From Thiobacillus sp. 65-1059 (GTDB taxonomy: Bacteria; Pseudomonadota; Gammaproteobacteria; Burkholderiales; Thiobacillaceae), in assembly GCA_001897675.1 (NCBI GenBank), contig MKUE01000116.1:1-53017 (forward strand): DNA of 53,017 nt, read 5' to 3'. Position numbers and translations under genes: made by a program. Positions 1-53,017 of this stretch are shown in pieces; position 1 is the stretch's first letter; each line of letters starts with the position of its first letter. The notes beneath the pieces are model-generated. The model saw only the letters and a program-made list of their open reading frames with translations, was not told where the DNA came from and searched no databases.

Positions 1-296
1 ACGAAGCCAAGCTGAAGCAGAAGCAGGTCCAGATCAAGGAAATCAAGTTCCGTCCGGGTACCGACGAAGGCGATTACCAGATCAAGCTGCGCAACCTGAT
101 CAAGTTTCTTGAAGAAGGCGACAAGACCAAGATCACATTGCGTTTTCGGGGGCGCGAAATGGCCCACCAGGAAATCGGCATGGCCCAGTTGCGGCGCGTG
201 TCGGCGGATCTGGCCGAACTCGCCGTGGTCGAGCAGTTCCCCAAGATGGAAGGCCGCCAGCTGGTGATGATGCTGGCGCCGAAGAAGAAGGCTTAA
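1..296 (+). CDS. infC: Translation initiation factor IF-3, C-terminal part (5' end outside window)
   Basis: IF-3 binds the 30S subunit and checks start-codon/initiator tRNA pairing. The visible 97 residues are the conserved C-terminal domain: the [14 protein letters not shown] segment, then [26 protein letters not shown] and the final MMLAPKKKA. The reading frame enters at base 3 and stops with TAA at 294-296. The N-terminal domain and start codon lie left of the window. It leads the infC-rpmI-rplT gene order found across bacteria. Identification is secure. Confidence 0.97.
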
Positions 297-307
297 GTTT
301 CGAGACC

Positions 308-341
308 GGCGTTTCTCGTATCCTTCGGGATCAAAAACGCC
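308..341 (+). promoter_or_regulatory. Stem-loop with UUCG tetraloop between infC and rpmI
   Basis: GGCGTTT (308-314) pairs with AAACGCC (335-341), and inside it ATCC-TTCG-GGAT (320-331) forms a UUCG tetraloop hairpin. It lies in the 121-nt gap before rpmI. In other bacteria this operon is autoregulated by L20 binding to mRNA structure near rpmI. Whether this stem is the L20 target, a processing site or a partial terminator cannot be decided from sequence. Confidence 0.45.
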
Positions 342-417
342 ACAATACGTGCAGTCGGGTTGGTGAAGCATTCCGCGCCGCGGGATCACCTGGCCGCATG
401 AAATAAAAGGAAGCATC

Positions 418-615
418 ATGCCTAAGATGAAGAGCAAGAGCGGCGCCGCCAAGCGGTTCCGCGCGCTGGGCGGCGGCGGGTTCAAGCGCTCGCACGCATT
501 CATGCGCCACATTCTCACCAAGAAGAGCACCAAGCGTAAGCGCCAGTTGCGCGGCATGGAAACCGTCAATGCCAGCAACCACAAAGCGGTTGCCCGCATG
601 TTGCCCTACGCATAA
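418..615 (+). CDS. rpmI: 50S ribosomal protein L35
   Basis: This 65-residue basic protein has the L35 signature [14 protein letters not shown] near its start and the [16 protein letters not shown] core. It is the usual family length. L35 is a late-assembling component of the 50S subunit. An AAAAGGAAG ribosome-binding site precedes the ATG. It sits between infC and rplT and is separated from rplT by only 12 nt, so the two are cotranscribed and probably coregulated by L20. Confidence 0.98.
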
Positions 616-627
616 AGGAGAGAAAGC

Positions 628-987
628 ATGCCACGCGTCAAACGGGGTGTAACCGCCCGCGCCAGCCACAAGAAAATCCTCGATGCCGCCAAAGGCTATC
701 GCGGTCGTCGCAAGAACGTATTCCGCGTCGCCAATGAAGCGGTGATGAAGGCCGGTCAGTACCAGTACCGCGACCGTCGTCAGCGCAAGCGCCAGTTCCG
801 CGCACTGTGGATTGCCCGTATCAACGCCGCCTCGCGGCAGCACGGCCTGACCTACAGCGTGTTCATGAACGGCTTGAGCCGCGCCGAGATCGGGATCGAC
901 CGCAAGGTGCTGTCCGACATCGCGATTTTCGACAAGGACGCCTTTGCCAAGATCGTCGAACAGGTCAAGGCCAAGCTGGCGGCGTAA
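628..987 (+). CDS. rplT: 50S ribosomal protein L20
   Basis: A 119-residue basic protein starting [12 protein letters not shown] with the L20 core [21 protein letters not shown] and [16 protein letters not shown]20 binds 23S rRNA early in 50S assembly and in many bacteria represses its own operon. AAAGGAGAG lies just upstream of the ATG. A strong Rho-independent terminator follows 16 nt after the stop, which ends this transcription unit before pheS. Confidence 0.98.
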
Positions 988-1003
988 GCCGTCAAACCGT
1001 CGC

Positions 1004-1029
1004 AAAAAAAGGCCGCAAGGCCTTTTTTT
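1004..1029 (+). terminator. Rho-independent terminator after rplT
   Basis: A-run (1004-1010), GGCC, GCAA loop, GGCC and a seven-T run (1023-1029). The A and T runs extend the stem, so the structure could work in both directions. Confidence 0.85.
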
Positions 1030-1041
1030 GTTTGTGATTGA

Positions 1042-2076
<1,035 letters not shown>

Positions 2077-2092
2077 TTAGGGCGCATACATC

Positions 2093-4438
2093 ATGCAATT
2101 TTCAGAAGCCTGGCTGCGCAGCCTGGTCAACCCCGCACTTGATACGCCCCAACTGGCCCACGCATTGACCATGGCCGGGCTGGAAGTCGAGGCCTTGACG
2201 CCGGCCGCCCCGCCGTTCAACACCGTAGTGGTGGCCGAGATCCTGGCGGCGGAAAAACACCCCGACGCCGACCGTCTGCGCGTGTGCCGGGTCGACGTCG
2301 GCGAGGCGGCGCCGGTCACCATCGTGTGCGGCGCGCCCAACGCGGCGGCCGGACTCAAGGTGCCGTGCGCCCGTCCGGGGGCGAGGCTGCCGGGGATCGA
2401 AATCAAGGTCGCCAAGGTGCGTGGCGTCGAGTCCTTCGGCATGCTGTGCTCGACCAAGGAACTGGGTCTGGAAGGCGCGGCCGACGGCCTGATGGTGTTG
2501 CCTGCGGATGCGCCGGTGGGCGAGGATTTCCGCGCCTGGCTCAACCTCGACGATACCCTTATCACCCTGAAGCTCACGCCCAACCGTGCGGACTGCCTGT
2601 CGCTGCATGGCGTGGCGCGCGAGGTCGGGGCGATCACCGGTGCCGAGGTGCGTCTGCCGCAGATACGCGAAACGCCAGCCCGTATCCACGACACGGTGCC
2701 GCTGCACGTGGCGGCAAGCGGGGCCTGCCCGCTCTATCTGGGACGCGTGGTGCGCGGCATCGACGCGCAGGCGCCCACCCCGCGCTGGATGGCGGAGCGG
2801 CTGGAGCGCAGCGGCATCCGTCCGCTGCTGGCGCCGGTCGACATCACCAATTACGTGCTGCTCGAACTCGGCCAGCCGATGCATGCCTTCGCGCTGTCGC
2901 GCCTCAGCGGCGGCATCGAGGTGCGGCTGGCGCGTGCGGGCGAAACACTCGAGCTGCTGAATGGCCAGACCGCAGAACTGGCACCCGACATGCTGGTGAT
3001 CGCCGATGCCAGCGGGCCGGTGGCGCTGGCCGGGATCATGGGCGGGCAGCCGACCAGCGTGGAACGCGTTACGGTCGATGTCTTCCTCGAAGCCGCGTTC
3101 TTCGCGCCGACGGCGATCGCCGGGCGCGCGCGGCGGCTGGGCCTGTCCACCGACTCGTCGCATCGTTTCGAGCGCGGCGTCGACTACGCCGCGACGCGTC
3201 AGGCGATGGAGCGGGCAACGCAGTTGCTGCTCGACATCTGCGGCGGCCAGCCGGGGCCGATCGCCGAAGCGGTGGCCGGATTGCCGCAGCGCGAGCCGAT
3301 CACCCTGCGCCTGGCGCGGCTGAAGCGTGTGGCCGGCATCGAACTCGACGCGGATCAGGTGGCGCGTGGCCTCAGCGCGCTCGGCGCGCAGGTCGAGCGC
3401 CAGGGCGATTGCCTGGCCGTCATGCCGCCGAGCTTCCGCTTCGATCTGGCGATCGAGGAGGACCTGATCGAAGAGGCGGTGCGCCTGTTCGGCTACGACA
3501 ACATTCCGGCGCAGCCGCCGGCAGCGCCGTCGCGTATGCTGCCGCAGGACGAAACCATGCTGGCCGACGACGTCCTGCGCCAGATGCTGGTCGGGCTGGA
3601 TTACCAGGAAGTCATCACCTACAGCTTCGTCGATCCGGCGTGGGAAACGGCGTTGAATGCCGACGCCCGCCCGTTGCCCCTGGCCAATCCCATCGCCAGC
3701 CAGCTGTCGGCGATGCGCACCACGCTGTGGGGTGGCCTGATCGAGACGCTGCGCCATAATCTCAACCGCCAGCAGGAACGGGTGCGCATTTTCGAGCTGG
3801 GGCGGGTGTATGCGTCGCAGGTCGAACAGCCGATGAAGCTGGGCGGCCTCGCTTATGGTGAGGTGCAACCTGAACAATGGGGCGCAACTGCGCGCCGTAT
3901 CGATTTCTTCGATCTCAAAGGCGACCTGGAGCGTCTGTTCAGCCACCCGCTCGACAGCCGGCGCGGCGCCCATCCCGCACTGCATCCGGGACAGTGCGCC
4001 GAACTTTGGACCGGGGGCCGGGCGATCGGCTGGATTGGTGCACTGCATCCGCGCCTGGTGCAGGCATTCGATCTGCCGGCCGTGCCGGTGCTGTTCGAGC
4101 TCGACAGCCAGGCGCTCGCCCGGCGTGCCTTGCCACGCCATGCGGCCTTGTCGCGCTTCCCGCTGGTGCGGCGCGATCTGGCGTTCATGCTGGACATTCA
4201 TACCCCGGCCGGTGAACTATTGGCCGCGCTACGCGAGGCTGCGTCGCCCCAGGTGCGGTCGATCGAGGTGTTCGACGACTACCGCGGAAAAGGCATAGGA
4301 GAAAACCAAAAAAGCCTTGCCATTCTGGTAGTTATGCAAGATACTGAACGCACATTGACGGATCGGGAAGTGGAGGATGCAGTGCAAAAACTGATCGACG
4401 CCGCGCTTCGCCAGTGTAATGCCAGTTTGCGTGCGTGA
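2093..4438 (+). CDS. pheT: Phenylalanine-tRNA ligase beta subunit
   Basis: The 781-residue partner of PheS, close to the usual length of about 795. Domains in order: the N-terminal tRNA-binding OB-fold (about 40-150), B3/B4 editing domain with the NRADCLSLHGVAREV segment near 165, B5 (about 395-480), the degenerate class II core (to about 680) and the C-terminal FDX-ACB anticodon-binding domain with FPLVRRDLAFML. The editing domain removes mis-charged tyrosine. It is in an operon with pheS, and ihfA follows after 36 nt, the same order as in E. coli. Confidence 0.98.
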   Translation: MQFSEAWLRSLVNPALDTPQLAHALTMAGLEVEALTPAAPPFNTVVVAEILAAEKHPDADRLRVCRVDVGEAAPVTIVCGAPNAAAGLKVPCARPGARLPGIEIKVAKVRGVESFGMLCSTKELGLEGAADGLMVLPADAPVGEDFRAWLNLDDTLITLKLTPNRADCLSLHGVAREVGAITGAEVRLPQIRETPARIHDTVPLHVAASGACPLYLGRVVRGIDAQAPTPRWMAERLERSGIRPLLAPVDITNYVLLELGQPMHAFALSRLSGGIEVRLARAGETLELLNGQTAELAPDMLVIADASGPVALAGIMGGQPTSVERVTVDVFLEAAFFAPTAIAGRARRLGLSTDSSHRFERGVDYAATRQAMERATQLLLDICGGQPGPIAEAVAGLPQREPITLRLARLKRVAGIELDADQVARGLSALGAQVERQGDCLAVMPPSFRFDLAIEEDLIEEAVRLFGYDNIPAQPPAAPSRMLPQDETMLADDVLRQMLVGLDYQEVITYSFVDPAWETALNADARPLPLANPIASQLSAMRTTLWGGLIETLRHNLNRQQERVRIFELGRVYASQVEQPMKLGGLAYGEVQPEQWGATARRIDFFDLKGDLERLFSHPLDSRRGAHPALHPGQCAELWTGGRAIGWIGALHPRLVQAFDLPAVPVLFELDSQALARRALPRHAALSRFPLVRRDLAFMLDIHTPAGELLAALREAASPQVRSIEVFDDYRGKGIGENQKSLAILVVMQDTERTLTDREVEDAVQKLIDAALRQCNASLRA

Positions 4439-4474
4439 CGCTTTTCCTCACGAGCCATCCCTGCTGACACGACC

Positions 4475-4789
4475 ATGACCACCCTGACAAAAGCTGATCT
4501 GGCCGAACTGCTGTTCGAAAAAGTGGGTTTGAATAAACGCGAAGCCAAGGATGTCGTCGAGTCATTTTTCGATGAAATCCGCTTGTCGCTCGAAAAAGGC
4601 GACATCGTCAAACTATCCGGTTTCGGCAATTTCCAGTGCCGGGAAAAACCGCAGCGTCCAGGCCGCAACCCCAAGACCGGCGAAGAAATGCCGATTTCCG
4701 CGCGCCGCGTGGTGACCTTCCACGCCAGCCAGAAACTTAAATCCCAGGTCGAAGGCGCCCAAATTGGAACGCCCACCAGCCCGGAGTGA
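4475..4789 (+). CDS. ihfA: Integration host factor alpha subunit
   Basis: A 104-residue member of the HU/IHF DNA-bending family. It has the alpha-subunit N-terminus [20 protein letters not shown], the conserved [22 protein letters not shown] arm with the intercalating Pro, and the C-terminal [11 protein letters not shown]. Position directly after pheT is typical of ihfA. The 3' end overlaps the next gene by 26 nt. Confidence 0.97.
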
Positions 4790-5123
4790 ACTCCCGCCGA
4801 TCCCGGCCAAACGCTATTTCACCATCGGTGAAGTCTCGGAGCTGTGCGCCGTCAAGGCGCACGTGCTGCGCTACTGGGAGCAGGAGTTTACCCAGTTGCG
4901 CCCGGTCAAGCGGCGCGGCAACCGGCGTTATTACCAGCACCACGAGGTGCTGCTGATCCGCCGCATCCGCGAACTGCTGTACGAAGAAGGCTTCACCATC
5001 AGCGGTGCGCGCCAACGCCTCGAGCACGACGCCGAGCCCACGCCCGAAGCCGCACCCGCCGCGACGCCGGATCTTTCCCATGTGCGCGCTGAAATCTCGG
5101 CCATCCTGAAAATATTGGGCTGA
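4764..5123 (+). CDS. MerR-family transcriptional regulator
   Basis: This 119-residue protein opens the MerR winged helix at [26 protein letters not shown] (about residues 17-42), followed by the [26 protein letters not shown] wing and helices. No metal-binding Cys pattern or effector domain is present, so it belongs to the short uncharacterised MerR proteins that follow ihfA in proteobacteria. The only plausible start in frame is TTG at 4764, inside ihfA, which suggests translational coupling. Confidence 0.9.
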
Positions 5124-5169
5124 CGGGCTTCCGTGTCGTGCCGGTCATCTGTTAGAATCTCGGGCTTCG

Positions 5170-5247
<78 letters not shown>

Positions 5248-5263
5248 ACAAATCAGGGAATCA

Positions 5264-5288
5264 GGGTCGGGTCATCCCGGCCCTTTTT
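5264..5288 (+). terminator. Rho-independent terminator after tRNA-Pro
   Basis: GGGTCGGG (5264-5271), loop TCAT, CCCGGCCC (5276-5283) and TTTTT. The stem has one G-T wobble. Confidence 0.85.
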
Positions 5289-5381
5289 CTTTGCAGCGAC
5301 AGAAACCCTGTTGCCGTTGCGACATCTGTAATGTCCGGTACAGGCACTATATTTATCGTTTGTTCATATCAGGAGAGAGTT

Positions 5382-5966
5382 ATGGAACACACTTTGCCCG
5401 CACTGCCCTTTGCCATGGACGCGCTCGCGCCGCACATGTCCCAGGAGACCTTCGAATACCACTACGCCAAGCACCATCAGGCCTACGTCACCAACCTCAA
5501 CAACCTGATCAAGGGCACCGACTTCGAGACCAAGTCGCTCGAGGACATCGTCAAGAGCGCGCCCGCCGGCGGCGTCTACAACAACGCCGCGCAGGTGTGG
5601 AACCACAGCTTCTTCTGGAACTGCCTCAGCCCCAACGGCGGCGGCGCGCCCTCCGGCGCCCTGGCCGACGCCATCAACCAGAAGTGGGGTTCGCTGGATG
5701 AATTCAAGAAGGCCTTCCAGGCCAGCGCCGTGGGCAATTTCGGTTCCGGCTGGACCTGGCTGGTGAAGAAGGCCGACGGTTCGGTCGACATCGTCAACAT
5801 GGGTGCCGCCGGCACCCCGCTGACCACCGGCGACAAGGCCCTGCTGTGCGTCGACGTGTGGGAGCACGCCTACTACATCGACTACCGCAACCTGCGTCCC
5901 AAGTTCGTCGAGACCTTCCTCAACAACCTGGTGAACTGGAAGTTCGCGGAAGCGAACTTCGCCTGA
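5382..5966 (+). CDS. sodB: Superoxide dismutase (Fe type)
   Basis: Dismutates superoxide in the cytoplasm. The protein is 194 residues, the usual size. Metal ligands are visible in context: His in YHYAKHHQAYV (about 27), His in NHSFFWNCL (about 74), and Asp and His in DVWEHAYYIDYRN (about 157 and 161). The AAQVWNHSF and GSGWTWLV motifs fit the iron form rather than the manganese form, although cambialistic use is possible. The start is the ATG after AGGAGAGAG; the open frame extends upstream without a credible start. It has a terminator on both sides, so it is monocistronic. Confidence 0.96.
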   Translation: MEHTLPALPFAMDALAPHMSQETFEYHYAKHHQAYVTNLNNLIKGTDFETKSLEDIVKSAPAGGVYNNAAQVWNHSFFWNCLSPNGGGAPSGALADAINQKWGSLDEFKKAFQASAVGNFGSGWTWLVKKADGSVDIVNMGAAGTPLTTGDKALLCVDVWEHAYYIDYRNLRPKFVETFLNNLVNWKFAEANFA

Positions 5967-6006
5967 ATCCGCATCGTTGAAGCGGCCAGCAGCTGCTGAA
6001 AACCGC

Positions 6007-6031
6007 AACCGGGGCGCAATGCCCCGGTTTT
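6007..6031 (+). terminator. Terminator after sodB, probably bidirectional
   Basis: AACCGGGGC (6007-6015), loop GCAAT, GCCCCGGTT (6021-6029), then T residues. It lies between sodB and the convergent gene ending at 6030, so it can serve both. Confidence 0.85.
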
Positions 6032-6716
6032 ATTTCGTCTCCGTGCTGGCGTCCGCCAGGTGAAGGATATCCAGATAGCCGCGTTCGGCCATCCTCCGCG
6101 CTTCGTTCAACAGGGCCGCATTTTCCGCATTCGGCGATTCGTTGCCGTCGAGCAGGCGCAGCATGCGCGTCCAGCGCTCGCGCTGGTTCGCCACGGTCTT
6201 CGGCGCAGCAAGCCCCTGCCGCCGCAGCTCGGATGCGCGGCTGACGAGGCGGAACTTCGCGGCTTCGAGCTGCGGCGGCAGCGGCAGGGACAGGTTGAAC
6301 GTGAGATCGAGACGGTAGGGCGCTTCGACTTCGCTGTCAGATTCCGGCGGCGGGCGCCACGAGAGTTCGTCAGGGCCGGGTGCGACACGCTCGGGATCGA
6401 GCGGGAACTTGTAGAAGCCCCATTTCGCGCCCATCCAGCATTCGAGCAGCACACGCTCGTCTTCTCCCATGCACAGCTCGCCTTCGGGCGCGGCGATTTC
6501 GGCGTTGCCCGGCAGCGGGCCGTAGGCGCGCGCATCCTGCTTCCATCTTGAAAAGTTGCGCTGCGGCGGGGAGCCGTAGTCGGCTTCGAGCGCGCGCCAG
6601 ATGGCGATGAAGGCCTGGTAGTCGCGCCGGTAGTCCGGGTTGCGGCGCAGGAATTCCCATGCCCACTGGTCGCGCGTCAGCGCGTCACCTGGTGCGGGGG
6701 GCGGCTCGGAATTCAC
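6030..6716 (-). CDS. Uncharacterised protein with DUF6499-like N-terminus, coupled to selO
   Basis: A 228-residue soluble protein when read from GTG at 6716, which overlaps the selO stop codon as GTGA. I prefer this start to the longer open frame because of that coupling. The segment WAWEFLRRNPDYRRDYQAF (about 18-36) and the later WGFYKFPLDP resemble the 'transcriptional regulator-like' DUF6499 proteins of betaproteobacteria; this is recalled, not computed. There is no signal peptide, membrane segment or catalytic motif that I recognise. Its translation depends on selO, so a shared role is possible but the function is unknown. Confidence 0.7.
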   Translation of the reverse strand: MNSEPPPAPGDALTRDQWAWEFLRRNPDYRRDYQAFIAIWRALEADYGSPPQRNFSRWKQDARAYGPLPGNAEIAAPEGELCMGEDERVLLECWMGAKWGFYKFPLDPERVAPGPDELSWRPPPESDSEVEAPYRLDLTFNLSLPLPPQLEAAKFRLVSRASELRRQGLAAPKTVANQRERWTRMLRLLDGNESPNAENAALLNEARRMAERGYLDILHLADASTETK

Positions 6717-8179
6717 GACGAGCAGCTGACCTCGATCTGCTTCGCCCAGTCGGGCGGCTCGGCGGCGTAAGCCTCGCATTCCGGCTGCTCGTCATGAGGC
6801 CGCGACAGCAGCGCGTGCAGGCGATTGACCTCGCTGTAATCGCGTTCGTCCACGGCGCGGCGGATGGCGACTTCGGCCAGGTGGTTGCGCAGGATGTATT
6901 TCGGATTGACGCGCCGCATCGCCTGGCCGCGCTCGGCATCCACCGAGCCCTGCTGGCGCAGCGCGGCGGCGTAGCGGGCCGCCCAGGCGTCGAACGCCGC
7001 ACGGTCGAGGAAGAGGTCGCGCAGCGGCGGATTGACGGCGCCGGGGCTGCTGTCGAAATCGCACAGGCGGCGCAGGAAGATCGTGTAGTCGACGCGGTTT
7101 TGCGCGAGCAGCTGCAGCGCGTCCGTGAGGATCGGCAGCAGACCCTCGCCGGCCGCGAGGCCGAACTTTTCTGCCATGCGGGCGAGGTAGGCCTGGCCGA
7201 ATTGCCGCGGGTAGTCGCCGATCGCGGCGGAGGCGGTTTCCACCGACAGCAGCGGCACCAGCGTCTGCGCGAGCTTGGTGAGATTCCACGCGGCGACGTC
7301 GGGCTGCTGGTCGAAGGCATAGCGTCCGCCGCTGTCGGAATGGTTGCAGACGAAGCCGGGGTCGAAGGCGTCGAGGAAGCCGAACGGGCCGTAGTCGAGA
7401 GTGAGGCCGAGGATCGACATGTTGTCGGTGTTCATCACGCCGTGCGAGAAGCCGACCGCCTGCCACTGCGCCATCAGCTCGGCGGTGCGGCGGGCGATTT
7501 CGCGCAGCAGTTCGGCGTGGGGTTCGGCGCGCGCCGCCAGTTCGGGGTAGTAGCGCGCGATGACGTAGTCGGCCAGTTGCCGGATCGGCTCGACCTGGTT
7601 CCTGTAGTAGAACACCTCGAAGGAACCGAAGCGCACGAAGCTCGGCGCCAGCCGCGTCACCAGCGCGGCGGTCTCGACCTCCTCGCGGTAGACCGGATGA
7701 TCGCTGCCGACGATGGCGAGGGCGCGCGTGGTGGGGATGCCGAGCGCGTGCATGGCTTCGGAACAGAGGAATTCTCGGATGCTCGAACGCAGCACCGCGC
7801 GGCCGTCGCCGCCGCGCGAGTAGGGGGTGCGTCCGGCGCCCTTCAATTGCACTTCCCAGCCTTCGCCGGCGGCATTCTTCACCTCGCCCAGCAGGATCGC
7901 GCGGCCGTCACCCAACTGCGGCACGTAGTGGCCGAACTGGTGTCCGGCATACAGCGCGGCGAGCGCGTCCATCCCCGGCAGCGATTGGTTGCCGGCCAGC
8001 GTGCGGATCAGTTCGGGACGGGCGATTTCGCTGTCGTCGAGGTCGAGCAGCGCCAGCGCTTGCGGGCTGTGGCAGACGAGATAAGGATCGGGGACGGGCG
8101 TGGGGCAGACGCGCGAATAAAAGATTTCCGGCAGGCGGGCGAAGCCGTTGTCGAAGGCCAGCGATTCAAGTTTGGGCAT
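6713..8179 (-). CDS. selO: Protein adenylyltransferase SelO
   Basis: SelO is a pseudokinase-fold enzyme that transfers AMP from ATP to Ser/Thr/Tyr of target proteins and is linked to oxidative stress control. The 488 residues match the family length. Visible motifs: YAGHQFGHYVPQLGDGRA (about 98-115), VQLKGAGRTPYSRGGDGRAVLRSSIREFL (about 129-157), and the catalytic loop VGFSHGVMNTDNMSILGLTLDYGPFGFLD. The C-terminus ends Cys-Ser-Ser; in eukaryotic SelO this cysteine position is selenocysteine. Here the codon is a normal Cys codon, so no Sec insertion is needed. It lies 109 bp downstream of egtD on the same strand. Confidence 0.95.
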   Translation of the reverse strand: MPKLESLAFDNGFARLPEIFYSRVCPTPVPDPYLVCHSPQALALLDLDDSEIARPELIRTLAGNQSLPGMDALAALYAGHQFGHYVPQLGDGRAILLGEVKNAAGEGWEVQLKGAGRTPYSRGGDGRAVLRSSIREFLCSEAMHALGIPTTRALAIVGSDHPVYREEVETAALVTRLAPSFVRFGSFEVFYYRNQVEPIRQLADYVIARYYPELAARAEPHAELLREIARRTAELMAQWQAVGFSHGVMNTDNMSILGLTLDYGPFGFLDAFDPGFVCNHSDSGGRYAFDQQPDVAAWNLTKLAQTLVPLLSVETASAAIGDYPRQFGQAYLARMAEKFGLAAGEGLLPILTDALQLLAQNRVDYTIFLRRLCDFDSSPGAVNPPLRDLFLDRAAFDAWAARYAAALRQQGSVDAERGQAMRRVNPKYILRNHLAEVAIRRAVDERDYSEVNRLHALLSRPHDEQPECEAYAAEPPDWAKQIEVSCSS

Positions 8180-8288
8180 GGGGAAATTCTAAAGCCTGGC
8201 AGGGTTTGCGCGACCCGCCCGACGACAGGGTTACCCGCCCACCGTGGGCGCCATGACGCGCATTCCGGCTTGCCCGGCGCGCGCCTGC

Positions 8289-9230
8289 CTACCCGTACAG
8301 CTGGACAGCGAATCCCTCCTGTTCCCATTCGTCCGCCAGTTTCCAGCCGGCGTTTCCCGCAATCGCGCTGAATTCGTCGCGGCGGAACTTGTAGGAATGC
8401 TCGGTATGCAGCGTCTCGCCGAGGGCGAAATGGAAACGCCGGCCCGCTACGCTCACCGTCTGCGCGGCAAGGCTGACCAGATGCATCTCGATGCGGCCGG
8501 CAACCGGATTGTAGAAGGCATAGTGGCGGAATCGGGCGGGGTCGAAATCGGCGTCCAGTTCGCGGTTCAGGCGTTCGAGGAGGTTGAGGTTGAAGGCGGC
8601 GGTGATGCCGGCAGCGTCGTTATAGGCGGCGTGCAGGAGCAGCGGATCTTTCTTGAGGTCGAAGCCGATGAGCAGGTGCCCATCGGCGCCGGCCAGCTGG
8701 CGGAAGCGCGCGAGCAGGGCGGTCGCGGTGTCGGGCGGGAAGTTGCCGATGCTGGAGCCGGGGTAATAGATCAGTCGCCGGCCGGGCGGCAGGCAAGGGG
8801 CCGCGGCTTCCAGGTCGCGGAGGAAATCCATGCCCAGCGCGGTGACGGCAAGTTGCGGGTAGGCGCGGGCGAGGGTTTGCGCGGCGGCGGCCAGCGGGGC
8901 GCCGGCGATGTCCAGGACGACGAGGTGGGTGGGGTGCAGGGCGTCGAGCAGCAGGCGCACCTTGCGGCACTCGCCGGCGCCCGGCTCGACGATGCAGTCG
9001 AGCGGGCCGACGGCGGCCGCGATGTCGGGCAGGCGGGAGGCCATGAGCGTCCGTTCGGTACGGCAGAGGGCATATTCAGGCTGCGCGCAAATGGCCTCGA
9101 ACAGACGGCAGCCCGTCTCGTCATAGAAATATTTCGGCGGAATGGATTTGGGGCAGGCGGCCAGGCCGCCCAGCACGTCGCTGCGCAAATCGTCGGCGGC
9201 GACGGGAAAGTCCTGAAAGGTGAACGCCAC
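8289..9230 (-). CDS. egtD: L-histidine N-alpha-methyltransferase EgtD
   Basis: Trimethylates histidine with three SAM to give hercynine, the precursor of ergothioneine and selenoneine. The 313-residue protein carries the family marks: IPPKYFYDETGCRLFEAI near 30, the SAM-binding VEPGAGECRKVR near 85, PGSSIGNFPP near 155, and the C-terminal ALGETLHTEHSYKFRRDEF. The start is GTG at 9230, immediately after the selD stop codon, so the two are cotranscribed and probably coupled. The neighbours selD and the divergent SenA/EgtB-like gene argue for use of hercynine in selenoneine synthesis rather than, or besides, ergothioneine. Confidence 0.95.
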   Translation of the reverse strand: MAFTFQDFPVAADDLRSDVLGGLAACPKSIPPKYFYDETGCRLFEAICAQPEYALCRTERTLMASRLPDIAAAVGPLDCIVEPGAGECRKVRLLLDALHPTHLVVLDIAGAPLAAAAQTLARAYPQLAVTALGMDFLRDLEAAAPCLPPGRRLIYYPGSSIGNFPPDTATALLARFRQLAGADGHLLIGFDLKKDPLLLHAAYNDAAGITAAFNLNLLERLNRELDADFDPARFRHYAFYNPVAGRIEMHLVSLAAQTVSVAGRRFHFALGETLHTEHSYKFRRDEFSAIAGNAGWKLADEWEQEGFAVQLYG

Positions 9231-10301
9231 TCAGACGCTGACCGCAACGTCGCGGCCGGCCTGTAGGCGGCCGATTTCCGCCGCCTGCGCGAAGCCGTGC
9301 CGCCGGAAGGTTTCCAGCACCGTGTCGCGCGCCGCGGTGGCGCAGCTCACCAGCAGGCCGCCGCTGGTCTGCGGGTCAGTGAGCAAGGCCTGCTGCCAGT
9401 CGGCGATGCCGCCGGCCAGGCTCACTTCGTCGCCGTAGCTCGCCCAGTTGCGGCCGCTGGCGCCGGTGACATGGCCGCCCTGTGCCAGTTCGCTCACGCC
9501 GGGCAGCAGGGGCAGGCGGCCCAGCCCGACCTGGGCCGAGACGTTCGATGCCCGGGTGATTTCGAGCAGGTGGCCGAGCAGGCCGAAGCCGGTGATGTCG
9601 GTCATCGCGTGCACGCCAGCAGTTGCGGCCAGATCGGCGCCGGCGGTGTTGAGCTGGGTGGTGGCGGCGATCATCGCAGCGTATTGCTCGGCGCTGAGCA
9701 GGCCTTTTTTCAGCGCCGCGCTGTAGATGCCCACGCCCAGCGGTTTGCCGAGGATCAGGTGGTCGCCGGCCTGGCCGCCGCTGTTTTGCTTGACCTTGCG
9801 CGGGTCCACCACGCCGATGCCGACCAGCCCGTAGATCGGCTCCGGGGCGTCGATGGAATGGCCGCCGGCGATGGGGATGCCGGCCGCCTTGCACACCGCT
9901 TCGCCGCCGGCGAGGATCTGCCGGATGACCTCGTTGGGCAGCTTGCCGATCGGCATGCCGACGATGGCCAGGGCGAACAGCGGCCGCCCGCCCATGGCAT
10001 AGACGTCGGACAGCGCATTGGTGGCGGCGATGCGGCCGAACTCGAAGGGGTCGTCGACGATGGGCATGAAGAAATCGGTGGTCGCCACGATCGCCTGTTC
10101 GTCGTTGAGGCGGTAGACCGCGGCGTCGTCGCCGTGCTCGATGCCGACCAGCAGATCGGGATAGGCCGTCGCCATGTGCGAGGCGAAGGGCGTGTCGGCC
10201 AGGATGTCCCGCAATACGGCGGGCGCGATCTTGCAGCCGCATCCGCCGCCATGGGAAAACTGGGTCAATCGGATGGGCTGATCGGGAATGGGCTTGCTCA
10301 T
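9231..10301 (-). CDS. selD: Selenide, water dikinase (selenophosphate synthetase)
   Basis: Makes selenophosphate from selenide and ATP, the activated selenium donor. The 356-residue protein shows the active-site HGGGCGCKI with Cys21 in the Cys/Sec position and Lys24. It also shows the AIR-synthase-like core: TTDFFMPIVDDPFEFGRIAATNALSDVYAMGG, then GGHSIDAPEPIYGLVGIG and a MTDITGFGLLGHL segment. I chose the ATG at 10301 because the family starts a few residues before the glycine-rich loop. No selA, selB or tRNA-Sec occurs in the window. Selenophosphate could feed selenoneine or 2-selenouridine in tRNA. It is divergent from the SenA-like gene with 66 bp between starts. Confidence 0.96.
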   Translation of the reverse strand: MSKPIPDQPIRLTQFSHGGGCGCKIAPAVLRDILADTPFASHMATAYPDLLVGIEHGDDAAVYRLNDEQAIVATTDFFMPIVDDPFEFGRIAATNALSDVYAMGGRPLFALAIVGMPIGKLPNEVIRQILAGGEAVCKAAGIPIAGGHSIDAPEPIYGLVGIGVVDPRKVKQNSGGQAGDHLILGKPLGVGIYSAALKKGLLSAEQYAAMIAATTQLNTAGADLAATAGVHAMTDITGFGLLGHLLEITRASNVSAQVGLGRLPLLPGVSELAQGGHVTGASGRNWASYGDEVSLAGGIADWQQALLTDPQTSGGLLVSCATAARDTVLETFRRHGFAQAAEIGRLQAGRDVAVSV

Positions 10302-10367
10302 TTGCAGAATTCGCCCGTCGCGGGAGGGGCGCCTAGAATTCGGTTGGACATAGTGCATCTATATAGC
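10302..10367. promoter_or_regulatory. Divergent promoter region between selD and the SenA-like gene
   Basis: The 66-bp gap has to hold promoters for both directions. TAGAAT at 10334-10339 is a 5/6 match to a rightward -10 box, but I see no good -35. The octamer AGAATTCG occurs twice (10306-10313 and 10335-10342), and TATATA lies just before the rightward start. Neither gene has a clear Shine-Dalgarno sequence. Confidence 0.45.
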
Positions 10368-11525
10368 ATGAACCGAACCCGACCCGTCAGCGGCCTTACT
10401 GCGAACCAGCTCATCGCTCGGCTGGCGCAGGCGCGCGGCCAACTGCGGGCATTGATCGGCTGCCTGCCCGCGGGCGGCTGGCTGGGACCGCGCGCGGGGC
10501 ATCTGAATCCGCCGCTGTGGGAATACGGGCACATCGTCTGGTTTCAGGAGCGCTGGTGCCTGCGGGCACGGCCCGGCGGCGGGTTTGCGGCGAGCCTGCT
10601 GGCGGCGGCCGACGCGCTGTACGATTCTTCCAGCGTTCCGCACGATCGCCGCTGGGATCTGGCTTTGCCCGAACCTGCCGCGGTCGACGAATACGCAGAG
10701 CGGGTCGCCGCCGCCGTGGCCGTTCGCCTGCGCAGCGGGTTCGACCCCGAGATCGCTTATTTCGCCGAGCTGTGCCTGTATCACGAACTGATGCATATCG
10801 AGGCCTGGTGGATGGCATTCCAGAATCTGGGCTATGCGCCGCCCGCGTGGTCCGACGGCGCCGGCGCGCTGCCGGCGCAGCGGCTGGCGTTCGCCGCGGG
10901 CGAGGTGGAACTGGGTAGCGGAAGCGGCGAAGGCTTCATTTTCGACAACGAGAAGTGGCGTCATCCGGTGCCGGTCCCGGCATTCGACATCGACGCGAGC
11001 CCGCTGTCCGAGGTGGCTTTCGCCGAATTCGTCGACGCCGGCGGTTACCGGCGCAGCGCGGGGTGGTCGGACGCAGGCCGGGCCTGGCGGGCCGCCGTCG
11101 GCGCCTGCCATCCCCTCTACTGGCGGCGGGAAAACGCTGCCTGGCAGATGCGCCGCTTCGACCGCTGGCTACCGCTCGGCGCAGACCGCCCCATGCTGCA
11201 CGTGAACCGTTACGAAGCCGAGGCCTGCGCCGCCTGGATGGGGCGGCGGCTGCCCGCCGCAGCGCAGTGGCTGCGGGCAGCGCGGCAGCCGGAATTTCGC
11301 CGGGGCATGGCGTGGGAATGGCTGCGCGACGCGTTCGCGCCGTATCCGGGGTTTTCGCCCGACCCCTACCGGGATTACGCGCAGCCCTGGTTTCACACGC
11401 ACGGAGAATTGCGCGGCGGCGGGCCGTTCACCGATCCGTCGCTCAAGCGCCCCGGCTTCCGCAATTTCTATTTGCCGGAGCGGCGCGATCCCTTCGCCGG
11501 CTTTCGTACCGTGAGCGCGGATTGA
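10368..11525 (+). CDS. senA: Selenoneine synthase-like (SenA/EgtB family) non-heme iron enzyme
   Basis: This 385-residue protein has the EgtB/SenA/OvoA architecture. A DinB-like iron domain occupies about 1-160, with ligands His55 (WEYGH) and the HX3HXE motif at His139/His143 (YHELMHIE). An FGE-sulfatase/SUMF1-type domain covers about 175-385. EgtB joins hercynine to a sulfur donor by O2; SenA joins hercynine to a selenosugar. The C-terminal FAPYPGFSPDPYRDYAQPWF and FRNFYLPERRDPFAGFR resemble what I recall of SenA proteins more than classical EgtB. The divergent selD supports this. Part of the usual SUMF1 core is altered (GGGPFTDP where GGSxAT is common). The SenA-versus-EgtB choice is an inference; membership of the superfamily is firm. 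Confidence 0.72.
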   Translation: MNRTRPVSGLTANQLIARLAQARGQLRALIGCLPAGGWLGPRAGHLNPPLWEYGHIVWFQERWCLRARPGGGFAASLLAAADALYDSSSVPHDRRWDLALPEPAAVDEYAERVAAAVAVRLRSGFDPEIAYFAELCLYHELMHIEAWWMAFQNLGYAPPAWSDGAGALPAQRLAFAAGEVELGSGSGEGFIFDNEKWRHPVPVPAFDIDASPLSEVAFAEFVDAGGYRRSAGWSDAGRAWRAAVGACHPLYWRRENAAWQMRRFDRWLPLGADRPMLHVNRYEAEACAAWMGRRLPAAAQWLRAARQPEFRRGMAWEWLRDAFAPYPGFSPDPYRDYAQPWFHTHGELRGGGPFTDPSLKRPGFRNFYLPERRDPFAGFRTVSAD

Positions 11526-11534
11526 GGCTGCGGC

Positions 11535-12518
11535 TCAGCCGCCGGTCATCGACATGAAGCGCAGGATCTTGTGCGGCGCTTCGCGGAACTCGTGGCGCTC
11601 CGGCTTGAGGTTGATCGCTTCAAGAATGGCGGCGTCGAGCGCGGCGTCGCTGCAGCCGCTGCGCAGCAGGGGGCGGAATTCGAATTTCTCTTCCTGCCCC
11701 AGGCACATGTAGGCGGTGCCGTCGACGGCTATACGGATGCGGTTGCAGGTCTGGCAGAAATGCTGCGAGATGGGGGTGATGAAGCCGACGTTGAAACGGC
11801 CGTCCGGCGTGCCGAGGTAACGCGCCGGCCCGGCGCCGGGCAGGGTGGTCTCGACCAGGCCGAACTGCGTGCGCAGCCGTTCCTTCACCGGCTGCAGGTC
11901 GAGGTATTCGGCATTGCGCCCGGTTTCGCCCATCGGCATCGCCTCGATCAGCCGCAACACGAAGCCGCGCTGCATGCAGAAGGCGACCATTTTGTCGATC
12001 TCGTCGTCGTTGCTGCCGGCGAGCGTCACCATGTTGAGCTTGATCGGTGCGAAGCCGGCGTCCTGCGCCGCCGCCAGCCCGGCCATCACCTTGGCGAGCA
12101 CATCGCGGCCGTTGATCTTTTCCACCCGCGCCTGCTGCAGCGAGTCGAGGCTGACGTTGAGCCGCGTCACGCCGGCGGCCTTCAAGGCCTGCGCATGCTT
12201 GTCGAGCCGGGTGGCGTTGGTCGACAGCGACAGGTCCTGAATGCCGGGCAGGGCGGCGATGCGTCCGGCCAGTTCGGCAATGTTGCGCCGCAGCAGCGGC
12301 TCGCCGCCGGTGAGGCGGATGCGGCTCACCCCCAGGCGGGCGAATGCGCCGATCAGGCGCTCGATCTCGTCGAAGCCGAGCCAGTGTTCGGGTTCTTCAA
12401 ACCCCTTGAAGCCTTCCGGCATGCAGTAGCTGCAGCGCAGATCGCAGCGATCCGTCACCGACAGCCGCACGTAGTCGATACGGCGGCCAAACTGATCGGT
12501 GAGAACGGGTGCGCTCAT
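11535..12518 (-). CDS. moaA: GTP 3',8-cyclase MoaA
   Basis: A radical-SAM enzyme for the first step of molybdenum cofactor synthesis, converting GTP to 3',8-cyclo-H2GTP. The 327 residues include the N-terminal cluster motif CDLRCSYCMPEG (about 25-36, CX3CX2C), GGEPLLR, NVSLDSL, the C-terminal second cluster CQTCNRIRI with a further Cys downstream (CLG), and the essential terminal Gly-Gly. The ATG at 12518 gives the usual N-terminus; the open frame upstream is spurious. It ends 9 bp from the convergent SenA-like gene. The start faces mobB across a ModE-type operator. Confidence 0.96.
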   Translation of the reverse strand: MSAPVLTDQFGRRIDYVRLSVTDRCDLRCSYCMPEGFKGFEEPEHWLGFDEIERLIGAFARLGVSRIRLTGGEPLLRRNIAELAGRIAALPGIQDLSLSTNATRLDKHAQALKAAGVTRLNVSLDSLQQARVEKINGRDVLAKVMAGLAAAQDAGFAPIKLNMVTLAGSNDDEIDKMVAFCMQRGFVLRLIEAMPMGETGRNAEYLDLQPVKERLRTQFGLVETTLPGAGPARYLGTPDGRFNVGFITPISQHFCQTCNRIRIAVDGTAYMCLGQEEKFEFRPLLRSGCSDAALDAAILEAINLKPERHEFREAPHKILRFMSMTGG

Positions 12519-12545
12519 GAGGTCGGCTGTGCTTGGCAGGAATGG

Positions 12546-12567
12546 GTTATATATGAAAAAATATAAC
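12546..12567. promoter_or_regulatory. ModE-type operator between moaA and mobB
   Basis: GTTATAT (12546-12552), 8-nt spacer, ATATAAC (12561-12567): a perfect 7-bp inverted repeat. The arm sequence and spacing agree with ModE operators as I recall them (GTTATAT-N8-AYATAAC). It lies between two divergent molybdenum cofactor transcription units, and a ModE-like gene is 7 kb away. Confidence 0.65.
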
Positions 12568-12587
12568 AAGCTTGGGGGGATCGTGCA

Positions 12588-13088
12588 ATGAAAGTATTCG
12601 GCATCGCAGGTTACAGCGGCAGCGGCAAGACCACGCTGATCGAGCGCGTGCTGCCGCAACTGGCTGCGCGCGGCGTGCGCGCCGCGGTGATCAAGCACAC
12701 CCATCACGATTTCGACATCGACCGCCCCGGCAAGGACAGCTGGCGCGCGCGCGAGGCGGGTGCGGCGGCGGTGCTGCTGGCCTCCGATCACCGCACGGCG
12801 GTGCTGACCGAGCATCGCAACACGCCGCCGGTGCTGGACGATTTGCTGGCGGCACTGCCGCCGTGCGACCTGGTGCTGGTCGAAGGCTACAAGCGCGAGC
12901 CCATCCCGAAGCTGGAAGTGCATCGCGCCGAGACCGGGAAACCCTGGCTGTTTCCCGAAGACCGGCAGATTCTGGCGGTGGCGTCCGACGCCGAGCCGCC
13001 CAACGGCTTTCCCCGCATCGACATCGATGCCATTCAATCCCTTACGGACTTCATCCTGAACCATGCTCTCAGCCGACCAACTGCTTGA
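12588..13088 (+). CDS. mobB: Molybdopterin-guanine dinucleotide biosynthesis adaptor protein MobB
   Basis: A small P-loop GTPase that assists MobA in attaching GMP to molybdopterin. The 166 residues begin MKVFGIAGYSGSGKTTLIERV (Walker A at about 9-16), then KHTHHDFDIDRPGKDSWRAREAGA and the LVEGYK segment, all typical of MobB. It is first in mobB-moeA-moaD-moaE and its end overlaps moeA by 26 nt. Confidence 0.95.
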   Translation: MKVFGIAGYSGSGKTTLIERVLPQLAARGVRAAVIKHTHHDFDIDRPGKDSWRAREAGAAAVLLASDHRTAVLTEHRNTPPVLDDLLAALPPCDLVLVEGYKREPIPKLEVHRAETGKPWLFPEDRQILAVASDAEPPNGFPRIDIDAIQSLTDFILNHALSRPTA

Positions 13089-14256
13089 TGCCCTGCTCGA
13101 ACGCGCGCGCGGCCTGACCGCAACCGAAACCGTCGCCATCACCGCGGCGCTCGGGCGCGTGCTCGCCGCCCCCCAGGCCTCCTCGATTGCCGTGCCGCCG
13201 GCGGACAACAGCGCGATGGACGGCTACGCCGTACGTCTTGCCGACGTGACGCACCCTGGCGTCAAGCTTCCCCTGTCGCAGCGCATCCTGGCCGGCGCGG
13301 TCGGCCAGCCGCTGCAGCCCGGCACCGCGGCGCGCATCTTCACCGGCGCGCCGGTGCCGCCGGGCGCCGACGCCGTGCTGATGCAGGAAGACTGCAGCGC
13401 AGACGGCGCGGATGTCGTCATCAACAAGCTGCCGCAGCCCGCCGAAAACATCCGCCGCGCGGGCGAGGACATCGCCGCCGGCGCGCAGGTCCTTGCCGCC
13501 GGCAGCCGCATCGGCGCGGCCGAAATGGGGCTTGCCGCGTCGGTCGGGCTGGCCGAACTGCCCGTGTTCAGGCGGCTGAAGGTGGCGTGCTTCTTCACCG
13601 GGGACGAACTGGTGACGCCGGGCCTCGCCCTGCAGCCGGGCCAGATCTACAACTCCAACCGCTATACGCTGACCGGGCTGGTGAACGGCCTCGGCTGCGA
13701 ACTGATCGATCTCGGCATCGTGCCGGATACGCTGGAAGCGACCGAAGTCGCGCTGGCCGGCGCCGCCAGCGTTGCCGACGTCGTCATCACCAGCGGCGGG
13801 GTCTCGGTGGGCGAGGCCGATTTCGTGAAAGCCGCAGTCGAGAAACTCGGCCGGGTCGAGATGTGGAAAGTGGCGATGAAGCCCGGCAAGCCGATCGTCT
13901 ACGGACGGGTGAACGACGCCGACTTCATCGGCCTGCCCGGCAATCCGGTGTCGGCCTTCGTCACCTTCTGCCTGTTCGTGCGGCCGTTTCTGCTCAAGCG
14001 CATGGGCGCGGCCGACGTGCTGTACCGTGCGTTCGCCGTGCCGGCGGATTTCGCCTGGAGCAGGCCGGGCGCGCGCCGCGAATTCCTGCGCGCGCAGCTG
14101 CAGCCGAACGGCAAGCTGGCGCTGTTCCCGAACCAGGGTTCGGGGGTGCTGACTTCGTGCGCCTGGGCCGACGGTCTGGCCGACATCGCCATCGGCCAGA
14201 CCGTGCAGCCGGGCGACTGGGTGCGCTTCATTCCCTTCTCGGAGCTGCTGACATGA
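13063..14256 (+). CDS. moeA: Molybdopterin molybdenumtransferase MoeA
   Basis: Inserts molybdate into adenylylated molybdopterin. The 397 residues match the family length: VPPADNSAMDGYAV (about 46-59), IFTGAPVPPGADAVLMQED, the GDELVTPG segment, TSGGVSVGEADFVK (about 246-259) and the KPGKPIVYGR/GLPGNPVSAFV motifs. The start lies inside mobB and the stop overlaps the moaD start as ATGA, so all four genes are translationally coupled. Confidence 0.96.
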   Translation: MLSADQLLDALLERARGLTATETVAITAALGRVLAAPQASSIAVPPADNSAMDGYAVRLADVTHPGVKLPLSQRILAGAVGQPLQPGTAARIFTGAPVPPGADAVLMQEDCSADGADVVINKLPQPAENIRRAGEDIAAGAQVLAAGSRIGAAEMGLAASVGLAELPVFRRLKVACFFTGDELVTPGLALQPGQIYNSNRYTLTGLVNGLGCELIDLGIVPDTLEATEVALAGAASVADVVITSGGVSVGEADFVKAAVEKLGRVEMWKVAMKPGKPIVYGRVNDADFIGLPGNPVSAFVTFCLFVRPFLLKRMGAADVLYRAFAVPADFAWSRPGARREFLRAQLQPNGKLALFPNQGSGVLTSCAWADGLADIAIGQTVQPGDWVRFIPFSELLT

Positions 14257-14504
14257 AACTGCGCGTACTCTACTTCGCCCGCCTGCGCGAGCGCTTCGGC
14301 GTGGCCGAGGAAGCCCTGGATTTCTCCGGCGCCACCGCGGCCGACCTGGTGGCGCAATTGCGATCGCGCGGCGACGTGTGGGCGGAGGAACTGGCGGCGG
14401 GCAAGGCGTTCCGGGTGGCGGTCAACCAGAGCCTGGTCGCGCTCGATGCGACTTTGCCGGAACACGCCGAGGTCGCGATTTTTCCGCCGGTGACCGGGGG
14501 CTAG
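14253..14504 (+). CDS. moaD: Molybdopterin synthase sulfur carrier subunit MoaD
   Basis: An 83-residue ubiquitin-like protein ending in the required Gly-Gly (PPVTGG), the site of thiocarboxylation by MoeB. It starts MKLRVLYFARLRERFG, typical of MoaD. ATGA overlap with moeA and a 4-nt gap to moaE place it in the same operon. The partner MoaE is directly downstream. Confidence 0.95.
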   Translation: MKLRVLYFARLRERFGVAEEALDFSGATAADLVAQLRSRGDVWAEELAAGKAFRVAVNQSLVALDATLPEHAEVAIFPPVTGG

Positions 14505-14508
14505 CGGC

Positions 14509-14964
14509 GTGAAGATCGTTGTCCAGAGCGAGGTCTTCGATCTCGGCGCCGAGGTCGAGGCGATGCGCCGCGGCCGCACCGACATCGGTGCCATCGCCAG
14601 CTTCGTCGGCCTGGCGCGCGACCACAACGCGGGCAGCGGCGTGCAGGCGATGACGCTGGAGCACTACCCCGGCATGACCGAGAAGGCGCTGGCCGCCCTG
14701 GTCGAGGAGGCGAAGTCGCGCTGGACGCTGCTCGACGTGACGCTGATCCACCGGGTCGGCCGTCTGCTGCCGGGCGATCCCATCGTGCTGGTGGCGGTGG
14801 CCGGCCAACACCGCGGCGAAGCCTTCGCCGCCTGCGAATTCATCATGGATTACCTGAAAACGCGCGCGCCGTTCTGGAAGAAGGAAGAAACCCCCGAGGG
14901 CGAGCGCTGGGTGGATGCCCGCGCCAGCGACGACGCAGCGGCGGCGCGCTGGAACCTGCCCTGA
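14509..14964 (+). CDS. moaE: Molybdopterin synthase catalytic subunit MoaE
   Basis: The large subunit of molybdopterin synthase, which uses two MoaD thiocarboxylates to make the dithiolene. The 151 residues show GAIASFVGLARDHN (about 27-40), LEHYPGMTEKAL, IHRVGRLLPGDPIVLVAVAGQHRGEAFAACEFIMDYLK and the catalytic-Lys segment PFWKKE. The start is GTG at 14509. Confidence 0.95.
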   Translation: MKIVVQSEVFDLGAEVEAMRRGRTDIGAIASFVGLARDHNAGSGVQAMTLEHYPGMTEKALAALVEEAKSRWTLLDVTLIHRVGRLLPGDPIVLVAVAGQHRGEAFAACEFIMDYLKTRAPFWKKEETPEGERWVDARASDDAAAARWNLP

Positions 14965-15245
14965 TTCCTTTTTCTGCAGCCGGGCCAGAGCAGGCCGGCG
15001 CATCCTCTTTGCGCCATGGACGGCGCACTCGCAAGATCACCCGTTAACCCCGTTGCGGCGCGCGCACGATGCGGCCGCGTGCCCGCTCCGGCCGCCGCGC
15101 GTGCGCACCGCTCAGCCGCCGTCGCCATGCCGCGCGTTCATGGCGGCGGTGGAGCGGGCGCGTTCATGGCGTCGGCTGGATTGCAAGGCTGACGATGATG
15201 CCCGTCTCGATCCGCCGGGCCGGGATCGGCGCCATACTCAAATCC
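14965..15245. other. Non-coding stretch after moaE
   Basis: About 280 bp of GC-rich sequence without a convincing gene or terminator. The short open frames here have no ribosome-binding site or recognisable family. Some segments look like decayed coding DNA, but I cannot identify a parent gene. Confidence 0.4.
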
Positions 15246-15274
15246 TTGACATTGGTTCTAACAAGAACTAAATT
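15246..15274 (+). promoter_or_regulatory. Sigma-70-type promoter of the MarR-b561-YceI operon
   Basis: Perfect -35 TTGACA (15246-15251), 17-bp spacer, -10 TAAATT (15269-15274, 4/6). This predicts a start near 15281, about 25 nt before the MarR-family gene. Confidence 0.7.
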
Positions 15275-15293
15275 TGGTTCCTGTTAGAACCAA
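15252..15293. promoter_or_regulatory. Tandem palindromic operators overlapping the promoter
   Basis: TTGGTTCTAACA (15252-15263) and TGTTAGAACCAA (15282-15293) are a perfect 12-bp inverted repeat. Each half is part of its own smaller palindrome: GGTTCT-N4-AGAACT (15254-15269) and GGTTC-N6-GAACC (15276-15291), with centres 22 bp apart, two helical turns. One box fills the -35/-10 spacer and the other covers the predicted transcription start. This is a typical repressor layout, most simply for the adjacent MarR-family protein. Confidence 0.75.
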
Positions 15294-15304
15294 ATGGATG
15301 CCTG

Positions 15305-15745
15305 ATGATGCAGCAAGCCGAATTCCTGCCGACCGTACAAGCCCTGGTGCAGTGCTATCAGGCGTTCGAGGCATATTCCGCCGCGGACATCCGCGCGCAG
15401 GGGCTGACGCCGCCGCAGTTCGATATCGTCGCCACGCTCGGCAACACCGCCGGGATGACCGCCACCGAACTCGGCGAAAAAACCCTCATCACCAAGGGCA
15501 CGCTGACCGGCGTGGTCGACCGCCTGGTCGATCGCGGCTGGGTGGAGCGCACCGCGCACGACAGCGACCGCCGCTGCCAGATCATCCGCCTGACCCCGGG
15601 GGGGGAAGCCTTGTTCGCCAGGGTCTTCCCGGCGCACATGGCGCATCTGGCGGCGTGCTTTGCCGGAATGGGCGCGGCTGAACACAAGCGCGCCCAAACC
15701 GCCTTGCGCGTGCTGGAGCAGGCTTTCAGAAAGGAGACGGCATGA
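15305..15745 (+). CDS. MarR-family transcriptional regulator
   Basis: A 146-residue winged-helix protein. Seen: N-terminal dimerisation helices, QFDIVATLGNTAGMTATELGEKT (about 38-60), recognition helix ITKGTLTGVVDRLVDRGWV (about 62-80) and wing DSDRRCQIIRLT (about 86-97). MarR proteins usually repress their own operon and are released by small ligands or oxidation. It is first in a four-gene unit, overlaps the b561 gene as ATGA, and has two palindromes over its promoter. Ligand unknown. Confidence 0.92.
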   Translation: MMQQAEFLPTVQALVQCYQAFEAYSAADIRAQGLTPPQFDIVATLGNTAGMTATELGEKTLITKGTLTGVVDRLVDRGWVERTAHDSDRRCQIIRLTPGGEALFARVFPAHMAHLAACFAGMGAAEHKRAQTALRVLEQAFRKETA

Positions 15746-16290
15746 CCCCCGCGATGCGTTATTCGACCCCGGCCATCGTGCTGCACTGGCTGGCGGCGCT
15801 GCTAATTTTCGTGGCGTTCCCGCTCGGCGTGTACATGCACGAACTGCCGCTGTCGCCCGGCAAGCTCAAGCTCTACAGCTATCACAAATGGATCGGCATC
15901 ACGCTGTTGATGCTGGCGGCCTTGCGCGTGACGTGGCGGCTGACGCATACGCCGCCGCCCTTGCCGGCCGACATGGCCGCCTGGCAGCGCCGGGCAAGTC
16001 AGGCCGTGCATGGCCTGCTGTACGTGCTGATGATCGCGATTCCGCTGTCGGGCTGGTTGATGAGTTCGGCCAAAGGCTTTCCGACCGTGTGGTTCGGCGT
16101 GCTGCCGCTGCCCGATCTGGTCGAAAAAAACCGCGAGCTGGGCGACCTCCTCGCCGGCGTGCACCAAGCCCTGAACTTCGCGCTGCTGGCCCTGGTCATC
16201 ATGCACGTGGGTGCGGCCCTGCAGCACCACTTCATCGAACGCCGGCCTTTCCTGCAGCGCATGGGCTGGAATAAACAGGAGCGCACATGA
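15742..16290 (+). CDS. Cytochrome b561 (CybB-type) membrane protein
   Basis: A four-helix diheme b-type cytochrome of the inner membrane that moves electrons from quinol to periplasmic partners. The 182 residues have four hydrophobic helices and candidate heme ligands His15 (VLHWLAA), His48 (YHKWIG), His90 (AVHGLLY) and His155 (MHVGAAL). It overlaps both neighbours as ATGA (15742-15745 and 16287-16290). Pairing with YceI-family genes is common in proteobacteria, and a shared isoprenoid or redox function is suspected. Confidence 0.92.
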   Translation: MTPAMRYSTPAIVLHWLAALLIFVAFPLGVYMHELPLSPGKLKLYSYHKWIGITLLMLAALRVTWRLTHTPPPLPADMAAWQRRASQAVHGLLYVLMIAIPLSGWLMSSAKGFPTVWFGVLPLPDLVEKNRELGDLLAGVHQALNFALLALVIMHVGAALQHHFIERRPFLQRMGWNKQERT

Positions 16291-16856
16291 AACGCAATCT
16301 GACGAATCTGAGCTTGTTCACGCTGCTTGCGGCGTTTGCCGCGCCGGCGGCGCATGCGGTGGAATACCGCACGGTCCTGCCGAAGCAGAGCAGCATCGGC
16401 TTCGAGTTCCGCCAGATGGGCGTGCCGGTGCAGGGCGGCTTCAAGCGCTTCGCGGCGCACATGGCTTTCGACCCGGCCCGACCCGAAGCCGCCAGCGCGA
16501 AGATCGAGATCGACCTGGCCAGCATCGACGCCGGCTCGCCCGAGGCCGACGACGAATCCGCCGGCAAGCTGTGGTTCAACCGCAGCGCCTATCCGAAGGC
16601 GACTTTCGTCTCCAGCCAGATCCGCCCGCTGGGCGACAACCGCTACGAAATGCGCGGCAGCCTCACGCTCAAGGGCCGAAGCCGCGACATGATCGTGCCG
16701 GTGACCTATGTGCCGGGCAAGAATGCCGCCACGTTCGACGGCACGTTTGTCCTCAAACGCCTGGACTTCGGCATCGGCGAAGGCATGTGGGCCGACGTCG
16801 CCACCGTCGCCAACGAAGTCAAGGTGAAATTCCGCATTGCCGCCACCGGCAACTAA
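16287..16856 (+). CDS. YceI-family periplasmic protein, copy 1
   Basis: The 189-residue protein has a signal peptide cut after about residue 24 (AAHA). A lipocalin-like YceI domain follows: VEYRTVLPKQSSIGFEFRQMGVPVQGGFKRF and the later LTLKGRSRDMIVPV. YceI proteins bind long polyisoprenoid molecules such as ubiquinone precursors. It is in an operon with the b561 gene, overlapping its stop, and is followed 31 nt later by a second, diverged YceI gene. Confidence 0.92.
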   Translation: MKRNLTNLSLFTLLAAFAAPAAHAVEYRTVLPKQSSIGFEFRQMGVPVQGGFKRFAAHMAFDPARPEAASAKIEIDLASIDAGSPEADDESAGKLWFNRSAYPKATFVSSQIRPLGDNRYEMRGSLTLKGRSRDMIVPVTYVPGKNAATFDGTFVLKRLDFGIGEGMWADVATVANEVKVKFRIAATGN

Positions 16857-16887
16857 CCCGTTGTTCATTCTTCCCAAGGAGCCTTGC

Positions 16888-17469
16888 ATGAAACGTCTTG
16901 CCACCCTCGCCGCACTTGTTGCCTTCGCCACGGCCGCCCAGGCCGCGCCCGAAACCTTCGTCATCGACAACAGCCACACCTATCCGCATTTCAGCTACAA
17001 CCACCTCGGCTTCTCCAACCAGACCCACAAATTCGACAAGACCAGCGGCAAGGTGGTGCTCGATCGGGCCGCGAAAGCCGGGTCGGCCATCGTGACCATC
17101 GACGCCACCTCGGTCAACACCGGCTATGCGCTGTTCAACGAACACCTCCAGGCCGCCGACTTCTTCGACACCGCCAAGTACCCGACGATCACGTTCAAGT
17201 CGGACAAGATGGCGTTCAGGGGCGATCAGCCGGTGAGCCTGGTGGGCGACCTGACGATCAAGGGCGTGACGAAACAGGTGACGCTCGACATCACCCACTT
17301 CAAGTGTCAGCCGCATCCGATGCTGAAAGTGGAAGCCTGCGGCGCCAACGCAACCACCCAAATCAAGCGTTCGGATTTCAACATGGGCAAGAATGCGCCC
17401 TACGTGAGCGACGAGGTGAAGCTGACCCTGGCGATCGAAGCGGTCAAAGCGCAGCCGGGCGCGCAATAA
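16888..17469 (+). CDS. YceI-family periplasmic protein, copy 2
   Basis: A 193-residue YceI protein with a signal peptide ending at AAQA (about residue 19) and the domain start PETFVIDNSHTYPHFSYNHLGFS. DLTIKGVTKQVTLDITHFKC comes later, and Cys pairs near the end (FKCQPHP, EACGAN) may form a disulfide. The ATG at 16888 follows AAGGAGCC and gives a standard leader; upstream codons in frame are not credible. Last gene of the MarR-regulated unit. Confidence 0.92.
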   Translation: MKRLATLAALVAFATAAQAAPETFVIDNSHTYPHFSYNHLGFSNQTHKFDKTSGKVVLDRAAKAGSAIVTIDATSVNTGYALFNEHLQAADFFDTAKYPTITFKSDKMAFRGDQPVSLVGDLTIKGVTKQVTLDITHFKCQPHPMLKVEACGANATTQIKRSDFNMGKNAPYVSDEVKLTLAIEAVKAQPGAQ

Positions 17470-17525
17470 GACGGGCGGGGCGGCCTCCGGTAAAATGCCG
17501 GTTTGGCCGTCCGGAACACCGCCCC

Positions 17526-19490
17526 GTGGAACCCCATCAACTCGAATTGCTTGCGCCCGCGCGCGATGCCGACATCGGCATCGCGGCCGTCGACCACGGC
17601 GCCGATGCGGTATACATCGGCGGCCCGTCGTTCGGCGCGCGCGCCGCAGCCTGCAACGAGATCGCCGATCTCGCGCGGCTGGTCGACCACGCGCACCGCT
17701 TCAACGCGCGCGTGTTCGTCACCCTCAACACCATCCTCGCCGACAACGAACTCGAACCGGCGCGCCGGCAGATCCGGCAGCTTTACGACGCCGGCGTCGA
17801 CGCGCTGATCATCCAGGACATGGGCCTGCTGGAACTCGACCTGCCGCCGATCCAGCTACACGCCAGCACCCAGACCGACATCCGCACCCCGCAAAAGGCC
17901 CGCTTCCTGCAGGACGTCGGGCTGTCGCAAATCGTGCTGGCGCGCGAACTCGATCTGAAACAGATCGCCGCCATCCGCGCCGCCACGCGGCCGGAAACCA
18001 CCCTGGAGTTTTTCGTCCACGGCGCGCTGTGCGTCGCCTACAGCGGCCAGTGCTACATCAGCCACGCCCACACCGGGCGCAGCGCCAACCGCGGCGACTG
18101 CTCGCAGGCCTGCCGCCTGCCGTACCAGGTCACCGATATGGAAGGGCGCATCGTCGCGCACGACAAACACGTGCTGTCGATGAAGGACAACAACCAGAGC
18201 GCCAATCTCGAAGCGCTGATCGAAGCCGGCATCCGCAGCTTCAAGATCGAGGGCCGCTACAAGGACATGGGCTACGTGAAGAACATCACCGCCCATTACC
18301 GCACGCTGCTCGACCAGATCATCGAGCGCCGCCCGGAATTCGCGCGGGCGTCTGCGGGGCGCACCACATTCGCCTTCACCCCCGATCCCGAGCAGAACTT
18401 CAACCGCGAATTCACCGACTACTTCGTCGGTGGCCGCCGCGACGACATCGGCGCGTTCGACACGCCGAAGAACCCCGGCCTGCCGATCGGGCATGTGAAG
18501 AAGGTCGGCGACAAATGGGTCGAGATCGACACCGATGCGCCCGACACCGTGCTCAACAACGGCGACGGCCTGTGCTACTACACCTTGCAGAAAGAGCTGG
18601 CCGGGTTGGCGATCAACCGCGCCGAGAAGGTGGGCGAGGGGGTGTGGCGGGTGTACCCGAAAGATCCGCCGGCGGGCTGCAAGGACTTGCGCGCGGGCAC
18701 GCAGGTCAACCGCAACCGCGACATGAACTGGATGCGCCTGCTCGACAGGCCTTCCAGCGAGCGCCGTATCGGGGTGTGGTTGCGGCTTGACGAAACCGCA
18801 GCCGGATTCGCGCTGACGCTGACCGACGAAGACGGCCACAGCGTCACGGAAGAAGCAGCGCATGCCAAGGAGCCTGCCAGGGATGCGGCCAGGGCCGAGG
18901 CCAGCTTGCGCGAGCACCTCGGCAAGCTTGGCGCTACGCGCTTTGCCCCGCTGGGTATCGCGCTGGAACTGGCGCAGCCCTGGTTCATCCCCGCGTCCTG
19001 CCTCAATGCCTTGCGCCGCGACGCCGTCGCCGCGCTGGAAGCCGCACGTGCCGCCGCGTACCGGCGCCCTCCGTGCGCCCAGGCGGTCGAGCCGCCGGCG
19101 ATTTATCCCGAGGACACGCTGAGCTATCTGGCCAATGTCTACAACCACAAGGCGCGCGACTTCTATGCGAAGCACGGCGTCCGGGTCATCGCCGCCGCCT
19201 ACGAGAGCCATGAGGAAACCGGCGACGTCTCGCTGATGATCACCAAGCACTGCGTGCGCTATTCGCTCTCCCTGTGCCCGAAGCAGGCCAAGGGCGTCAC
19301 CGGCGTGCAGGGCACGCTGCGCGCCGCGCCGCTGACGCTGATCAACGGCAGCGAGAAACTCACCCTGCGTTTCGACTGCAAGGCGTGCGAAATGCACGTC
19401 GTCGGGAAACTGAAGCCGGCCATCGCCAAAGGCGGCGTGCCGCTGGAGTTTTATAAAACCGGCCCCAATCCGGCCGCGGCACGGGGATGA
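17526..19490 (+). CDS. rlhA: 23S rRNA 5-hydroxycytidine synthase-type U32 protein RlhA
   Basis: A 654-residue U32 'peptidase' family protein, nearly the same length as E. coli RlhA (YdcP), which is needed for hydroxylation of C2501 in 23S rRNA. Seen: LELLAPARDADIG near the start, DAVYIGGPSFGARA, ASTQTDIRTPQKARF, the signature FFVHGALCVAYSGQCYIS followed by NRGDCSQACRLPY (conserved Cys, probably Fe-S ligands), and the C-terminal LSFLANVYNHKARDFY-like and MITKHCVRYSLSLCPKQ...CKACEMHVVG Cys motifs. The start is GTG at 17526; the longer open frame runs out of frame through the YceI gene and is not real. Confidence 0.93.
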   Translation: MEPHQLELLAPARDADIGIAAVDHGADAVYIGGPSFGARAAACNEIADLARLVDHAHRFNARVFVTLNTILADNELEPARRQIRQLYDAGVDALIIQDMGLLELDLPPIQLHASTQTDIRTPQKARFLQDVGLSQIVLARELDLKQIAAIRAATRPETTLEFFVHGALCVAYSGQCYISHAHTGRSANRGDCSQACRLPYQVTDMEGRIVAHDKHVLSMKDNNQSANLEALIEAGIRSFKIEGRYKDMGYVKNITAHYRTLLDQIIERRPEFARASAGRTTFAFTPDPEQNFNREFTDYFVGGRRDDIGAFDTPKNPGLPIGHVKKVGDKWVEIDTDAPDTVLNNGDGLCYYTLQKELAGLAINRAEKVGEGVWRVYPKDPPAGCKDLRAGTQVNRNRDMNWMRLLDRPSSERRIGVWLRLDETAAGFALTLTDEDGHSVTEEAAHAKEPARDAARAEASLREHLGKLGATRFAPLGIALELAQPWFIPASCLNALRRDAVAALEAARAAAYRRPPCAQAVEPPAIYPEDTLSYLANVYNHKARDFYAKHGVRVIAAAYESHEETGDVSLMITKHCVRYSLSLCPKQAKGVTGVQGTLRAAPLTLINGSEKLTLRFDCKACEMHVVGKLKPAIAKGGVPLEFYKTGPNPAAARG

Positions 19491-19517
19491 GCCGGGCGGC
19501 GGGCAGATGGGCCCGGC
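19491..19517. terminator. Possible weak terminator between rlhA and the ModE-like gene
   Basis: GCCGGGC (19491-19497) pairs with GCCCGGC (19511-19517) between two convergent genes. There is no clean T-run on either side, so this is tentative. Confidence 0.35.
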
Positions 19518-19524
19518 AATTTGC

Positions 19525-19860
19525 TTACGGCGTACGCTGCGGCAGACTTTCCGCCAGTTTCGCCATGAATGCCGCATGCTGCGCCTCGGCCTGCTGATAC
19601 GCCGCAATCAGCCGTTCGGCATCCCTGGCCAGGCGGCTTCCCGCAGGCCCGCTTTCGACTATCGGGCTGCCCCAGGCGGTGTTCATCGCATCGACGGCGT
19701 CCCACGCGGCCTTGTAGCTCATTTTCATCGCCTTGGCCGCCTTGGAGATGGACCCGGTTTCGCGAATGCGCTGCAGCAGTTCGACGCGTCCGCGTCCGAG
19801 GAAGTTTCTGCCGTCCAGGGTCAGCCAGAAGCGGCCATCGGCCTTGAGCATGGAATTCAT
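19525..19860 (-). CDS. One-domain ModE-like molybdenum regulator
   Basis: This 111-residue protein matches the N-terminal DNA-binding half of ModE: LTLDGRNFLGRGRVELLQRIRETGSISKAAKAMKMSYKAAWDAVDAMN (helix-turn-helix at about 36-60). The C-terminal Mop/TOBE molybdate-binding domains of full ModE (about 260 residues) are absent, and the gene ends cleanly, so this is a natural one-domain form, as in several proteobacteria. I chose ATG 19860; the open frame extends only 11 codons further to a TTG. A probable target is the operator at 12546-12567. How it senses molybdate without a Mop domain is unclear. Confidence 0.85.
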   Translation of the reverse strand: MNSMLKADGRFWLTLDGRNFLGRGRVELLQRIRETGSISKAAKAMKMSYKAAWDAVDAMNTAWGSPIVESGPAGSRLARDAERLIAAYQQAEAQHAAFMAKLAESLPQRTP

Positions 19861-19887
19861 GGGTTCCAGTTTAACAAAGGGGCGGCG

Positions 19888-19906
19888 TAACAAACGACCA
19901 TTGTTA
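19888..19906. promoter_or_regulatory. Inverted repeat upstream of the ModE-like gene
   Basis: TAACAA (19888-19893), 7-nt spacer, TTGTTA (19901-19906), 28 bp before the ModE-like start codon. The position suits an autoregulatory operator, but the arms differ from the GTTATAT/ATATAAC box near moaA. Confidence 0.4.
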
Positions 19907-19949
19907 TCCCGCTGCAGGCGCCTAAAAATAAGGTTCTTAATCGAAGGAG

Positions 19950-20414
19950 ATGATCATGAAAAAAATACTTGCCGTGTGCGTGATGCTCTGCCTGCCGTTT
20001 TCCGCGCTGGCCGCGGAAAGCTACAGCGTGCTGTTCAAGACCCAGGGGACTTTCCAGGACGTGCGCGATTCGCTGCAGATGGCGATCGAGGGCAAGGGCC
20101 TGAAAATCACCAACACCAACAAGATTGCCGCGATGCTGGAGCGCACCGGCAAGGATATCGGCGAAACCCGGCAGGTGTACGGGGACGCCGAGCAGTTCGA
20201 ATTCTGCAGCGCCACGATTTCGCGCAGGATGATGGAGGCCGACCCCCACGCGATCATGATGTGCCCCTACAGCGTGGCGGTGTACACGATTCCCGGCGAC
20301 AAGGCGGTCTACATGGCCTACCGCAAGCCGGCCGCAACGAAAAATCCCGCGCTGAAAAAGGCGCTCGGCGAAGTCGAGACGCTGCTCACCGAGATCATCA
20401 AGGACGCGATGTAG
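19950..20414 (+). CDS. DUF302-family secreted protein
   Basis: The 154-residue protein starts with a lipophilic signal peptide MIMKKILAVCVMLCLPFSALAA, cut near residue 22. The body has YSVLFKTQGTFQDVRDSLQMAIEGKGLKITNTNKIAAML, typical of the first half of DUF302 domains, and VAVYTIPGDKAVYMAYRKP later. Two Cys (FCSATIS and MMCPYS) may pair in the periplasm. DUF302 proteins are often found in sulfur oxidisers, but no biochemical role is established. RBS GAAGGAGAT is strong. Confidence 0.85.
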   Translation: MIMKKILAVCVMLCLPFSALAAESYSVLFKTQGTFQDVRDSLQMAIEGKGLKITNTNKIAAMLERTGKDIGETRQVYGDAEQFEFCSATISRRMMEADPHAIMMCPYSVAVYTIPGDKAVYMAYRKPAATKNPALKKALGEVETLLTEIIKDAM

Positions 20415-20439
20415 GCGCTTGACTCCGGGGCCGTCGGCC

Positions 20440-20468
20440 AGGGCGTGAAATTAGTGTCAACACGCCCT
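20440..20468. other. Hairpin upstream of the fluoride channel gene
   Basis: AGGGCGTG (20440-20447) pairs with CACGCCCT (20461-20468) around a 13-nt loop. There is no T-run and no match to the fluoride riboswitch core, so its role is open. Confidence 0.5.
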
Positions 20469-20505
20469 AGAATGCGCGCATGATTCCGCCCGCCGCGTTC
20501 CAGCC

Positions 20506-20880
20506 ATGACCGCCTTCCTCGCCATCGGCCTGGGGGCGGCCATCGGCGCGTGGTTGCGCTGGGGACTGGGGCTGTGGCTCAACCCGCTGTTTCCCGCGAT
20601 GCCGCTCGGCACGCTGGCCGCCAACCTGATCGGCGGCTACTGCATCGGCCTGGTCATCGCCTGGTTCGCCGAGCATCCCGGCGTGCCGCCGGAAGCGCGG
20701 CTGTTCCTCATCACCGGCCTGCTCGGCGGGCTGACCACGTTTTCCACGTTTTCCGCCGAAGTCGTCGCTGCGCTGATGCGCGGCCTGTGGCTTACCGGCG
20801 GTTCGATCGCGCTTGCCCACATGGCGGGCTCCTTCCTCGCCACCGGGCTGGGGTTTTATTCGCTGAGGCTTTTCAAATGA
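20506..20880 (+). CDS. crcB: Fluoride efflux channel FluC (CrcB)
   Basis: A 124-residue membrane protein with four hydrophobic helices and the family motifs [14 protein letters not shown] (about 34-47, with the conserved Asn) and [16 protein letters not shown] (about 73-88, with the Phe residues of the pore). It works as a dual-topology dimer that releases fluoride from the cytoplasm. The stop overlaps the DUF190 gene as ATGA. No fluoride riboswitch is visible upstream. Confidence 0.95.
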
Positions 20881-21188
20881 ACACGGTCTGCCTGCAGGTG
20901 TTTGTCTCCGAAGCCAGCCGCCATCGCGGCAAGCCGACCTACGAATGGCTGCTCGATACCGCGAAAACACTGGGCGTCGGCGGTGGCTCGGCATTTCGTG
21001 CGCTGGCCGGGTTCGGCCGCCACGGGCGCCGCGACGCAGGCTTTTTCGAGCTCGCGGGCGAGCTGCCGGTGGTGGTGGAATTCTTCGTCGAGGCGGCGAT
21101 GGCCGACCGGCTGCTGGAGGCCATCGCCGCGGCGGAATTGAAACTAGTCTACGCCAGGCTGCCGGCCGAAATCGGCGTCACAGCCTAG
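20877..21188 (+). CDS. DUF190-family protein
   Basis: This 103-residue soluble protein has the PII-like ferredoxin fold pattern of DUF190: [44 protein letters not shown], then [24 protein letters not shown]190 genes are frequently beside crcB and may modulate the channel. Here the two overlap as ATGA, which strongly implies coordinated translation. The exact role is not known. Confidence 0.9.
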
Positions 21189-21219
21189 TGGTCTGCCGCC
21201 AGAAATAACGCGACCCGGC

Positions 21220-21969
21220 GTGCTTGACCAGCTGATTCTTTTCGTCGCCTCGCTGGCGGCCAATTTCTTTTCGGCCCTGTCGGGCGGCGGGGCAGGGCTG
21301 ATCCAGTTCCCCATGCTGATTTTCCTGGGGCTGCCGTTCGGCATTGCGCTGGCCACCCACAAGGTCGCCAGCGTGGCGCTCGGGCTGGGAGCGACGCTCA
21401 GGCACCTCAAGGAATCGCATCTCGAGCGCCGCTTCTCGCTGCTCATCCTCGGTGCCGGCCTGCCCGGCGTAGTGCTGGGCGCGGCGACGATCCTGCATGT
21501 CCCCGAGCGCATCGCCACCCTGTCGCTGGGCGTCCTGACGCTCGGGCTGGGGCTGTATTCGGCATTCAAGCCCCGGCTCGGGCTGGAGCACGCGCCCAGG
21601 CACCGGCAGGGCGCGGCGCTGGCCGGCGGCATGGCCGGACTCTTCGTCGTCGGCTTCCTCAATGGCTCGATCACCAGCGGCACCGGGCTGTTTCTCACGA
21701 TCTGGCTGATCCGTTATTTCGGGCTCGACTACACCCGTGCGGTGGCCTACACGCTGATCCTCTGCGGCCTGATATGGAACGGCACCGGCGCGCTGGTGCT
21801 GGGCGCGATCGGCACCGTGGCGTGGGACTGGATGCCGGCGCTGCTGGTGGGCTCGCTCATCGGCGGCTATCTGGGCAGCCACCTGGCGATCAAGAAAGGC
21901 AATCTGTGGATCAAGCGGGCGTTTGAAATCGTGACGCTATTGATCGGCCTGAAACTGATCCTGGGCTGA
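21220..21969 (+). CDS. TSUP (TauE/SafE) family membrane permease
   Basis: A 249-residue protein with about eight hydrophobic segments and the TSUP repeat motif: NFFSALSGGGAGLIQFPMLIFLGLPFGIALATHKVASVALG in the first half and GFLNGSITSGTGLFLTIWLIRYFG in the second. TSUP members export sulfite, sulfoacetate or other organosulfur anions; substrate cannot be assigned. The start is GTG at 21220. The stop is 9 bp from the convergent GGDEF gene. Confidence 0.88.
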   Translation: MLDQLILFVASLAANFFSALSGGGAGLIQFPMLIFLGLPFGIALATHKVASVALGLGATLRHLKESHLERRFSLLILGAGLPGVVLGAATILHVPERIATLSLGVLTLGLGLYSAFKPRLGLEHAPRHRQGAALAGGMAGLFVVGFLNGSITSGTGLFLTIWLIRYFGLDYTRAVAYTLILCGLIWNGTGALVLGAIGTVAWDWMPALLVGSLIGGYLGSHLAIKKGNLWIKRAFEIVTLLIGLKLILG

Positions 21970-21978
21970 ACATCAGCC

Positions 21979-23583
21979 CTAGTTCTCGTCGGCGTGGATG
22001 CGGTTGCGGCCGTCGTGCTTGGCCTGGTAGAGCGCTTCGTCCGCCGCCTTGATCAGTGCGTCGCCGGTCTGATGCAGCGGATAGGTGGCGATGCCGCCGC
22101 TGGCGCTGGCGCGGAAATGGGTATCGCGATACGGGTGGCGGATTTGCGCGAAGTCCTGGCGAATGCGGTCCATCACGGCAAACGCCTGTTCGGCATCGGT
22201 GTGCGGCAGGCCGATCAGGAATTCCTCGCCGCCGTAACGGCAGAGGATGTCGTGCTTGCGTAGGCGCTGCTTGAGCAGCCACGACAGGCTGCGGATGACC
22301 TGGTCGCCGACCGGATGACCATAGGTGTCGTTGACCTGCTTGAAATGGTCGATGTCCATCATCACCACCGACAGGAAGCCGCCTTCGTGCGCCACCCCCG
22401 ACAGCAGCATGTCGAGCATGTGCTTGCCGCTGGAGTGGTTGAGCAGGCCGGTCAGGCTGTCGTGGTACATGGTGCGGCGCAGCGCGCGGTAACGCTCGAT
22501 CTTGCTTTTGACGATGGCGTTGAGAAACACCGGGTTGAACGGCTTGGTGAGGAAATGGTCGCCGCCCAGCCGCATCGCGTCGACCTGCAGCGCGACGTTG
22601 GTCTCGCCGGACAGGTAGACGATGGGCGTGCTGAGGAATTCGTCGTGCTGGCGAATGATGCGTGCGACTTCGACGCCGGTGCAGTTCGGCATGTACATGT
22701 CCATCAGGATCAGATCCGGATTGAACTGCTTGAGCATGTTCAGCGTCTGGCGCGGATCGTTGACGATCTCGGAGACGATATGGTTTTCCGCCAGCGTGCG
22801 CCGGATCAGGTGGCTGGCTGTCTTGGAGTCCTCCACGATCAGGACGCGATACGCTTCCTGTTCCTGCCGCTCGTTCAATTCCATGATGTGTTCGACGATG
22901 GCGTGCGCGGGCGTGCCTGCCATCAGGCAGCTATCGCAGCCGCCCCGCAGGGCCTGCTGCAGCTGCTCGAAATCGGAACGCACCCCAAGGCAGATCAGCT
23001 GGCCCATCGCAAACCGTTGCCGCAGCGCCTGGATCCGGTCGTGCCACTCGGCTTCGGGCAGGCTGCCCATGTCGAGCAGCAGCAGGGGGGCGGCGCCAGC
23101 ATTGTCCGGCAAGGGCTGCTGCCAGCCGATGAACTTCGCGGCCATGCCGAAGTAGCCGAGTTGCGCCTGCAGCGCCTGCCAGTCCGCCGGGTCCTCCCCG
23201 ATCAGCCAGGTCTGGCTCATCCGCATGGTCTCGGCGGCGGCATGCTGCGGGTCATGGAGCCGTCCGTCCAGGCCGGCGCTGGCCGTGGCATGGGTATGCG
23301 TCATGCGGCCCAGCGCGAGGATGCGTTCGTTGAGATCGTCCAGCGCGGCGTGCGGCAGCGGATGCGCCACGTCCGCATGGAACAGCGCCAGCGTGACCTG
23401 CTCCAGCTGATGGCTGGCGTGGTGCAGGGCCGTGATGCCCTTGTCGATCAGGAACTCGGTGAAGCTGTTGATCGACACCGCCAGCTCGACGAAGCTCTCG
23501 AAGCTCGGCGCCACCCGGTACCGCTGCCATGTGCTCGCCAGGGCCAGGTTTTTTTGCAGGAGTTCTTCCGGGGAGCAGAGCAT
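21979..23583 (-). CDS. Response regulator diguanylate cyclase (REC-GGDEF)
   Basis: A 534-residue signalling protein. The N-terminal 120 residues are helical and unassigned. Next comes a degenerate receiver-like domain (about 125-225, LLLLDMGSL), a full receiver (about 243-365: VLIVEDSKTASHL, phosphoacceptor Asp in DLILMDMYMP, KPFNP Lys) and a GGDEF domain (about 370-534). The active-site GGEEF and an RxxD inhibitory site (RKHD, five residues before) are intact, so it should make c-di-GMP under product control. The cognate kinase is not nearby. Confidence 0.93.
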   Translation of the reverse strand: MLCSPEELLQKNLALASTWQRYRVAPSFESFVELAVSINSFTEFLIDKGITALHHASHQLEQVTLALFHADVAHPLPHAALDDLNERILALGRMTHTHATASAGLDGRLHDPQHAAAETMRMSQTWLIGEDPADWQALQAQLGYFGMAAKFIGWQQPLPDNAGAAPLLLLDMGSLPEAEWHDRIQALRQRFAMGQLICLGVRSDFEQLQQALRGGCDSCLMAGTPAHAIVEHIMELNERQEQEAYRVLIVEDSKTASHLIRRTLAENHIVSEIVNDPRQTLNMLKQFNPDLILMDMYMPNCTGVEVARIIRQHDEFLSTPIVYLSGETNVALQVDAMRLGGDHFLTKPFNPVFLNAIVKSKIERYRALRRTMYHDSLTGLLNHSSGKHMLDMLLSGVAHEGGFLSVVMMDIDHFKQVNDTYGHPVGDQVIRSLSWLLKQRLRKHDILCRYGGEEFLIGLPHTDAEQAFAVMDRIRQDFAQIRHPYRDTHFRASASGGIATYPLHQTGDALIKAADEALYQAKHDGRNRIHADEN

Positions 23584-23687
23584 GAGGTCAATAAGGTTTG
23601 GTCAATTTCCTTATTAACGTCCATTGTCCCGTTTTATGAAGGAAGCGGTCTGCGCAACAGGCGGTGCAGCCCGTGCACGCGGGCTGC

Positions 23688-24650
23688 CTATTCCCCGGCG
23701 CCTTCCTGTTCCAGGCGCAAGTACTGGTTGTAGGCATTGACGCGGTTGGCTTCGTCGAAGGCCGGCATGGAGCGGTATTTCGACCAGTCGGTCTGCGCGT
23801 AGGCTTCGTCGAAAGGAACGAGATCGCGGGCGGCCTGGCCCATGCGGGCGCGCAGGAACTGCAGATAGTCGCGGGTGAAGACGAGGTCGCTGCGCGGCAC
23901 GCGCGAGGGCGCGCCGTGGCCGGGTATCAGGACGCGGGGTTTCAGGGCGATGAGCTTGTCCAGCGCAGCGATCCAGGCGCGGCTGTCGGCGTCGCCGACA
24001 AACGGCACGCGGCCGCGAAACACCAGGTCGCCGGCGTAGAGCACGCGGTCCTCCCGGACCAGCATCGCCATGTCCTCGCTGGAGTGGGCCGGGCCGACAT
24101 GGCGCAGAGCGAAGTGCAGCCCGCCCATCTCGAAATCGGTGTCGCCTTCCAGGAAACGGTCGGCCTCCAGCAGCCGGGTGCGCTCGTCCACCCACGGGAA
24201 CAGCACTTCCTTGCGCTGGGCGAGGCGCGCGGCGGCGCCCTCGCTGCGGGTGGCGCCTTCGGCGGCACGGTGCGCCCAGATCTCGGCGCCCAGCGCCTTG
24301 AATACCTGCAGGCCGTAGAAATGGTCGGCATGGTAGTGGCTGACGATCACCCGCCTGATCGGCTGCCTGGTGACCTTGCGGATCAGGCCGACGAGTTTCT
24401 CGGCCAGCGGCGGCGAGGCCAGCGCGTCGAACACGACCACGCCGTTGCGCGTGACGACGAATCCGGCGTTTGACATGAAGCCCTGGTTTTCGCTGGACGC
24501 CGCGCCGGGCAGGCCCTGCACGAAGTAGCTGTGGGCGCCCAGACGCACCGCTTTCATCGGCACGGTCGCCTCCATCATGTCGGCGGGCTGCGCCGCGTGA
24601 ACGGCAGGCAGCAGGATCAGCGACAGCAGGGCGAACAGGTGAAGGATCAT
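23688..24650 (-). CDS. Secreted MBL-fold metallohydrolase (quinoprotein-relay/SoxH-like)
   Basis: The 320-residue protein begins with a signal peptide (MILHLFALLSLILLPAVHA) and has a metallo-beta-lactamase core with the dizinc motif HYHADHFYG (HxHxDH), a later VGPAHSSEDMAM His, AGDLVFRGRVPFVGDADSR and PGHGAPS. This set resembles the MBL proteins encoded near quinoprotein dehydrogenase or sulfur oxidation (SoxH) genes; the substrate is unknown. I start at ATG 24650, which gives the leader; the upstream extension is not credible. Confidence 0.85.
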   Translation of the reverse strand: MILHLFALLSLILLPAVHAAQPADMMEATVPMKAVRLGAHSYFVQGLPGAASSENQGFMSNAGFVVTRNGVVVFDALASPPLAEKLVGLIRKVTRQPIRRVIVSHYHADHFYGLQVFKALGAEIWAHRAAEGATRSEGAAARLAQRKEVLFPWVDERTRLLEADRFLEGDTDFEMGGLHFALRHVGPAHSSEDMAMLVREDRVLYAGDLVFRGRVPFVGDADSRAWIAALDKLIALKPRVLIPGHGAPSRVPRSDLVFTRDYLQFLRARMGQAARDLVPFDEAYAQTDWSKYRSMPAFDEANRVNAYNQYLRLEQEGAGE

Positions 24651-24716
24651 GGCAGGCTCCCGACAGTGAGCTGCATTATAGACATCCCGTTCCACCGGAC
24701 CGGCCCGGAAGCCGCG

Positions 24717-27700
24717 TCAGCAGCGCTGTTTCAGCACCCAGGCTTCGAAGATTGCCGCGGGCTGCGGCTTGCTGAACAGGTAGCCCTGGTAGGTATGGCA
24801 GTGGTGCTCGGCCAGGAAGGCGTATTGCGCATCGGTTTCCACGCCCTCGGCCACCACGGCCAGATTCAGGCTCTGCCCCAGGGCGATGATGCTGCGCGTG
24901 ATGGAGGCATCGTTGGGGTCGGTCAGCACGTCGCGTACAAACGACTGGTCGATCTTGATCTCGTCCAGCGGCAGCCGCTTCAGGTAGGCAAGCGAGGAAT
25001 AGCCGGTACCGAAGTCGTCGAGCGCGAAGCCGATGCCGCGCGCCTTCAGCGCACTCATCTTGACGATGGTTTCGTCCATGTTGTCCACCAGCAGGCTTTC
25101 GGTCAGCTCGAGTTTGAGCCGGCGCGGATCGGCGCCGCTGCGGTCGAGCACCTGCAATACCTGGGCGACGAAGTCCGGCTGGCGGAACTGCCGCGCGCTG
25201 ACATTCACCGCTACGCCGAGGTCCGCCATGTAGGGCAGGGCCGCCCAGGCCGCGAGCTGCGCGCAGGCGGTTTCCAGTACCCAGAGCCCGAGCGGCAGGA
25301 TCAGGCCGGTTTCTTCGGCCAGGGGAATGAACGATACGGGGGGCATCCAGCCGCGCGCGGGATGCTGCCAGCGCAACAGGACTTCGGCACCGCAGATGCG
25401 TCCCAGGCTGTCGACCTGCGCCTGATAATGCAGTTCGAACGCCTGTCGTTGCAGGGCGTCGCGCAAATCGGCTTCCAGCTCGGCCCGGGCAGCGACCAGC
25501 GCCTGCATGGCCGGGTCGAAAAAACGCAGGGTATTGCGGCCGTGGGCCTTGGCCTGGTACATGGCGAGATCGGCGCGCTGCAGCAGTTCGTCGAGAGAGG
25601 CCGGATGGTCGTTCAGGAGCGAGATGCCGATGCTCGAGGTGCAGTGGTGCGCGTAACCGGCCAGTTGGAAGGGGGATTTGAAGCCGGCCAGGATGGTTTC
25701 GCCGACCTGGGTGGCAAGCGCCATCGCCTGGTGCGGCGTGGCGGCCAGATTTTCCAGCACGATCACGAACTCGTCGCCGCCCAGGCGCGCCAGGGTATCG
25801 CCCTGGCGCAGGCAGCGCTGCAGGCGCTGGGCGATCTGCTGCAGCAGCAGATCGCCGATGGCGTGGCCCAGCGTATCGTTCAGGGTCTTGAAGTTGTCGA
25901 CGTCGATGAACAGCAGCGCCCCCACCGTCTTGCGGCCCGCTTCGACCGCCAGCGCGTGCTGCAGGCGGTCGCGCAGCAGCTGGCGGTTGGGCAGGCCGGT
26001 CAGGTGGTCGTAGAACGCCAGGTGCTGGATTTTGTGCTCGGCGGCCTTGCGTTCGGTGATGTTGGTGTTGATTGCCAGGATGGCGTCGGGCAGCTGATTC
26101 TCGTCGCGCAGCAGGGTCCAGTGCGCCTCGACGATGAGCGCGTCGCCGCCCTTTTTCCGCTGGGCGATTTCGCCGCTCCATTCGCCCTGGTCCGCTACCT
26201 TGCGGGTGTTTTCGCGAAAAACCGCCGGATCGTCGTACAACAGGGGTTCGATCGAGCGGCCGATGACTTCGTCGCGCGTCCAGCCATACAAGCGCTCGGC
26301 GCCCTTGTTCCAATAGCGGACGAGGCCGTCGAGGCTGCGCACCATGATGGCATCCTGTGCCTTGTCCAGCAGCGAGGCCTGCTGGCGGATGTGCGCGTCG
26401 GCGCTCTGGCGTTCGAGCTCCGAGGCCACCCGGGTGGCAAAAATCTGCAGCGTCGAGGCGATGAAGGCCGTGTCCTGCAGGGGATGGCTGAACAGCACGA
26501 ACAGCTGCCCGATCGGCTGGCCGGCCGAATCGTCGAGGCGATGCCCGACGTAGGCCTGCGCATCCAGCAGGCCGATCGAGGGGGCGTCGGGATAGTGCTC
26601 ATCCAGCCGGCAGGGAATGACGTGATTGACGGCATCCGTCAGCGCTTCGCAGGGCGTGCCGGCCAGCTTGTATTCGAAGTTGGGAATCAGCCGGCCAGCG
26701 ACGACCGCCACCTTGGTGCATGCCGAATGCAGCGTGCCGGGCTGGAAACAGGCGATGAACCCGGCGGCGGCCCCCAGCGCATCGGCCATGTTGATCACCA
26801 GCTCCTCGAAAAACGCCGTGCCGGTGCCGGCGGAGACGCCAGCGGCGATTTTGATCACGGCGGCCTGAATCCGGTCCTGCTCGCGGCGGCTGCGCAGCAT
26901 GGCGATGCCGAAAGCCAGGTCGCCGGTCAATTCCTGCAACAGGCGCATTTCGTCGGCGCCGATGTGGGCCACTTCGGGCGCGAACAGGGCGAAAATCCCG
27001 TAGGTGCGCTGTGCATCGTGCAGCGGCAGCACCACCAGGCTGCGATAGCCGTGGCGCAATGCGGCATCGAGCCACGGCTGGAAGCCGGGATCGCGCGTCA
27101 GATCCTCGATGATCACGACCTCCCCGCTGCGCAAGGCCCGCCCCACCGGGCCGCGCCCGGTCGCCTTGTCCGCGGACCAGCTGAGCTGGATGCCGTGCAG
27201 ATAGCCTGCGCCATCGCCGGCATGGGCCATCGGGCGCACCGATTGCGCAGCATCCTCCTGCGCAAAGCCCACCCAGGCCATGCGATAGCCCCCCACGTCG
27301 ACGGCGATGCGGCAGATCGCGTGCAGCAGTTCGCTTTCGTCGGTGGCGCGAATCAGGGCTTCATTGCAGGCGCTGCGTACGTGCAGCGCGCGGTTGAGGC
27401 GGGCGAGCTCCAGTTCGGCTTCCTTGCGGGTGGTGAGATTGGCCATCCCGCCGATCATGCGGATCGCCCGTCCGCTGTGGTCGCGAATCACCGAGCCGCG
27501 ATCCAGCACATAGGCATAGCGGCCGTCCCGATGCTGAAAACGGTATTCGGCGGACCAGCTTTCCTTGCCTGAATCGATCGCCTGATGGATGTCCCGCACC
27601 ACGCGTTCATGGTCGTCCGGGTGGATGCGGCGCGCCCAGGCGAGACTGTCCGCCGGCAGGTCGGCGGACGTGTAGCCAAACACGCTTTGCATGCCTTCGT

Positions 27701-28586
27701 TCCACCAGATGCGATCGGAAACCAGGTCCCAGTCCCAGATGGTGTCGGTGGTGGTGCGGGCGACGTTTTTGAATCGCTGCTCGCTTTTATGCAGCGCCTG
27801 CTGGGCCTGCCTGCGCTCGGTGATGTCGCGCCCGGCCGCCACCCAGTGGGTGTAGCGGCCGGCGGCGCCGGCAACCGGGGCGATGTCGAACTCGATCCAG
27901 ACGGCTTCGCCGCTCTTGGCGTAGGTGACGAGTTCGCTGCGCAGCGGCCGCCATTGCCCCAGCGCCTGGCGGATGCGCTCCAGTTCGGCAGGGTCGGTCA
28001 GCGTGCCCTGCAGGAAACGCGGCGATTTCCCCAGCACGTCCACGCGCCGATAACCGGTGAGGCGCTCAAACGCATCGTTGACGAACGCGATGCGCAGGCC
28101 CGGATCGTCGAGGGGCCCGGCCTCGGCTATGAGAACGATGTCGTTCAGGTGCGCAATGCCGGCTTCCAGCAGGCCAGGCTGCAAGCCGGCCTGATTGCGT
28201 TCGCCGGGTCCGCCGGCGCTCTGCCCGGCGATCTTCAGCAGGATTTCACGGAAATCCGCGAGCATCGCGGCCCGCTCCTGCCCGCCGACGTCAAGCGCGA
28301 GCACCATCTCGGCGGAGCGGCCCTGAAACGTCAACGGCTGCGAGATGAGATGCAGCGGCGGCGTCTGCGCGTCCTGCTGCCGGGTGGCGGCGGGCCGGGC
28401 CGTTTCAGCCTGTGCGCGGGGAGCTGCGGCCGGGCCGAGATCGCGGGTCGTCAGGTCCAGAAAGTCGGCGCGGGAATAGCCGTAATACGCCGCCGCTGCA
28501 TCGTTCACCGCCAGAAACCGCAGGGTTTCCAGGTCGTAAATCCACATCGGCTGTGGATGGAGGTCAAAGGCTTCGGGCGTGTGCAT
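24717..28586 (-). CDS. Multi-PAS/GAF GGDEF-EAL c-di-GMP signalling protein
   Basis: A 1289-residue soluble sensor. Order: PAS (about 1-100), PAS with LTGYRRVDVLGKSPRFLQG, PAS with IWDWDLVSDRIWWNEGMQSVFGYT, two GAF-like domains (about 480-800), PAS with DAIMVRSLDGLVRYWNKGAERLYGW, GGDEF (about 870-1035) and EAL (about 1045-1289). GGDEF has intact GGDEF and the RxxD site RQGD. The EAL domain has EVLLRW, ELTESLL, DDFGTGYSS and VAEGVE, so both activities may be present. No membrane segment. Start at ATG 28586 places the first PAS at the N-terminus; the longer frame runs back to the divergent gene. RBS is poor. Confidence 0.92.
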   Translation of the reverse strand: MHTPEAFDLHPQPMWIYDLETLRFLAVNDAAAAYYGYSRADFLDLTTRDLGPAAAPRAQAETARPAATRQQDAQTPPLHLISQPLTFQGRSAEMVLALDVGGQERAAMLADFREILLKIAGQSAGGPGERNQAGLQPGLLEAGIAHLNDIVLIAEAGPLDDPGLRIAFVNDAFERLTGYRRVDVLGKSPRFLQGTLTDPAELERIRQALGQWRPLRSELVTYAKSGEAVWIEFDIAPVAGAAGRYTHWVAAGRDITERRQAQQALHKSEQRFKNVARTTTDTIWDWDLVSDRIWWNEGMQSVFGYTSADLPADSLAWARRIHPDDHERVVRDIHQAIDSGKESWSAEYRFQHRDGRYAYVLDRGSVIRDHSGRAIRMIGGMANLTTRKEAELELARLNRALHVRSACNEALIRATDESELLHAICRIAVDVGGYRMAWVGFAQEDAAQSVRPMAHAGDGAGYLHGIQLSWSADKATGRGPVGRALRSGEVVIIEDLTRDPGFQPWLDAALRHGYRSLVVLPLHDAQRTYGIFALFAPEVAHIGADEMRLLQELTGDLAFGIAMLRSRREQDRIQAAVIKIAAGVSAGTGTAFFEELVINMADALGAAAGFIACFQPGTLHSACTKVAVVAGRLIPNFEYKLAGTPCEALTDAVNHVIPCRLDEHYPDAPSIGLLDAQAYVGHRLDDSAGQPIGQLFVLFSHPLQDTAFIASTLQIFATRVASELERQSADAHIRQQASLLDKAQDAIMVRSLDGLVRYWNKGAERLYGWTRDEVIGRSIEPLLYDDPAVFRENTRKVADQGEWSGEIAQRKKGGDALIVEAHWTLLRDENQLPDAILAINTNITERKAAEHKIQHLAFYDHLTGLPNRQLLRDRLQHALAVEAGRKTVGALLFIDVDNFKTLNDTLGHAIGDLLLQQIAQRLQRCLRQGDTLARLGGDEFVIVLENLAATPHQAMALATQVGETILAGFKSPFQLAGYAHHCTSSIGISLLNDHPASLDELLQRADLAMYQAKAHGRNTLRFFDPAMQALVAARAELEADLRDALQRQAFELHYQAQVDSLGRICGAEVLLRWQHPARGWMPPVSFIPLAEETGLILPLGLWVLETACAQLAAWAALPYMADLGVAVNVSARQFRQPDFVAQVLQVLDRSGADPRRLKLELTESLLVDNMDETIVKMSALKARGIGFALDDFGTGYSSLAYLKRLPLDEIKIDQSFVRDVLTDPNDASITRSIIALGQSLNLAVVAEGVETDAQYAFLAEHHCHTYQGYLFSKPQPAAIFEAWVLKQRC

Positions 28587-28828
28587 AAGGAGCGGTCGGC
28601 GGATTTTCCGGCGCGCGCAACGGGGTGCCCGGCACGCATGCCCGGAAACGACCGTGCGGCGCCGGGCCGCGGGGGAGCGGCAGACCCGAACGCGGATCGA
28701 TAATGTAAATACCGGCTTTACGGTCGTTCTTCCCGCAAACTTGAAGTTCCCCGATCGCCGCCGCATCGCGGCACCGAAGCGCTGGCGCGGCTGTGGTATC
28801 TTCGTCCGCTGGAAGAAGGGGGTCATGC

Positions 28829-29356
28829 GTGCTCAAGAAACAGTGGCCGGCGTTTGTGCTGGCGTTCGTATTGCCGCTGCTGGCGGTGTTCTGGTGGTGG
28901 GGCGGGTTCAACGCCGTCAGCGTGACGGAAACCGACGCCGGGCCTTATCGCTACGCGTATCTGGATTACGAAGGCCCGATCAGCGACATGCGCAAATCGC
29001 AGCGCGCGGCGCTGGACAAATTCACCGCTGCCAAGGTGGCGGCGGGTGACACCATCAGCGTGATCCTCACCGACCCGCGTGCCGCCAACGGCAAGGTGCG
29101 CGCGCAGCTGGGCTATACCCTGGCCGACTCCGCCCCGGTCCCCGACGGGCTGCAGGAAGGCCGCATCGAACGCCGCCCGATCTATGCGGCCGAGGTGCAG
29201 GCGGCGGTCCTGCTGGCGCCGTCCAAGGCCTATCAGGCGCTGTCCGACACGCTGGCGCCGCGCGGACAGGCCATCGCCATGCCGACGGTCGAACTGTATC
29301 GCCCGGCGGGACAGGCAAACCGGATCGGCACCTTTACCCTGGAGATGAATCGCTGA
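28829..29356 (+). CDS. Membrane-anchored GyrI-like effector-binding domain protein
   Basis: The 175-residue protein has one N-terminal membrane helix (WPAFVLAFVLPLLAVFWWWGGF) and a GyrI/AraC-effector-like domain: GPYRYAYLDYEGPISDM near residue 38 and a final VELYRPAGQANRIGTFTLEM. No DNA-binding domain is present. Such domains bind small hydrophobic ligands. Start GTG 28829 follows GAAGGGGG. It leads a four-gene run; its stop overlaps the next start (TGATG). Confidence 0.8.
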   Translation: MLKKQWPAFVLAFVLPLLAVFWWWGGFNAVSVTETDAGPYRYAYLDYEGPISDMRKSQRAALDKFTAAKVAAGDTISVILTDPRAANGKVRAQLGYTLADSAPVPDGLQEGRIERRPIYAAEVQAAVLLAPSKAYQALSDTLAPRGQAIAMPTVELYRPAGQANRIGTFTLEMNR

Positions 29357-30273
29357 TGGCTTTCTTCTCCGTCCTTGCCGCCGTCATCCTCGAACACCTG
29401 CGTCCGCTGCGGCAGCCGTTGCCGCACTATCGGCACTATTCCCGCTTCACCCAGTGGCTGGAGCGCCGCTTCAACGCGGGCGAATACAGCCACGGCGCCA
29501 TCGCCTGGACGCTGGCGGTGCTGCCGCCGCTGGTCGCGGTGTGGCTGATTTTCATCGTGCTCGACGGCATCAGCCCGTTCCTCGGCTGGGTATGGAATGT
29601 GGCCGTGCTGTATCTGACCCTCGGGTTCAAGTACTACAGCGACGACGCCGAGCAGATTGCGCGCCTGCTGCGCGCAGGCGATCTCGAAGGCGCGCGCGCG
29701 CGCCTCGACGCCTGGCGCGGCGGCGATGCCAGCCATTTCAGCGCCGACGAAGTGGCCCGGGTCACCATCGAGCAGGTCACGGCGGCGAGCCACCGCCAGA
29801 TGTTCGGCGTGCTGTTCTGGTTCGTGCTGCTGGTGCCGCTGGGCCCGGCCGGCGCGGTGCTGTTCCGCGCCGCCTCGATTCTGGCGCGGCGCTGGACAGC
29901 GGCGCAGGGACGCTTCGGCGCGTATGCGCAGCGTGCCTTTCATGTCATCAACTGGCTGCCTGCGCGACTGACCGCGCTGACCTACGCCATTGCCGGCAAT
30001 TTCGAGGACGCCACCTATTGCTGGCGCACCCAGGCGGCCGCCTGGCCGGAGCCGGAAGAGGGCGTGGTGCTCGCCGCCGGCGCCGGCGCCATGGGCGTGC
30101 GGTTGGGGCAGGGCCTCAACGTGGGGGGCGACACCGTCTGGCGGCCCGAACTCGGCACCGGCCAGGCGGCCGATGCCGACTACATCGACAGCGCGGTCAG
30201 CATGATCTGGCGCGGCCTGGTGATCTGGCTGGCGGCGGGACTGCTGATCGTCATCGCAGGCTGGGTGGCGTAA
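29356..30273 (+). CDS. CobD/CbiB-family membrane protein
   Basis: A 305-residue integral membrane protein with 4-5 hydrophobic segments. The N-terminal AVILEHLRPL, the helix pair around LAVLPPLVAVWLIFIVL, and the C-terminal AGAMGVRLGQGLNVGGD match the 'CobD/CbiB family' proteins of betaproteobacteria. They resemble adenosylcobinamide-phosphate synthase but occur away from cobalamin genes. No other cobalamin gene is in the window, so I do not assign vitamin B12 synthesis. Overlaps the previous gene by 1 nt and is 6 nt from the next. Confidence 0.75.
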   Translation: MAFFSVLAAVILEHLRPLRQPLPHYRHYSRFTQWLERRFNAGEYSHGAIAWTLAVLPPLVAVWLIFIVLDGISPFLGWVWNVAVLYLTLGFKYYSDDAEQIARLLRAGDLEGARARLDAWRGGDASHFSADEVARVTIEQVTAASHRQMFGVLFWFVLLVPLGPAGAVLFRAASILARRWTAAQGRFGAYAQRAFHVINWLPARLTALTYAIAGNFEDATYCWRTQAAAWPEPEEGVVLAAGAGAMGVRLGQGLNVGGDTVWRPELGTGQAADADYIDSAVSMIWRGLVIWLAAGLLIVIAGWVA

Positions 30274-30279
30274 GGCTCC

Positions 30280-31518
30280 ATGCTCAACACGCTATGGGTC
30301 GGCTTCTTTCTCGCCGCCTTCCTGATTGCGTCGTTCAAACTGGTTTTTCTCGGCGACGCCGACATCTTCGCCGCGCTGGTGAAGGCCCTGTTCGACAGCA
30401 GCAAGGCCGCGTTCGAAATCGCGCTCGGCCTTACCGGGGTGATGGCGCTGTGGCTGGGGGTGATGAAGATCGGCGAGCGCGCCGGCATGCTCGAGCTGCT
30501 GACGCGCGGCCTGGCGCCGCTGTTCAGGCGGCTGTTCCCCGAGGTGCCGCCCAACCACCCCGCGCTCGGTGCGATGACCATGAACATGGGCGCCAACATG
30601 CTGGGACTGGACAATGCGGCGACGCCGCTCGGCATCAAGGCGATGCAGGAACTGCAGACGCTCAATCCTTCGAAGGACACCGCGAGCGACGCGCAGATCC
30701 TGTTCCTGGTGATCAACACCGCGTCGGTCACCCTGCTGCCGGTCACCATCTTCACCTACCGCGCGCAGCTTGGCGCCGCCGACCCGACGGACGTGTTCGT
30801 TCCGCTGCTGATCACCACCTATATCGGCACGCTGGTCGGCCTCTTCGTCACCGGTTTCTTCCAGAAGCTGCATCTGTGGAATCGCGTCACCCTGGCCTAT
30901 CTCGGCGGCGCCAGCGCGCTGATCGGCGGCCTGGTCGCATACTTCTCCAGCCTCGACGCCGCGGCGATGACGCGGCAGTCGTCGATACTGAGCAACGTGC
31001 TGCTGTTCGGCCTCGTCGCCGCCTTCCTGCTGATGGCGGTGCGCCGCCGCGTCAACGCCTACGAGGCCTTCGTCGAGGGCGCCAAGGAGGGCTTCCACAC
31101 GGCGGTCACCATCATTCCGTATCTCGTCGCCATGCTGGTGGCGATCGCCGTGTTCCGCGCCAGCGGCGCGCTCGACCTGCTGATGGGCGCGATGCGCAAC
31201 CTCGTCCTCGGGCTGGGCCTCGACGCGCGCTGGGTCGAGGCGCTGCCCACCGCGCTGATGAAGCCGTTTTCCGGCAGCGGCGCGCGTGCCATGATGATCG
31301 ACACCATGCAGGTCCACGGCGCGGATTCGTTCGCCGGCCGGCTCGCCTCCATCGTGCAGGGCAGCACCGAGACCACCTTCTACGTGCTGGCGGTGTACTT
31401 CGGCGCGGTCGGCATCCGCCGGGTGCGCCACGCGGTCGCCTGCGGGCTGATCGCCGACGTCGCCGGCATTCTCGCTGCCATCGGCATGACCTACCTCTTC
31501 TTTGGCGCAGCTGCATGA
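30280..31518 (+). CDS. SpmA-SpmB-type nucleoside-recognition (Gate) membrane protein
   Basis: A 412-residue membrane protein that joins the two halves known in Bacillus as spore maturation proteins SpmA and SpmB. The first half has ALGAMTMNMGANMLGLDNAATPLGIKAMQELQTLNP; the second has GAKEGFHTAVTIIPYLVAMLVAI and MKPFSGSGARAMMIDTM with GSTETTFYVLAVYFG. Both carry the nucleoside-recognition/Gate fold. The substrate is unknown and there is no sporulation here. Its stop overlaps ppx as ATGA. Confidence 0.88.
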   Translation: MLNTLWVGFFLAAFLIASFKLVFLGDADIFAALVKALFDSSKAAFEIALGLTGVMALWLGVMKIGERAGMLELLTRGLAPLFRRLFPEVPPNHPALGAMTMNMGANMLGLDNAATPLGIKAMQELQTLNPSKDTASDAQILFLVINTASVTLLPVTIFTYRAQLGAADPTDVFVPLLITTYIGTLVGLFVTGFFQKLHLWNRVTLAYLGGASALIGGLVAYFSSLDAAAMTRQSSILSNVLLFGLVAAFLLMAVRRRVNAYEAFVEGAKEGFHTAVTIIPYLVAMLVAIAVFRASGALDLLMGAMRNLVLGLGLDARWVEALPTALMKPFSGSGARAMMIDTMQVHGADSFAGRLASIVQGSTETTFYVLAVYFGAVGIRRVRHAVACGLIADVAGILAAIGMTYLFFGAAA

Positions 31519-32990
31519 AGACCTACGACACCCTCGCCGCGGTCGATCTCGGCTCCAACTCCTTCCGCCTGGAAGTGGCGCGGGTGGCCGGCGACCAGTT
31601 GTATCCGCTCGATTCGCTGAAGGAAACCGTGCGCCTGGCCGGCGGCCTCGGCGAGGACAAGCTGCTCGACGAGGCGACGCAGGCGCGCGCGCTGGCCTGC
31701 CTGCAGCGTTTCGGCGAGCGCCTGCGCGGGCTGTCGCCGGGCGCGGTGCGCTGCGTCGGCACTTCGTCCCTGCGCGTCGCCAGGAATGCCGAGCGGTTTC
31801 TTCCGCGGGCCGAGGCCGCGCTCGGCCATCCGATCGAGATCGTCGCCGGGCGCGAGGAGGCGCGGCTGATCTATCTCGGCGTCGCGCATTCGCTGCCGGC
31901 CTCGCCCGACCGGCGGCTGGTGGTCGATATCGGCGGCGGCTCCACCGAAGTCATCATCGGCCATGGCCTGAAGCCGCACGAGCGCGAAAGCCTGCACATG
32001 GGCTGCGTCAATTTCTCGCAGCGCTTCTTTGCCGGCGGTGTCATCGACAAGGCCGCGCTGAAGGCCGCCGAGATGAGCGCGCGCGTCGAGGTCGAGCGCA
32101 TCGCCCGGGAGTTTTCCAGGGGCAACTGGCAGCAGGCGGTGGGCTCCAGCGGCACCGCGCGCGCGCTGCGCGAAATCATCGAGCAGAGCGGCTGGTCGGC
32201 ATGCGGCATCACCGCCGACGGCCTCGCCCGGCTGCGCTGCCAATTGATCAAGGCCGGGCATGTCGACGCGCTCGATCTGCCCGGCCTGTCGCGCGACCGC
32301 CGCCCGGTGATCGCCGGCGGCTTTGCCATCATGGCGGGGCTGTTCGCCGAACTTGGCATCGAGCGGATGGACGTCGCCGAAACCGCCATGCGCGAAGGCA
32401 TCCTGTACGACCTGCTGGGCCGCTTCCACAAGCAGGACATGCGCGAGGCGACGGTGGACGAATTCATGCGCCGCTACCACATCGACACCCGGCAGGCCGA
32501 ACGCGTCAAGCAGGTGGCGCTGAAACTGCTGGCAGCCAGCGGCGGCAGCGATGAAAACGACGTGCGCTTTCTCGACTGGGCCGCGCGGCTGCACGAAATC
32601 GGGCTCATGGTGTCGCACGGCGGCTACCATCGCCATTCCGGCTACATCCTGGAAAACGCCGACATGCCCGGCTTCTCGCGCACCGAGCAGGCGCGCCTGG
32701 CGCTGCTGGCGCGTGCCCAGCGCGGCGCGCTGGCCAAACTGCCGGAGTTCTCCACCGGCGTGGTGCCGGACAACGACCGTCTGCTGGTGTGGCTGCTGCG
32801 CCAGGCCGTCATCCTGTGCCGCAGCCGCGCCGAACCGCATCTGACCGATGCGACCGTCGAAGCCGGCAGCAAGCGCATCCGCCTGGGCCTGCCCGCAGGC
32901 TGGCTGGAACGCCGCCCGCTGACTCGGCGCGCACTGGAGGAAGAGGCGGTGCATTGGCATGCGGTGGGGACGAAATACGCGTTCGGCTAA
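31515..32990 (+). CDS. ppx: Exopolyphosphatase (Ppx/GppA)
   Basis: A 491-residue enzyme of the Ppx/GppA phosphatase family, which removes terminal phosphate from polyphosphate or pppGpp. Seen: AAVDLGSNSFRLEVAR (about 8-23), VGTSSLRVARN, AGREEARLIYLGV, the phosphate loop VVDIGGGSTEVIIG (about 136-149), and a C-terminal HD-like domain with LDWAARLHEIGL and HGGYHRHSGYIL. The start overlaps the upstream stop (ATGA), so it is the last gene of a four-gene operon. Ppx and GppA cannot be separated with certainty. Confidence 0.92.
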   Translation: MKTYDTLAAVDLGSNSFRLEVARVAGDQLYPLDSLKETVRLAGGLGEDKLLDEATQARALACLQRFGERLRGLSPGAVRCVGTSSLRVARNAERFLPRAEAALGHPIEIVAGREEARLIYLGVAHSLPASPDRRLVVDIGGGSTEVIIGHGLKPHERESLHMGCVNFSQRFFAGGVIDKAALKAAEMSARVEVERIAREFSRGNWQQAVGSSGTARALREIIEQSGWSACGITADGLARLRCQLIKAGHVDALDLPGLSRDRRPVIAGGFAIMAGLFAELGIERMDVAETAMREGILYDLLGRFHKQDMREATVDEFMRRYHIDTRQAERVKQVALKLLAASGGSDENDVRFLDWAARLHEIGLMVSHGGYHRHSGYILENADMPGFSRTEQARLALLARAQRGALAKLPEFSTGVVPDNDRLLVWLLRQAVILCRSRAEPHLTDATVEAGSKRIRLGLPAGWLERRPLTRRALEEEAVHWHAVGTKYAFG

Positions 32991-33314
32991 AAATCCGTTC
33001 ATCCGCCATCACGCATCCGGCGTATCGATAGTCCGGCTCAAGCGCGGCGTTTGCCCGCTTCCTGACCTGTCTTGCCCCGCATGCGCAGGGGCCGCGCCGC
33101 CAGCGCGCAAGCGGGGCCGATCGGTCACGGACATGGCTCGCCGGGCCATGAATATGACGGCCGGATTTTTTGTGTCCGCTGCCGCTGATCGAGAATCAAA
33201 ATATTAATATATCGACATGTTCGATATATAAGATACAAAAATATCGTTTGTCGAATAGTTCCCGAATACCTACTCTGGCGCCTTCATGGTTGTCAGAAAG
33301 TAGGGAGCCCATCG
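32991..33314. other. Intergenic region before cfa, with an AT-rich 3' half
   Basis: 324 bp without a supported gene. The first 170 bp are GC-rich and featureless. From about 33190 the sequence turns AT-rich and holds the palindrome at 33207-33229 and probably the cfa promoter. Confidence 0.5.
33207..33229. promoter_or_regulatory. AT-rich palindrome upstream of cfa
   Basis: ATATATCGA (33207-33215), loop CATGT, TCGATATAT (33221-33229): a perfect 9-bp inverted repeat, 85 bp before the cfa start. Likely an operator. A related half-site ATATCG recurs at about 33240-33245. Confidence 0.5.
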
Positions 33315-34487
33315 ATGCAAAAAGAAGACGCCCTGGTCCTTGAACCAGCGGGAAATACCCTGGCCCCGCAGGACTCGCCTGCGATCCTCCGCGACCTCAC
33401 GGCCGAAGCCGGCGTTTCGATCAACGGCGACGCCCCTTGGGATATCCAGGTATTCGACGACGATGTCTACCGGCTCGTCCTGACGAAAGGCTCGCTCGGT
33501 TTCGGCGAGGCCTATATGGACGGGATGTGGGAATGCGACCGCCTGGACCAGCTGTTCCAGCGCCTGCTCAGCAGCCATGCCGAAGAAAAGATCGACAACT
33601 GGTCGCGGCTGCGCCTGCTGGGCGAAATCCTGCGCCACAGCCTGTTCAATCTCCAATCCAGCCAGCGCGCCTTCCAGGTGGGGGAGCAGCACTACGACAT
33701 CGGCAACGACGTGTTCGAGGCCATGCTCGACCCCAGCATGAGCTACTCCTGCGGCTATTGGCACAACGCAACCGGGCTGGCGGACGCGCAACAGAAAAAG
33801 CTCGACATGATCTGCCGCAAGCTGGAATTGCAGCCCGGCGAACGCCTGCTGGAAATCGGCTGCGGATGGGGCGGGCTGGCGCATTTCGCCGCGCAGCACT
33901 ACGGCGTCGAGGTGGTCGGCATCACCGTCTCGAAAGAGCAGCAGAAACTGGCCCGCAAGCGTTGCGCCGGCCTGCCGGTGGCGATCGAGCTGATGGACTA
34001 CCGGGATCTCGCTGAAAAATTCGACAAGGTCGTTTCGGTCGGCATGTTCGAACACGTCGGCCCGAAAAACTACGCGACCTATTTCGATACGGTCCATCGC
34101 GCGCTCAAGGATGACGGCCTGTTCCTGCTGCACACCATCGGCAACGCCGTCACCTCGCCTAAGACCGACGCGTGGATCGACAAATACATTTTCCCCAACG
34201 GCAAGCTGCCGTCGGCCAAAGAGATTGCGTCGGTCCTGGAACGCCGCTTCCTGATCGAGGATTGGCACAACTTCGGTCCGGACTACGACCGCACCCTGAT
34301 GGCCTGGTGGGACAACTTCGAGCAGGCCTGGCCCGGCCTGCAGGAAAAATACGGCGAACGTTTTTACCGCATGTGGAAATACTACCTGATGAGCTGTGCG
34401 GGCTTCTTCCGCTCACGCCAGGGACAGCTCTGGCAGCTGGTCCTGAGCAAGACGGAAAGGCAGCAGGTGTACCGCTCGGTACGCTGA
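33315..34487 (+). CDS. cfa: Cyclopropane-fatty-acyl-phospholipid synthase
   Basis: Methylenates double bonds of membrane lipid acyl chains with SAM, protecting against acid and stationary-phase stress. The 390 residues include the N-terminal domain, QHYDIGNDVFEAMLDPSMSYSCGYW (about 127-151, conserved Cys), the SAM motif LLEIGCGWGGLAHFAA (about 177-192), the VSVGMFEHVGPKNY segment and the C-terminal YYLMSCAGFFRSR. The start follows GTAGGGAGCCC. It stands alone downstream of an AT-rich regulatory region. Confidence 0.96.
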   Translation: MQKEDALVLEPAGNTLAPQDSPAILRDLTAEAGVSINGDAPWDIQVFDDDVYRLVLTKGSLGFGEAYMDGMWECDRLDQLFQRLLSSHAEEKIDNWSRLRLLGEILRHSLFNLQSSQRAFQVGEQHYDIGNDVFEAMLDPSMSYSCGYWHNATGLADAQQKKLDMICRKLELQPGERLLEIGCGWGGLAHFAAQHYGVEVVGITVSKEQQKLARKRCAGLPVAIELMDYRDLAEKFDKVVSVGMFEHVGPKNYATYFDTVHRALKDDGLFLLHTIGNAVTSPKTDAWIDKYIFPNGKLPSAKEIASVLERRFLIEDWHNFGPDYDRTLMAWWDNFEQAWPGLQEKYGERFYRMWKYYLMSCAGFFRSRQGQLWQLVLSKTERQQVYRSVR

Positions 34488-34589
34488 GGCGCAGGGGAAA
34501 ACAATGCGCCAGCGCGATCCGGCCCGGCGCAACCGCGACGCCTTCGAGCGGCGGCGCAACTCAATGCAGATCAAGAAAGGAGGGGGCGC

Positions 34590-34796
34590 GTGAAGCTTCC
34601 TACCCATTACCTCCGCCTCGCCGAGGGGCAGGCGCTCAATCAAGGCACCCCCTGGCTGGTGTACGGCAGTCTGACCAGGGATGAGACGTTCACCGCCATC
34701 GACGGGCGCAAGTATCCGGCGAGCATGGCTGTGCCGATCGGTCAGCCCAGTGACTCCGCCAGGGAGGCGGCCATGCAGGATACTTCCCCGAAATGA
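34590..34796 (+). CDS. Small hypothetical protein
   Basis: A 68-residue frame from GTG with an unusually good ribosome-binding site (AAAGGAGGGGG, 34576-34586). No domain recognised; there is a YGSLTRDETFTAIDGRKYPASM stretch that could form a small beta structure. No membrane segment. It follows cfa by 100 bp. Supported only by the RBS and position. Confidence 0.45.
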   Translation: MKLPTHYLRLAEGQALNQGTPWLVYGSLTRDETFTAIDGRKYPASMAVPIGQPSDSAREAAMQDTSPK

Positions 34797-34874
34797 CCGG
34801 CTAACGCGAAGCCGCGATGAACTCGCCCGGATACGTGGCGTGCGTCTGCGGACGCAGCGAATCGAGGCGTCGGG

Positions 34875-35666
34875 TCACAGGCCCAATTCAAGGTCGGTTG
34901 CGCTGTGCCGGTACTTGTCCTGCGGCGGCCATGGCCGGCCGCGCCAGTCGGGTTCGAACGTAAAGGACGACTGGCTGCGGCCAGGAAGCAACGCACCGTT
35001 GCCCGCCCCCTTGGCGTAGTCGTAGTAAAGCTTGACCACTTCTTCCCTGGCAACCTGTTGCGCAGCCGGATGCGCGACGCAGGCATCGATCCACTGGCGC
35101 ACGCGCGCGTATCGGTCATCGCCGGGAAGCTCGAAGCCTTCGTAATACTCCAGCAGCCAGAAACGCTGGAAAAACGGCGTGAACACGGTTTCCGCCCAGC
35201 CGAACTCCTCGAACAGAAACGGGCCGGCAAGCGCATGCTCCAGCAGAAAATCGTCCAGCTGCGCATACTGCTTCAGCATGCCTTCGCGGAGGGCTTCGCG
35301 GCGCGCGGGATCCTGATTCATCAGCCAGCCGTAGCCCTGGGAGAAAAAATCGCCGTCCATCCGCGTCAGCATGCCCTCCACCGCGCGCCGGTAAGGATCG
35401 CGCTGGGCAACCGGACGCTCCGGGTAAATATCCTCAAGGTACTGCAGAATCACCAGGCTTTCCTTGATGATGCGCCCGTCGGCGGTCTCCAGCACCGGCA
35501 GCGCCGTAGTGCCGCGGGTTTTTTGCAGCAGCCAGTCGGGCCGCGGGCGGGTGATGTCGATCGCCCGGAAGTCGACTTCGTCCCGGCGGCCTTTCAGCGT
35601 CAGCAGGATGTCCACTCGCTGGCAAAAAGGGCAGGCGGGGATGTGGTAGACGGTCGGACGGCTCAT
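34875..35666 (-). CDS. Glutathione S-transferase family protein
   Basis: A 263-residue cytosolic GST-type protein. The N-terminal thioredoxin fold has a redox motif CPFCQRV (about 9-15), the cis-Pro TTALPVLE (about 52-59) and the ESLVILQYLE glutathione-binding segment. A helical C-terminal domain follows. The CxxC pair is closer to glutaredoxin-like and omega/stringent-starvation-type GSTs than to classical ones. ATG 35666 is chosen because the thioredoxin fold begins directly after it. Substrate unknown. Confidence 0.87.
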   Translation of the reverse strand: MSRPTVYHIPACPFCQRVDILLTLKGRRDEVDFRAIDITRPRPDWLLQKTRGTTALPVLETADGRIIKESLVILQYLEDIYPERPVAQRDPYRRAVEGMLTRMDGDFFSQGYGWLMNQDPARREALREGMLKQYAQLDDFLLEHALAGPFLFEEFGWAETVFTPFFQRFWLLEYYEGFELPGDDRYARVRQWIDACVAHPAAQQVAREEVVKLYYDYAKGAGNGALLPGRSQSSFTFEPDWRGRPWPPQDKYRHSATDLELGL

Positions 35667-35920
35667 GGTTGCGGTGTGAGGAGAGGTTGGCCGGGGTTGG
35701 CTATATCGAATGCAATTTTGTGCCCGCATTGCCGGAATGCCGGATGGGCATTCCATCGACGGGCACCGCTGGCGAAACGATTCTACCCGGCGCCCAGCAC
35801 TTCAGCCAGGAATGGGCCGTCGTTCCCCGGCCCTGAAAATCCGTGGCCGTGGGGCGCCGGGGAAAAATATTCAGTACTGCCTATACTTTTCTTCAGGTCT
35901 GGATATTTTGCGGAGGGGGC

Positions 35921-36307
35921 ATGTCGAGAACATCCGAGCTGGTGAAACTGCCCGGCACTGTGGCCGCCGGCCTCTTTTCCCGAAAGGGCTTCCTGGAGGA
36001 GTTCGAGGGGGCGTTGAACCAGGCCGAAGCGGCAGAAATGGCGAACCTGTGCGCGGCCATTACGCTGACCATGGAAATGCAGGGCCGCCTGCTGGGCCGC
36101 CTGGCCGATCAATCGGGATGGGATGGCTGCTACGGCTGGGTGACGTGGGGGCCTGAAATGGCCATCGTCGCGATTCACGACAGCCTGTGCGTCGTGCGGG
36201 GAAGACAGGTCTCGTTCAATCAGATGGTCGGGGCCATGACGGCGTCGGCGGCTGCTGAACCAATCAAACCGGGCGGGGAAGGAGAGCCAAATGCCGATAT
36301 TGGATGA
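35921..36307 (+). CDS. DUF2173-family protein 1
   Basis: A 128-residue soluble protein: ELVKLPGTVAAGLFSRKGFLEEFEGAL at the start, then WDGCYGWVTWGPEMAIVAIHDSLCVV. Domain pattern fits DUF2173, small proteins with a probable roadblock/longin-type fold found mainly in sulfur- and iron-oxidising proteobacteria. GGAGGGGGC precedes the ATG. It overlaps the second DUF2173 gene by 17 nt. Molecular role unknown. Confidence 0.78.
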   Translation: MSRTSELVKLPGTVAAGLFSRKGFLEEFEGALNQAEAAEMANLCAAITLTMEMQGRLLGRLADQSGWDGCYGWVTWGPEMAIVAIHDSLCVVRGRQVSFNQMVGAMTASAAAEPIKPGGEGEPNADIG

Positions 36308-36623
36308 ATTGATGTCTTTGCCGGGGGTACATGGCGCGATCGAGTTTTCCTGCACGGGCGAACTGGGGCAAATGCGCGGCGATCTGGAGCGGGATTTTGC
36401 GGAGCTCGTTGCGCAGATGTGCGCCGCCAACATGGCGATCTACCGGATGCAGGCCACGGGGTGGACGAAATTGACGGGTCAGCAGGGGTTTCTGCCCGAA
36501 CGCGGTTTTGCCTTCATGACGCTGGATCACGTGGTGATGGGCATGAACGGCAATGCGATTCTGGCGCACGGCAAGGATTTCGATTACGACGCGGCTTACC
36601 GGCGCTTCAATGCCGCCGCCTGA
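36291..36623 (+). CDS. DUF2173-family protein 2
   Basis: 110 residues, MPILDELMSLPGVHGAIEFSCTGELGQ then AERGFAFMTLDHVVMGMNGNAILAHGKDFDYDAAYRRF-like end. The same plan as its neighbours (LPGV-A-x-F-x-x-x-G-x-L-x-x-x-x-G-x-L) with low identity, so an old duplication. The C-terminal segment, with the NGNAILAHG turn followed by an amphipathic helix, is characteristic. Overlaps gene 1 and is 27 nt from gene 3. Confidence 0.78.
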   Translation: MPILDELMSLPGVHGAIEFSCTGELGQMRGDLERDFAELVAQMCAANMAIYRMQATGWTKLTGQQGFLPERGFAFMTLDHVVMGMNGNAILAHGKDFDYDAAYRRFNAAA

Positions 36624-36650
36624 ACCCGGCGTCCGCAAAAGGAGAATGGC

Positions 36651-36989
36651 ATGTTGTCGGATTTGGAGAGCCTGTCGGTGCTCAAGGGGGTCGTCGCCGC
36701 GCTGCGTTTCCATGACGATGGGACGCTCGCAGAGGCGGCCGGCCATCTGGAACAGCTCGACCTGCAACTGGCGGCCGAGTTGTGTTACGCGAATGGCCGC
36801 ATCATGCACCATGGCAGCGATATGCTCATGACCCTTTCCGGAACCGGAGGCTGGCCGCCGCGGGGCTGGATGATGATGGGCGACGAACTGTCCGTTTGCG
36901 CAGTGGCGGAAGTGGCCTGTTTTGTCCGCAATCGCGAGGCGTCTTTCAACGAAGTGTTTCGCGGCCTGGCGGAAGCGTCCGGGACATAA
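36651..36989 (+). CDS. DUF2173-family protein 3
   Basis: 112 residues, MLSDLESLSVLKGVVAALRFHDDGTLAEAAGHLEQLD, then GWPPRGWMMMGDELSVCAVAEVACFVRNREASFNEVFRGL. Same fold plan as the two preceding genes. AAAGGAGAATGGC precedes the start. The three form one operon and might assemble as hetero-oligomers, as roadblock proteins do. Confidence 0.78.
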   Translation: MLSDLESLSVLKGVVAALRFHDDGTLAEAAGHLEQLDLQLAAELCYANGRIMHHGSDMLMTLSGTGGWPPRGWMMMGDELSVCAVAEVACFVRNREASFNEVFRGLAEASGT

Positions 36990-37001
36990 GCCGGCCGGCG
37001 C

Positions 37002-38138
37002 TTAGGCGGCCTGCGTTCGATTGCGGCCCAGCGCCTTGGACTTGTAAAGGGCCTGGTCCGCCCTGCTCAACAGGGCATCCACGGAGTCGTCCCCGTCCAG
37101 CCATTGCGAAATGCCGATGCTGACCGACCAGGCGATGGGCCGGCTTTGCCTGCCTGCTTCATGGAAGCGGTTCGCAACAAGCAAGGCCTGTTCAAGATCG
37201 GTGTCGGGGAGTATGGCCATGAATTCGTCCCCGCCGAAACGCGTGAGCTGGTCCGATCCCCTGAGCGAGGCTTTGGTCTTCTTCGAGAAGTCGACCAGGA
37301 TCCTGTCGCCCTCGAGATGGCCGTGCGTGTCGTTGATATCCTTGAAGTTGTCCAGATCAAAAAGCATGACCGACAGCTTGCCGCCATGGCGCGTGGCACG
37401 GGCGGTTTCCCGTTTGAGTTCTTCAATGGCCGCGTTCTTGTTGAGGCACTGGGTCAGGCCATCGTGGCGGCTGATGAATTCCAGGTCCTGCCGCAGCTTT
37501 TCGGAAGCGAGCATGATGCAACCGATCGTTCCGAGCGGAATCGTGATGGCAGGTATCGCGATATAGACAAGCTGCGCGGCCGAGGCGTCGAAAAGGCCGG
37601 CCGGCGGATCGAAGCCGAGGGCCAGGGCGCCCAGGCGCATGACTCTCGACCCGATCATGATGGCCAGCGAGAAGACCAGCACATGGCGCCCCAAGGTTCC
37701 GGGCAATGCCTTCAGGACACGGACCAGCTGGTCCACGATGACGACCAGCGTGAACAAAGCCTGGGTTGCAATGCGCACCCGGATATCGGGCTGAACGTAC
37801 GTGAACCAGGCAAACAGGGCGACGTGCGCAAACACGAACAGGAACAGCAGGGCGCGGTCGAATCTCGGCGGCGTTCCCGAAAACTTCCGGGTGCCGACGT
37901 TCATCGCCATGAGGGCGATCAAAAGCATCAGGTTGGGCAGCACGATGCTGAGCAGATCCGGGATGCGGTCTCGCGCGATGAAGAGCGGAAAGCACAGCGC
38001 GATGACGAGCGCGGCCACGCTCCATTCGCGCAAGCCGCGAATGGTTTTGGGATAGGTCCGCGCAATGACCAGCAGAATCCCGCTCATGGCCAGCGCCACG
38101 AAAAACGAAATGAATAAAACGATTGACGGCGGGTTCAT
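37002..38138 (-). CDS. Membrane-bound diguanylate cyclase
   Basis: A 378-residue protein with six N-terminal membrane helices (about 1-210) and a C-terminal GGDEF domain: HDGLTQCLNKNAAIEEL, MLFDLDNFKDINDTHGHLEGD, and RFGGDEFMAILPDTD. The RxxD inhibition site is present (RGSD). It therefore probably synthesises c-di-GMP in response to a membrane or periplasmic signal. It converges on the DUF2173 operon with 12 bp between stops. Confidence 0.93.
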   Translation of the reverse strand: MNPPSIVLFISFFVALAMSGILLVIARTYPKTIRGLREWSVAALVIALCFPLFIARDRIPDLLSIVLPNLMLLIALMAMNVGTRKFSGTPPRFDRALLFLFVFAHVALFAWFTYVQPDIRVRIATQALFTLVVIVDQLVRVLKALPGTLGRHVLVFSLAIMIGSRVMRLGALALGFDPPAGLFDASAAQLVYIAIPAITIPLGTIGCIMLASEKLRQDLEFISRHDGLTQCLNKNAAIEELKRETARATRHGGKLSVMLFDLDNFKDINDTHGHLEGDRILVDFSKKTKASLRGSDQLTRFGGDEFMAILPDTDLEQALLVANRFHEAGRQSRPIAWSVSIGISQWLDGDDSVDALLSRADQALYKSKALGRNRTQAA

Positions 38139-38392
38139 GTGCGATGGCTGCTTGTGTCCTGTTGTCCGGTTGCGGGGCGCAGTCTAGCGCGACGCGAAAT
38201 TTTTCTGTCTGTGAATCGCCAGGTTGCCGCGATTCCGGTCGGCGCCCTGCCGGGTTCGGGCATGCCCGCATCCGGCAGGGCGGGCCGTCGACGAGGTTCC
38301 GCTTGCGGCAGCGCGGTTGCAATAGGCAAATGATGCGAATGCAGGCGCCCGAGGGCGTGGGGGCGGAAGGGAAGCCGGGCCGGTTCAGCCGT

Positions 38393-39490
38393 TCATGGCC
38401 GCGCGATGCGGGACGGCAGCAGGCGCCGCATCGGGCGGCCCACCACGTCGCGAAAGCGCGGGCTGTGCAGGCAGATTCCGCCGGCCAGCCCCACCAGGCT
38501 TCCCAGAACCGTATCGAAAAATCTTGCCTGGATCAGGACGGTCGGCGACGCCTGCCCCAGCGTGGCGGCTTCCGCCAGCAGGATCGTCAGCGGAGTGATG
38601 AATATGGCAGCAAAGGCATAGTGCCGCACCACCGTCATCTCGACCACGAAGGTCAGCGCCATCATGGCGAGGGCGAGCCCCCATGGGTCCAGCGGCAGCA
38701 GAAACAGGCCCCAGGACAGCAGCAGGCCGATGCCGGTGCCCAGGATGCGCTGAAACTGCTTGTTCCAGACCGCGCGCAGCGAAACCCCCTGGATGACCGC
38801 CAGGCAACTCACCGGCACCCAATAGGCGTTCTCCAGCTGCAGCAGCTGCGCCAGGGCCAGCGAAATGCCGACGAACACGCCGATCACGACCGAGTCGAAC
38901 ACCACGAAATCGAAGCTGGCCGGCGGCAGGGGCGACACCGGCTTGGGGGCCTGCAGGCGCAGGGTCAGCAGGCTGTAGAAAAGCGCGATCAGGCAGGCCA
39001 GCAGGGAGCCCATGCTGAGCAGGCCCACCGCCTGCGGCACCTGCGCTGCCTCCAGCGGCGAATACGCCCCGATGGCCGCCGCCATGATGAAGAACAGGCT
39101 GCCCGGCATGCCGAGGGCGTAGAACCGACAAACCATCGTGACTAGGATGCTGGTGAAGACGAGCATCGGCATCATCAGCAACGGGGAAAACTGGCTGAGC
39201 ACCCCCAGCGTGTAGCACGCCGCCATGGCGAACGCGCACACCATGATCGTCAGCATGCGGTGATACAGCGGCGTTTGCGGCAGATACAGAAACGCCAGTC
39301 CGCCGAGCGACGAGATCAGGCCGTAGTCCAGGCGGTCGAAATAGGCGCCGGCCAGCAACGGCAGGCCCGCCGCCAGCGCTGCGGCGAACGGCATCTGCCA
39401 CAGCCGGTCGCTGGGATTGACGGTCGTCAGCTGACGCCACTCCGTGCGCAGCAGATTCTTCAGTTCAGCCCGTTTTCCGGTGTGCGCCAT
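38393..39490 (-). CDS. FUSC-family membrane protein
   Basis: A 365-residue protein with about ten hydrophobic segments in two sets of five and the FUSC/aromatic-acid exporter-like second half ENAYWVPVSCLAVIQGVSLRAVWNKQFQRILGTGIGLLLSW. The duplicated 'VWxxxxQRxxGTxxG' block is typical of YccS/AaeB-type proteins. It lacks the long soluble C-terminal domain of AaeB, so it is a short member. Substrate unknown. Confidence 0.85.
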   Translation of the reverse strand: MAHTGKRAELKNLLRTEWRQLTTVNPSDRLWQMPFAAALAAGLPLLAGAYFDRLDYGLISSLGGLAFLYLPQTPLYHRMLTIMVCAFAMAACYTLGVLSQFSPLLMMPMLVFTSILVTMVCRFYALGMPGSLFFIMAAAIGAYSPLEAAQVPQAVGLLSMGSLLACLIALFYSLLTLRLQAPKPVSPLPPASFDFVVFDSVVIGVFVGISLALAQLLQLENAYWVPVSCLAVIQGVSLRAVWNKQFQRILGTGIGLLLSWGLFLLPLDPWGLALAMMALTFVVEMTVVRHYAFAAIFITPLTILLAEAATLGQASPTVLIQARFFDTVLGSLVGLAGGICLHSPRFRDVVGRPMRRLLPSRIARP

Positions 39491-39562
39491 GGATGTTCAT
39501 CTTCTGATGGAAAACGGGGCCGGCCCGCACCCCGTCCGTTCCGTTTGTTCATGTCGGCGCCG

Positions 39563-39979
39563 TTATTCGGACGGCTTGCGGCAAAGCGGCCCGTCGACCG
39601 GATTTTCGAGGCCTTGCGCAATGGCGCTGGCGATCTCGTGGACTTCGCCGGGGGTGAAATGCTCGAGAAGGCGGCGCGCAATCGGCGGCGGAATGCGGAC
39701 GCTGCGGGTCGTGCCGTCCGCCAGCGTCACCGTGATGCCGGCAGCGTGGCGGCCGACCAGTTCCGCGTCCGCTTCGGCGCGCAGCATCTGTTCGTCCATG
39801 ATCGATTCGTACTCGGTCTCGACGGCCTCCTGCCGTTCGGCGGCCAGTCCGTCCGGCAGCTCGACGACAAAGCCCGCGATCGTGTCCGGCCGCGTCGTGC
39901 TTGCGATGCCGCGCCCCGCTGCGAACTTCACGAAGCGGTCGCGCAGCGCCGCGTCGAAAAACATGTATTCGAGGCCCAT
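39563..39979 (-). CDS. Hypothetical cytoplasmic protein
   Basis: A 138-residue acidic protein, MGLEYMFFDAALRDRFVKFA at the start, then TIAGFVVELPDGLAAERQEAVETEYESIMDEQ and VTLADGTTRSVRIPPPIARRLLEHFTPGEV. No known domain, membrane helix or signal peptide. Homologues that I recall in betaproteobacteria are unnamed. The ATG at 39979 follows GCGGGGG. Confidence 0.7.
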   Translation of the reverse strand: MGLEYMFFDAALRDRFVKFAAGRGIASTTRPDTIAGFVVELPDGLAAERQEAVETEYESIMDEQMLRAEADAELVGRHAAGITVTLADGTTRSVRIPPPIARRLLEHFTPGEVHEIASAIAQGLENPVDGPLCRKPSE

Positions 39980-40061
39980 CGGCAACCCCCGCTGCCCTGT
40001 TGCAAGGCAACGAGAATAAACGCCCGCGTCGCCGCGTGGCAAGCGGGCGCCGCGGCGCCTG

Positions 40062-40712
40062 CTATGCCGCGGCGCGCCGTGCCGTCATCAGGAACACCGG
40101 ATAGTCCCGCGCCGCGCCCGCGTTTTCCTTGGCGATGCTGAACACGGTCTGGAACTGCATGCCGGCAAAACCGGCCTGCGCGGCGCGCAGGCTCAGGTCG
40201 GCGCGGTCGAAGCCATGGTGCACGTCGACCGCCGGGCCGTGAAACGAGCCGTCTTCCCGGTCCAGGTCGGCGATGCACAGATAGCCGCCGGGCTGCAGCA
40301 GGTCGTGGAAGACGCGCAGGATGCGGTCGGTGTCCGGCACGTGGTGCAGCGTCATCGAGGTGACGATAAGGTCGAATTTTTGCGCCGGGGCAGGGTCGGC
40401 GAGTAGGTCCAGCTTCAGCGGCTTCATGTTGCCGGCACCCTGCGCGGCGATCTTTTCAGCCACCACGTCGAGCATGCCGCGCGAACTGTCCGCCAGCAGG
40501 ATCGCGCCGAGCTCATCCTTGAGCGGAAACGATAGCAGGCCGGTGCCGCAGCCATAGTCGAGGGCGCTCATGCGGCGATGCAGGGGCACGCTTTCCCGGA
40601 TGGCCTGGGCGATCTTTTGCCCGCGCTCCTGGAAGACCGGGTTTTCATCCCATTGGCGGGCCTTGTTGTCGAAATGTGCGGCGTCGAGCCTGATCGGTTG
40701 ATTGCTGTTCAT
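40062..40712 (-). CDS. Class I SAM-dependent methyltransferase
   Basis: A 216-residue methyltransferase: AHFDNKARQWDENP at the start, SAM motif I ALDYGCGTGLLSFPL (about 50-64), motif post-I LLADSSRGML, and TSMTLHHVPDTDRILRVFHDLLQPGGYLCIADLD. It belongs to the UbiE/methyltransferase-11 type. No substrate can be assigned from the neighbours. Confidence 0.88.
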   Translation of the reverse strand: MNSNQPIRLDAAHFDNKARQWDENPVFQERGQKIAQAIRESVPLHRRMSALDYGCGTGLLSFPLKDELGAILLADSSRGMLDVVAEKIAAQGAGNMKPLKLDLLADPAPAQKFDLIVTSMTLHHVPDTDRILRVFHDLLQPGGYLCIADLDREDGSFHGPAVDVHHGFDRADLSLRAAQAGFAGMQFQTVFSIAKENAGAARDYPVFLMTARRAAA

Positions 40713-40772
40713 GAGCGAATGATAAACGCGGATCCCGATATTTGCGCTCGCCGCGGCCTGCGGCGAGCGGGC

Positions 40773-41330
40773 TTAATCCCGTCCGGGAAGCATGCGCAGC
40801 AGCGTGTCGTCACGCTTGATGTAGTGATGATGCAAGGCGGCCACCACATGCAGGCCGATGAGGACATAGCCCATGGTGCCGACTGTTTCATGCAGCTGCT
40901 TGATCTGCTTTGCGAGAGCCTTGTTTTCGCCGATCAGCGCCGGCAGTTCCAGGCCGAAGAACGGCACCGGCTTGCCGGCGGCACTGAGCACCAGCCAGCC
41001 GGTCAGCGGCATGCCGATCATCAGCACATACAGCGCCAGATGCAGCAGCCTGGAAGACAGGCGTTGCAGTCCCGGCAGTCCCGGATGGATAGCGGGTGCC
41101 GGGCCGGACAGGCGTGCCGCCAGCCGCAGCCAGACCAGCGCGAACGCCAGCATGCCGAGCATGAAGTGCCAGGTCTTCAGCGCCTCGCGGGGGTCGCTGC
41201 CTTTTTCGAACAATTGCCGCAATTCGATGCTTCCGTACACGGCGACGAACAGCAGCAGCATCAGCCAGTGGAGGCCGATGGAAGGAGCGCGGTAGCGGCT
41301 TGCAGGGGACTTCCCGTTCGTGAGCATCAT
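40773..41330 (-). CDS. Cytochrome b561 (CybB-type) membrane protein, second copy
   Basis: 185 residues with four membrane helices and candidate heme ligands His21 (GLHWLML), His55 (TWHFMLG), His97 (LLHLALY) and His161 (GLHVVAAL). Same family as the 15742-16290 gene but a different paralogue, and not linked to YceI or MarR genes. ATG 41330 follows AAAGGGAAA. Electron transfer from quinol is likely. Confidence 0.9.
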   Translation of the reverse strand: MMLTNGKSPASRYRAPSIGLHWLMLLLFVAVYGSIELRQLFEKGSDPREALKTWHFMLGMLAFALVWLRLAARLSGPAPAIHPGLPGLQRLSSRLLHLALYVLMIGMPLTGWLVLSAAGKPVPFFGLELPALIGENKALAKQIKQLHETVGTMGYVLIGLHVVAALHHHYIKRDDTLLRMLPGRD

Positions 41331-41445
41331 TTTCCCTTTGCGTAAGATCGACAGGCGCAGCATTGCGCACGATGCTTAGGGATTCCTTAAGGGAAGGATG
41401 CGGCGAAGCCCGCGGTCGAGGCGGGTTGCCCGAAGACCTGCCCGC

Positions 41446-42336
41446 TCAAGCCGGGCAGTCGGGATCGACCCTGTCATGGAAGCGGGCGCGGAAGAGCAGC
41501 CGCTTTTGCGCCGCGTCGTCGCTGTCCACCAGCCTTTCCCGGGTATGCAGCACGTTGTTTGAAATCAGGCCCATTCCGGATTCCAGCCGGCCTTCGATGA
41601 CCTGCGCCGGCTCGCCCGAAATCAGCGACTCCAGCGCCTTCCTGGCGGCGGCGACGTCGGCGTCCCCAGACCAGGCCATGTCCGTTTTCCTGAAGGAAAA
41701 ACGGTGGCACAGATGGCCGTCGGCGCTGGTCCAGAAAACCTTCCCGCCCCGCTGCGGGTCGATCTCGCCGGTGGCGGGGTTGCGGTAATTGAAGCAGTCC
41801 CTGTTCATCAACACATCGAGGGCGCCGGGACAGGTGTCCCTCAGGTGGATGTAGAGCACTTCGTGGTCGAGGACCTTGTTGCTGCCGCCTTCGACCGCGG
41901 GGCGTTTGCACAGCAGGAACAGCGCCTGGATGGGCTTGCCCGATCCGTAATACGTGGCATCGGTGTGCCAGTTGCAGTGCCGCGTGGAGAACGGCACGGC
42001 CCGGTTCAGGATGCCCGAATCGGTCAGTTCGTCGGACTGCGCATGGCGCGCCGACTTGTCGGTGCGGCTGACGCCGAGCTGCCTGCCCAGGGCCAGCAGG
42101 GAAGCCATTTCCAGTTCGGCGGCCCCGGCCGTGTAAACGCACATGTTGGCCCGTTCCACCGTTTCCAGGATCCTGCTCTTCTCGGCAGCAGTCGGCGCGG
42201 TCATGTCGCCCAGTTCGACGACCAGCTCGGCGATATTCCCGGGATAGGCCGCCAGCTTCTCGTCGCGCCATCTCAGGTAGTCCTCGTCCGAGCCGAGGTC
42301 GAATCGGCGGGGGTATTTCAGGTTCCATCGTTTCAT
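41446..42336 (-). CDS. TauD/TfdA-family 2-oxoglutarate/Fe(II) dioxygenase
   Basis: A 296-residue protein. The metal-binding HxD is in CNWHTDATYYGSGKP (about 122-136), the distal His in NNVLHTRERLV (about 266-276), and RLLFRARFH contains the 2-oxoglutarate-binding Arg. Family members oxidise taurine, sulfonates, carnitine-like or secondary metabolite substrates; the substrate here is not predictable. It is a single gene on its strand, preceded by an AT-rich promoter region. Confidence 0.87.
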   Translation of the reverse strand: MKRWNLKYPRRFDLGSDEDYLRWRDEKLAAYPGNIAELVVELGDMTAPTAAEKSRILETVERANMCVYTAGAAELEMASLLALGRQLGVSRTDKSARHAQSDELTDSGILNRAVPFSTRHCNWHTDATYYGSGKPIQALFLLCKRPAVEGGSNKVLDHEVLYIHLRDTCPGALDVLMNRDCFNYRNPATGEIDPQRGGKVFWTSADGHLCHRFSFRKTDMAWSGDADVAAARKALESLISGEPAQVIEGRLESGMGLISNNVLHTRERLVDSDDAAQKRLLFRARFHDRVDPDCPA

Positions 42337-42421
42337 GAATCAGGCCGCGGCAAGCAGGGGATATCAGGAGCTCTATATCTTAAACATAAAACAAAAAACG
42401 GGGCCAGGATGAGCCCTCGGC

Positions 42422-43270
42422 TTAGTCCAGGCACCGTTCGAAGCAGGTCAGGCGAACCTCCACGCCGAGCGACAGCGCCGTCAGCGCAGCGGCCTTGGCG
42501 CGGCCCTCGGCGCTGGCGCGATGGAGGTGCGGCGTCATCGCCAGCAGGTCGGCAATCTGTCCGGCGCTCGTCAGTTCGATCGGGAAGCGGAGCGTTTGCG
42601 TCGGCAGGCGGCGGAAACCTGGCGGTGTTTGCGCCCCGGCCGGACGTTCCGGCTTCAGGCTGGGGTAGATGATCTCGCGCAGTTCGCGCAGATGGTCCGG
42701 CCCGGCATCGGCCTGCAGCAGCAGGCCGCCCGGCTTCAGCACCCGCGCAAACTCGGGATACACCGGGAAGCCGAACAGGCACAGCAGCCGGTCGAGCGTG
42801 CCCGCAAGCACCGGCAGCCTGGCGTTGCTGCCCACCACCCAGTTGACGCGCCTGTCCTGCTTCGCCGCCGCCAGCACCGCCCATTTGGAAATGTCCAGTC
42901 CCAGCAGTTGCAGCGCCTGGTCTTCCGGCACCGCCGCGGCCAACTCGCGCAGGTAGTAGCCTTCGCCGCATCCGGCATCGAGACAGCTGATCGTCGCGTC
43001 TGCGGGTAGACCGGCCAGCACGGCCCGGCCCACCGCAGCGGCAACCGGCTGGTAAAAGCCCGCCGTCAGAAAGCGTCGCCGCGCCGCGACCATCTCCTTG
43101 CTGTCGCCCGGATCGCGCGAGCGCTTGTGCTGCACCGGTAGCAGATGGGTGTAGCCCTGGCTGGCGACGTCGAAGCTGTGGCCGGATGCGCAGGTCCAGG
43201 CGGAGCCGTGGCAATGCAGGGGCGTGCCGTCCAGCGGGCAGGCCAGCGCCTGGAACGGGCCGATGCTCAT
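42422..43270 (-). CDS. rlmA: 23S rRNA (guanine-N1)-methyltransferase RlmA-type
   Basis: A 282-residue protein with an N-terminal zinc-ribbon region (ACPLDGTPLHCHGSAWTCASGHSFDVA) and the RlmA hallmark GYTHLLPVQHKRSRDPGDSKEM (about 40-61). The SAM domain CLDAGCGEGYYLRELA and the PVYPEFARVLKPGGLL segment follow. RlmA methylates G745 in 23S rRNA in E. coli. The ribbon lacks one Cys of the CxxC pair (CPLD instead of CPxC), so zinc binding may differ. Its start overlaps the stop of the upstream cold-shock gene. Confidence 0.9.
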   Translation of the reverse strand: MSIGPFQALACPLDGTPLHCHGSAWTCASGHSFDVASQGYTHLLPVQHKRSRDPGDSKEMVAARRRFLTAGFYQPVAAAVGRAVLAGLPADATISCLDAGCGEGYYLRELAAAVPEDQALQLLGLDISKWAVLAAAKQDRRVNWVVGSNARLPVLAGTLDRLLCLFGFPVYPEFARVLKPGGLLLQADAGPDHLRELREIIYPSLKPERPAGAQTPPGFRRLPTQTLRFPIELTSAGQIADLLAMTPHLHRASAEGRAKAAALTALSLGVEVRLTCFERCLD

Positions 43271-43881
43271 GTCGCGCCCAGCATGGAACGCAGCGCCTCG
43301 GCGCCCGAGCCTGAGTAGAACCAGGCGAGGGCGCAGCCATTGAGAACGACCGTGACCCAGAACACGAATTGAAAGGATTGTTTCCTGGACTTGTGGCGAA
43401 GCAGTCTTTGCGCAAGCAAGGCGCCCGGCCAGCCACCTGCCAGGGCAAACAGATGCAGGGTGCTTTCCGGGGTGCGCCACTGGCCGTTTCGTGCAGCCGA
43501 CTTGTCGAACGCGTACGCGACAAAGGCGACAAGGCTGGCAACCAGATAGACCCCGGCGACTGCGGCCGGCAATTTACCTGCAAGGGTCAGTGCGGCGACG
43601 AAGGCGAGAAAGGCCGCAGCCAAGATGAGAGGGAACGTGCTCCGGTCCGGCGGGCCGGGCGGCGCCGCTTGCCTGCCGACGAAGGCCACGCTCCCGGCTT
43701 GTGGGCGCCCCTTGGCGTCGTGCCTGAGTTCGTAGGTCACAATCTCGTTCCCGGCAGGCCGCATCTGCCGGTTCGAGAACGACTTGATGTGGACGAAGAC
43801 GCGCTCGCCGCCGCCGTTCGGCGTGATGAACCCGAAGCCCTTGTCGTCCTTCCAGTCGGTAATTCTTCCCTGATGGCGCAT
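43267..43881 (-). CDS. Cold-shock domain / DUF1294 fusion protein
   Basis: 204 residues: an N-terminal CSD (about 1-68) with RNP1 DKGFGFITP and RNP2 ERVFVHIKSF, then a C-terminal DUF1294 membrane region (about 82-204) with SLVAFVAYAFDKSAARNGQWRTPESTLHLFALAGGWPGALLAQRLLRHKSRKQSF. It would bind RNA or ssDNA at the membrane. This fusion is widespread in proteobacteria. ATGA overlap with rlmA suggests a shared RNA-related operon. Confidence 0.92.
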   Translation of the reverse strand: MRHQGRITDWKDDKGFGFITPNGGGERVFVHIKSFSNRQMRPAGNEIVTYELRHDAKGRPQAGSVAFVGRQAAPPGPPDRSTFPLILAAAFLAFVAALTLAGKLPAAVAGVYLVASLVAFVAYAFDKSAARNGQWRTPESTLHLFALAGGWPGALLAQRLLRHKSRKQSFQFVFWVTVVLNGCALAWFYSGSGAEALRSMLGAT

Positions 43882-43916
43882 GACCGTTTACCCCGGATTC
43901 CAGACCGATTCCGGAC

Positions 43917-44297
43917 TCACGCCGGCGTTTGCAGGGCCGCCTGCATCGCCTGCTCCGAAACCGGGTAGGCCAGCACGGCATGCACGGGGAACAGCTCCAG
44001 CAGCTTGCCGATATGGTCTGCTTCGCGCGGCTGCATGAACACGATCACCTTCGCCTGCGGCGCAAAGCGCTGCAGGGTGCGGATCGTCACATCCAGATTG
44101 GAGACGTTGGCCCCCGCATAGTTGTTGCCCCAGCCGTAGACGAACTCGCCGACGAAAAAATCCGGCGGCTGCTTCTGCAAGGCACGGTGCAGATTGCGCG
44201 CCGAGTCGAAACGCTGCGACTCGATGCCGAGCTCCCGGTACAGCGCGCTGAAATCGGGCGGGAAGGGGGATTCGATCAGGGAATAGAGGGTTTTCAT
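43917..44297 (-). CDS. Hypothetical protein with receiver-like fold
   Basis: 126 residues: MKTLYSLIESPFPPDFSALYRELGIESQ, then RALQKQPPDFFVGEFVYGWGNNY and QAKVIVFMQPREADHIGKLLELFPVHAVLAYPVSE. The alternation of strands and helices resembles a response-regulator receiver, but the phosphoacceptor Asp is replaced, so signalling by phosphorylation is unlikely. Function unknown. It is 35 nt from the cold-shock gene on the same strand. Confidence 0.7.
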   Translation of the reverse strand: MKTLYSLIESPFPPDFSALYRELGIESQRFDSARNLHRALQKQPPDFFVGEFVYGWGNNYAGANVSNLDVTIRTLQRFAPQAKVIVFMQPREADHIGKLLELFPVHAVLAYPVSEQAMQAALQTPA

Positions 44298-44370
44298 GCG
44301 GCGGCAGTTTACCGCGGCGCCCGGTGATTTTTGGGCTGAAGCTTGAGGCACTGATCAGGGGCTGTTAACG

Positions 44371-44404
44371 AACGGCAGGAAACCATGCACGGTTTCCTGC
44401 CGTT
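44371..44404. repeat. Long perfect hairpin between divergent genes
   Basis: AACGGCAGGAAACC (44371-44384), 6-nt loop, GGTTTCCTGCCGTT (44391-44404): 14 uninterrupted pairs. It lies in the gap between two genes transcribed away from it, so it is not an ordinary terminator of either. The short T-run after it is only TTT. Confidence 0.6.
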
Positions 44405-44498
44405 TCATGCTAGATCCGCCTGCATCATGCCCCGGCCGCTGGCGCGCGATTCCGCCCTATACTCGCGCTGGCACAATAAAAAACGACTATCCGTACCC

Positions 44499-46943
44499 AT
44501 GAAGAAAAATCAGGCGATCCGATCCCTCTTCCTGCTGTCTTCCGGATGGCTCGCCCTCGCGGCGCCGGCATGTGCCGAGGCGCCCCATGCGAGCGCGCAG
44601 GAATGGGGGATCTACGCCAGCCTGGCGGGAACGAGCTGGCGCGGTGGCAACCGCCAGGGCGACAACTTCGGGGCGAACTGGCGAATCACGGTCGAGTGGC
44701 GCGAAGCCGGAGTCGAACTGATCGAACGCTGGGAGCCGACCGACAATCAATACCGGCCGATGACGCATGTCATCACCCGCGGCGATCGGCCCGGCGAACT
44801 GCGCCTTGCCGCGACCAACGGCGTGTGCGCCAACCGCACCGGCACGGTGCGGCCAGACGGCAGCGTGCTGTTCGTCTGCAACGGCTTCTTCAAATGGCCC
44901 ATGCACGTGCTCGCACCGCGGGACGGCGTGTGGGAGCAGCACTACGTCAGCCTGAACGGCTCGGAGGTTGCAGGCATCAAGGATGTCTGGCGTTTCCAGA
45001 GCCAGTCCGGCGTCAGTGCTAACAACCCGCGTGTGGCGTCGTCGACGGCAGAACAGGCCCCATCCCGGGGCGCGGCCGATGCGCCAGCGGTGCCGGCAGC
45101 TATCAGCTCAAGCGGAGACCCTGCGACGAAAGCCGAAGAGGCAGGCCAGGCGGCCGGGACTGCCCCCGCCGTCGCTGCGGCCGAGCCGGTTTCGCCCCTG
45201 GCGGCGGACTGGGGCGTCTACGCGAGCATCGTGGGCAAGGACTGGCGGGGCGCCAGCAACGTGTCGATCCGCTGGAGCAAGCTGGGTGAAGAACTGATCG
45301 AGACGTGGACCTACGGTGCGGAGCGGGGGGACTATGCAGGCCAGCAGCAGCTTGTTGCGAGGATCCGGCGTGGAGAGAAACCCGGCAGCCTCGTCCTCAC
45401 CCTGGACAGAGAGGTGGCGGGGACGCGGACGCTTACGGGAAAAATCAGGGCGGATGGCTCAATCCAGTTGTTAAAGCCGGGGCTCATCCTGGACCAGCGG
45501 CTTTACACCATGTCGCAGCCGAACCCGTCACGCCTGGAGCATTTTCTCGTTCCCCCGGGGAATACCATGAGGACGACACTGTATCTCGCCGGGAGCGATG
45601 ATGCGACACGTGGCGGTCGGCAGCGACCAGGCGAAACCTGGGGCGCCTACGCTGACCTTGCAGGCAAGCACTGGCTGGTCGATGACACTCCTAGTGGTGA
45701 CAAGCTTCTCTTTACTTTTGGCTGGATCGTTCCGGGAGAAGCGATGTATGTGCGCATGCACAATCTTGCCGATGACCGCGTGGAAAATCATCACGTCGTC
45801 AGGTCCCCGGAGACGGGCAAGCTGTACGCAGAACCCAGCCTGTGGGGCTCGTGGAAAGCGGACGTCACCCTAGACGGCGACCGCTCGATCACGCTGGAAA
45901 CCAAAGGGATGCTTGGATGGCGCATGTCCTTCACCAGGAAGGCCGACGGTGGCTTCGAGTACTACGAAGGCGGGTCCCTGTACAAAGCCTACACGGGCAG
46001 CATGGTTGCGGTCAGCAACAAGGAAGCCCCGCGCCTGGTCGCCGCTGCAAAGGAAGCCAAAGCGCAACGTGAGCGCGAGGAGCAGCAGAGAAAGCGGGAA
46101 CGGCGCGAGGCCTTCAACACTGCGTTGACGGTGGTGAACTCGGCGCTGGTCGCCACCAACGAAACCCTGCGGCAGCAGGCCGAGGCCGATCGCCAACGCC
46201 TGCAGCGGGAGCGCGAGCGCGCTGCCGAAGCCTTGCGTCAGCGGGCCGCCGAGATGGAGCGTCAGCGTGCCGCCGAAATGGAACGGCTGCATCAATTGCA
46301 GGCGCAACAGGATTTCGAGCGGCAGCAGCGCGCCCAGCAACAGACACAGCAACAGCAACAAGGGGTCCAGCGCAATGCCGAGGCACAGCAGCTGGCGCAG
46401 CAGCAGCAACAGCGGCGCGCGGAAGAAGCCCGCCGCCGCGAAGCCGCCGAGGCCGAGCGCAAACGGCAGCTGGAAGCCGACGCCGAGCGCCGCCGGCGGG
46501 AAGAAACCGCCCAGCGGGAGCGGGCGGAGCGGGAAATGCTCGCGCGCAGCAAACAGCTGGAGGAGGCGGTCAAGCGCCAGGAGGAAGAAGCGCGCAACCG
46601 GCCGGTTGCCTACCGGGAGGGCATCACCCTGTGCGAGCCGCCCAAAAACGGCGGCAAGGCATGGCTGTGCAGAGGGCCGCTGCAGAACATGAGCGGCGTG
46701 CTCGACACCCAGTCAGGCAACGTGGCCGTGCGCCAGGCCTGCGGGGGCAACAACGTCCGCGACCTCGGCATGGTCGCGGGCTATCGCGCCTACGGCTGCG
46801 GATTCGGCATCCATCCCACCGACCGCGAATACCCGGGCAACCGCGATATTCCGGCGAGCCTGGGCGTCAACCATATCCCGGACAGAGGCACTTTCTATTG
46901 CAATCCAAGCACGGTGTTTGCCTATTGCAAAGAGAGGCGGTGA
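44499..46943 (+). CDS. Large secreted three-repeat protein with coiled-coil and Cys-rich end
   Basis: 814 residues. A signal peptide (AAPACA, cut near 26) precedes three copies of a ~140-residue module beginning EWGIYASLAGTSWRG (about 35), DWGVYASIVGKDWRG (about 237) and TWGAYADLAGKHW (about 380). A long charged and Gln-rich coiled coil follows (about 505-690), then a compact C-terminal region (about 704-814) with Cys pairs in TLCEPPKNGGKAWLCRG and TFYCNPSTVFAYCKERR. The Pro/Ala stretch between modules 1 and 2 looks like a linker. No enzyme motif found; the layout suggests a periplasmic or envelope structural/binding protein. Family unknown. Confidence 0.8.
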   Translation: MKKNQAIRSLFLLSSGWLALAAPACAEAPHASAQEWGIYASLAGTSWRGGNRQGDNFGANWRITVEWREAGVELIERWEPTDNQYRPMTHVITRGDRPGELRLAATNGVCANRTGTVRPDGSVLFVCNGFFKWPMHVLAPRDGVWEQHYVSLNGSEVAGIKDVWRFQSQSGVSANNPRVASSTAEQAPSRGAADAPAVPAAISSSGDPATKAEEAGQAAGTAPAVAAAEPVSPLAADWGVYASIVGKDWRGASNVSIRWSKLGEELIETWTYGAERGDYAGQQQLVARIRRGEKPGSLVLTLDREVAGTRTLTGKIRADGSIQLLKPGLILDQRLYTMSQPNPSRLEHFLVPPGNTMRTTLYLAGSDDATRGGRQRPGETWGAYADLAGKHWLVDDTPSGDKLLFTFGWIVPGEAMYVRMHNLADDRVENHHVVRSPETGKLYAEPSLWGSWKADVTLDGDRSITLETKGMLGWRMSFTRKADGGFEYYEGGSLYKAYTGSMVAVSNKEAPRLVAAAKEAKAQREREEQQRKRERREAFNTALTVVNSALVATNETLRQQAEADRQRLQRERERAAEALRQRAAEMERQRAAEMERLHQLQAQQDFERQQRAQQQTQQQQQGVQRNAEAQQLAQQQQQRRAEEARRREAAEAERKRQLEADAERRRREETAQRERAEREMLARSKQLEEAVKRQEEEARNRPVAYREGITLCEPPKNGGKAWLCRGPLQNMSGVLDTQSGNVAVRQACGGNNVRDLGMVAGYRAYGCGFGIHPTDREYPGNRDIPASLGVNHIPDRGTFYCNPSTVFAYCKERR

Positions 46944-46992
46944 GCGCGGCGGGCGATTCGTCGCGATCGCGTCTCACCGCTTGACCGCAAGC

Positions 46993-47937
46993 TCACTCGT
47001 TGCCTGACGCGACGCGGTTTCTGCCGGCCTGCTTGGCCTGGTAGAGCTGCCGGTCCACTGCCTCGATGAAGGCCAGTGGCCGGTCCTGGTGGCCCGGGAT
47101 GATCGTGCCGACCCCGAGGCTCGCCGTGAGGATCCGGCTGACCGGCGAGGTCGGGTGCGGGATCTGCTCCTTGAAGATCAGGCTGCGGCAGCGCTCGGCC
47201 ACCTTCAGCGCCGCCGTCGCGTCGGTTTCCGGCAGCACCAGCGCGAATTCCTCGCCGCCGAAGCGCGCCACCAGGTCGCGCGCCCGCGTCGCCGCCGAAT
47301 CCAGCACCTGGCCCACGCGCTTCAGGCAGTCGTCGCCCTGGATGTGGCCGTAGTGGTCGTTGTACTGCTTGAAGTAGTCGATGTCGATCAGGATCAGCGA
47401 CAGCGGCTGGCTGTTGCGGCGCGCGTTCGTCCACTCCGTTTCGAGGATGGAATCGAACATGCGCCGGTTCGCCACGCCGGTCAGGCCGTCCTTGAACGAC
47501 AGCGCCTCCAGCTCCTTCTGCAGCACGATCAGCTTCTGCTCGGTTTCCTTGCGCTCGCTGATGTCGAACATGAAGCCGACCAGGCAATCCACCTCGCCGG
47601 CGGCATCGCGCACCACGTGCACCACGTCGCGGATCCACACGTAGCGGCCGTCCTGCGTCAAGGCTCGGTAGTCCGCCTCGTGGTCGCAGCCGTCCTTCGA
47701 TTGCGACACGCAGAAATTGACCACCCATTCGCGGTCCTCGGGGTGCATCCGCGCCGCCCAGTCCTCCGCGCTCGCCCAGCTCGCCGGCGACCAGCCGAGC
47801 AAAGCCTCGATCTGCGGACCGATGTAGGCGAAGCGCATCGTCTTCCAGTCGATCTTCCAGGGGATCGCCTTGGTCGATTCCAGCAGGGTCTTGTAGACGC
47901 CGTTGTCGGCGTTCAGGTCATCGGTGGGGTCGGTCAT
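46993..47937 (-). CDS. PAS-GGDEF diguanylate cyclase
   Basis: A 314-residue cytoplasmic protein: a PAS domain with PAC segment (about 10-135, ending VGFMFDISERKETEQ), a short coiled coil and a GGDEF domain (about 150-314) with RFGGEEFALVLPETD and RxxD site RARD. It should make c-di-GMP and be inhibited by it. ATG 47937 is chosen; the open frame upstream (35 codons) has no RBS. Convergent with the large repeat protein. Confidence 0.92.
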   Translation of the reverse strand: MTDPTDDLNADNGVYKTLLESTKAIPWKIDWKTMRFAYIGPQIEALLGWSPASWASAEDWAARMHPEDREWVVNFCVSQSKDGCDHEADYRALTQDGRYVWIRDVVHVVRDAAGEVDCLVGFMFDISERKETEQKLIVLQKELEALSFKDGLTGVANRRMFDSILETEWTNARRNSQPLSLILIDIDYFKQYNDHYGHIQGDDCLKRVGQVLDSAATRARDLVARFGGEEFALVLPETDATAALKVAERCRSLIFKEQIPHPTSPVSRILTASLGVGTIIPGHQDRPLAFIEAVDRQLYQAKQAGRNRVASGNE

Positions 47938-48053
47938 GGCTCGTGAGTGGGTGCGGTCGTCATGCAACGGGGAAAGATTCGAAGTGCTGACAGCCTGTTG
48001 TAGGTTGAAAAAGTGTTGCGACGCCGAACTCCTGCGCGACAACCGGCAATCCG

Positions 48054-48341
48054 TCAGGGCGTTGCATGAAGCTTGACGCCGAGCGCACGGATCACCTTGA
48101 ATATGGTGGAAAACGCCGGATTGCCCTCGCTGGAAAGCGCCTTGTAGAGGCCCTCGCGCGTCAGGCCGGTGTCGTGCGCAAGCTGCGTCATGCCGCGCGC
48201 ACGGGCAATGTCGCCCAGCGCGGTGCGGATCAGGCTGCCGTCGCCGGGGTCCTCATCGAGGCAGGCATCCAGATACAGCGCCATGTCCTCTTCCGTCTCG
48301 AGATAGTCCGCTGCATCCCAGCGGGAGAATTCCTCGGCCAT
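48054..48341 (-). CDS. HigA-type antitoxin (addiction module, helix-turn-helix)
   Basis: A 95-residue protein: EFSRWDAADYLETEEDMALYLDACLDEDPGDGSLIRTALGDIARARGMTQLA contains the N-terminal toxin-contacting part, followed by a helix-turn-helix (TGLTREGLYKALS, about 59-71) and NPAFSTIFKVIRALGVKLHA. This is the putative addiction-module antidote family normally partnered with a RelE/HigB-like toxin encoded just upstream, as here with a 3-nt gap. The gene is intact. Confidence 0.9.
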   Translation of the reverse strand: MAEEFSRWDAADYLETEEDMALYLDACLDEDPGDGSLIRTALGDIARARGMTQLAHDTGLTREGLYKALSSEGNPAFSTIFKVIRALGVKLHATP

Positions 48342-48344
48342 GAT

Positions 48345-48640
48345 TCACTCCTTCCAGTCCCGGGCGATCTCAATCGCCCGATTGATGTCGGCATCCTGCA
48401 TGCGCTTGTCGCCGCCCGCCAGCAGCACAATGATCGTCTGGCCGCGCTGCAGGAAATACACCCGGCAGCCCGGACCGTAATCGATGCGCATCTCGTGAAT
48501 GCCATGCCGCAGCGGCTTCGCATCCCCGGGGTTCCCAGGGCCATTCGGGCAATCCGCGCCTCGATCCGGGCGCGCGCTGCGCGGTCACGCAGGCCGAGCA
48601 GCCACTTGTCGAAAGTCGCGCTCTTGTGGATTTCGATCAT
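48345..48640 (-). pseudogene. RelE/HigB-like toxin (gp49 type), frameshifted
   Basis: The N-terminal part IEIHKSATFDKWLLGLRDRAARARIEARIARMALG is intact from ATG 48640. After the C4G4 run at 48524-48531 the frame is wrong. In the +1-shifted frame the rest of a normal toxin reads on: KPLRHGIHEMRIDYGPGCRVYF, QRGQTIIVLLAGGDKRMQDADINRAIEI, ending in DWKE and a TGA at 48345-48347. One missing base, probably one G, accounts for it, and the total would be 98 residues. Left as it is, the toxin is truncated or carries a wrong tail; a sequencing error in the homopolymer run is possible. Confidence 0.85.
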
Positions 48641-48782
48641 GCTGAATAGTAAACCATGGTTTACACTCGTTCAAGCCGCCAGCCTGGCTGTGAACAGCAA
48701 ACCGGTGCGCGCTGCAGCTTATTGCTGGGCCTGGGTGTGATGCATGGCCAGCCCAATCGACTGAGCGTATTGCATGTTGTTT

Positions 48783-48798
48783 TGCAAGACCTGACCCC
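48783..48798 (+). repeat. 16-bp direct repeat, copy 1
   Basis: TGCAAGACCTGACCCC, repeated exactly at 49704-49719. The two flank the methyltransferase gene 48846-49592 with similar lead-ins (preceding T/A-rich) but different sequence afterwards. Looks like a dispersed mobile-element remnant. Confidence 0.7.
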
Positions 48799-48845
48799 AG
48801 GAGCGTAAATCAACGTTCCGGCTCAGGGCGCCGAGCCATCCCGCC

Positions 48846-49592
48846 TCACCGCGGCATCAGCGCGAACACGCCCCAGCCCAGGTATTCACGCGTGTAAGCG
48901 GCATAGCGCGCGGGCTCCGAGGTCAGTTGGGCTCGCACCTCTTTTGCCAACGCGTCGTCGGGGTTGGCTTCAAGCCATCGGCGCATGGTCAGCCACTTGG
49001 CCGCCTCGTATCGGTCCCAGCTGTCCTGGTCTGCCAGAACCATTTCCACCACGTCGTAGCCGAGGCGGCCGAAAAATGCGAGCAGTTCCGGAAGCCCGAG
49101 AAAGTCGGCGATCGAGCCGGCAAGACACCCCCTGGCAACGTCTTCCGTCGGCGGCATCTGCCGCCAGTAGGGCTCGCCGATGAGGATAATCCCACCCGGG
49201 CCAAGGCTCTGCGCCAGAAGCGCGATCGTGCCCGCGACACCGCCACCGATCCACGAGGCGCCGACACAGGCCGCTACCCCGGCCTTCTGGTCGGAGACGT
49301 AGCCCGTTGCATCGCCGTGGACGAACTCGACCCGGTCGGCGACACCGAGTTCTTCAGCCCGGCGTTTTGCCTGCTCGGTGAACAGCTGGCTCAGGTCGAT
49401 GCCGGTGCCGACGACGCCGTGATCCCGTGCCCAGGTGCACAGCATCTCTCCCGAACCGCTGCCGAGGTCGAGCACCCGCGTCCCCGTTTCCAGACGCAGC
49501 GCCGCGCCGAGCGTGGCGAGCTTTTCGGGGGTGAACGGGTTGTGGATGCGGTGAGCGCTTTCAGCGATGTTGAATATTCGAGGGATGTCCAC
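48846..49592 (-). CDS. Class I SAM-dependent methyltransferase (accessory)
   Basis: A 248-residue methyltransferase: FNIAESAHRIHNPFTPEKLATLG at the start, SAM motif VLDLGSGSGEMLCTWA (about 40-55), GIDLSQLFTEQAKRRAEELG, and ASWIGGGVAGTIALLAQSLGPGGIILIGEPYW with DVVEMVLADQDSWDRYEAAKW. Similar proteins are often annotated as cyclopropane- or demethylmenaquinone-like methyltransferases; I assign no substrate. It sits alone between two 16-bp repeats and may belong to the accessory patch. Confidence 0.87.
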   Translation of the reverse strand: MDIPRIFNIAESAHRIHNPFTPEKLATLGAALRLETGTRVLDLGSGSGEMLCTWARDHGVVGTGIDLSQLFTEQAKRRAEELGVADRVEFVHGDATGYVSDQKAGVAACVGASWIGGGVAGTIALLAQSLGPGGIILIGEPYWRQMPPTEDVARGCLAGSIADFLGLPELLAFFGRLGYDVVEMVLADQDSWDRYEAAKWLTMRRWLEANPDDALAKEVRAQLTSEPARYAAYTREYLGWGVFALMPR

Positions 49593-49703
49593 GGTGGATA
49601 GCCTCCTTGGCGTGATGGTTCACCCGGCCGCATTGGTGCTGCATTGCAGGACGTGCCCCACTGTTTTCTTGCCCCGCGGTTTCCAGAGGGTGGATGTGGT
49701 TAA

Positions 49704-49719
49704 TGCAAGACCTGACCCC
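49704..49719 (+). repeat. 16-bp direct repeat, copy 2
   Basis: TGCAAGACCTGACCCC, identical to 48783-48798, followed by a tandem 9-bp duplication TGCTTACGT (49722-49730 and 49731-49739). It marks the boundary where the sequence turns AT-rich. Confidence 0.7.
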
Positions 49720-49740
49720 GTTGCTTACGTTGCTTACGTT

Positions 49741-49778
49741 TTTAAAGCGCTGTCCGCATGTGGTTACTGCGCTTTAAA
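49741..49778. repeat. 10-bp inverted repeat at the 3' end of the nuclease-helicase gene
   Basis: TTTAAAGCGC (49741-49750), 18-nt spacer, GCGCTTTAAA (49769-49778), 4 bp from the stop codon of the minus-strand gene. It may be a terminator for that gene or an element end. No T-run supports the terminator reading. Confidence 0.5.
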
Positions 49779-49781
49779 TGG

Positions 49782-51263
49782 TTATTGGAGGATGGCGATG
49801 CATCTATTTAGTAATTCTTCATTGCCTATGATTATTACATTCAATTTCTTTCTGGATCTTGTGATGTTTTGGAATAGCATTTTGGGCGGGTCGTAGTACG
49901 CACTACCTGTATAAATAAGATCGCCATTGTCCGCATAGGAGAAAAACTTATCAATCGTTACAGCTACGCCGTCAAACTCTTGCCCGATTACTTGGTGTGA
50001 AGTCCTGTTAGATTCCTCAGAATATTTCTCGTGATGTTCTTTTTTGTACTGTGACGGGGTAAATCGCAAGATTTCCCATTTGCTTTCATCTAGTGCGTCG
50101 ATGTAACTTTTTGCGTCTTCGCTGGTATTGAAATAATTTATTTCAATGTTGCCGTTGGTTGATATGGGCAGAGATTTCTTGCTGTTGAAGAGCATTTTTA
50201 TGAATGCGGCTATTTCTTTGTTTGTTCTTATTTTCTCCGATAGCTTGTATGGAGTGATAGGGTTGATCGAACCAATCTTCCCGCTTACATCACTTTTTTC
50301 TTCCCAGTTTGCTAGCGTTTGAAGCTTGTCGTGGGAGAAGATACAGCAACATTTCGCAAGCCTTACTTTTTCGATGATGGTGTCTAGTTGTTTGGGATAG
50401 ATTCGTTGAGCCTCATCGAAGATAACTAAATCATAATTTGCAAGATCGTGGTTGCCGTAATTTTTTATTGCGGTGATTGCCCAGCCATTTTTTATCAACT
50501 CAATGTGGCCGCCATTTAGTTGTCCGCAGTGGATGATGAGCGGCTTTCTTTCGCCGCCTATAAGTATAAAATGCCTTGCAATGTCGTATGTTAGTAGGGT
50601 CTTTCCTGTTCCCGCGCTGCCTATGATCGAAATGAATTTCGCTGCTTTGGGTGGATTCAGGGAATCGATGATTTGATTCTTCACATCTTCTTGCTGATTT
50701 GTTAAAAAGTATTCGCCAGCCAAGAACTTTCCCGTGGAGTTGAAAGGTGATACAAGGTAATCCGATGGGTTGAATAGTGCATCCGGGGCTTCCGTATCAT
50801 CTATCTCCTGGGTGGTGAGTAATTCAGCTAAATGATCAACTTTGGTTTTTTCTAGTTGTTCGTCATCTCGCAAAAAGTACAATTCTTGGAGTTCGGATAC
50901 AAACGTGAATGCGTAAACTTTCCTGCCAATGAAGCTCAAGTAATATTTGTTTCGTATTAGTTGCTTTCTAATTTTCTCTTCCGAGCAGTTACTCTTGAGT
51001 TCTATGTTTACGATGCATTTTCGGCCAAAGCGCAGCAAGTCAAACTCTTTGCTTATCTGCGGAATTTTGTAACCCACATAAAACCTGTCGAAGGCTCCTA
51101 TGCTGCACCCAATGTCGCCCAGGGCCTTGGCTAGACTTCTTAGGTCTTCAATTTCTGCGCCTTTGATGTCTATGCCATAGTGATTTAAGAACCCCTTGAA
51201 ACCTTCTTCTTGCAAAGAGTCCTTTGCTTGCAATAGCGATTTGATGTTTATTCGTTTCAACAT
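49782..51263 (-). CDS. Nuclease-helicase fusion (PD-(D/E)XK-like + DUF2075 SF1 helicase), candidate defence gene
   Basis: 493 residues. N-terminal part (about 1-150): FDLLRFGRKCIVNIELKSN, with Asp75 and Glu88-x-Lys90, fits a PD-(D/E)XK nuclease core. Central and C-terminal SF1/DUF2075 ATPase: Walker A GSAGTGKT (215-222), Walker B LVIFDEAQR (Asp283, Glu284), the motif III-like CIFSHDKLQ, LSEKIRTN (motif IV), IGQEFDGVAV (427-435, motif V) and NITRSRKKLNVIII (motif VI). Cytoplasmic. Base composition is near 40% GC against roughly 65% around it, and Lys/Asn/Ile codons are A/T-ended, so it was acquired recently. Architecture recalls single-gene nuclease-helicase immunity (Nhi-like) proteins. Function inferred, not proven. 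No clear RBS at ATG 51263. Confidence 0.8.
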   Translation of the reverse strand: MLKRINIKSLLQAKDSLQEEGFKGFLNHYGIDIKGAEIEDLRSLAKALGDIGCSIGAFDRFYVGYKIPQISKEFDLLRFGRKCIVNIELKSNCSEEKIRKQLIRNKYYLSFIGRKVYAFTFVSELQELYFLRDDEQLEKTKVDHLAELLTTQEIDDTEAPDALFNPSDYLVSPFNSTGKFLAGEYFLTNQQEDVKNQIIDSLNPPKAAKFISIIGSAGTGKTLLTYDIARHFILIGGERKPLIIHCGQLNGGHIELIKNGWAITAIKNYGNHDLANYDLVIFDEAQRIYPKQLDTIIEKVRLAKCCCIFSHDKLQTLANWEEKSDVSGKIGSINPITPYKLSEKIRTNKEIAAFIKMLFNSKKSLPISTNGNIEINYFNTSEDAKSYIDALDESKWEILRFTPSQYKKEHHEKYSEESNRTSHQVIGQEFDGVAVTIDKFFSYADNGDLIYTGSAYYDPPKMLFQNITRSRKKLNVIIIGNEELLNRCIAILQ

Positions 51264-51572
51264 TTATGCTTGTTTGATTCTTGTGAAGGACGTTCGGTTA
51301 TTCCAAGTGGATGGACAAGTGGCTGAATTAGCATTGGCCTTACGTGAAATAGACCCCCGAACAGGTGAATATCCAGTCCGATGGAGGTGTATAACGCAAT
51401 TCGTCCCATGCTAACTCGCTGTTCTTATTGGATAGTGATTTTGTTGTGCCATTGCGGCAAACACACTTTCTTCCCTGTTACCCGGCTGCGCAGGTACTGG
51501 TTCGCGTCCTCGGGTCGAGGCAAAGAATCGCAGCATTTCCGCGACGGTGCAACGGCCTGACGTGGACGGACG

Positions 51573-51608
51573 TTAGAAAGCGCGACTGACCGCTTAGTCG
51601 CGCTCTAA
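51573..51608. repeat. Interrupted inverted repeat
   Basis: AGCGCGACT (51579-51587) pairs with AGTCGCGCT (51596-51604); outside these TTAG (51573-51576) pairs with CTAA (51605-51608), leaving a two-base bulge. Confidence 0.55.
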
Positions 51609-51619
51609 ACAACAGGTAA

Positions 51620-51656
51620 GGTCGTTCGTGCTTCGACAAACTCAACACGAACGGCC
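51620..51656. repeat. REP-like palindrome, also a possible htpG terminator
   Basis: GGTCGTTCGTG (51620-51630) and CACGAACGGCC (51646-51656) pair with one mismatch around CTTCGACAAACTCAA. The GTTCGTG-CTTCGACAA-CTCA-CACGAACGG pattern is a dispersed proteobacterial repeat that I recall from many genomes. It lies 12 bp after the htpG stop. Confidence 0.6.
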
Positions 51657-51667
51657 TTTTGCCTTCA

Positions 51668-53017
<1,350 letters not shown>

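Follow-up and report, generated by a model that had tools for sequence, protein, structure and literature searches.

The sen gene cluster of Variovorax paradoxus is reportedly the one described by Kayrouz et al. in 2022. Published accounts give its composition as senA-senB-senC (PMC9814287; PMC10891094; PMC10702425; PMC10903977), and one of them names for characterised SenB the residues N20, T23, H58, R61, T83, T85, Q131, R155, K158, E231, H235 and E239 (PMC10891094). Two further points of comparison are the sen locus of Hydrogenophilus sp. BE2011_2 (L050), where egtD, senA, selD and senB all fall within 6 kb, and EgtB of other Thiobacillus genomes, which resembles SenA in being an FGE-type synthase in a hercynine-based pathway.

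We analysed a window of 53,017 nt from Thiobacillus sp. 65-1059 (contig MKUE01000116.1, termed C116) that carries egtD and selD divergent from a gene for a 385-residue HX3HXE enzyme. In all probability these genes are one half (SenA, SelD and EgtD) of a selenoneine pathway of the known type, which a senB on another contig completes. The locus shares with the V. paradoxus cluster the SenA, SenB and SelD/SenC families and the key SenB residues, but differs in the separate placement of senB and in the presence of egtD behind selD. Like the Hydrogenophilus locus (identity in the aligned regions 66% for SenA and 58% for SenB), it has egtD adjoining a divergent senA; in Hydrogenophilus, however, selD and senB belong to the same neighbourhood, approximately 1.4 kb past senA. 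In the titles and abstract openings surveyed we found no statement on split sen clusters or on SenB without SenA; the full accounts published in Nature in 2022 and on ovoselenol in 2024 may already contain one. The sole match joining selenoneine with Thiobacillus is, judging by its title, a paper on polysulfide chemistry.

The egtD-selD-senA locus

The genes, their strands and their coordinates (Table 1) are as the initial annotation described them, and so is the 66 bp gap between the starts of selD and senA, taking the selD ATG at 10301; an alternative longer selD frame is open from 10358. The egtD start codon is GTG and lies immediately 3' of the selD stop. SelD, which gave a single match in a search of the whole genome at 1e-30, contains the motif GGGCGCK, presumably the Cys form. 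The same-strand neighbour selO, matched in 24 of 51 related loci, is treated as a neighbouring gene rather than as a pathway member.

Table 1. Features of the egtD-selD-senA locus, in window positions
Feature	Position	Strand	Product or role
selO	6713..8179	-	protein adenylyltransferase; PF02696 454 bits; same-strand neighbour of egtD
egtD	8289..9230	-	histidine N-alpha-methyltransferase making hercynine; TIGR03438 365 bits (cut-off 290.9)
selD/senC	9231..10301	-	selenide, water dikinase making selenophosphate; TIGR00476 433.5 bits (cut-off 125)
selD/senA intergenic region	10302..10367	.	divergent; putative promoter region
senA	10368..11525	+	predicted selenoneine synthase, 385 aa; DinB_2 and FGE-sulfatase domains (Pfam), HX3HXE

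Among the 51 related loci, some of which are cut by contig ends, 36 have a divergent selD no more than 200 bp from senA and 37 have an egtD match (E 1e-15). Because these neighbours recur so often, the arrangement is not due to chance. An alignment of 36 loci revealed a TATATA-like box just 5' of the senA start that is common to them. Each gene has its own -10-like box near the start codon (TATATA for senA, TACACT for senB), and visual comparison of 36 senA-selD intergenic regions with 32 senB upstream regions did not show a longer motif common to both.

The presence of EgtD in the cluster, which had been regarded as unusual, proved to be common: in a non-random sample of fetched loci, 23 of 39 EgtD sequences have a SenA as their nearest neighbour within 4 kb. 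In a tree, the EgtD studied here falls in a clade of EgtDs from sen loci, apart from four EgtB-linked Thiobacillus EgtDs; in L106-L108 and L111, EgtD adjoins EgtB and no SelD lies beside it. The idea of a separate second EgtD dedicated to selenoneine was dropped, as only one EgtD was found across the SenA and EgtB loci in each of G002, G011 and G055, the three genomes with both enzymes whose two loci were compared.

Assignment of the HX3HXE enzyme

The senA product passes the SenA model NF041186 narrowly, by 4.6 bits (424.6 bits, cut-off 420), and six full-length Thiobacillus SenA matches fall slightly under that cut-off (399.5-417.8 bits). It also exceeds the cut-off for the C-terminal signature TIGR04373 (81.5 bits versus 71), for which two EgtBs of the genus score 31. 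The best matches among solved structures are SenA entries 8ryz and 8k5i at 252 bits; the chain in 8ryz is longer, at 416 residues. In a quick tree, in which long branches were flagged at the EgtB root, the enzyme lies within a clade of 43 sequences (SH-aLRT 99) that includes V. paradoxus SenA (8ryz) and neither EgtB nor OvsA. At 16 alignment columns that discriminate SenA-like proteins from EgtB, it has the SenA-type residue at 15. Score, tree and residues thus agree in identifying the predicted protein as SenA, bearing out the proposal of a selenoneine-type locus whose enzyme is SenA-like rather than EgtB.

Residues H55, H139, H143 and E145 of SenA are invariant in the aligned sequences. The three histidines, which we take to be the iron ligands by transfer of the assignment from EgtB, do not separate the two families, since they are identical in 55 of 55 SenA-like and 17 of 17 EgtB sequences. 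The clade of V. paradoxus SenA leaves out twelve of the 55 SenA-like sequences, and OvsA branches from among sequences of this kind; the term 'SenA-like' therefore covers more than one function. Among the 45 Thiobacillus genomes with a full-length SenA, the SenAs of G045 and G054, which are of the V. paradoxus-like or OvsA-side type and 36-39% identical to the protein studied here, are perhaps contaminants. The record for L059 names Klebsiella pneumoniae, a doubtful label given that this locus comes from a metagenome bin and that its SenA clusters with sequences from betaproteobacteria.

Location and distribution of SenB

The initial annotation noted that the window contains no SenB gene, and indeed C116 holds none of the eight matches that the SenB model has in the genome. 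One of the eight exceeds the cut-off, at C122:6597-7526 (TIGR04348, 441 bits versus 300), which rules out a true absence of SenB. The senA-senB-senC/selD adjacency is therefore not seen here, with senA and selD on C116 and senB on C122, and of the explanations offered earlier, an unlinked SenB is the one that holds. Comparison with PDB sequences at E 0.001 returned four matches, each a SenB or Se-glycosyltransferase. The protein keeps 11 of the 12 residues named for characterised SenB (PMC10891094), including the equivalents of K158, N20, T23, E231 and E239, whereas seven other glycosyltransferases of the genome keep only 4-6. The position of His235 is occupied by Asn (EGGANV versus EGGAHV), as it is in 15 of 26 senA-linked SenBs. 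Although the assembly carries 4% contamination, the contig is not a contaminant from another genus, as its SenB groups inside the Thiobacillus clade with a best identity of 88%. The gene occupies a housekeeping site beside a SpoU methylase; in relatives, RNase HII, LpxB and CTP synthase are also found there.

Separation of senA and senB is the rule in Thiobacillus. In two single-contig genomes of the genus the genes are 446 kb and 965 kb apart. Of 45 Thiobacillus genomes that encode a full-length SenA, 43 encode SenB as well; the remaining two are 93% and 79% complete. SenB is likewise present in 25 of the 26 genomes with related SenAs that were searched (26 of the 51 related loci), the exception being G080 (L063). 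One genome with SenB is that of Thiobacillus denitrificans RG, whose locus L018 combines egtD, selD and senA. In an order-wide sample, from which the below-cut-off SenB matches of G098, G250 and G325 were excluded, SenB was found in 84 of 89 SenA genomes. The two genes lie within 6 kb of each other in 63 of these 84 and were not seen together in 21, some of which may be explained by contig breaks; the lack of an adjacent SenB, initially considered unusual, is thus not rare. The order-wide association has a p value of 1e-52, a statistic that ignores relatedness. Within the genus the association is non-significant (Fisher p 0.12 across 56 genomes and 0.21 across the 27 good ones) because almost every genome has both genes.

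SenB also occurs in genomes lacking SenA. Surveys of such genomes scored the four or five top candidates in each, and all candidates were rescored in 26 genomes. In 20 SenA-less genomes examined, 19 have SelD, SenB and SelD adjoin in three, and eight have no EgtB/SenA/OvoA-family match at E 1e-10; K158, N20, T23, E231 and E239 are retained in all 20 SenBs. A senA remnant beside the orphan SenB is ruled out as the content of the spacer between the SpoU methylase gene and senB, where no SenA match (E 1e-12) was obtained in any of seven loci; in six, the spacer reading frame looks by eye like one common unrelated protein. These sequence patterns suggest either another use of the selenosugar or repeated loss of SenA. 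A tentative idea, which we consider rather unlikely, is that in part of the order the selenosugar made by SenB and SelD either is itself the final product or goes into a selenium metabolite that is not yet described and forms without SenA, and that Thiobacillus would tap the old-site SenB remotely for selenoneine.

Alternative readings and predicted pathway

An EgtB that makes ergothioneine next to a SelD serving only tRNA selenouridine would share the HX3HXE/FGE architecture of SenA. Some members of Thiobacillus do carry true EgtB, and this genome encodes a tRNA 2-selenouridine synthase, which requires selenophosphate. Nevertheless, the enzyme scores only 230.9 bits on the EgtB model TIGR03440 (cut-off 360), whereas the two true EgtBs of the genus that were tested reach 568 and 582 bits, are approximately 29% identical to it and belong to a separate clade; it has the EgtB-type residue at none of the 16 discriminating columns, and selD adjoins senA in 36 of 51 loci. 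EgtB identity is ruled out by score, tree and residues, and placement inside the EgtB clades did not occur, leaving this reading very improbable. The refuting case raised at the outset, a complete sulfur-only ergothioneine pathway with SelD serving only tRNA or selenoproteins, is only half borne out, as the tRNA enzyme is present but no EgtB was found: genome searches for selA, EgtB-type genes and the tRNA selenouridine synthase recovered only the last, with no match to SelA, taken as a mark of selenoprotein users (TIGR00474, 1e-3), and no EgtB/SenA-family protein besides SenA. The sole other FGE-domain match (C131:9619, a 312-aa frame from the first ATG, 46.5 bits for EgtB) is excluded by score as either EgtB or SenA.

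OvsA, which would direct the locus to ovoselenol with histidine rather than hercynine as substrate, is closely related to the enzyme (166 bits). V. paradoxus SenA matches better, however (252 bits), OvsA (8ux5) belongs to a different group of the tree (support 96) and not to the 43-sequence clade, and the cluster includes the hercynine-making EgtD; tree and score rule out OvsA identity, and ovoselenol synthesis is scarcely credible. It is similarly hard to maintain that SenA uses another selenium donor while the unlinked SenB serves a different pathway. The housekeeping site of senB and its existence in SenA-less genomes fit that view, but SenB accompanies SenA in nearly all SenA genomes of the order, mostly within 6 kb, and retains the residues for selenophosphate and the UDP-sugar. 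Since SenB is encoded in the genome, the alternative donor or substrate entertained in the initial annotation is unnecessary.

We therefore return to a selenoneine pathway with a remote senB. Gene presence, family membership and key residues were computed here, for SenA, SenB and EgtD also by phylogeny; the reactions are assigned by analogy with published work in other species. EgtD would trimethylate histidine to hercynine, and SelD would convert selenide and ATP to selenophosphate. The unlinked SenB would join selenophosphate to a UDP-sugar and then cleave the Se-P bond to yield a selenosugar, which SenA, as an iron enzyme, would couple oxidatively with hercynine; the resulting selenoxide would break down and be reduced to selenoneine. 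SelD is probably shared with the tRNA 2-selenouridine synthase. SenB alone is no proof of selenoneine, because it also occurs in genomes without SenA, but the genome appears to encode all selenoneine genes, making the organism a predicted producer.

The apparent biosynthetic gap is removed by a SenB encoded away from senA-selD-egtD, and selenoneine genes are now placed in the sulfur-oxidising genus Thiobacillus. Searches for selenium metabolites that rely on gene clusters can overlook such split pathways, in the order-wide sample for up to 21 of the 84 genomes with both genes. Should SenB be functional where SenA is lacking, there may be a second metabolite derived from selenosugar still to be discovered.

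Identity of the divergently encoded enzyme

The genome holding the window, which is its contig C116, comprises 2.9 Mb in 143 contigs (listed completeness 100%, contamination 4%). The three genes of its sen locus lie where the initial annotation had placed them. Because the egtD start codon directly follows the selD stop codon, the two genes look like a single transcript. The selO gene is found 109 bp beyond egtD.

Genes of the sen locus in the window
Gene	Position	Strand	Remark
egtD	8289-9230	-	
selD	9231-10301	-	
senA	10368-11525	+	385-aa enzyme; 66 bp from selD start

The region after the locus (11535-14256) carries genes that by eye resembled moaA, mobB and moeA, of molybdenum cofactor synthesis. 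Of 51 related loci, 27 have the moaA-like gene no more than 250 bp from senA. In some SenA loci (L190, L214, L114 and L124), senA adjoins a long ORF of approximately 760 aa that appears SelD-like in its later portion.

The window SenA is 93% identical to its counterpart in Thiobacillus sp. 65-1402 and 67-81% identical to those in other Thiobacillus records, which places the organism in Thiobacillus or very near it. It narrowly passes the NCBIfam SenA model (424.6 bits, cut-off 420), falls below the cut-off of the EgtB model (231 bits, cut-off 360) and carries signature TIGR04373 (81.5, cut-off 71). Since the pass was narrow and six full-length matches from the genus fell just short of the SenA cut-off (399.5-417.8 bits), we added a tree and a test of residue columns. 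In a quick tree of 73 rows, in which long branches were flagged at the EgtB root, the enzyme falls with Variovorax paradoxus SenA in a 43-row clade (support 99) that is apart from 17 EgtBs and from OvsA, the ovoselenol enzyme. A point against this simple picture is that 12 of the 55 SenA-like rows lie outside the clade and that OvsA is nested among SenA-like rows. At 16 alignment positions that consistently differ between SenA-like and EgtB rows, the window protein has the SenA-type residue at 15 and the EgtB-type residue at none. Its closest PDB sequences are, in order, SenA (252 bits), OvsA (166) and EgtB (128). Model scores, tree and residue columns thus uphold the original assignment of this protein as SenA-like rather than EgtB.

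An unlinked senB gene

The initial annotation described a selenoneine-type cluster without SenB and proposed that SenB is unlinked, that another selenium donor is used or that the enzyme accepts another substrate. The first of these alternatives is borne out. A search of the genome with the SenB model returned a match on another contig (C122:6597-7526) with 441 bits against a cut-off of 300, and the seven other matches scored at most 45 bits. The encoded protein has 319 aa, and each of the four PDB sequences it matches is a SenB or a Se-glycosyltransferase. By the residue numbering of PMC10891094, it keeps 11 of 12 functional residues, and seven other glycosyltransferases of the genome, serving as controls, retain just 4-6. 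The exception is an Asn replacing His235 of the EGGAHV motif, a substitution that every one of the 32 genus rows carries (they come from 30 genomes, of which some lack SenA) and that is also present in 15 of 26 rows labelled senA-linked.

Separation of the two genes is not confined to this assembly. Among 56 genomes of the genus, 45 encode full-length SenA, and 43 of these also encode SenB; seven have SenB without SenA and two have neither, with two further genomes that hold only SenA-model fragments set aside. When gene places were compared by eye, senA and senB were 446 and 965 kb apart in two single-contig genomes and 105 kb apart on a shared contig in a third. In the remaining 40 they occupy different contigs, which by itself is no proof of distance. 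SenB lies within the flanks (up to 10 kb) in only two of 51 related loci. Across 399 genomes of the order, SenA exceeds its cut-off in 89 and SenB its own in 84 of these. The two genes are within 6 kb in 63 of the 84, separated by 48 kb to 2 Mb on a single contig in five, and on different contigs in 16 (four from the window's genus), although in some of the 16 (G290, for example) senA and senB are both located at contig ends and the split may be only apparent. These counts therefore establish the split as a recurrent arrangement, not a peculiarity of the window.

A SpoU-type methylase gene and senB are divergently oriented in every one of the 29 short loci from the genus and in the six longer loci checked (five from the genus and one from the family; some genomes contribute to both groups). 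A neighbourhood of SpoU methylase, RNase HII and LpxB, often with CTP synthase, surrounds SenB in 11 of 18 loci without SenA, in two of six other unlinked loci and in three of 25 linked loci. In those three (L178, L179 and L185), a SenA-like gene occupies the gap between the methylase gene and senB, so that in Thiobacillus senB looks to stand alone at the same housekeeping site minus that gene. Because the SenA-like proteins of the three loci group with OvsA (support 96 in the 73-row tree), they may not be selenoneine makers.

Conserved -10-like boxes are present in relatives upstream of senA (window 10302-10367; TATATA) and senB (approximately 7533-7575 of locus L117; TACACT), a few bases 5′ of the start codons. 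Such close spacing would be consistent with transcripts of both genes that have no leader or a very short one.

SenB in genomes without SenA

We examined 20 genomes with SenB and without SenA, scoring all candidates; six other genomes in the run were controls or lacked SenB. No EgtB/SenA/OvoA-family match at 1e-10 was found in eight of the 20, and four had only weak FGE-type matches (at most 83 bits). Matches in seven lie in OvoA-length frames (four were tested and all four confirmed as OvoA), and two genomes encode EgtB, one of them also among these seven. SelD is encoded in 19 of the 20 (the exception is G022), and K158, N20, T23, E231 and E239 are retained in SenB of all 20. Orphan SenBs with catalytic residues include those of G124 (contig C1, L155), G341 (L156), G150 (L171), G176 (L168) and G187 (L164). 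SenB and SelD are adjacent in L155, L156 and L171, and in many other such genomes SelD and the tRNA 2-selenouridine synthase gene are divergently arranged. The SenB tree requires 11 changes of the orphan label. Orphan SenB could reflect a second use of the selenosugar or repeated loss of SenA.

Use of SelD and EgtD

The only SelD of the window's genome is encoded in the sen locus. Its tRNA 2-selenouridine synthase gene is on contig C10, with no SelD in the surrounding 12 kb, and therefore the window's SelD probably supplies both the selenoneine and the tRNA selenouridine routes. No SelA was found in the genome. Two genus members without SenA have a different SelD (68-69% identical to that of the window), encoded divergently from their tRNA 2-selenouridine synthase gene (G010, contig C3, L234; G018, contig C17, L235).

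Because no EgtB was found in the window's genome, aerobic ergothioneine synthesis is unlikely in this organism, probably leaving its EgtD to SenA. Some genus members do encode a classical EgtB (L105-L111, from G002, G001, G011, G055, G044, G048 and G020), which EgtD adjoins in L106-L108 and L111. Among 33 related loci that contain SelD and extend at least 2 kb past it, EgtD is absent from three (L024, L026 and L033); two of the genomes concerned, G011 and G055, instead have EgtD beside EgtB. In G002 the reverse holds: EgtD lies in the sen locus, and the EgtB gene of that genome has no EgtD neighbour. In other members of the genus than the window's organism, the EgtB and SenA pathways thus seem to share EgtD.

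The apparent anomaly of a cluster without SenB is explained by the unlinked senB gene, and the window locus is another instance of the known selenoneine pathway with its gene order split.
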